Positions 1-28,564 of a stretch of DNA of 28,564 nucleotides are shown one piece after another (position 1 is the stretch's first letter; each line of letters opens with the position of its first letter). The stretch is from a virus. The translations under genes were made by a program, and so were the position numbers. The notes beneath the pieces were generated by a model. The model was not told where the DNA came from. It ran no database searches and saw only the letters and a program-made list of their open reading frames with translations. Location of the stretch: IMG/VR virus record IMGVR_UViG_3300017727_000109, positions 1 to 28,564 of that record. One strand, 5' to 3'.

Positions 1-318
1 GAGTGGATAGTCCCTGGTCATAGAAAAGGATCTAACACTCACAATGTATCTGCAACTGTTAGTTTAAAGCAAGAAGAGTGGGATGCAGCAGGTAAGTGGA
101 TGTGGAAGAACAGAGAGCATTACAATGGCTTATCTGTATTACCTTATGATGGAGGTACTTATACTCAAGCACCTTTTGAAGATATAAGTAAAGTTAACTA
201 TGATATGGCTATGACACATTTAAAAAATGTTGATCTAACTAGAATATCAGAAGTTGAAGACGAGACAGATCTAGCTGGAGAATTAGCTTGTGCAGGAGGC
301 GCATGTGAGATAGTATGA
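1..318 (+). CDS. nrdJ: Class II (adenosylcobalamin-dependent) ribonucleotide reductase, 3' end only
   Basis: This is the last 105 codons of a gene that begins left of the window and ends at TGA 316-318. The frame is open from base 1. The enzyme reduces ribonucleotides to deoxyribonucleotides, supplying precursors for phage DNA synthesis. The segment GLSVLPYDGGTYTQAPFEDI is typical of monomeric class II reductases of the RTPR type. The protein ends with CAGGAC followed by three residues, matching the C-terminal CxxxxC pair of that family, which passes electrons from thioredoxin to the active site. The catalytic barrel and effector site lie outside the window. The stop overlaps the next start as ATGA, suggesting translational coupling. 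Class II reductases are common in marine phages. Family assignment is strong; the choice between monomeric and dimeric subtype rests on the tail motif alone. Confidence 0.9.
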   Translation, partial: EWIVPGHRKGSNTHNVSATVSLKQEEWDAAGKWMWKNREHYNGLSVLPYDGGTYTQAPFEDISKVNYDMAMTHLKNVDLTRISEVEDETDLAGELACAGGACEIV

Positions 319-470
319 AACGATTAGCAATTATAGGAGGTATTGGCATGATGACAATGGCTGGTACTAATATGGTTTGGCATAAACAAAAGCCAAACTT
401 TAATGCAAACACACTTGCAATAGCAAGCGGCGCTTTTATAGTGTCAATAGGTATAACTATTAAAATATGA
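315..470 (+). CDS. Small two-helix membrane protein, unknown function
   Basis: A 51-residue frame starts at ATG 315, overlapping the reductase stop by four bases, and ends at TGA 468-470. After a basic start (K2, R3) there is a hydrophobic glycine/methionine-rich stretch at about residues 4-22, a short polar loop with K24 and K26, and a second hydrophobic stretch at about 33-49. This predicts a small membrane hairpin. I recognise no family. Tiny membrane proteins in phage early modules can be host-takeover or lysis accessories, but nothing here shows which. The tight overlap with the reductase supports a real gene. The same frame continues past the TGA into the four-cysteine peptide at 474-524. 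Confidence 0.6.
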   Translation: MKRLAIIGGIGMMTMAGTNMVWHKQKPNFNANTLAIASGAFIVSIGITIKI

Positions 471-473
471 GGT

Positions 474-524
474 ATGATGTGTCCATTATGTCTAGGCGGT
501 ATTTGTGAATACTGCAACAAGTAA
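474..524 (+). CDS. Possible 16-residue micropeptide with two CxxC pairs
   Basis: The frame reads MMCPLCLGGICEYCNK, starting three bases after the upstream TGA and ending at TAA 522-524. Cysteines 3, 6, 11 and 14 form CxxC-x4-CxxC, like a minimal zinc knuckle. CPLC also resembles the CPxC redox motif of glutaredoxins. It is the last frame before the terminator and lies in the same frame as the 51-residue protein. It could be a separate micropeptide, a C-terminal tail made by read-through of the TGA, or chance. Its length gives no statistical support; the four-cysteine pattern is the only argument. Confidence 0.35.
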   Translation: MMCPLCLGGICEYCNK

Positions 525-531
525 AATAATA

Positions 532-560
532 AAAGGGAGGTCTTTCGGCCTCCCTTTTTT
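532..560. terminator. Bidirectional rho-independent terminator between convergent modules
   Basis: The arm AAAGGGAGG (532-540) pairs with CCTCCCTTT (549-557), with a few further pairs possible inside the loop. On the plus strand a T run follows the stem directly. On the minus strand the stem is followed by TTTTATTATTTTA. It sits just after the plus-strand genes and just beyond the end of the minus-strand giant gene, so it can stop transcription from both sides. Confidence 0.88.
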
Positions 561-573
561 GGTTACAGGAACT

Positions 574-598
574 TTGGGTATGGTGCCCAGTTTTTTTT
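574..598 (+). terminator. Weak second terminator, plus strand
   Basis: TGGG (575-578) can pair with CCCA (586-589) around a seven-base loop, followed by eight T residues at 591-598. The stem is only four or five pairs, so it is weak alone. Its place 15 bases after the stronger hairpin suggests a backup that keeps plus-strand transcripts from entering the giant gene antisense. Confidence 0.4.
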
Positions 599-602
599 GT
601 CC

Positions 603-3600
603 CTACTTCATTAGTTCGAGTAGTTTTTCTACTCTATCATTTTCATACTTCAAAGCTTTTATATCATCTTTGCTTAATCCTAAGCTGTCTAGCTTTCTTA
701 CTTGCTCAGCTTTACTAAGTTTTTTATACTTGTATTTGTCAGTTTCTTTCTTGTTAACTATATTTTTCTTACCACTGTTTTTAGCTATTATAAGATTTAT
801 CTTAGCGTCTTCAGACTTAGCTTTCTTTATAGTGTATTCTCCAAAGCCTAACGACTTTAACATTTTTACTTGCTGAGCTGAGTTAAGCTTTTTAAGTGTG
901 TCATAATCAGTAGAACCTTTAGCTTCTTTGTATAAAGATTTATTTTTATCTTCCTTAGCTTTTGTTTTCTGCTCATCAGTTAAAACAGGTGCAGTCTTTT
1001 TATCTTCTAACTGCCACTTAGGCCAACCACCTAACTGTGCTACACGCATCCATAACTCTGTATCTTCAGCTAAAGCACCTTCTATATTTTTTATTTTATA
1101 TAAAACTCTGTCTAAAGGAAAGTTAGTAGTAGCTGATATAACTTTAGCTAACGCTTCAAACGCAGGACTGTTTAATGAAAAGCCTTCATCAAGTATTTTT
1201 TGCCTACGTTTTTTACTATCAAAATGCCAAGCAGCTTGTTTTAATCTTGATATTTTAGAATTTATAGGTGGCGAAAACTGTGTAAGCTTCCATACTGAGT
1301 CTACATATTCGGGTCGTTGTCTTTTAGATCTTTCGTATATATCTAGTAAAAAGTTTTTACCAACAGAAACAGCAGCACCACCAATGCCTACACCTCTTAG
1401 AAGTGAGTCTAACATACCGTTAACAACGTTTAAGTATTTCTTTTCTTTCTTAGGATCTTCTTCTTCATCATCACCAAAGCCAAATATGTTAACAGCTTGC
1501 TGAAGAGCATTGAATATTATATTTTGAACAAAACCGTAGTATATTACTCTGCTTATATTAGACTTAGCATCACCTCTTCCGTTTATTAAATCTTGAATAG
1601 CTCTTTTCTGTAACCTAGCATATTGCATAGGTGTATTAGCGAAAGCTAATATTAATCTACCAGCGCTACTAGCTTGTTGTTGAGATATTCTACTTGGATC
1701 AGAAGACTGCTGAGACTCTTCAGCTACTTGTCTAAACTCTATTAATGCCTGAGCTTTAGCTTCGGCCTCTGTCATTCCTTGATTTTTAACTAAATCATTT
1801 ATTCTATTACGGTAGAAAGTAGCACCACCTGAAGCAATAGCAAAACTATCAGCATACTGCGTGGGTAAAAATCCTTTTTGTAATATATAATTAATAGCAG
1901 CTTTAGCTTTGTTCTTGCTAGTTGCAGCAGCATCAGCTATTTCACTTTCAGATATATTTAACTTCAAACCATTACGCCTGTCTATTAAATATTCAGAGTT
2001 CATTAGCTCCATAAAGTCAGACCAATATTGTTTTTGATTAGCAAACGCTTGGCCGGCTTTTAATGGGTTATTAAAGCTCCAGTTTATAAAGTTAATACTT
2101 GATATAGTTTGTAGCACTGCTGATCTTGTATTAAAGAACATTATAGTTCCTATAGATCCGTTGATGTAGTCAAGTATTCTATTCTCTAAAGCATTACCAC
2201 TTGTAACTCTATTCTTACCAGTTCTCATTCTGATTAATACGCCTTCTAAAGCTTCTCTATATTTAGTACCATATATAGCTTCTAACTTATTTAAATTTTC
2301 AGCAGTGTATATAGCATCAACTCTTTCTTGCCATTCGGCTAAATACTTAGATCTTTTCTCTGTGTTTATTAAATTAATTAAGTCAGTAGTTATAGTTCCA
2401 GCTAACCAGTTTTGATCTGGGCTAGCATAACCATCGCCTTTAGTTATGGATAATATCTGATCAGCAAACATAGATAACTTAGGATCTTTTTCTACTATAT
2501 CATTTAATTCTTTTAAATCTCTTTTAGATAACCCAGGAACATCATAACCCATCTTAGTAAATAAATGAACTCGTACAGCTTGCTCGTTTGTAAAACCACT
2601 ATCGTTCTTTTTTCTAAGATCTTTAGGTACATCTAATGATTTTTTCAACTGTTTAAAATCACCCATCAGCTGTATTCTAGCAGCAGATAAATTTTCTTGG
2701 GCTTTAGTATACGGGTCTAACAAGTTTTGCTTATACCAAGCCATCTGAGCATCTCCTTTACTGCCTTTAGTTAGGGTAGGATATATAAGACCTAAGAAAT
2801 CTTCAGCTGAATATGGTATAAAAAACTTAAACTTACCTTTACTTGCTCCTACTGTTTTAGCTTTAGCTGCTGAATACTCTTTAAATGATTCAACTCCTGT
2901 TGATTCTTCAAGAAGCATATTAAACTCTTCTCCAAGCTTTTTACTTTCTTTTATTCTAGCTTGTTGTATTTTAGACTTAACATCTATAACACTCAAAACA
3001 TCTTGTACTGCTTTAACGTTTTGATAAGCATCATCAGCAAAATAAAAATCATTATAACCTTCTGCTGCCTTGTCTAATATCCAATTTGCTTTAGCCTCAC
3101 CCGGTGATTTACCTAATCCAACTATATTTTCTCTTTTAAATTCTAAGCCTTCAGCTTTTAAGAACTCATATATAGCTGCTTCAGCATTAGGACCTCTTGC
3201 AGTTAATACAAATAAATCTTCATTACCTCTAGCGTCTTTTATAGTTTGAGCTACTTTAAATAAAGGACCACGACCACCTTCGGTAACGTTGTCAAAGTCA
3301 CTAAAGTCCATAACCCATCCATCTTCTATCATTTGAGCCGCATCAGTTGCGAACTTCTCTGCATTCATCTCTATTGACTCATCTCCTCTTACTGCAAAAA
3401 CTTTATTATTACTTGTTGCTAATGTATCATCAAAATCAAATACTCTTATTTTTTTGACAGGTCTATTTAAAGAGTTAGCTAATTTTAAAGCCTCATCTAT
3501 GCTAGCAGCTTTACTCAGAAGTTCATCCATACTTAGATCTTCATCTATGTCTAATACTTTAGACTCAGCAAGTTGTTTATTGGTAATTTTAATAGAATCA

Positions 3601-6600
3601 TTTTGAGTTTTAGCAAGACTTGGTTGACCATTATTTGGAAACTTAGTATAAGCAGCTAATTTTTTCTTTGCTTTACTTAATTCAATTTGTCCCTTAACAA
3701 CTTGTTCTATTAACTTATTTTGTAAACTAACAACTCCAGGAAATGTTTGAACTGTTTCAGCGACACCTAAACCAAACTTATCAGCGTATGATTGTCCTGT
3801 TCTAATATCTCTAACAGTATTTAAGTTTATACCAGCCATAGCCATACGTATTATAGGATTACTACCTATATACGCACCTTTAGGAAGTATGGCGGCGTAT
3901 TCAATATCTAAAAGGCTGTCGTCTTTTTTAGATAATATAGTTTGAGAAAAGTTTTTTCGTATATCAACCATTACAGCTTTAGGCTTATTCATTTTTATAG
4001 CTGCTAATATACTAGCTCCAACAACAGAAGCTGGTGGGTTGTGCTCTTCTCTGTATAGTTTTTCAGATCTTGTTTCTATTTTTTTACCAGCTTCAAAAGT
4101 ATCTGACACTCCTTCAAATGGAGCAGAAGCTTTTATAAGACCTCCAGTAGCTTGATAACTTTGTATTATAACCATACCAGCTACATCCATAGACATACCG
4201 TTATCAACAGCAAGAGCTAGTTGGTTAACAACATGATCTAACATGTCCATATTTATTTCAGACTGCGTTTTACCTGTGTCACTAACTTTTTTATCTAATC
4301 TTTGTGCTAAAGCTTCTTGACCTATAAACTTACCTTTTTTACTTATGCTTATTTGTCTATAACCATTTTCATCAAATGGAGAATCGTTTGCTGTTTCTAA
4401 TAGTTTTTTATAAGCTGGATCTTCCGTACTCCAAAATAATCTACCTGGTTTAGCAATCCATAAACTAGGATCAATACTTGCAATTTTACTTTTATATTTA
4501 TCTTTATTTTCTACAACTATTTTGTTTCTTTCATTAACTCTAACATCTCCAAATCTATAAAACTTATTATCTTTAGTTTTAAAATATTTACCAATGTTTT
4601 TAATACCTGCTTTTTTAGCTTGCCCGTAGTTTCTAAACTTATTATTTTTATCTCCATAAAAAGTTTGTCTACCACCACTACCCATAGCTCCAGCTTCTAT
4701 CACTGCCTTGTCTATAAAGCCTTGCTCAGCAGCTTTTAAAATTTGAGCTTGTAAAGCTTCTCTATTAGATTCATTTATAGCATCAGAGTTAAAATCTAAA
4801 TTTCTAGCTATCTCTCTTTTATCTCTCCACCCTGCTGCTTCTTGTAATTTTAATATCTGCTTATCATCAAATTTTTTAGCAAATAATAAATCAGGTCTTG
4901 TTTGAGTTTTTCTAGCTGATGTAGCTCTTTGTTGATCTGTATCACCTCTTTGAGCTCTAGTTTCTGGTAGCACGTCCTTAAACATCTTCTTACCAAACGC
5001 CTCTGCTAGTTTACCTTTTCTATTAGATATATTTTGCGGTGTCTGCTTAGTATAAAACTCTACAGTAGCATCTGCACCTGGGTCTAGTATATCATAAAGC
5101 ATGACACCTTGAGCTTCGTTTTCTACAAATGCCCTGCCTGAGTCTCTATATTTTCTTATGTCAGCTTGTGTAGTTAAACGCTTGTTAGGTTTAGTAAACA
5201 TTCTAGGCTTACCTTGTTTCATTAAACCTTTATCTAGTTCTATGAGGTATTTTAAATCAAGATCTCTTATGTTGTTATAGTTTTCTTTTATAAAAGTTTT
5301 ATAGTCTTGACCTTTTAGTACATTGTTTTTAACCCAGCTTTTTAATTCTTTACCAGATATTTGATCAACTTTAGTTCTGTATTTCTTATCATCTACAGTT
5401 GGGAGCTTGTCAACCATTGGTTGAGTAATTTCTTTGAATGATTTAACTTCTTGGTCAGTTAAGCCTTTTTCTTTACCTCTTATTATATTTCTTCTAAAAG
5501 TAGATCTTGGTTGTTTAGCTACCCCTCTATCCACTTCTTCTATAATATCTGTCGATGTATCTGCAATGTCAAACATTTGACCCTCGCTAGTAGGTTTATC
5601 AATACTACGAGCATCAGAATCTACTCTTGTAGCATATTCTTTTTTTACGTCTAATAAAGCTTTTTGAGCAATACCACCTAAACCTCTTTGATCTGCTTTA
5701 CCATACAAATAACTGAACAAACTTCTTCTGTTACCATCTACTACAGGTTTGAAGTTGTTTAAAGCTCTAAGCTGTAAGTTTTCTTTTATTTTTCTATTAA
5801 CCTCTTGTTTTATATTAGAATCTAAACCTTGTAAATTACTGTCTCTATTTATTAATTGGTTTATATAACTATTAAACTGAGAATTATTTTCTATGTTTTC
5901 AAAAGCATCTATAGCATCTTCACTGTTTTTAAAATCTTCATTGCTAGCTAGATCTTCTGTAATGTTTCTATCAAAAGCTTCAGACATAGATCTTGTGTCA
6001 GCTTTTATAGGTAAAGCAGCGGCTTGTTTAGTTTTAGTTTTAGTATCTGGTTTTATATTTATAACCGGAGTAGTATCTTGTTCTTTTATCTTCTTACCTT
6101 TCTCTCTTAATTTAGTATCAAACTTAACTTTACCTTGTGCTAACTTCTTTTGAGCTCTAGTTAATTTACCTCTACCTGTATTTCTAACATAATCATCAAG
6201 AACATCCATGATGTTATCTTCATTGATTTCTATTTCCATACCTAAGCCTTGGTAAAGTCTTCTAAAACCAGCTTGTACTTCGCTTCCTACTGTTGTACCT
6301 TTTTTGAAATATCCTCTTTTCTTTAGCTGTATATAGTAAGTCATTATCTCTTCTGCCACGGCCTCAGAGTCATACTTATCATCTTCCTTATACTTTTTAA
6401 TCTGTTGGTCTATAACGTCAGCAGCTTTTGGATCTATTTCACGCATCTTTTTTCTCAACGAGTCGGCTAAACCAAATACAACATCTTTGTTCTTAGGATC
6501 GTTCAATGCTATCTCTAGGAAGTTATGGCCTGCCTCATGCTCTAAAACCCCCTTAGAAGCCGTCTCTGACATTAATATTATACCCTCGTCTTTTAAATAA

Positions 6601-9600
6601 ACCCCTTCAGGGTCTAATAAATCTTCAGAATTTAAATTATATTTTTCAGCTATCTCATCTACATTATCATCGTTAAATACTTCTACCTTAGCACTATTAA
6701 GTAGCTCTTCAGTTTCTTCTTTAGACAAATCTTGATCTTTAGATAAGTTCTTAACCTTTTCTAGCTTAACTATTCTTAATTGCTTTTCAGTAAAAGCTAT
6801 TTGCTCTTCTTGAGTTAATTCTTTTACTTTTTCATTTTGAGGATTATCAGATATATCTTTAATTTTAGCATCTATAGCTTCTATTTTTTTATCTATACGG
6901 CCAGTAGTACCTTTAGCTAAATTCTCTTTTTGGTTATTAAGCTTTTCTTTTTCTTTTAACAAAGATGATATTTGAAATTGAGCCGTTCCTTTTAAATCTG
7001 GATCTATCTTGTTGTATAAATCAAACTCTTTCTGTAGTTTAAATTTATCAGAATTAAAATCTTCTTGCGTGTAAATTTCTCCATTTTCATTTTCAACACC
7101 TATTTGTTCTTGCTTCATTTCAATAGCAGCAGTCAAAGCACTTGCATCTCTAGCAGTATTTGCTAAATTCTCTAAGAATTTATCATTTTCAAGTCTTTCA
7201 GCAAATGTAGTTTCTCTTTCATAATCTGTAAGTACATTATCTGTAGTTATCAAAGACTGAAAAGTACCACCAGCATTGCCTGATAAAAATGAAACACCAG
7301 CCATATGTGACATTTCTTTTTCAAAGTTTTCAGAGCTATAGTTAGGTAATTGAAAATTAACTTTATTATCTGTTAAAATATTAAAAGTCTCATCTAGTCC
7401 ATAACTTATACCAGTTTGAAAAGTCTCATCTGCTAACTCACTTAAACCGGCTGTTGTTACTCTACCAAATTTACTAATACATTTAGCAACTAAATCACCA
7501 CACTCTTTCTGAATTGCTATTTGAACATCTCGTGCCGTAACATTACCAGTTAATTTTCTTAATACACTGTTGGTTATTTTTTCTGATATTTGAGCAGCAG
7601 GATTAAACTTACCTTTTAATATTCTTCCAGTTATATAAGAAAAGAAACCTTCTGAAGTCGCTTTACCTAAAGAATACATTTTTTGTTTTGTAGGTGAAAA
7701 AACCTGTTCAAACTGTTTAGTAGCCTCAGCTCTGCTTATTCCTTGCTCTTTCATAGCTTTAGCAACAAATTCATTTTCCATACTAGCAACGCTAGCTGTA
7801 GTTTCTGTTAAAGAATTAAAGAAATAACCACCTGCTAATCCCGTTATTGGAGCTCCTAAAGTAGCGCCAGCCATTTGAGCAAAAGAATTTAACGTACCAC
7901 CAACTAAACTATCAGCAAAACTTTTACTAAATTCAGGATCATTACCTTGAAGTGTAAGCTGTTTGGCTATAGCATCAGTTGTACTTTTTAAAGAAGCTTT
8001 TTGAGATCTAAAAGTATTTAAATAGCTTTTATATTTTGATTCACTTATACCACCAAGTTCATATCCTATTTTATTTATACCCTCAGCTAAACTCATATAT
8101 GCTGTATAAACACCTGTTCTTGTTCCAGCAAATTGAGTTGCTAGAGTATTATATAGCTCTTTAACAACACTACCTTTACCCTCGTATTTGTCTAACATTT
8201 TTTGTATTCTATCACTAGACTGTAGTTCTAAATTTCTAAAAGATGAGCTAGCAGCGCTATGTAATCTATAAGAATCATATAGCGTGTTAATATTTTGCTT
8301 AAGTTCTTCTTGGCTTACACCTATTTCTTCTGCCTGATCTTTTAAAGATTTTAAATTAGCTTGGTTAGAGTCATAAAAACTTTTATAATCATTAGATAGT
8401 TTATTTTGTTTCTGTATATTTTTGTTATATTTATCTACATCATCCTCATAATCTTTAACAAAATTCTTTTCCCATTTTTCGTATTCTTTAACAAGATTAT
8501 CTTTTAAGCTAGGGTTTTCTATTATTGCTTTTTTAACTTGTTCTCTTTTGTTTTCTATTTTTTCTTTACTACTATCTATAGATTCTTTAAGCTTTTTGTT
8601 TTCTCCTTCTATCGAATTTATTTTAGAGTTTACATTTTCAAACTCATTAAGCAAGTTTTTGTTCTCATCATATATATCAGACTCTAATTTAGCAGAGTTT
8701 CTTACTATTTTTTTAAGACCAGAAACTTGATCCTCAACTTCGTTTATATTATTTTTTAACTCAGCTTTTATTTGTTTTTGTTTATTTTTAATAGCTGGGT
8801 CTACTTCTACACCTGGAGCAAGGTTAGGCGATGTGTTATATTCTGTTGAATTTTTATCTATAAAATTAGTAAAACCCTCAATGTCTTTTGCTTCACTTAA
8901 ATTTAATTCATAAGCTACGCCTTCATTTATTAATCTACCATTAGTAATAACTCCATCCTCTATACCATTAGCCTCAGCTGTAGCTTTAATATCTAACTTA
9001 CCATCTTTAGTAAACACAGGGTTTTTAAAAACATATATAGTATTTCCTTCATGTGTACTTCCTAGCCCATGGTTTATATATATTTTATTTATATCTCTAC
9101 TAACATTTACAGGATCCATTGTTTCATCAAACATATAAGCATCCTTAGACTTATTGCCAAAAAAAGTTGTTCTCTCTCTCAACTTATACTCTCCGTTTTC
9201 GTCTTTTTTAAGCATATAAGCTTTTCTATTGGCCCAAGCAGTAGGACTTGGCTTATCTTTGTCAATAATAGTTAGCTCCTCAAATTTAGTTTTATTATCT
9301 AAAGCCTTAACTTTGTCTTCTTGAGCATCTATAACTTGATCTTGTAAATCTTCTAGCTCTAATAATAATTCTTTTTTCTTTTCAGGATCTTGCTCTAGCT
9401 TTATTTCTTTTTTCTTAGCCTCTATCTTTGGCTTTACATTTTTTATTATATTATCAAATTTTTGAGGATCTGCTTGAACAGCATCTGACTTTGCTGTGAT
9501 TTCAAATTCTGCAAGTCTTTCTGCATCAGGATCAGGCTCTGAAACCTGCGATTCTTCAGTGAAAATTCTATCGTAGTCTTCGTTTGTTATATATACAGGT

Positions 9601-10181
9601 GTGTCTTGCACTAAATTATCATTGTCTTTATCTTTGTACGTAGCAACGTAATAGTAACCCTTGTTTCTAGTAGTTCTTCCTTTTTCTCTAGGATCTTCAC
9701 CTGGAAGTTCAATTACTTTTACTTCATCTTCTGTATTATAAGGTACATCTATCTTTTTTAAAGATACTAATTCACCTTTTGAATCATTTATATCCTGCTG
9801 TGTTCTACTTAAATTATCTGGATCTTCTTGACTTCTATTAAATACTTTACTTAGATCTTCTTGTTTAAGTTTAGAAACATCTAGTTCTTCTACAACTTCA
9901 TAGTCACCTTCATTTATTTCATTGCTGCCAGTTACAGTTACAACGCTTGTCTTTTTTGTTTTAGCTCTACCTAACTTATCCGGAGATAACTCCGATAAAG
10001 AATCTTCCGAGCTGGACTCCCCATCTTTTGGATCCGTAGCTGGGGACTGAGTCTTCGGATCCGACTTCTTTTCCACCTCTACAGCTTCATCTGCCTCAGC
10101 GTCTGCTGGTGGAATAAAATCTATTTCTTCTTTAGTTTCTTCTTTAACTATAGCGTCTTGTGGTGGTATAAATTCACTCAT
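603..10181 (-). CDS. Giant 3,192-residue multidomain virion or polyvalent protein
   Basis: The largest gene here runs from ATG at 10181 to TAG at 603-605. Visible parts in order: acidic disordered N-terminus with two FIPPxDA motifs (residues 4-28); coiled coils at about 237-294 and 460-640; a Gly/Ala-rich hydrophobic segment at about 759-795; coiled coil at about 1017-1144; HEAGH zinc-peptidase motif at 1215-1219 with candidate third ligand E1273 or E1277; a long unassigned middle; HAD-phosphatase motifs D2249-x-D2251-x-T2253, T2327 and D2383-D2384; a helical, partly hydrophobic region at about 2660-3035; and two related 35-residue motifs at 3097-3131 and 3153-3192. As last gene of the tail block, after gp13-, gp14- and gp15-like positions, it is best read as an ejected internal protein in the place of T7 gp16. 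The domain mix resembles the large polyvalent proteins described by Iyer, Burroughs and Aravind. No lysozyme or transglycosylase motif was seen. Confidence 0.85.
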   Translation of the reverse strand: MSEFIPPQDAIVKEETKEEIDFIPPADAEADEAVEVEKKSDPKTQSPATDPKDGESSSEDSLSELSPDKLGRAKTKKTSVVTVTGSNEINEGDYEVVEELDVSKLKQEDLSKVFNRSQEDPDNLSRTQQDINDSKGELVSLKKIDVPYNTEDEVKVIELPGEDPREKGRTTRNKGYYYVATYKDKDNDNLVQDTPVYITNEDYDRIFTEESQVSEPDPDAERLAEFEITAKSDAVQADPQKFDNIIKNVKPKIEAKKKEIKLEQDPEKKKELLLELEDLQDQVIDAQEDKVKALDNKTKFEELTIIDKDKPSPTAWANRKAYMLKKDENGEYKLRERTTFFGNKSKDAYMFDETMDPVNVSRDINKIYINHGLGSTHEGNTIYVFKNPVFTKDGKLDIKATAEANGIEDGVITNGRLINEGVAYELNLSEAKDIEGFTNFIDKNSTEYNTSPNLAPGVEVDPAIKNKQKQIKAELKNNINEVEDQVSGLKKIVRNSAKLESDIYDENKNLLNEFENVNSKINSIEGENKKLKESIDSSKEKIENKREQVKKAIIENPSLKDNLVKEYEKWEKNFVKDYEDDVDKYNKNIQKQNKLSNDYKSFYDSNQANLKSLKDQAEEIGVSQEELKQNINTLYDSYRLHSAASSSFRNLELQSSDRIQKMLDKYEGKGSVVKELYNTLATQFAGTRTGVYTAYMSLAEGINKIGYELGGISESKYKSYLNTFRSQKASLKSTTDAIAKQLTLQGNDPEFSKSFADSLVGGTLNSFAQMAGATLGAPITGLAGGYFFNSLTETTASVASMENEFVAKAMKEQGISRAEATKQFEQVFSPTKQKMYSLGKATSEGFFSYITGRILKGKFNPAAQISEKITNSVLRKLTGNVTARDVQIAIQKECGDLVAKCISKFGRVTTAGLSELADETFQTGISYGLDETFNILTDNKVNFQLPNYSSENFEKEMSHMAGVSFLSGNAGGTFQSLITTDNVLTDYERETTFAERLENDKFLENLANTARDASALTAAIEMKQEQIGVENENGEIYTQEDFNSDKFKLQKEFDLYNKIDPDLKGTAQFQISSLLKEKEKLNNQKENLAKGTTGRIDKKIEAIDAKIKDISDNPQNEKVKELTQEEQIAFTEKQLRIVKLEKVKNLSKDQDLSKEETEELLNSAKVEVFNDDNVDEIAEKYNLNSEDLLDPEGVYLKDEGIILMSETASKGVLEHEAGHNFLEIALNDPKNKDVVFGLADSLRKKMREIDPKAADVIDQQIKKYKEDDKYDSEAVAEEIMTYYIQLKKRGYFKKGTTVGSEVQAGFRRLYQGLGMEIEINEDNIMDVLDDYVRNTGRGKLTRAQKKLAQGKVKFDTKLREKGKKIKEQDTTPVINIKPDTKTKTKQAAALPIKADTRSMSEAFDRNITEDLASNEDFKNSEDAIDAFENIENNSQFNSYINQLINRDSNLQGLDSNIKQEVNRKIKENLQLRALNNFKPVVDGNRRSLFSYLYGKADQRGLGGIAQKALLDVKKEYATRVDSDARSIDKPTSEGQMFDIADTSTDIIEEVDRGVAKQPRSTFRRNIIRGKEKGLTDQEVKSFKEITQPMVDKLPTVDDKKYRTKVDQISGKELKSWVKNNVLKGQDYKTFIKENYNNIRDLDLKYLIELDKGLMKQGKPRMFTKPNKRLTTQADIRKYRDSGRAFVENEAQGVMLYDILDPGADATVEFYTKQTPQNISNRKGKLAEAFGKKMFKDVLPETRAQRGDTDQQRATSARKTQTRPDLLFAKKFDDKQILKLQEAAGWRDKREIARNLDFNSDAINESNREALQAQILKAAEQGFIDKAVIEAGAMGSGGRQTFYGDKNNKFRNYGQAKKAGIKNIGKYFKTKDNKFYRFGDVRVNERNKIVVENKDKYKSKIASIDPSLWIAKPGRLFWSTEDPAYKKLLETANDSPFDENGYRQISISKKGKFIGQEALAQRLDKKVSDTGKTQSEINMDMLDHVVNQLALAVDNGMSMDVAGMVIIQSYQATGGLIKASAPFEGVSDTFEAGKKIETRSEKLYREEHNPPASVVGASILAAIKMNKPKAVMVDIRKNFSQTILSKKDDSLLDIEYAAILPKGAYIGSNPIIRMAMAGINLNTVRDIRTGQSYADKFGLGVAETVQTFPGVVSLQNKLIEQVVKGQIELSKAKKKLAAYTKFPNNGQPSLAKTQNDSIKITNKQLAESKVLDIDEDLSMDELLSKAASIDEALKLANSLNRPVKKIRVFDFDDTLATSNNKVFAVRGDESIEMNAEKFATDAAQMIEDGWVMDFSDFDNVTEGGRGPLFKVAQTIKDARGNEDLFVLTARGPNAEAAIYEFLKAEGLEFKRENIVGLGKSPGEAKANWILDKAAEGYNDFYFADDAYQNVKAVQDVLSVIDVKSKIQQARIKESKKLGEEFNMLLEESTGVESFKEYSAAKAKTVGASKGKFKFFIPYSAEDFLGLIYPTLTKGSKGDAQMAWYKQNLLDPYTKAQENLSAARIQLMGDFKQLKKSLDVPKDLRKKNDSGFTNEQAVRVHLFTKMGYDVPGLSKRDLKELNDIVEKDPKLSMFADQILSITKGDGYASPDQNWLAGTITTDLINLINTEKRSKYLAEWQERVDAIYTAENLNKLEAIYGTKYREALEGVLIRMRTGKNRVTSGNALENRILDYINGSIGTIMFFNTRSAVLQTISSINFINWSFNNPLKAGQAFANQKQYWSDFMELMNSEYLIDRRNGLKLNISESEIADAAATSKNKAKAAINYILQKGFLPTQYADSFAIASGGATFYRNRINDLVKNQGMTEAEAKAQALIEFRQVAEESQQSSDPSRISQQQASSAGRLILAFANTPMQYARLQKRAIQDLINGRGDAKSNISRVIYYGFVQNIIFNALQQAVNIFGFGDDEEEDPKKEKKYLNVVNGMLDSLLRGVGIGGAAVSVGKNFLLDIYERSKRQRPEYVDSVWKLTQFSPPINSKISRLKQAAWHFDSKKRRQKILDEGFSLNSPAFEALAKVISATTNFPLDRVLYKIKNIEGALAEDTELWMRVAQLGGWPKWQLEDKKTAPVLTDEQKTKAKEDKNKSLYKEAKGSTDYDTLKKLNSAQQVKMLKSLGFGEYTIKKAKSEDAKINLIIAKNSGKKNIVNKKETDKYKYKKLSKAEQVRKLDSLGLSKDDIKALKYENDRVEKLLELMK
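606..893 (-). repeat. Duplicated C-terminal helical motif in the giant protein
   Basis: Two copies share a KKLxxAxQVxxLxSLG core followed by an IKxxKxE segment: residues 3097-3131 (bases 789-893) and 3153-3192 (bases 606-725). By hand alignment 14 of 35 positions are identical. Each copy looks like two short helices with a glycine turn, broadly like SAP-type or other helix-turn-helix nucleic-acid binding folds. The link between copies is rich in lysine. Confidence 0.7.
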
Positions 10182-10189
10182 TATAATAT

Positions 10190-11488
10190 TTACTTTTTAT
10201 TAAAATCTGTATATTTTTTAGTATATTCTACGCCATTAGGACCAACTAATGATTCACCTGGTTTCAATGTATTCCATTGCTTGTTAAATTCTTTTTGAGT
10301 TAAAGGTTTGTCTTCGCCATCTGCAGGTTGGTTATCTTTAGGTTTAGTATTTAACTCTACACCTTCTGCATTAGCATTATCTTCCAATGCTCTAGTAGAT
10401 AAGTAGTTTAACATCACATCGTACTGTTTTTTATATAGTGGAAACTCTTTATCACCAGGTACTGGTACACTGTTCCTACCAGCAAACCATTCAACAGATA
10501 CATCTTCGTCTTCGCCATCAAAATCTTTATAACCTCTACCTCCATTCATTACATCCTCCCATATACTCTCACCTTCCAAACGTATTAAATCTGTAAACTG
10601 ACCTTGAGGCAGCCCTGTAGACTTATTAACAGGACCTATCATAGCATTTTTTAATTGAGTCTGCTGATCTAAAGTCATAGTAGTTATCTCTACATCATCA
10701 CCATTTTTATTTTGTCTAGTTACAGGTGTAGTAAACAAACTAGTAAATTGATTCTCATCATCTTTCATGTAGTTAGTAAACGCTGTTTGCAAAGGTTTTT
10801 CAACGTCTGCTTCATATTTTAAATAAGGATTTTTGTTATTAGCAAAAGCTTTATTAAACTCTCCAACGTTTAATATTGCACCATTCTCAGGATCTTTAAG
10901 TATTATGCTATCTCCATCTTGTATTATGTCTATGTTATCCCCATTGACTATTTTAGTTATGATTTGCATTTGCTCTGGCGGAGCGCCTGTAATACTTAGT
11001 TGTGGGCCATCTGGATCGTTTGAAGCTTGCTCGATAGCAGCAGCTATTTTTTGCATTCTAGGCACAGCATCTCCATATACATTAACTAGATTTTTTATTT
11101 TAGCTAAATCTTGCCTACCTAGCTGCTCATCCACCATAGTGCCATTATTAAGATGACCTTGTATTTCACTATACCTATCTATTAAGTCATGAAAGAAAAC
11201 GTCAGACTTCTTGTTGAAATCTTCGTAACCTAAACTATAGCTAGCAACATCATTGTATAAATTCTGCTGATCTCTTTTTTGGCTTTTGGTAAATTCTTTT
11301 AAAGCTTCTTGTTTAGAACCTATAGAATTAATAACGCCTTGAGCTAAAGCATTTGCGTTTGTCATCGCCCTATTTCTTCTTTGCTGTTCTATAGCTTGTT
11401 GACGTTTTCTGCTTTCTGACATAGCAGAAGTATTTATGCCAGGACTACTCTGTTGTGATCCTGGTCCTTGTGGATTAGCGTAACTCAT
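10190..11488 (-). CDS. Putative internal virion protein, 432 residues
   Basis: The gene starts eleven bases after the 187-residue gene ends and stops eight bases before the giant gene. The N-terminal 45 residues are rich in Q, S and R and look disordered; the next 100 or so are helical; the rest is mixed and acidic. The last 39 residues hold FNKQWNTLKPGESLVGPNGV followed by YTKK, a short C-terminal module I associate with phage virion proteins. I recognise no enzyme motif. By position it corresponds to T7 gene 15, one of the internal core proteins ejected into the host. That match rests on gene order rather than on sequence. The leader on the minus strand is A-rich with no Shine-Dalgarno sequence. 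Confidence 0.6.
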   Translation of the reverse strand: MSYANPQGPGSQQSSPGINTSAMSESRKRQQAIEQQRRNRAMTNANALAQGVINSIGSKQEALKEFTKSQKRDQQNLYNDVASYSLGYEDFNKKSDVFFHDLIDRYSEIQGHLNNGTMVDEQLGRQDLAKIKNLVNVYGDAVPRMQKIAAAIEQASNDPDGPQLSITGAPPEQMQIITKIVNGDNIDIIQDGDSIILKDPENGAILNVGEFNKAFANNKNPYLKYEADVEKPLQTAFTNYMKDDENQFTSLFTTPVTRQNKNGDDVEITTMTLDQQTQLKNAMIGPVNKSTGLPQGQFTDLIRLEGESIWEDVMNGGRGYKDFDGEDEDVSVEWFAGRNSVPVPGDKEFPLYKKQYDVMLNYLSTRALEDNANAEGVELNTKPKDNQPADGEDKPLTQKEFNKQWNTLKPGESLVGPNGVEYTKKYTDFNKK

Positions 11489-11499
11489 ATTTTTCTTTT

Positions 11500-12063
11500 T
11501 TATGTGCTTACAACCTCGGCGTTAGTGAATGCATCCATAGAGCTTTCAAACTGTCTGTCAAGAGCGTCTAGTTGGTTAGATGCTCTACTAATATCTGAGT
11601 TATCTCTAGCTTCTTGAGCAGCAAATCTTTGCTGTTCACCCTCGGCTTTCGTTTTAGCTAGATCTTGAGCTCCTTGAGCGGCAGCTTTTTGATTAGAAGC
11701 TTCTTGTTGTTGTAGAGATGCAGCAATACCTTTTTTACTTTGAAGTGCAGCTTGAGCTAAAGCAGTAGCACCACCAGCACCAGCACCACTAGCTCTCATA
11801 GCATCAAGAGTGTTTGCTAAAGCTATATCTGATTGCTCAGCTTGAAACTCAGCAGCTTTATTTGCAACTCCTAGATTAGCCATTTCATTAGTTAGACCTG
11901 AATAAGGATTAACTATAGCCTGTCTATTTTTAAGCAAATTTTTCATTTGTCTTTCTTTTATTCTTCTAGCTTTATTAAAGTTTGCCTTTATTTTGTCTTG
12001 CTCGTCTCTTTCTGCGTTTTCTTTTTCAATTAACGCTGCCTCTTGTGATGATGATGTTCCCAT
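11500..12063 (-). CDS. Putative internal virion protein (gp14-like by position), 187 residues
   Basis: An alanine- and glutamine-rich, almost wholly helical protein. Residues 1-50 are charged. Residues 52-90 hold the motif NPYSGLTNEMANLGVANKAA. Residues 93-112 form a glycine/alanine patch, ASGAGAGGATALAQAALQSK, and the rest is a long amphipathic helix ending in a short acidic tail. This pattern, with the NPYSGL start and the GATALAQAAL patch, is one I recall from small internal proteins of marine phages. It fits T7 gp14 in size (about 190 residues) and place. T7 gp14 forms a channel in the outer membrane during ejection; the glycine/alanine patch could do likewise, but that is inference. The start lies one base after the preceding stop. 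Confidence 0.6.
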   Translation of the reverse strand: MGTSSSQEAALIEKENAERDEQDKIKANFNKARRIKERQMKNLLKNRQAIVNPYSGLTNEMANLGVANKAAEFQAEQSDIALANTLDAMRASGAGAGGATALAQAALQSKKGIAASLQQQEASNQKAAAQGAQDLAKTKAEGEQQRFAAQEARDNSDISRASNQLDALDRQFESSMDAFTNAEVVST

Positions 12064-12064
12064 A

Positions 12065-12472
12065 CTATATTTGTTTTATTAAGTGACTATAATTAGTATC
12101 ACCTTCTTTAAATCCTATTTCTTGTAAATTACTTATATATTTTCTATTATTACCCCAAAAGAATAAAAACTTTCCATTATGTTTTTTCCAAACGTTTTCG
12201 CAAGCTATATTCAACAAATTAATAGCTTGTGATCTATCTTCCTGCTTGTAGTTTCTATCTGAAAGAGGCCACCCTAATGCACATACGCCTGAGTTAGTAG
12301 TATACATAAACACTGAAGCTATAGGTTTATTTTCTTTTTCTACTATTAAACCACCTGTACCATTATCAGGTAAAAATTCTTTACTAGGTATAAATTCAAA
12401 ATCCCATTGTTTCCACCATTTTACTAGTGTAGCCCAATCATTCTCTGTAAGTCTTCTTACGTTTAATTCCAT
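12065..12472 (-). CDS. GNAT-like acetyltransferase-fold protein (gp13-like by position)
   Basis: A 135-residue protein opening with VRRLTENDW, the typical first strand and helix of GNAT acetyltransferases. It continues with GGLIVEKENKPIASVFMYTT (40-59), the usual beta2-beta4 hairpin, and ends FWGNNRKYISNLQEIGFKEG (105-124), matching the last GNAT helix and strand. The acetyl-CoA loop (Q/RxxGxG/A) is not seen in the expected helix at about 76-92, which reads KQEDRSQAINLLN. The protein may have lost catalysis and kept the fold. T7 gp13, a virion assembly protein of about the same length, sits at the same place before gp14, and its relatives are often annotated as acetyltransferases. A structural role therefore seems more likely than host modification. 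Confidence 0.65.
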   Translation of the reverse strand: MELNVRRLTENDWATLVKWWKQWDFEFIPSKEFLPDNGTGGLIVEKENKPIASVFMYTTNSGVCALGWPLSDRNYKQEDRSQAINLLNIACENVWKKHNGKFLFFWGNNRKYISNLQEIGFKEGDTNYSHLIKQI

Positions 12473-12482
12473 TTAATTTAAT

Positions 12483-14132
12483 TTAATACGACGATATTAC
12501 ATAATTAGATCCAGAAGACCAAAGCTCTTTAGCTCCGCCTAGATCAGTTGTATCGTCTGTTTCTATTTTAACAGTGGCAAAATAGCCTTTAATACCTGTT
12601 ATATCAGCTCCATATATTACTTCACCAGCAGCTGCAGGTGAGTTAGATACTAGGTTAGCGACATATCTATTTTCTTTTCTAGCAAAACCAGTTCTTATTG
12701 TTTGACCAACAGGATCTGTATATAAACCCTCATCATAACTCAATATAGGTTTTGTAGTATCTCTGCTTTGTATAAAACTAGGATTACCAGCTACGTTAAC
12801 ATCTTGACCAGTAAAACCAGATTTAAAAGACTTCATCTCCCAGCCATTACTACCTTCGTAACTTATAGTTTTAAAATTCTTAACAGTAGAAGGGTTAGGG
12901 TTTAATACAAATGTAACGTTAGATGTGGATCTAACACCATAAAACAAACCTCTATTATTAGCTACAGTTGTATCGTATTGTTGGTAAAGATCTGAATTTT
13001 GAGTTGTATATGTTTTATTTAAAACACTAAATAGTAAATTAGGTTTAAATGTTAAAAAACTTACCCAACCATTTATGCTTTCGTCAAAAGTGACTGTTTG
13101 ATAATCAGAAGTAGTAGATGCTTGATTAGTTGTTTTTTGTAAAGATATAACATAGTTTTTATTATGTATATCCCAACCACCTATTACTCTACCTCTAGTC
13201 TTATATTCAAAAATACATTGGCTAGTTATAGCTGGTGAAAACAATTTAGAATATAACACTGTATAATTACCGCCAGATTCTGTTACGTTTGTTATATAAC
13301 CGCCAGTTTGACCTTGTATAGACATACCTTCTGATGGAGGTATATTATTAGCGGCGGGAGTAACAACTATCGCAGTAGTGGTTATAGCTCCTCCACTTAC
13401 AACAGCGCTAGTAGTTGTTTTAGTTTCAAATTCATCTTTTACCTCAGCTAAATTATCTCTAAACCAATCCATCATACCATACATGCTTATTTCAGTCAAG
13501 CCATCGTTTGATAATCTCATCACTGCATTTCTGTTTTTATCAGAAAAATACTTCCTATAGTTATATATTGCAAATGATTCTGGATTTTTACTTATTCCAT
13601 ACTCACCTTTATAAGGAACAAACTGTCCTATAACAGCTGCACCTGCTTGTGTTTGTGTACCACTTTCAGTAGTATATATAGTATCTTTGTCTATTAAAGC
13701 TCTATGTATTCTGTTTTCTTGAAACACTATTAAGTTGGTGTCTTCTGCATAAGTTTTTTGTATGCTACCATGCTCTGGATCTAGAGACTTAGTTATACTA
13801 TCTGCTACTGAGAATACGTTAGTTTGGTTTATGCCAGTTCTTGAATTATAAATACCAGAGTATATAAGAGTATTTATTCTATTTTGCTGCAATGGGTATT
13901 GTTCATCTAAATAGGCTCTTACCCCTTTGTCAGTAGATGTATTATTAAAACCACCTCTTATTCTGCTTTCTTCTATGTAATAATTCCTAGTGCTAAAACT
14001 TAACGCTAAACCACCTGGATATGCTATACCAGGGTGTGATTTAGGAAAACCAGCAACGGTGTCTGCGTTTTGCGATTTCAAAGACTTTAACCAATATGAA
14101 TTAAAAAATTCTACTTCTATTATTTTTGACAT
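12483..14132 (-). CDS. Tail stabilisation protein, C-terminal-half homologue (549 residues)
   Basis: The sequence is beta-rich with motifs I recall from tail stabilisation proteins of crAss-like and marine podoviruses: RINTLIYSGIYNSRTGIN, GEYGISKNPESFAIYNYRKY, LTEISMYGMMDWF and a closing segment with GIKGYFATVKI and ELWSSGSNYVISSY. These proteins close the channel below the portal and hold the packaged DNA. It starts five bases after the 1,064-residue gene ends but in a different frame, so the two are separate proteins that probably assemble together. Residues about 233-312, straight after the WFRDNL motif, form an insertion resembling four modules in the larger partner. No signal peptide or enzyme motif is seen. 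T7 gene 12 (lower tail tube) occupies a comparable place. Confidence 0.72.
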   Translation of the reverse strand: MSKIIEVEFFNSYWLKSLKSQNADTVAGFPKSHPGIAYPGGLALSFSTRNYYIEESRIRGGFNNTSTDKGVRAYLDEQYPLQQNRINTLIYSGIYNSRTGINQTNVFSVADSITKSLDPEHGSIQKTYAEDTNLIVFQENRIHRALIDKDTIYTTESGTQTQAGAAVIGQFVPYKGEYGISKNPESFAIYNYRKYFSDKNRNAVMRLSNDGLTEISMYGMMDWFRDNLAEVKDEFETKTTTSAVVSGGAITTTAIVVTPAANNIPPSEGMSIQGQTGGYITNVTESGGNYTVLYSKLFSPAITSQCIFEYKTRGRVIGGWDIHNKNYVISLQKTTNQASTTSDYQTVTFDESINGWVSFLTFKPNLLFSVLNKTYTTQNSDLYQQYDTTVANNRGLFYGVRSTSNVTFVLNPNPSTVKNFKTISYEGSNGWEMKSFKSGFTGQDVNVAGNPSFIQSRDTTKPILSYDEGLYTDPVGQTIRTGFARKENRYVANLVSNSPAAAGEVIYGADITGIKGYFATVKIETDDTTDLGGAKELWSSGSNYVISSY

Positions 14133-14137
14133 ATTAT

Positions 14138-17100
14138 TTAATCTGGAGATGATGGTGCTTCAGGCTGTTGTTCTGATGAGTTTGGACCAGCTTCTATAGC
14201 ATCGTTTAATTCTGAGATTAATCCACTTGTAGAAGTTTCATAAAATATATTTAATCTAGATTCAGGTGGTTTTATCTCTAATACACTAAAGTTTAAAGGA
14301 TCACTAGGCTTGCCACCTATAGTTAATCCATCAGCTAAAAGTATTGCAGTTGGCGGGTTAGTTTGTGCTTGAAATAAACCAGGCGATGATATAGGCGCTA
14401 CATCAGCGGTATCTCCACTAGCGAGAGTTGTCAACTGCTGTAGCCCAAGATCTGTTATTTTACCTATAGTATTAGCTGTAGCAAATTTAGTTCCTAAATA
14501 TCTTTGGCTGTTATAGCTTTTATTGTTAAAAACATAATCACCTCCTGTTACTCTAGGGTAAAGAACTACATCACTAGTTCTAAACTGCGTTTGCTCTGGT
14601 TGTACTTCTTCTAAATCTGCAGGTATTTTATTTACATTATCACTTATTAGTGTTGTATAAAAAGATTGATCACTTATATATGTTGACGAAGCTATTGAAG
14701 GTGTTTTTATTACTATAGCTTGATTAGCAGCTATTGTTATTGTTATATCTAAGTTTAATGTGTCAGTGCCTGTGACGCTAGTTACTTTAGCTGGTAAAGC
14801 ACTACCTGAAGGATTTGGCGGTATAGGAACTGTTACACCTTGGCCAGTTACTTCATCTCCAGCTTTAACACCAACTATATCTGATGGATCTGTAACAGTT
14901 ATGCTGTTAGTAGATATTGCCATACCGTTGTCAGAAGTTGCGTTATATGTTGCAGTTGTAGGCATAGAGCATATATTTGCTAGATAAGCGTTATAATATT
15001 CTTCAGCTTGTTGTTTAACTACTATCTTATAAGAATACCAACCAAGTTTATTTTCAGGACCATGTATTACTATATTCTTGTTAGGGTCTAAAGTAACATT
15101 AGCCGAAACAGTTATAGTGTTAGTGTTAGTATTTATTGCTATTATACTAACTATTGTACCTGCAGCATTTATTATATCTCCAACAGCTATATTTTGATCT
15201 ATACTACTAACAACTACAGTAGGACTATCTACAACAGCATTAGTTACTAGCGCATTATATATGCCGCTTTTGTATAAACCTGGATAACCAGGAGCATTAT
15301 CACTGTTAATAATTGAACTTGGTATTTTTTCGTTGAATAATACTTTCAAAGAATCACCAAACCAACCTTTACCTAATGCTCCTATAGGTATGCCTTTAGA
15401 CTCTGCGTCTGTTCTGGAAGGATAAGGATGAAAAACTGTAGAACCATCAAAAGTTTCAGTACTACCACTTTGAGCATATTGAAAGCTACTAAGAGAAGAC
15501 AACACTACGTCTGATTGTCTACCATATCTATCTGCTAAAACTATACCTAATTGATATGTTCTATTTTGTTTAAGTGTATGGTTAGGCGTTGATACTGTAG
15601 TATACGATGTATTTACATTACTTACAGGATATTTAGGGCTAGCGCTTACACTATAGTTTATATTTTCAGGAGGAGAGTGTTTGTCTATTATATTTCCATA
15701 TATTATTCTATTACCAACAGAAGACTGTGACATTGCTCTAATAGGTACTTTGTCAAATACTCTAGTTATTTCCGCAGCTGGTAAAGTTCTAAAAGGTTTT
15801 CTTGACTGATAAGTGTAATTGTAAATATAAGTAGAGTTAGAAGTTATAGACGCGTCAGAAACAGGTATTGTTTCTAAAACTTGTATAGCTAAACCATCAG
15901 ACTCTTTGTACAAAATGTCTATCTCTGACACTTTTAATTTATCTACTAACTGATTAACTAAATAAGGTGTGTTTATTCTTATAGTAACATCGTCTACTTT
16001 GTTTTCAAAAAAGCTTATTATAGTAGAAGCACCAATAGCTTCTTCTTGATTAGAGTATTCTGTAGGTTCATTAGCAGTTGGCTCTGATATTATATAACCA
16101 TCTTGTTTTGGTATAAATGCAGGTTGAGTAAATGGAGATATAACAGAATATTCACCATCATCAAATTTAAACCTATAAGCAAATCTAACAAACTTATCTG
16201 TTAAAAGTTCTTTGTCACCTGGCCATGTGCTAGTGTAGTTTGGATTAGGATATGCAAACTGTAATATATCTCCAGCAAAAACACTATTAGGACTTAACGT
16301 TATATTTTTATTAACAGTAACTGTATTAGAACCTGGCTGTAGCCCTACAGTTAAAACTTCTTCATCTATTTTACTTGGGCAAGTCACTTGCATTCCAGCT
16401 ATCAAAGATTGACTAGTTGTAGGATCTGTAAAAGTAATATCCCAATTACTGCCATTTGCAGCTATGCTGTCAAATTTTGCACTGCTACTCGTTGTTATAA
16501 ATTTGTCAGTTCTATTTTGAGAAGTTGGATATATAAATATAAAATCATTTGTTCCAGCGCTCAGTTGCTGAGATACCACGAAGTCTCCAACGCCAGAACC
16601 TGTTGTAGCATAGTTAACAGAAATTACAAACACTGGTTTAGCTACTATTTCAGCAAAGCTAGTAGGCGTTAGTATCTGCATGCCAGCTCTAAGAGTAGTA
16701 GGGTTTGCAGTAGATCTAGTACAATTTACAGTATTATTAGTAGTAACACCTGTTAAAGATAAAGTGTCATACGTAAATGGAGCTGAGTAAGGATAATATT
16801 TAGCTACAGATATTTGGTCTTCAGTGGTATAGTAGCCACTACTAGTTATAGCTTTTTTTACATTTATTTTTCTAGGTTGATTTCTGTTGTCAGTCCAAAA
16901 TAAAAGATCTTCTACTAAGTTAATTCCAAATATCGGATGAGTTTTAGAAAAGTTTAAAAATTTACCCTGTACGAGTATTTGATTAGTATTATTACTTAAG
17001 TTAGACATTAATATGTAACAAGCCGCACCATATGGTGCAACATTGCTCAACGTGCCGTCTGAAAAGTCTGTATAATTAGTAGCTATAAAAAAAGCTCTAT

Positions 17101-17332
17101 TGTTAGTATCATCAGCTAAATAACCTATTATTTCTAAATTATCTACATTACTTAAACCAAAATTAGTAAATAATTTATTACCTAGTACGTTTTCTAAAGC
17201 GCCAACATCTTCACCTTCAGATCTGTTTACGTTAACGTTCTGAGCATCTCTATATTCACCATTGGACAATAACCTATCATCTAGGTCTTTGTTCATTTTA
17301 GACTTGACAAAGTTGTTTTTTACTTCAGCCAT
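14138..17332 (-). CDS. Tail stabilisation protein, N-terminal-half homologue (1,064 residues)
   Basis: The opening MNKDLDDRLLSNGEYRDAQN with a following EGEDVGALENVLGN is the hallmark start of phage stabilisation proteins in crAss-like and related podoviruses. NQPRKINVKKA (about residue 150) and the end FYETSTSGLISELN also fit that family. The role is expected at the tail base, sealing the portal after packaging. The protein is almost all beta-structure, with four repeated modules at about 190-270, 277-362, 691-760 and 795-877, each built round an IxxGMxV-like turn followed by alternating hydrophobic residues. The end (EQQPEAPSSPD) is disordered. The partner protein follows five bases later. 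The start lies two bases after the preceding stop, consistent with coupling. Confidence 0.75.
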   Translation of the reverse strand: MAEVKNNFVKSKMNKDLDDRLLSNGEYRDAQNVNVNRSEGEDVGALENVLGNKLFTNFGLSNVDNLEIIGYLADDTNNRAFFIATNYTDFSDGTLSNVAPYGAACYILMSNLSNNTNQILVQGKFLNFSKTHPIFGINLVEDLLFWTDNRNQPRKINVKKAITSSGYYTTEDQISVAKYYPYSAPFTYDTLSLTGVTTNNTVNCTRSTANPTTLRAGMQILTPTSFAEIVAKPVFVISVNYATTGSGVGDFVVSQQLSAGTNDFIFIYPTSQNRTDKFITTSSSAKFDSIAANGSNWDITFTDPTTSQSLIAGMQVTCPSKIDEEVLTVGLQPGSNTVTVNKNITLSPNSVFAGDILQFAYPNPNYTSTWPGDKELLTDKFVRFAYRFKFDDGEYSVISPFTQPAFIPKQDGYIISEPTANEPTEYSNQEEAIGASTIISFFENKVDDVTIRINTPYLVNQLVDKLKVSEIDILYKESDGLAIQVLETIPVSDASITSNSTYIYNYTYQSRKPFRTLPAAEITRVFDKVPIRAMSQSSVGNRIIYGNIIDKHSPPENINYSVSASPKYPVSNVNTSYTTVSTPNHTLKQNRTYQLGIVLADRYGRQSDVVLSSLSSFQYAQSGSTETFDGSTVFHPYPSRTDAESKGIPIGALGKGWFGDSLKVLFNEKIPSSIINSDNAPGYPGLYKSGIYNALVTNAVVDSPTVVVSSIDQNIAVGDIINAAGTIVSIIAINTNTNTITVSANVTLDPNKNIVIHGPENKLGWYSYKIVVKQQAEEYYNAYLANICSMPTTATYNATSDNGMAISTNSITVTDPSDIVGVKAGDEVTGQGVTVPIPPNPSGSALPAKVTSVTGTDTLNLDITITIAANQAIVIKTPSIASSTYISDQSFYTTLISDNVNKIPADLEEVQPEQTQFRTSDVVLYPRVTGGDYVFNNKSYNSQRYLGTKFATANTIGKITDLGLQQLTTLASGDTADVAPISSPGLFQAQTNPPTAILLADGLTIGGKPSDPLNFSVLEIKPPESRLNIFYETSTSGLISELNDAIEAGPNSSEQQPEAPSSPD

Positions 17333-17334
17333 AT

Positions 17335-18435
17335 TTAATGTTTAATCCATTTAGATTTACCTCTAAACACTTGGGTTATTTCAGTTAATTTTAAATTTGA
17401 TAATCTTATTTTAGCATTTCTTAGCTTGGCAAACCTTTCTTGCTTATATCTATTAACTATGTACTCTGGAGTGTTAGCTCTCGCTGCTAATATAGAATGG
17501 TTAATATGTGCATATAACGCGTCCTCGGCCATCTTAGGTACCTTAGAATCCATGTCGTAAGCTAATCCATCTGATATATACTCTATTACTATTAGTTTAT
17601 TAGTTAAATCACTGGAAAAAGTAAAACTACCTGTTCTTTCGTTTATTTGAAAATAACCGTTCTGCTGCGAATACTGAGGCTCTAAGCCATATCTTTGCCC
17701 AAAGTTTAGTTTCCACCAGTCGTAGCTGTAAACATTTGTATTGTCTTTGTCTATTAATCCAGATATATCGTTTACATCTTTAGTATTCCATCTTTTTTCA
17801 ACTTCAGATTGTTGCGCTAAATTATTTTCACCATCTACACTTTGAGTTGGAACACCATCTACGTCTTGTACTAATAGCTCGGTAGGGGACGTGGTTAAGT
17901 TGTTTACAGGATATATTATATGCTGAACGCCAGATTTATCTACCCAAGAACATCTAACATAATTAACGTAATCTTGTGGTATAGCTAAACTCAAGCTAGG
18001 TGGTATAGTTAATTCTTGAGATTTAATACTTTTTAACGTGTCATAACTAAATTCTTGTAAACCTCTTTTAGCATGAAATATAACATCGCTTCTGTTAGCT
18101 CTAGGTATCAACTTGTCCATGCCTACGTATGCTACCATGAAATTATTTACAATGTCTTTTAAACTTATATATTCGTAGCTACCATAATTAGCATCTATAG
18201 AGGCTTGATTTAGCTGAACTACTATAGTGCTTAAACTAGCTGGAGCAGCAGTAAAAGTAATAACATTGTCCGTCCTGTTAAAAGCGGTTGTAGGCAAGTT
18301 ATCTATGGCAACTGTAAAATTAGTATCTGTTAAGTCAGTGTTAAATGTGCATGTAAAGCTTTGCTCTGCGCCATCACCAATAAAAGCTTGTTGTCCAGAA
18401 TAATATTGTGCGTTTGTTTCGTTTATTAGTGACAT
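17335..18435 (-). CDS. Head-tail connector or ring protein with N-terminal fibre-type module
   Basis: Residues from about 86 onward carry strongly patterned motifs: YISLKDIVNNFMVAYVG, FHAKRGLQEFSYDTLKSIKS and IPQDYVNYVRCSWVDKSG. I associate these with the connector or ring protein of crAss-like phages, between portal and tail. The C-terminus is basic and helical (IVNRYKQERFAKLRNAKIRL). Residues about 12-78 differ: QAFIGDGAEQSFTCTF, then NFTVAIDNLPTT and VITFTAAPAS. This resembles the small beta-domain found at the start of many phage tail fibre and surface proteins. The protein therefore seems to be a connector with an added surface module. It sits three bases after the 248-residue gene, its probable partner. 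Confidence 0.7.
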   Translation of the reverse strand: MSLINETNAQYYSGQQAFIGDGAEQSFTCTFNTDLTDTNFTVAIDNLPTTAFNRTDNVITFTAAPASLSTIVVQLNQASIDANYGSYEYISLKDIVNNFMVAYVGMDKLIPRANRSDVIFHAKRGLQEFSYDTLKSIKSQELTIPPSLSLAIPQDYVNYVRCSWVDKSGVQHIIYPVNNLTTSPTELLVQDVDGVPTQSVDGENNLAQQSEVEKRWNTKDVNDISGLIDKDNTNVYSYDWWKLNFGQRYGLEPQYSQQNGYFQINERTGSFTFSSDLTNKLIVIEYISDGLAYDMDSKVPKMAEDALYAHINHSILAARANTPEYIVNRYKQERFAKLRNAKIRLSNLKLTEITQVFRGKSKWIKH

Positions 18436-18438
18436 ATT

Positions 18439-19185
18439 TTATCTTTTAGTATTAGCTTCAGTTTGCGCAAGTTCACTAGAAGCAGCTTGAACTATTTGTG
18501 GATCTCTTATAACTACGCCGGCGTATTTTAATATAGCTATTATAACTTCTGTTTGTTGTGATTCACTTATTTCAAAATCTTGAAAACCGCTAGTAGGTAT
18601 TACGCTGGCACCTCCGCCAGGTGTGTTATTAAATATATAGTTGCCAAGCGTGGGGTTAACAGTATAAGCCCACACAACATCAGCTGGCTTTCTTATATAG
18701 TTAAAAGTAACATCTCCATTAGCGTGAGTACTTGGATTAGGAAAAACAGTTAGTTTGTTCTTGTTGTATTTAGCAACAGGAAAGTCGTTAGTTGGTTGTG
18801 TTAACGGTGATAACTTTAGTTGATTGTAATTTCTATTGCTAACTATTTCTATTGGTGGAGAATTTTTTCCTTTATTCCAAGAAGCGGAACCAAATCTATG
18901 TAAATCACTAGGTTGAGTATAAATATTTGTTACATGCGATAATGCAGTACTGCTTGTTTCAAAAACTTGAAACTCTTCTCGTGTATGATCCATACGTGAT
19001 GCAAACTCTACACTAGTTTTAGGCATACGTATATATTGGTTATAGTCTTCAAAAAACTTTTCAAATATCTCTAATTGAACTTGTGTAGCTATTTTATTAA
19101 ACTCATAAGGAGTTAAATAACCACGTTGTTCTTTATTAAGAATACTTAATACTGTTGTATATACCGTGTTTACGTTTATTGCCAT
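18439..19185 (-). CDS. Connector or tail tube protein, 248 residues
   Basis: The N-terminus (VYTTVLSILNKEQRGYLTPY followed by EFNKIATQVQLEIFEKFFED) is helical and conserved among proteins that follow the capsid genes in crAss-like and marine podoviruses. The middle is beta-rich and the last 40 residues are helical. It is the first gene after the terminator at 19199-19226, so it begins the tail block. In T7 the matching position after the capsid is gene 11 (upper tail tube). I infer a ring below the portal, partnered with the 366-residue protein. The start ATG at 19183-19185 follows an A-rich leader formed by the end of the terminator, with no Shine-Dalgarno sequence. Confidence 0.62.
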   Translation of the reverse strand: MAINVNTVYTTVLSILNKEQRGYLTPYEFNKIATQVQLEIFEKFFEDYNQYIRMPKTSVEFASRMDHTREEFQVFETSSTALSHVTNIYTQPSDLHRFGSASWNKGKNSPPIEIVSNRNYNQLKLSPLTQPTNDFPVAKYNKNKLTVFPNPSTHANGDVTFNYIRKPADVVWAYTVNPTLGNYIFNNTPGGGASVIPTSGFQDFEISESQQTEVIIAILKYAGVVIRDPQIVQAASSELAQTEANTKR

Positions 19186-19198
19186 TTTAATATTTTTT

Positions 19199-19226
19199 AA
19201 AAAAAAAGGGTGGCGTAAACCACCCT
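19199..19226 (-). terminator. Rho-independent terminator after the 265-residue gene
   Basis: Read on the minus strand, AGGGTGG (19226-19220) pairs with CCACCCT (19213-19207) around a six-base loop, followed by nine T residues. All seven pairs are Watson-Crick. It lies between the 265-residue gene and the first tail gene, so it would reduce read-through into the tail block. Confidence 0.87.
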
Positions 19227-19242
19227 AAATTATAATCACTTG

Positions 19243-20040
19243 TTATTTGAACTTTTTCTCTATAGATCTATAAACCTCAAGCCCTTCATCTGTTTTAAAC
19301 CACGCAGCCATAGCTGAGTATGGATTTTCATCAAAAGGAACATTCATTAGTTTTCTATCATTACTAGCCCATGTAAATGTTCTATTGTCTGATGATAATT
19401 TAATTACGTTTTGTTCAACAGCTACAATAGCAACGTTTCTAAGTTGAACATTCTCGTCATTAGCTAAATCAATAAATAATTGTGGATTTCTTTTTGCAAA
19501 CAATAGTAAATCTCTTTTTAGTTCTTTTGAACTTAATTGAGAAACACTTGATCCTATTTCTACTCTAAGTATTGCTTCGGCAAAATCTATGTCCATTTCC
19601 ATAGCAGCGTTCATCGCTAAGACCTCTAATTTTAAATCTTCAACTTCATCAGTGGCTACTTCAACATTATCATATTCTGAAAATATTAAACCATTGTGAG
19701 TGTGCTTATCTAAAAATTCTTGTAAATTTCTTTTTTCTTTAGGAACAAATAAGTGTCCTTTATTAAAAACAATATGCTTTAAAGTAGATTGACCTTTTTG
19801 TTCATCAACAAATATTGACTTTTGATTAGTAGCATATCTTAATTCTCTTTCATAGCCTTTTTCTGGATCAAACCAAACTAAAGGATATTTCTGAGTATGC
19901 TTACTAGTTATAGTGTATGTTAAAGGTTCTTTGTTTCCTAATAGATAATAATTTCTATCTTTATATTCCCAAGTATCTTTTTTTACCTCAGGTTTTGCTA
20001 CAGCTTTAGCTGCAGGCTTTTTCTTTTCTTTTGTTTCCAT
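19243..20040 (-). CDS. Conserved-looking structural protein of unknown role, 265 residues
   Basis: The first 22 residues are lysine/alanine-rich and likely disordered. Residues 23-105 are beta-rich. Residues 125-195 are helical and acidic, including EVEDLKLEVLAMNAAMEMDI. The C-terminus holds LSSDNRTFTWASNDRKLMNV followed by PFDENPYSAMAAWFKTDEG, the most patterned part. I have seen similar C-termini in phage structural modules but cannot name a function. It lies alone between two minus-strand terminators, so its dose can be set apart from both the capsid and the tail genes. Candidates are a minor head protein, a head completion protein or an assembly factor. Nothing here indicates an enzyme. 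Confidence 0.6.
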   Translation of the reverse strand: METKEKKKPAAKAVAKPEVKKDTWEYKDRNYYLLGNKEPLTYTITSKHTQKYPLVWFDPEKGYERELRYATNQKSIFVDEQKGQSTLKHIVFNKGHLFVPKEKRNLQEFLDKHTHNGLIFSEYDNVEVATDEVEDLKLEVLAMNAAMEMDIDFAEAILRVEIGSSVSQLSSKELKRDLLLFAKRNPQLFIDLANDENVQLRNVAIVAVEQNVIKLSSDNRTFTWASNDRKLMNVPFDENPYSAMAAWFKTDEGLEVYRSIEKKFK

Positions 20041-20062
20041 AATATAATATAATATAATAATT
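20041..20062 (-). promoter_or_regulatory. A/T-only leader of the 265-residue gene (TATTA repeats)
   Basis: On the minus strand the gene is preceded by repeats of TATTA ending in TATTATATTATATTATG, where the last three bases are the start codon. The same 17 bases precede the scaffold gene (23072). No Shine-Dalgarno sequence is present. The leader follows the U-tract of the terminator directly, so it may act as an initiation leader or as a -10-like promoter element; the sequence alone cannot separate these. Confidence 0.4.
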
Positions 20063-20090
20063 AAAAAAGACCCCGCCGAAGCGGGACCTT
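20063..20090 (-). terminator. Rho-independent terminator after the capsid genes, UUCG loop
   Basis: In minus-strand RNA, AAGGUCCCGC pairs with GCGGGGUCUU around a UUCG loop, then a short U run follows. C(UUCG)G is a very stable tetraloop. Two of the pairs are U-G wobbles in minus RNA but would be A-C mismatches in plus RNA, which shows the hairpin is built to work on the minus strand. It sits between the capsid pair and the 265-residue gene. Confidence 0.9.
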
Positions 20091-20106
20091 ATTATTGTTT
20101 TGCTAA

Positions 20107-20421
20107 TTAAGTAGCAGCTGTATCAGTAATAGTAATTGATTCAGCGAATAAACCTTCGCCTAAATCAACTTCAACTACATTACCAGGTAAATTAACTAAT
20201 TTTTCAATAGCGGCATTAATACCATCTCTTGAAGCAGTTGTTAAAGCAGCGGCTGTTCCGTCTTTGTCATCTCCTGCAATTACTGCATATTTGAACTTGC
20301 TGTTACCTAAAGTGATATTTATATCACCTGAGGTAGCAACTGGAGCACCAATATGTAGTAGTTCGTCAGCAGGTAAAAGATCTACAGATCCATCTTGTTT
20401 TTTAAATTTTAAGTAATTCAT
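20107..20421 (-). CDS. Small putative head decoration protein, 104 residues
   Basis: A small, mostly beta protein directly after the major capsid gene and before a strong terminator, so it shares the capsid transcript. It opens MNYLKFKKQDGSVDLLPADE. A middle stretch, TAAALTTASRDGINAAIEKL (about 56-75), looks helical, and the end is threonine-rich. No family is recognised. Size, position and likely high expression suggest a decoration or capsid-stabilising protein; other small virion roles are possible. The leader is A/T-rich (ATTTAAAAATAAGAAC before the ATG) and the gene starts 28 bases after the capsid stop. Confidence 0.55.
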   Translation of the reverse strand: MNYLKFKKQDGSVDLLPADELLHIGAPVATSGDINITLGNSKFKYAVIAGDDKDGTAAALTTASRDGINAAIEKLVNLPGNVVEVDLGEGLFAESITITDTAAT

Positions 20422-20449
20422 GTTCTTATTTTTAAATGTTAATAATTAA

Positions 20450-21925
20450 TTAAGCTCCTTTGAATAACACGAAGTTATTAGCAGCTTGAGTTACTAAACA
20501 TCTTTCAGATAAGAAGTGTACAGACATTGCATCTAAATCAGAAGTATAAGCTCCTCCAACTGAACCAGTAATCCAGTTTTTAAATCTTCTATCTTCAGTT
20601 TCAGAAGCTCTATATCTTACGTGTAAGAATGGTCGTCTGATATTAGATCCTAACATTTGATCATATACTGTAGAAGTTCCAGCAGGAACAAGTACACCAT
20701 CAATAGCTTTATCTAATCCTCTTGTAGATGCATCGTTTAGATATTTCCAATCAGTTTTATAGAAGTCATAAGAACCTCTTCTAAAACCAGAAAATCCAAA
20801 GTTTAACGCCATTTCAGCTTCGTTGTCAAAAAGACCGTAAGAAGCAGAAGCAGTAGAAGCATAACCTCCACCTGCCATAGCAGCAATCATATCGTCAAAA
20901 TCAAGAGCAGTAGATCTTGATAAGAATAACATGTTTTCTTCAATAGCACCTTGCTTGTCTAGATTTTTAAGGATCTCATCGAAATCACCTAAAGCACCAG
21001 CACCAGGAGCAGCAGCACCAGCAAAACCAGAGTATATATTACCTCTTTGTTCAATAGCCTCAAACATACCTTCAGTACCTAGTATATTGTCTCCACTTAA
21101 TGAAGAAGCGTTACCATTAGCTAGTTTTGCTTCAACACCTTCAACCATCATCATTTCAAGATAATCTTCAAAACGTAATCTAGTTTCAGACTCAGCTTTT
21201 AGATACCATAAATATCCAGATGTTCCGTCTTCAGTAGCGACTTCAACCCACCCAATTTGAGCAGTATCAGAACCATTGATTTCATACTTATCTTTGATAA
21301 TTACAGGTCTGTTAGCATACTGAGTGAAAGAAGGCTCAATTGAACCTACCATTCCATTAGTACCTTTTTTAAATTCAGAACCGTAAACAAACATATTAAC
21401 TCCTGTACCAGATGTTAAAGTAGAAGGTAGTGTATTAGACCCATAAACTTTACAAGTAAACTTAGTGTCATTAGTAGTTAAACCAGTTACATAAACTTTA
21501 GCAGTTACTAATCCAGTAGCTTGATCAGATAAAAGAACAGTTTGTCCTTCTCTTATAGCTATTTTAGTTGTCTCTGTGTTAGTTAATGATGGCTCAACAG
21601 TATAAACGTTACTAGTTGGCGCACCAATAGCAGCGGCTAAACCTTTATAAGCTACGTGTAATCTATTTTGTTCAGACCAAATTACTTGATCAGAAGTCAT
21701 AGGCATTTCAGCTCCAACCATTCTCAAGAAACCAGATAGTGTTCGGTTTCCGTATCTTTCAACTTCTTGCTCATATAACTCAGGTAAGTATTGTTGAGCG
21801 AAGTTATTCATGTTTTGTCCAGTAGTAGTGCTTTCGCCATTAAAAGATAAGAAGTTAGATTCTAACGTCATTTTCTTTTGAGCAGGCACTATGGACGCGG
21901 GGAATCCCCCTCCAGATAAACTCAT
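20450..21925 (-). CDS. Major capsid protein (HK97-like fold expected), 491 residues
   Basis: The gene lies between the scaffold and the small head protein, the usual place of the major capsid gene, and its length suits crAss-like and marine podovirus capsid proteins (about 490 residues). The N-terminus (1-45) is flexible. LPELYEQEVERYGNRTLSGF (48-67) and SDQVIWSEQNRLHVAYKG (78-95) fit the early helix and strand of this family. Residues about 105-185 form a beta insertion of the type that projects from the shell. RLRFEDYLEMMMVEGVEAKL gives a long helix like the HK97 spine. The end is RFKNWITGSVGG and a helix before LFKGA. No protease motif is found nearby. The leader is A-rich (ACTAAAAACTAAAAAATG), typical of Bacteroidetes. 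Confidence 0.8.
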   Translation of the reverse strand: MSLSGGGFPASIVPAQKKMTLESNFLSFNGESTTTGQNMNNFAQQYLPELYEQEVERYGNRTLSGFLRMVGAEMPMTSDQVIWSEQNRLHVAYKGLAAAIGAPTSNVYTVEPSLTNTETTKIAIREGQTVLLSDQATGLVTAKVYVTGLTTNDTKFTCKVYGSNTLPSTLTSGTGVNMFVYGSEFKKGTNGMVGSIEPSFTQYANRPVIIKDKYEINGSDTAQIGWVEVATEDGTSGYLWYLKAESETRLRFEDYLEMMMVEGVEAKLANGNASSLSGDNILGTEGMFEAIEQRGNIYSGFAGAAAPGAGALGDFDEILKNLDKQGAIEENMLFLSRSTALDFDDMIAAMAGGGYASTASASYGLFDNEAEMALNFGFSGFRRGSYDFYKTDWKYLNDASTRGLDKAIDGVLVPAGTSTVYDQMLGSNIRRPFLHVRYRASETEDRRFKNWITGSVGGAYTSDLDAMSVHFLSERCLVTQAANNFVLFKGA

Positions 21926-21935
21926 TTTTTAGTTT

Positions 21936-23072
21936 TTAGTTTTTATTTTTATTTGTTTTTATTTTCAACTTTGAACTATCGACTCCTGAAATTGCTCTTA
22001 CCTTAAAACCATTAATAAAAAGATCTTCATTGTTTTGTGGACGTGAAGCTGCTTCTATATTTTTTGATTTATTAACTATATTTTTAGTTGCATCGGACTT
22101 GCCTTGCTCGTAAAAATGTTTAGCTATTGTATCGGCATTTCTAGCTGCATACATGGCTTTGTGATAACCTACATGATCTTCTATTCTTCCTTCTTTGTTT
22201 AGGAACTTCCCAACAAATTTTTCTAAGTCAGACTGTTGATCGATTACCTCATCAGTGTTGTTAACATTGTACTTGAACTTCGTATCACCTAAGTTAAACT
22301 CAAAACCTTTGAAATCCTTAGTAAAATACTCTCTAGTAGTTTTAACAAACTGTTCATGCTTATCAGCCGCGAGTTTTTTGTTCTCATTGTATCTATTGAA
22401 AAAGTCCATAGCTTTCTGTTGCTCTTGAGTAACGCCCGGTCTCAACTTGATCTCGTCGTAATATTTACTCTTAGTGCTTTCCAAAAAGTTTTTGGCTTTA
22501 GCAATTTCTTCTTTGAAGGCAAGTTTCTTTTTCTTTATATCTCGCTCTTCATCCAAATCTTCATCAATTTTAAAATTATCTTCCATTATAAAAGATATTT
22601 CTTCATGATCAAGATGTGGTTTAGTATTTTTGTAATATTCTCTTAATAAAGTGTTATCATCAATTTTAGAGTAGTCAGTATTTAATCTAACGTAGTCTTC
22701 CACATTACCACCTGTTTCTTCCATAAATGAAACTAGTTTCTCAATGTTCTCAGGTAAAGGCTTACCTAAGACTTCTTGATCTCTCTTAGCTTCTTTATAT
22801 TCCTCTGTAGTTTCTTTTACTTCTTTTTTTACTTCTTCTTGTTCTGTTATTTGCTCTATAACAGGTGTTTCTTCTACTTTTTCTTCTTTTTCTTCTACTT
22901 TATCTTCTGCTAAGTCAACCTTTGTTATAGTTGGTTCTAGCTCTTCTTTTGGCTTGCTAAAATCTATTTTTGCGATAGGCTCTTTAGCTATTAATTGTTT
23001 AGGTTTTTTCTTAATTTTAAAGTCACCTTGTTCTAATACTCCATCTGGAGCTTCTTTTATTTCTTCTGACAT
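21936..23072 (-). CDS. Head scaffolding protein, 378 residues
   Basis: Very rich in K and E throughout the first 110 residues, then helical, as expected of a scaffold that lines the prohead and leaves before packaging. A patterned core, NIEKLVSFMEETGGNVEDYV followed by RLNTDYSKIDDNTLLREYYK, lies at about 109-150 and recurs between portal and capsid genes in marine phages as I recall them. The C-terminus is lysine-rich (KLKIKTNKNKN), as needed to bind an acidic capsid surface. It sits between portal and capsid, ten bases before the capsid start. No serine-protease motif is seen, so it does not look like a fused prohead protease. The start follows the TATTA leader. Confidence 0.72.
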   Translation of the reverse strand: MSEEIKEAPDGVLEQGDFKIKKKPKQLIAKEPIAKIDFSKPKEELEPTITKVDLAEDKVEEKEEKVEETPVIEQITEQEEVKKEVKETTEEYKEAKRDQEVLGKPLPENIEKLVSFMEETGGNVEDYVRLNTDYSKIDDNTLLREYYKNTKPHLDHEEISFIMEDNFKIDEDLDEERDIKKKKLAFKEEIAKAKNFLESTKSKYYDEIKLRPGVTQEQQKAMDFFNRYNENKKLAADKHEQFVKTTREYFTKDFKGFEFNLGDTKFKYNVNNTDEVIDQQSDLEKFVGKFLNKEGRIEDHVGYHKAMYAARNADTIAKHFYEQGKSDATKNIVNKSKNIEAASRPQNNEDLFINGFKVRAISGVDSSKLKIKTNKNKN

Positions 23073-23094
23073 AATATAATATAATAGTTAATAA
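23073..23094 (-). promoter_or_regulatory. A/T-rich leader of the scaffold gene (TATTA repeats)
   Basis: On the minus strand the bases just after the portal stop read ATTAACTATTATATTATATT and run straight into the ATG. The last 14 bases plus ATG are identical to those before the 265-residue gene. No Shine-Dalgarno sequence is present. It may serve as a translation leader, a promoter -10 region, or both. Confidence 0.4.
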
Positions 23095-25500
23095 TTATGA
23101 TAATATACCTTCCGGTATAGAATCACCTGCTTGGCCACCTGTAGAAAAATCTATAGGTGGTAAATTCAAATTTCTTTGATTTATCATTTCACTTTGTTGA
23201 GTACCCTCAATTTTAGTTCTTTTATCTTTTCGATCTTCAATAAGCTCTTCTTTAGACATCAACCTATCTATCTCCATTTGTTTTAATTGTCTATCAAATT
23301 CAAATTGAGCTTGCATTAACTCTCTTTTAATTTGACCTTCTTGTCTAGCTTTATTTATATCAAACTCTGATTTACCTTTTTCTATTTGAAGAGTTGTTTC
23401 AGCTAATGCTTGTTGTTTTTGCATTTCAGCTAAAGCAGATCTTTCACTCGCTTCAGCATTTGCTTGAGCTTGAGCTTGTATATTAGCTTGAGCAGCTGCC
23501 TGATCTTGTTGAGCTTTCTTACGTCTTTTTATTTTAAGAACTTGATTAGCTAATTTCAAGTTATGTACTTGCCTTATCTCTATAGCGTCTTCTAGGTTTA
23601 TAGATTGAGATTGAAGAGCAACTTGTATATTTTGCTCTAGCACTTGTTTTTCTTCTTCATCTGGCACCATTTCCAAATATATTCCAAACTCAAATAAGTT
23701 TAATTTATACATGTCTTCTAAAGTACCTACATTGTAAGAGCTTATACTAGATCTTAAAGCTTCTCTAGTTAGTGGGTATTCTAAAGCATCAGATATTCTA
23801 AGAGCTATATTTTCACAAGTTTTAGCACTCAAGTATAATGAAGCTTGAACAATGTGCTTAGTAGCAGTGTTAGAATTAGCAGCTGCTAGCTTTTGTAAAC
23901 CTACTAGTGAATTTTTATCTGGAACACTTCCATCTCTAGCTTCGTTTAACCCGGTTACATCTCTTATCATTTGTAAATAATACTGATAAGTCTGTATAAG
24001 ACTTTGCATCTTAGCACCGCCAGAGCTAGTTTGCAGCTCTTGTATTGGCACTTTACCAGAGTTCATACCTCCGTCTTGATTTAAAGATCTACCTAGTATA
24101 CTACCAGTTTGGAAATACATATTTAAAGCTTCAGCTGGATTGTAGTTAGTTCCATTACCAAGGTCAACCTCGGCTAAACCATCAACATCTAAGTATACCC
24201 CATCAGGAACTGTTCTTGCTAGAACTTGTTGTAGTTTCAGGTGAGTAAGCTGTATCATGTCAGCAAAACCTGTCATTCTACCTACTAAACTTTCTATACG
24301 GCCTTTATACATTTTAGGAGCGCATATGTTATAGCTCATATTTACTTTAACAAGATTAGAGTCAGGTCTAGTCATATTTCTAGACAACTCCCATCTTAAC
24401 ATCATCTCATGGCCTAGTATTTTAGCACCTGAATATAATACTTCAATAGACCTAGAGACTCTATCAAAATTAGAGTTTTCTGGTGGATTAAAAGTATCAT
24501 CTTTTTGTAAAGCTTTTTCTAAACCAGTTGCTGTTTCTTTTATTTTAAATACTTGATCATGGTATGTTTTATATTCAAAATATAATACAGCTATATTGTT
24601 GCCATCATTTCTACCATTAAATTGATAATTATAACTTTTACTACCTGGATATTTCTGTATTGTTTCAAGCTCTTCTTCGGTTAAGCCTGGAAACTCTTTT
24701 TTAATCTCTGCTAAGCTTATATATTTAACTTCTCCAACATACCATATGTCTTGAAAATTTGGGTCTTGAGTATAAGAATAAACTAGATTAGCTGGATCTA
24801 CATATTCTATAGTAACTCCTTCAGATAAGTTAAAATTAGTTTTTACAGCACCTATACCTAATATAACCAAGTCTTCAGCTATACGTCTTCTAGTTAGATC
24901 ATATTTATTAAACTCAAGAGTGTTGTTTATAGCTTCTTCTTCTGCTATTTCAATAGACTGTTTGTAAGATAATTGCATATGAACATCAAGTTCTTCTTTA
25001 TTTTGAGGAAGATTTTCAGGATTAGAGGTGGAATACATATCCATACCTGTAACACCTTTTATCTGCTCTATAAGATCTTGAGCTTGCATATCTCTCATTA
25101 TAGTTTCAGCATAGTTAGTTCTTTCTTTTAAAGAACCTGGATCTTGAGCAAAAGCTTTAACTTCATAAAGCTTGCTATCCATGCCGTTAACAACTATATC
25201 TACAAACTTAGGTATAACTGGCACAGGCTTCCAGTCTAGATTTAAATACGATAAATCACCATTTATAGCTAATTCATCTTTATATTTTTGTACACTTTGT
25301 TCTCCTCTAGCGTATAGTCTTAAATTTCTAAAATTATTATAATTAGTATTATATCTACCTTGCACACCAGTTCGAGTCCCGGAAAACCAATCGCCTTCAA
25401 TTGCTCTACCAACTTGCCTGCCATACTCAATGGAGCTTTTAACTTCTACAGGTACTACCTGATCAGGAAAAGAACTACCGTTATAAGTTTTTATTTGCAT
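23095..25500 (-). CDS. Portal protein, 801 residues, with C-terminal coiled coil
   Basis: The portal forms the twelve-subunit ring at one head vertex through which DNA is packaged and released. The N-terminal region FRNLRLYARGEQSVQKYKDE followed by LAINGDLSYLNLDWKPVPVI (about 57-97) is a segment I recognise from crAss-like portal proteins, as are IPKFVDIVVNGMDSKLYEVK and MTGFADMIQLTHLKLQQVLA. The helix RDVTGLNEARDGSVPDKNSL fits the portal stem region. Residues about 656-772 form a long Q/A/E-rich coiled coil, a candidate helical barrel reaching into the head. The last 28 residues are flexible. The gene abuts the terminase exactly (TAAATG), a sign of coupled translation. Two hairpins lie in its last 65 bases. 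Confidence 0.88.
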   Translation of the reverse strand: MQIKTYNGSSFPDQVVPVEVKSSIEYGRQVGRAIEGDWFSGTRTGVQGRYNTNYNNFRNLRLYARGEQSVQKYKDELAINGDLSYLNLDWKPVPVIPKFVDIVVNGMDSKLYEVKAFAQDPGSLKERTNYAETIMRDMQAQDLIEQIKGVTGMDMYSTSNPENLPQNKEELDVHMQLSYKQSIEIAEEEAINNTLEFNKYDLTRRRIAEDLVILGIGAVKTNFNLSEGVTIEYVDPANLVYSYTQDPNFQDIWYVGEVKYISLAEIKKEFPGLTEEELETIQKYPGSKSYNYQFNGRNDGNNIAVLYFEYKTYHDQVFKIKETATGLEKALQKDDTFNPPENSNFDRVSRSIEVLYSGAKILGHEMMLRWELSRNMTRPDSNLVKVNMSYNICAPKMYKGRIESLVGRMTGFADMIQLTHLKLQQVLARTVPDGVYLDVDGLAEVDLGNGTNYNPAEALNMYFQTGSILGRSLNQDGGMNSGKVPIQELQTSSGGAKMQSLIQTYQYYLQMIRDVTGLNEARDGSVPDKNSLVGLQKLAAANSNTATKHIVQASLYLSAKTCENIALRISDALEYPLTREALRSSISSYNVGTLEDMYKLNLFEFGIYLEMVPDEEEKQVLEQNIQVALQSQSINLEDAIEIRQVHNLKLANQVLKIKRRKKAQQDQAAAQANIQAQAQANAEASERSALAEMQKQQALAETTLQIEKGKSEFDINKARQEGQIKRELMQAQFEFDRQLKQMEIDRLMSKEELIEDRKDKRTKIEGTQQSEMINQRNLNLPPIDFSTGGQAGDSIPEGILS

Positions 25501-27726
25501 TTATTTATCAATTTTAGAAATAATATCATCGTTATTATACTTTTTTATACCTAGGTTAATTTTATTTTTAATTACACTAGGATTAGGCCTATATTTGTTT
25601 TTATTACAAGCCATTATAGCTAAACCAGAACTAATAGAAGCATCATGCTTTGTTCTATTGTTTATGTCAAATCTAGCCCAATCTTCTAAAGTCTTTTGAA
25701 AATACATGTCTCCAGTTTTTTCTTCTGAATAACCAATGTTTTCTTCAATATAAGACTCGATAGCAGCAGCGTGTGCTTGCTTAATATCTTCACTTGAATT
25801 AGGTATTCCACCTATTTCTTTTTCAGCAGTAGAAAGTTTATTCCAAATTTTATCAGGCCTGTTCATAGAAAAACCCCTATATCCTCTTCTTTTGAAATAA
25901 TAAAGTAACCTTGGTTTATTATTCTCTGCTAGTATTGGCATGCCATAAAATATACACGCCATTAACACGTCTTCAAAAAATATCTCAGCTGTTTGTGGCC
26001 TTGATATATATTCTAAAAAGAAATGGTTAGGCGGTGCATCTTCCATGCTAAACTTCGTTAATCCGTGTAATGATCCGTTAGATCCTTTACCATCAACAGT
26101 ACCACTAATATCGTAAGAGTCACAGCCGAAAGCTCCAATATGCTCATTAGCTGGATATTTAAAACCATTTTTTAATATAACTCTATTTTGTATTTCAACC
26201 GGTGGTACCCAGGTAATTAAAAACCTACCATCCTTGTTTGGCATAAAATAAACTCTTGTATCTTTAATACCGTTTTGCCAAATAAAGCTTCCTTTAGTTA
26301 CAACTTTATTGTTTAACATTTCTTCATTATAATCTATTTGTTGATAGATCTTTGTTAAGTTAAACAAACTGTTTTTAGCTTCATCTCTAAAAGCATGTTG
26401 CTCTGTTCTTGGAAACTGCCTATAGTATTCGTTTAAACTGTCAGAATCGTCTCTTAGTCCATCTACTTCGTTTTCCCAGTGTTCAATAACTCCTGTTGTA
26501 ATTTCATAACCATCAACTCCTTTGACTGGAGCTTTACCTCCAATGAAGACAGATAATCCATAAGTATCGATGAATCCCTCGTAGTTCCATTCCATAGGAA
26601 TGAACAAGCTATAGAGCCCAGAAGATGTTTGTCCGTTTCTATTTCTTTTTGTAACGTCTGAATTGTAGTAAAGTTTTTTAAAATTGTTTCCACCTTTATC
26701 TAAAGCGTTTGAAGTTGAGCCCATCATACATTTACCTACAATTTTACGACCTAAACGTAGTGTAGTTTTTGTAACCCTCCAGTTGTTTAATATATTATCA
26801 GGTCTTTCCCATTTTCCACTTTCATCATGAGCTAATAGTTTTAGCTTTTCACCATCATAAGAATTGTCACCTGTATTTTTCCAGTCAATAGTTGTATCAA
26901 GTCCGTCTAGTTCTCTAAGCTGTTCATTAGATTCAAGCTTTCTTCTAGTAAGTTTCGATGCTGGAACTCTATAAGCCAATTCAGTCTTCGGCCTATCCAT
27001 ACCATCTTGAATGGGTTTAAAGAAGAATGGGTAGTTAACTGATATGGGTACAACTTTATCTGTGAACATTTTTTTGGCATCTGCACCAGACTTAGATAAT
27101 ATGCCGAATCTAGCATCGGAAGATATTGTAGCTTGGTTAACAAGTTCTGCTGACGACATAAAAGAGAATCCAGATCGTCTGTTCTTGAGGTAACACATTC
27201 CGTAACACCTTGTATCTGCTTTACATGCTTCCCAAAATATAAAGAAGAGTCTATTTGCTTCTCTATAATCCGGTGCTCCAACGTCAATCTTTGACCATTG
27301 CAAATACATATAATGAGTACCAGTAATGTAAGTAGCCAAACCCTTATTATAGAACCAGAATCCTTTATCTCTTTTTTCAAATTCTTTATCAATATAGTCA
27401 TACCACTTTTCTTTAAATTCACTTGGATATTCTTCCCAGTCAAACCTTGTTTTAATTTTACTTAGCTCTTTTGGGTATTCTTGCTTTTGCCAGTATTGCT
27501 CCGCTTTCTTTTCGCTTCGTTTAAACGGTTCACCTGTTGCTGGTAAAGCAATCCTGAGATTCTGTATTTCAATGACTTGTCCAATCTTACCTGTTTTACT
27601 TATTACTATAAAATCATAATCAGAGTTGTAACCATACTCCCATTTTTTATATCTATTGTTTTTAGCTAATATCTTAGGATTAACAATGTCTTTAATTTCT
27701 TTCCAAAGCGTTTGGTTATAACTCAC
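25501..27726 (-). CDS. terL: Terminase large subunit (packaging ATPase and nuclease), 741 residues
   Basis: The motor that pumps DNA into the head and cuts it. The ATPase half shows a deviant Walker A loop KNRRSGFS (181-188), Walker B LLAHDES with D301-E302, and a coupling motif GSTSN some 40 residues later. The RNase H-like nuclease half shows FGCDSYD (D536, D539), a middle acid in AENNK, and D695 in KHDASISSGLA, giving a three-acid site. The stretch TGTHYMYLQWSKIDVG before the ATPase is one I recall from crAss-like large terminases. The start is GTG at 27726; it overlaps the preceding stop as GTGA, and no in-frame ATG lies close by, so the GTG is preferred. Length is normal for this group. 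Confidence 0.93.
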   Translation of the reverse strand: MSYNQTLWKEIKDIVNPKILAKNNRYKKWEYGYNSDYDFIVISKTGKIGQVIEIQNLRIALPATGEPFKRSEKKAEQYWQKQEYPKELSKIKTRFDWEEYPSEFKEKWYDYIDKEFEKRDKGFWFYNKGLATYITGTHYMYLQWSKIDVGAPDYREANRLFFIFWEACKADTRCYGMCYLKNRRSGFSFMSSAELVNQATISSDARFGILSKSGADAKKMFTDKVVPISVNYPFFFKPIQDGMDRPKTELAYRVPASKLTRRKLESNEQLRELDGLDTTIDWKNTGDNSYDGEKLKLLAHDESGKWERPDNILNNWRVTKTTLRLGRKIVGKCMMGSTSNALDKGGNNFKKLYYNSDVTKRNRNGQTSSGLYSLFIPMEWNYEGFIDTYGLSVFIGGKAPVKGVDGYEITTGVIEHWENEVDGLRDDSDSLNEYYRQFPRTEQHAFRDEAKNSLFNLTKIYQQIDYNEEMLNNKVVTKGSFIWQNGIKDTRVYFMPNKDGRFLITWVPPVEIQNRVILKNGFKYPANEHIGAFGCDSYDISGTVDGKGSNGSLHGLTKFSMEDAPPNHFFLEYISRPQTAEIFFEDVLMACIFYGMPILAENNKPRLLYYFKRRGYRGFSMNRPDKIWNKLSTAEKEIGGIPNSSEDIKQAHAAAIESYIEENIGYSEEKTGDMYFQKTLEDWARFDINNRTKHDASISSGLAIMACNKNKYRPNPSVIKNKINLGIKKYNNDDIISKIDK

Positions 27727-27998
27727 TTGCTTCTTCCTTCTGCAAAACCTTTAAAAGTTTTTTGTTCTTTAACTTCTTTAGGCTTTTCGTTTAACATATC
27801 TTCTTCTTGTTGAATACGAGTAAGTATTTCAAAAGCGTCAAATATAGCTAGCTTTTTAGTAGCGGCAGCATTCTTTAATCTGTCAGCGCTTACATCGTCG
27901 TCTGAGTCAACAATCTTTTCTTTCGCTACCTTGATAAGTTCCTCAACTGCTTTTTGCCCAGCTTGGATTATTTTCTTTTTCGTTTCCTTGGTGTTCAT
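27723..27998 (-). CDS. Possible terminase small subunit, 91 residues
   Basis: A short, strongly helical, charged protein whose stop overlaps the large terminase start by four bases. Residues 36-66 read VSADRLKNAAATKKLAIFDA followed by FEILTRIQQEE, a pattern I recall from small proteins preceding terminases in marine phages. The position just before the large subunit is the standard place of the small subunit, which recognises DNA and regulates the motor. No clear helix-turn-helix could be proven, and 91 residues is short for the family, so the call rests mainly on position. Its first 56 bases overlap the end of the GroES-like gene in another frame. The C-terminus is basic (TFKGFAEGRSK). Confidence 0.5.
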   Translation of the reverse strand: MNTKETKKKIIQAGQKAVEELIKVAKEKIVDSDDDVSADRLKNAAATKKLAIFDAFEILTRIQQEEDMLNEKPKEVKEQKTFKGFAEGRSK

Positions 27999-28536
27999 GC
28001 GTTAAAGCTATATCATTTGATTTCATACAATAAAGTCGTTCACCTTCTATAATAAACTCAAATTCAGAGTTAGGGGTAAACGTAATAAGTGTTCCAGGAG
28101 TGATTCCTATTGCTTCTAAAGCACTATTAGTATATTTCACTATACCAACGTTAGGTTGTTCTTTCCTGTTCTCTAATAAGTTTTGGTTTTTAAGTGGTTT
28201 TACAAAGCAATAATCTAAATGTGGTTTTAAATTATACATATATATTTGTTCTGGTATAACAAAATAAAGATCATCTTTAAAATAAGTTGAACTATTTCGT
28301 TCTTTACCTTTTTGATCATACCATCTTCTAAATACATTATGGTGAATATATAATTCATCTCCTATATTTATTTTAGTAGTATAAGCTGCAGGAGTAGACA
28401 CTACTACAGCTTTTTTACTAATAAATCTATGGTTTTCAATGCTAGTATTGATAATAAGGTTATTACCATCAACTTGTCGTATATTGTCATACCTATCTTC
28501 AAAAGGTTTAACAATAAAGTAATATAAGCTTTTCAC
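27943..28536 (-). CDS. GroES-like co-chaperonin with two tandem domains, 197 residues
   Basis: Two GroES-type halves can be read. First (about 5-100): FIVKPFEDRYDNI, a flexible loop at 22-40, KKAVVVSTPAAY and NIGDELYIHHNVFRR. Second (about 103-178): YCFVKPLKN, VGIVKYTNSAL, GITPGTLITFTPNSEFEFII, then GERLYCMKSNDIA. This follows the GroES order of first strand, mobile loop, GD turn, and a final GExxYxMxxxDI strand. T4 gp31 shows that phages can replace host GroES to fold capsid protein; a similar role here is inference, supported by the place next to the head genes. The second half has a shorter loop, so it may not contact the chaperonin. The start is taken as GTG 28536, since TAA lies just upstream in frame; no ATG start precedes it. 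Confidence 0.72.
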   Translation of the reverse strand: MKSLYYFIVKPFEDRYDNIRQVDGNNLIINTSIENHRFISKKAVVVSTPAAYTTKINIGDELYIHHNVFRRWYDQKGKERNSSTYFKDDLYFVIPEQIYMYNLKPHLDYCFVKPLKNQNLLENRKEQPNVGIVKYTNSALEAIGITPGTLITFTPNSEFEFIIEGERLYCMKSNDIALTHEHQGNEKENNPSWAKSS

Positions 28537-28564
28537 TAATACTTAAGATCATACTCTACAGAGA

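Follow-up and report, generated by a model that had tools for sequence, protein, structure and literature searches.

A single gene on the minus strand (603-10181, ATG start) occupies 33.5% of the window, as we call the whole 28,564-base virus record analysed here, and its 3,192-aa product, which carries predicted enzymes, is probably the largest of three ejection proteins (187, 432 and 3,192 aa) of a Bacteroidota short-tailed phage. The coordinates, the length and the share of about one third given in the initial annotation were correct, the strand being minus. The giant is the final gene of a co-directional virion block, whose minus-strand order starts with proteins of 197 aa and 91 aa, followed by the terminase, the portal, a probable scaffold, the capsid protein and small proteins; next come two tail-ring-like proteins, the muzzle as a pair of genes, an acetyltransferase-like protein of 135 aa, the 187-aa and 432-aa proteins and the giant itself. 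Gene order and family matches uphold the internal virion position that had been claimed for it at the end of the tail block. A plus-strand gene ending at 318, convergent with the giant, is read as the putative end of a ribonucleotide reductase gene.

Judged from its sequence, the window comes from a phage with a short tail whose relatives include Cellulophaga phi38:1/phi40:1 and the Flavobacterium elemo phages. By capsid and terminase it has matches in the elemo phages, in Maribacter phage Panino, in MW202828 and in Cellulophaga phages, the last of these in the phi38:1 group and, weakly and by the capsid, in the phi18:3 group. A profile of the C-terminal core of the giant was found in at least 576 IMG/VR contigs; 5 of the 12 core-bearing genome-bin contigs were labelled Bacteroidota, the remaining bins being mixed and possibly containing stray contigs. 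Of 130 giant-bearing loci that we read, 117 were 5'-complete and 109 complete, the complete giants ranging from 2,113 to 3,678 aa. Searches of the giant against other databases returned little: no match when residues 200-3192 were compared by tblastn with phage records, weak hits only for the C-terminal 965 residues against the same records, and no useful match of the whole giant in Pfam and NCBIfam. Likewise, hhalign of the core against the elemo, MW202828, phi38:1, Panino and phi19:3 giants gave no match, and scanning with the giants of MW202828 and Gundel brought in no further relatives. The Panino giant (L044:31690-37179) is annotated 'tRNA methyltransferase' and has no HEXXH or DFDDT-type motif; in the MW202828 giant (L042:741-12320, 3,859 aa), HEFGH occurs twice, at residues 1615 and 2500.

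Upstream of the giant, the crAss-type muzzle consists of an N-terminal part (14138-17332, minus) and a C-terminal part in its own gene (12483-14132, minus), identified by profile comparison and by Pfam crAss_MUZ and crAss_MUZ_C, both above their cut-offs. In the isolates the muzzle is one protein; here it corresponds to two genes, the first resembling its N-terminal and the second its C-terminal part. The 135-aa acetyltransferase-like gene (12065-12472, minus) lies within the virion block; 41 loci have a homologue of it upstream of the giant, and the MW202828 gene at this position is annotated as an acetyltransferase subunit. It is followed by the 187-aa gene (11500-12063, minus), a candidate small ejection protein, and by the 432-aa gene directly upstream of the giant (10190-11488, minus), a candidate medium ejection protein. 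The 187-aa protein is profile-similar to phrog_13764, the virion protein family of phi38:1 gp99, and matches by profile both phi38:1 gp99 (88%) and its Gundel counterpart (93.8%). A homologue of it lies upstream of the giant in 113 of the 130 loci, and muzzle-C in 102. The giant thus comes third in a small-medium-giant run, as in T7 gp14-15-16, N4 gp52-51-50 and phi40:1 gp99-100-101, and the earlier positional comparison with T7 gp16 holds. The gene order of the window recurs in isolates, N4, T7 and crAss001.

Packaging of such proteins is documented in a distant relative. In the phi40:1 record, gp097-gp101 are annotated from 'experimental MS/MS proteomics analysis', and gp101 (1,691 aa) lies at the same place as the window giant. 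No direct similarity was detectable between gp101 and the window protein; the two are linked stepwise via Gundel and phi19:3, by different segments. The window core matches the giant of the Tenacibaculum phage Gundel (hhalign 95.5%, E 1e-8), and the phi19:3 giant matches by tblastn both the Gundel giant (E 1e-9) and the phi38:1/phi40:1 giants (E 1e-13). With synteny and intermediates as its link to gp101, the window giant is a well-supported candidate for packaging in the virion. The phi38:1 giant, near-identical to phi40:1 gp101, contains no HEXXH or DFDDT-type motif; consequently, the MS/MS annotation does not place enzyme domains in the virion.

Cysteine content favours ejection of the giant independently of gene order. 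N4-like vRNAPs are devoid of cysteine, which has been explained as a way to avoid disulfides during tail passage (PMC3915230). Near-zero cysteine extends across 603-12063 (minus), that is, the giant and the two preceding genes, and likewise characterizes the ejected proteins of T7, P22, N4 and crAss001. There are 2 cysteines in the giant and none in the products of those two genes; the terminase has 7 in 741 residues. Across 119 giants of more than 2,000 aa we counted 28 cysteines in 339,639 residues (0.08 per 1000), with none at all in 104; homologues of the 187-aa and 432-aa proteins have 0.25 and 0.16 per 1000, and the muzzle parts 2.0 and 5.9. Among the reference proteins, compared by hand, the ejected or expected-ejected set (T7 gp6.7 and gp14-16; P22 gp7, 16 and 20; N4 gp50-52; crAss001 gp45, 46, 47 and 49) has 6 cysteines in 13,018 residues (0.46 per 1000) versus 87 in 10,328 (8.4 per 1000) for other virion proteins of T7, P22 and crAss001, the two classes being what we take them to be from general knowledge and the cited papers. 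Low cysteine is not specific to ejection, T7 scaffold gp9 also having none. The signature therefore supports ejection but falls short of proof, because the classes were assigned in this way and scaffold proteins may lack cysteine. From these combined comparisons we infer that the giant enters the host by ejection.

The HEAGH zinc-peptidase motif pointed out in the initial annotation (6525-6539, minus; residues 1215-1219) is real, and lies in a predicted zincin metallopeptidase domain (6192-6812, minus; residues about 1124-1330) with H1215, H1219 and E1278 as predicted Zn ligands. Of the 117 5'-complete relatives, 110 have HEXXH upstream of the core and 7 lack it, whereas shuffling predicts 0.5; the motif is consequently not due to chance. 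The candidate third ligand, E1278 (6348-6350, minus), is identical in 118 of 118 aligned segments, which were selected on HEXXH and not on E1278, the next-best column reaching 90%. One iterated profile takes in 109 of 114 zincin segments and matches the giants of elemo (93.9%, E 1.6e-7) and Gundel (79.9%). In structure, the modelled region weakly resembles zincins, namely anthrax lethal factor chains including 4dv8 (Z about 5) and also collagenase; 4dv8 appears as an HHpred match where the polyvalent-protein paper treats such peptidases (PMC5512222). It further resembles residues 2159-2375 of N4 vRNAP (9pnt, Z 3.5), a domain with a conserved HExxH (PMC12633501). Zincin and core profiles found no sequence match in N4 gp50. 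The polyvalent-type arrangement of HEXXH on one helix and a Glu on the next is found here, with E1278 invariant and helices and strands in the model. As for the checks proposed at the outset, the search for Pfam LPD and MPTase-PolyVal families, carried out with HMMER only, matched neither the window protein nor the relatives' segments scanned, so that the predicted peptidase rests on motif, conservation and fold; structure prediction of the motif regions recovered a HAD fold and, weakly, a zincin fold. On these sequence features, we consider the predicted zincin to be genuine.

The HAD phosphatase domain (2970-3464, minus; residues about 2240-2404) carries DFDDT (residues 2249-2253), LTAR and FADD, and HAD motifs I, II and IV are all present in 110 of 127 giants. 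It scores above the Pfam cut-off for DUF2608, and 27 of 36 members match phrog_415 'polynucleotide kinase'. The best fold match of its model is the T4 Pnkp phosphatase (Z 10.5, 2.5 A over 120 residues), remaining HAD phosphatases giving Z 7-9, and no kinase domain was recognised beside it. The claim of a HAD phosphatase is upheld by these matches together with the motifs, and the domain is a probable 3'-phosphatase. Upstream lies a domain that we call EH (3627-4301, minus; residues about 1961-2185), modelled fairly confidently (pLDDT mostly 70-92). In the 97 homologues found among 122 giants, E2046-H2047 are conserved in 98%, R2112 in 90% and D2088 in 75%; no match was found in isolate giants. 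Because these polar residues are conserved, we read the EH domain as a putative enzyme with a probable further activity.

A coiled-coil stretch (8262-8795, minus; residues about 463-640) has a heptad score above that of 99.9% of shuffled windows over residues about 469-639, and a sub-threshold Pfam match to the coiled-coil family COG6_N at residues 498-563, in support of the coiled coils noted previously. The supposed hydrophobic Gly/Ala segment (7782-7949, minus; residues about 745-800) is indeed Gly/Ala-rich; it is only weakly hydrophobic and contains no clear transmembrane helix, since no 19-residue window reaches a mean Kyte-Doolittle value of 1.1. The conserved C-terminal core (948-3539, minus; residues 2215-3078) comprises the HAD domain and a large helical region, the latter borne out in the structure model as initially described. 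This core is common to the relatives read; the match stops at about residue 3058-3078, beyond which only some relatives share the sequence. The giant ends in two HeH-like helical repeats (606-893, minus; residues about 3097-3132 and 3153-3188; sub-threshold Pfam HeH), identical at 14 of 36 residues, a value reached by 0 of 200 shuffles. Structure was predicted in two models of 1,073 and 1,200 residues with middling confidence (mean pLDDT 66 and 64), both lying beyond residue 1019. Profiles of the core and middle region had no match among PDB sequences, and neither the helical core nor the EH domain gave a fold match when searched inside the long models only, from which new folds do not follow. 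A search for polymerase-type DxDxD/DxDxG patterns in the window protein returned two matches only, at unremarkable places, and Pfam scans of the window protein and the relatives' segments found no RNA polymerase, transglycosylase or lysozyme family. No Pfam model covering the core was found, the HAD part excepted; hundreds of marine phage contigs carry this core.

Conservation differs along the gene. In comparisons with relatives L003, L002 and L004, identity amounts to 88, 73 and 64% for the HAD part and to 26, 51 and 71% for the zincin; the EH part gives only a short 31% match with L004. Since HAD and zincin identities rank these relatives in opposite order, segments upstream of the core appear to have been exchanged by recombination inside the gene. 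Rough dN/dS estimates, with synonymous sites near saturation, are about 0.12 for the helical core and 0.14-0.25 for the HAD part, values indicating that both are under purifying selection.

We propose that the giant is packed in the virion and would be pushed, at least partly unfolded, through the portal and tail before the DNA, in a conduit probably formed or lined by the smaller partners and by the coiled-coil and helical parts. The zincin would probably cut its own polypeptide, in the cell or in the capsid, releasing domains, of which the HAD domain may act on 3'-phosphate ends or nucleotides and the EH domain probably provides a further activity. All three settings of such cleavage have been discussed for polyvalent peptidases: prior to packaging, inside the head and inside the cell (PMC5512222). 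The enzymes would presumably act before phage gene expression.

There is another reading, somewhat unlikely in our estimate, by which the zincin is a maturation protease that cuts the giant or the scaffold during virion assembly and only the structural part enters the cell. Pre-packaging action has been proposed for P1 DdrB (PMC5512222), and scans of the window proteins recognised no separate prohead protease family; however, this reading leaves the HAD and EH domains and the cysteine depletion of the whole chain unexplained, and N4 vRNAP, likewise equipped with such a domain, enters the virion uncut. It is rather improbable that the role of the giant is structural alone, in ejection or as a conduit, its zincin and HAD folds being kept without catalytic importance. 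In favour of this, the helical core is the most conserved part, and the motifs are missing from the counterparts of the giant in phi38:1, phi19:3 and Panino, but the exact retention of HEXXH and E1278 in an otherwise highly diverged domain, together with the frequent HAD motifs, argues for selection on catalysis.

Least credible to us is that the giant stays in the particle as an internal core or tail component. The available record does concern virion presence only, and in a distant relative only, yet the cysteine frequency of the giants fits that of ejected and not that of other virion proteins, and the giant stands third in its triplet. Ejection with enzymes remains our preferred reading, and a bolder extension of it may be put forward tentatively, as somewhat unlikely: a pre-expression toolkit made of a Cys-free carrier, a near-constant zincin and a constant helical core with domains swapped by recombination between them, in which the zincin would free the Pnkp-like phosphatase and EH domain, these mending or disarming host-defence damage to nucleic acid ends before phage expression.

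Such enzymes could work in the host before any viral gene switches on, and the giant would add a probable 3'-phosphatase and a conserved uncharacterised domain to those that phages may bring into the cell on entry. Cysteine depletion offers a sequence-level approach to the question whether a large phage protein is ejected, an approach open to testing in other phages, and the cultured Cellulophaga, Flavobacterium and Tenacibaculum phage relatives open the way to virion and entry experiments.

Several known systems resemble the window giant in part. Within Pervagoviridae, gp101 of phi40:1/phi38:1 is likewise the last gene of the virion block, after virion proteins of roughly 200 aa and roughly 550 aa; it is cysteine-free in phi38:1 and recorded in virions by MS/MS in phi40:1, but it is shorter, carries neither motif and is similar through intermediates only. 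The Flavobacterium elemo giant (Elemovirus; 3,694 aa, 'structural protein') shares position, a homologous zincin and the lack of cysteine, whereas its core has no detectable similarity and its record notes DUF3293. In crAss001, the cargo proteins gp45-gp50 are encoded after the muzzle gene and have very low cysteine in the four read, but include RNA-polymerase-related giants; they are virion cargo for which ejection has been proposed (PMC10172136). T7 gp16 also follows small and medium internal proteins and lacks cysteine; it has 1,318 aa and an annotated endolysin domain, none being recognised in the window giant, where no peptidoglycan-cleaving Pfam family was found. N4 gp50 (Schitoviridae) is third in a small-medium-giant set, has no cysteine and, as in the window giant, combines an HExxH zincin with a large C-terminal region that is helical and of unknown fold (PMC12633501). 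Unlike the window giant it has an RNA polymerase domain and no similarity to our profiles; Pfam scans of the giant found no polymerase family, the structure models lying beyond residue 1019. Polyvalent proteins, as described by Iyer et al. 2017 (PMC5512222), similarly join unrelated enzyme domains in one chain near virion genes and use an HEXXH zincin with a downstream Glu, whereas no Pfam LPD or MPTase-PolyVal model matches the giant; the words HAD and phosphatase do not occur in the main text of that paper. The giant itself is encoded among virion genes and bears at least two unrelated predicted enzyme domains, the zincin and the HAD phosphatase, both recognised from motif, conservation and fold. 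By analogy, it would work like an ejection protein of the N4-vRNAP or T7-gp16 type and as a variant of the polyvalent proteins.
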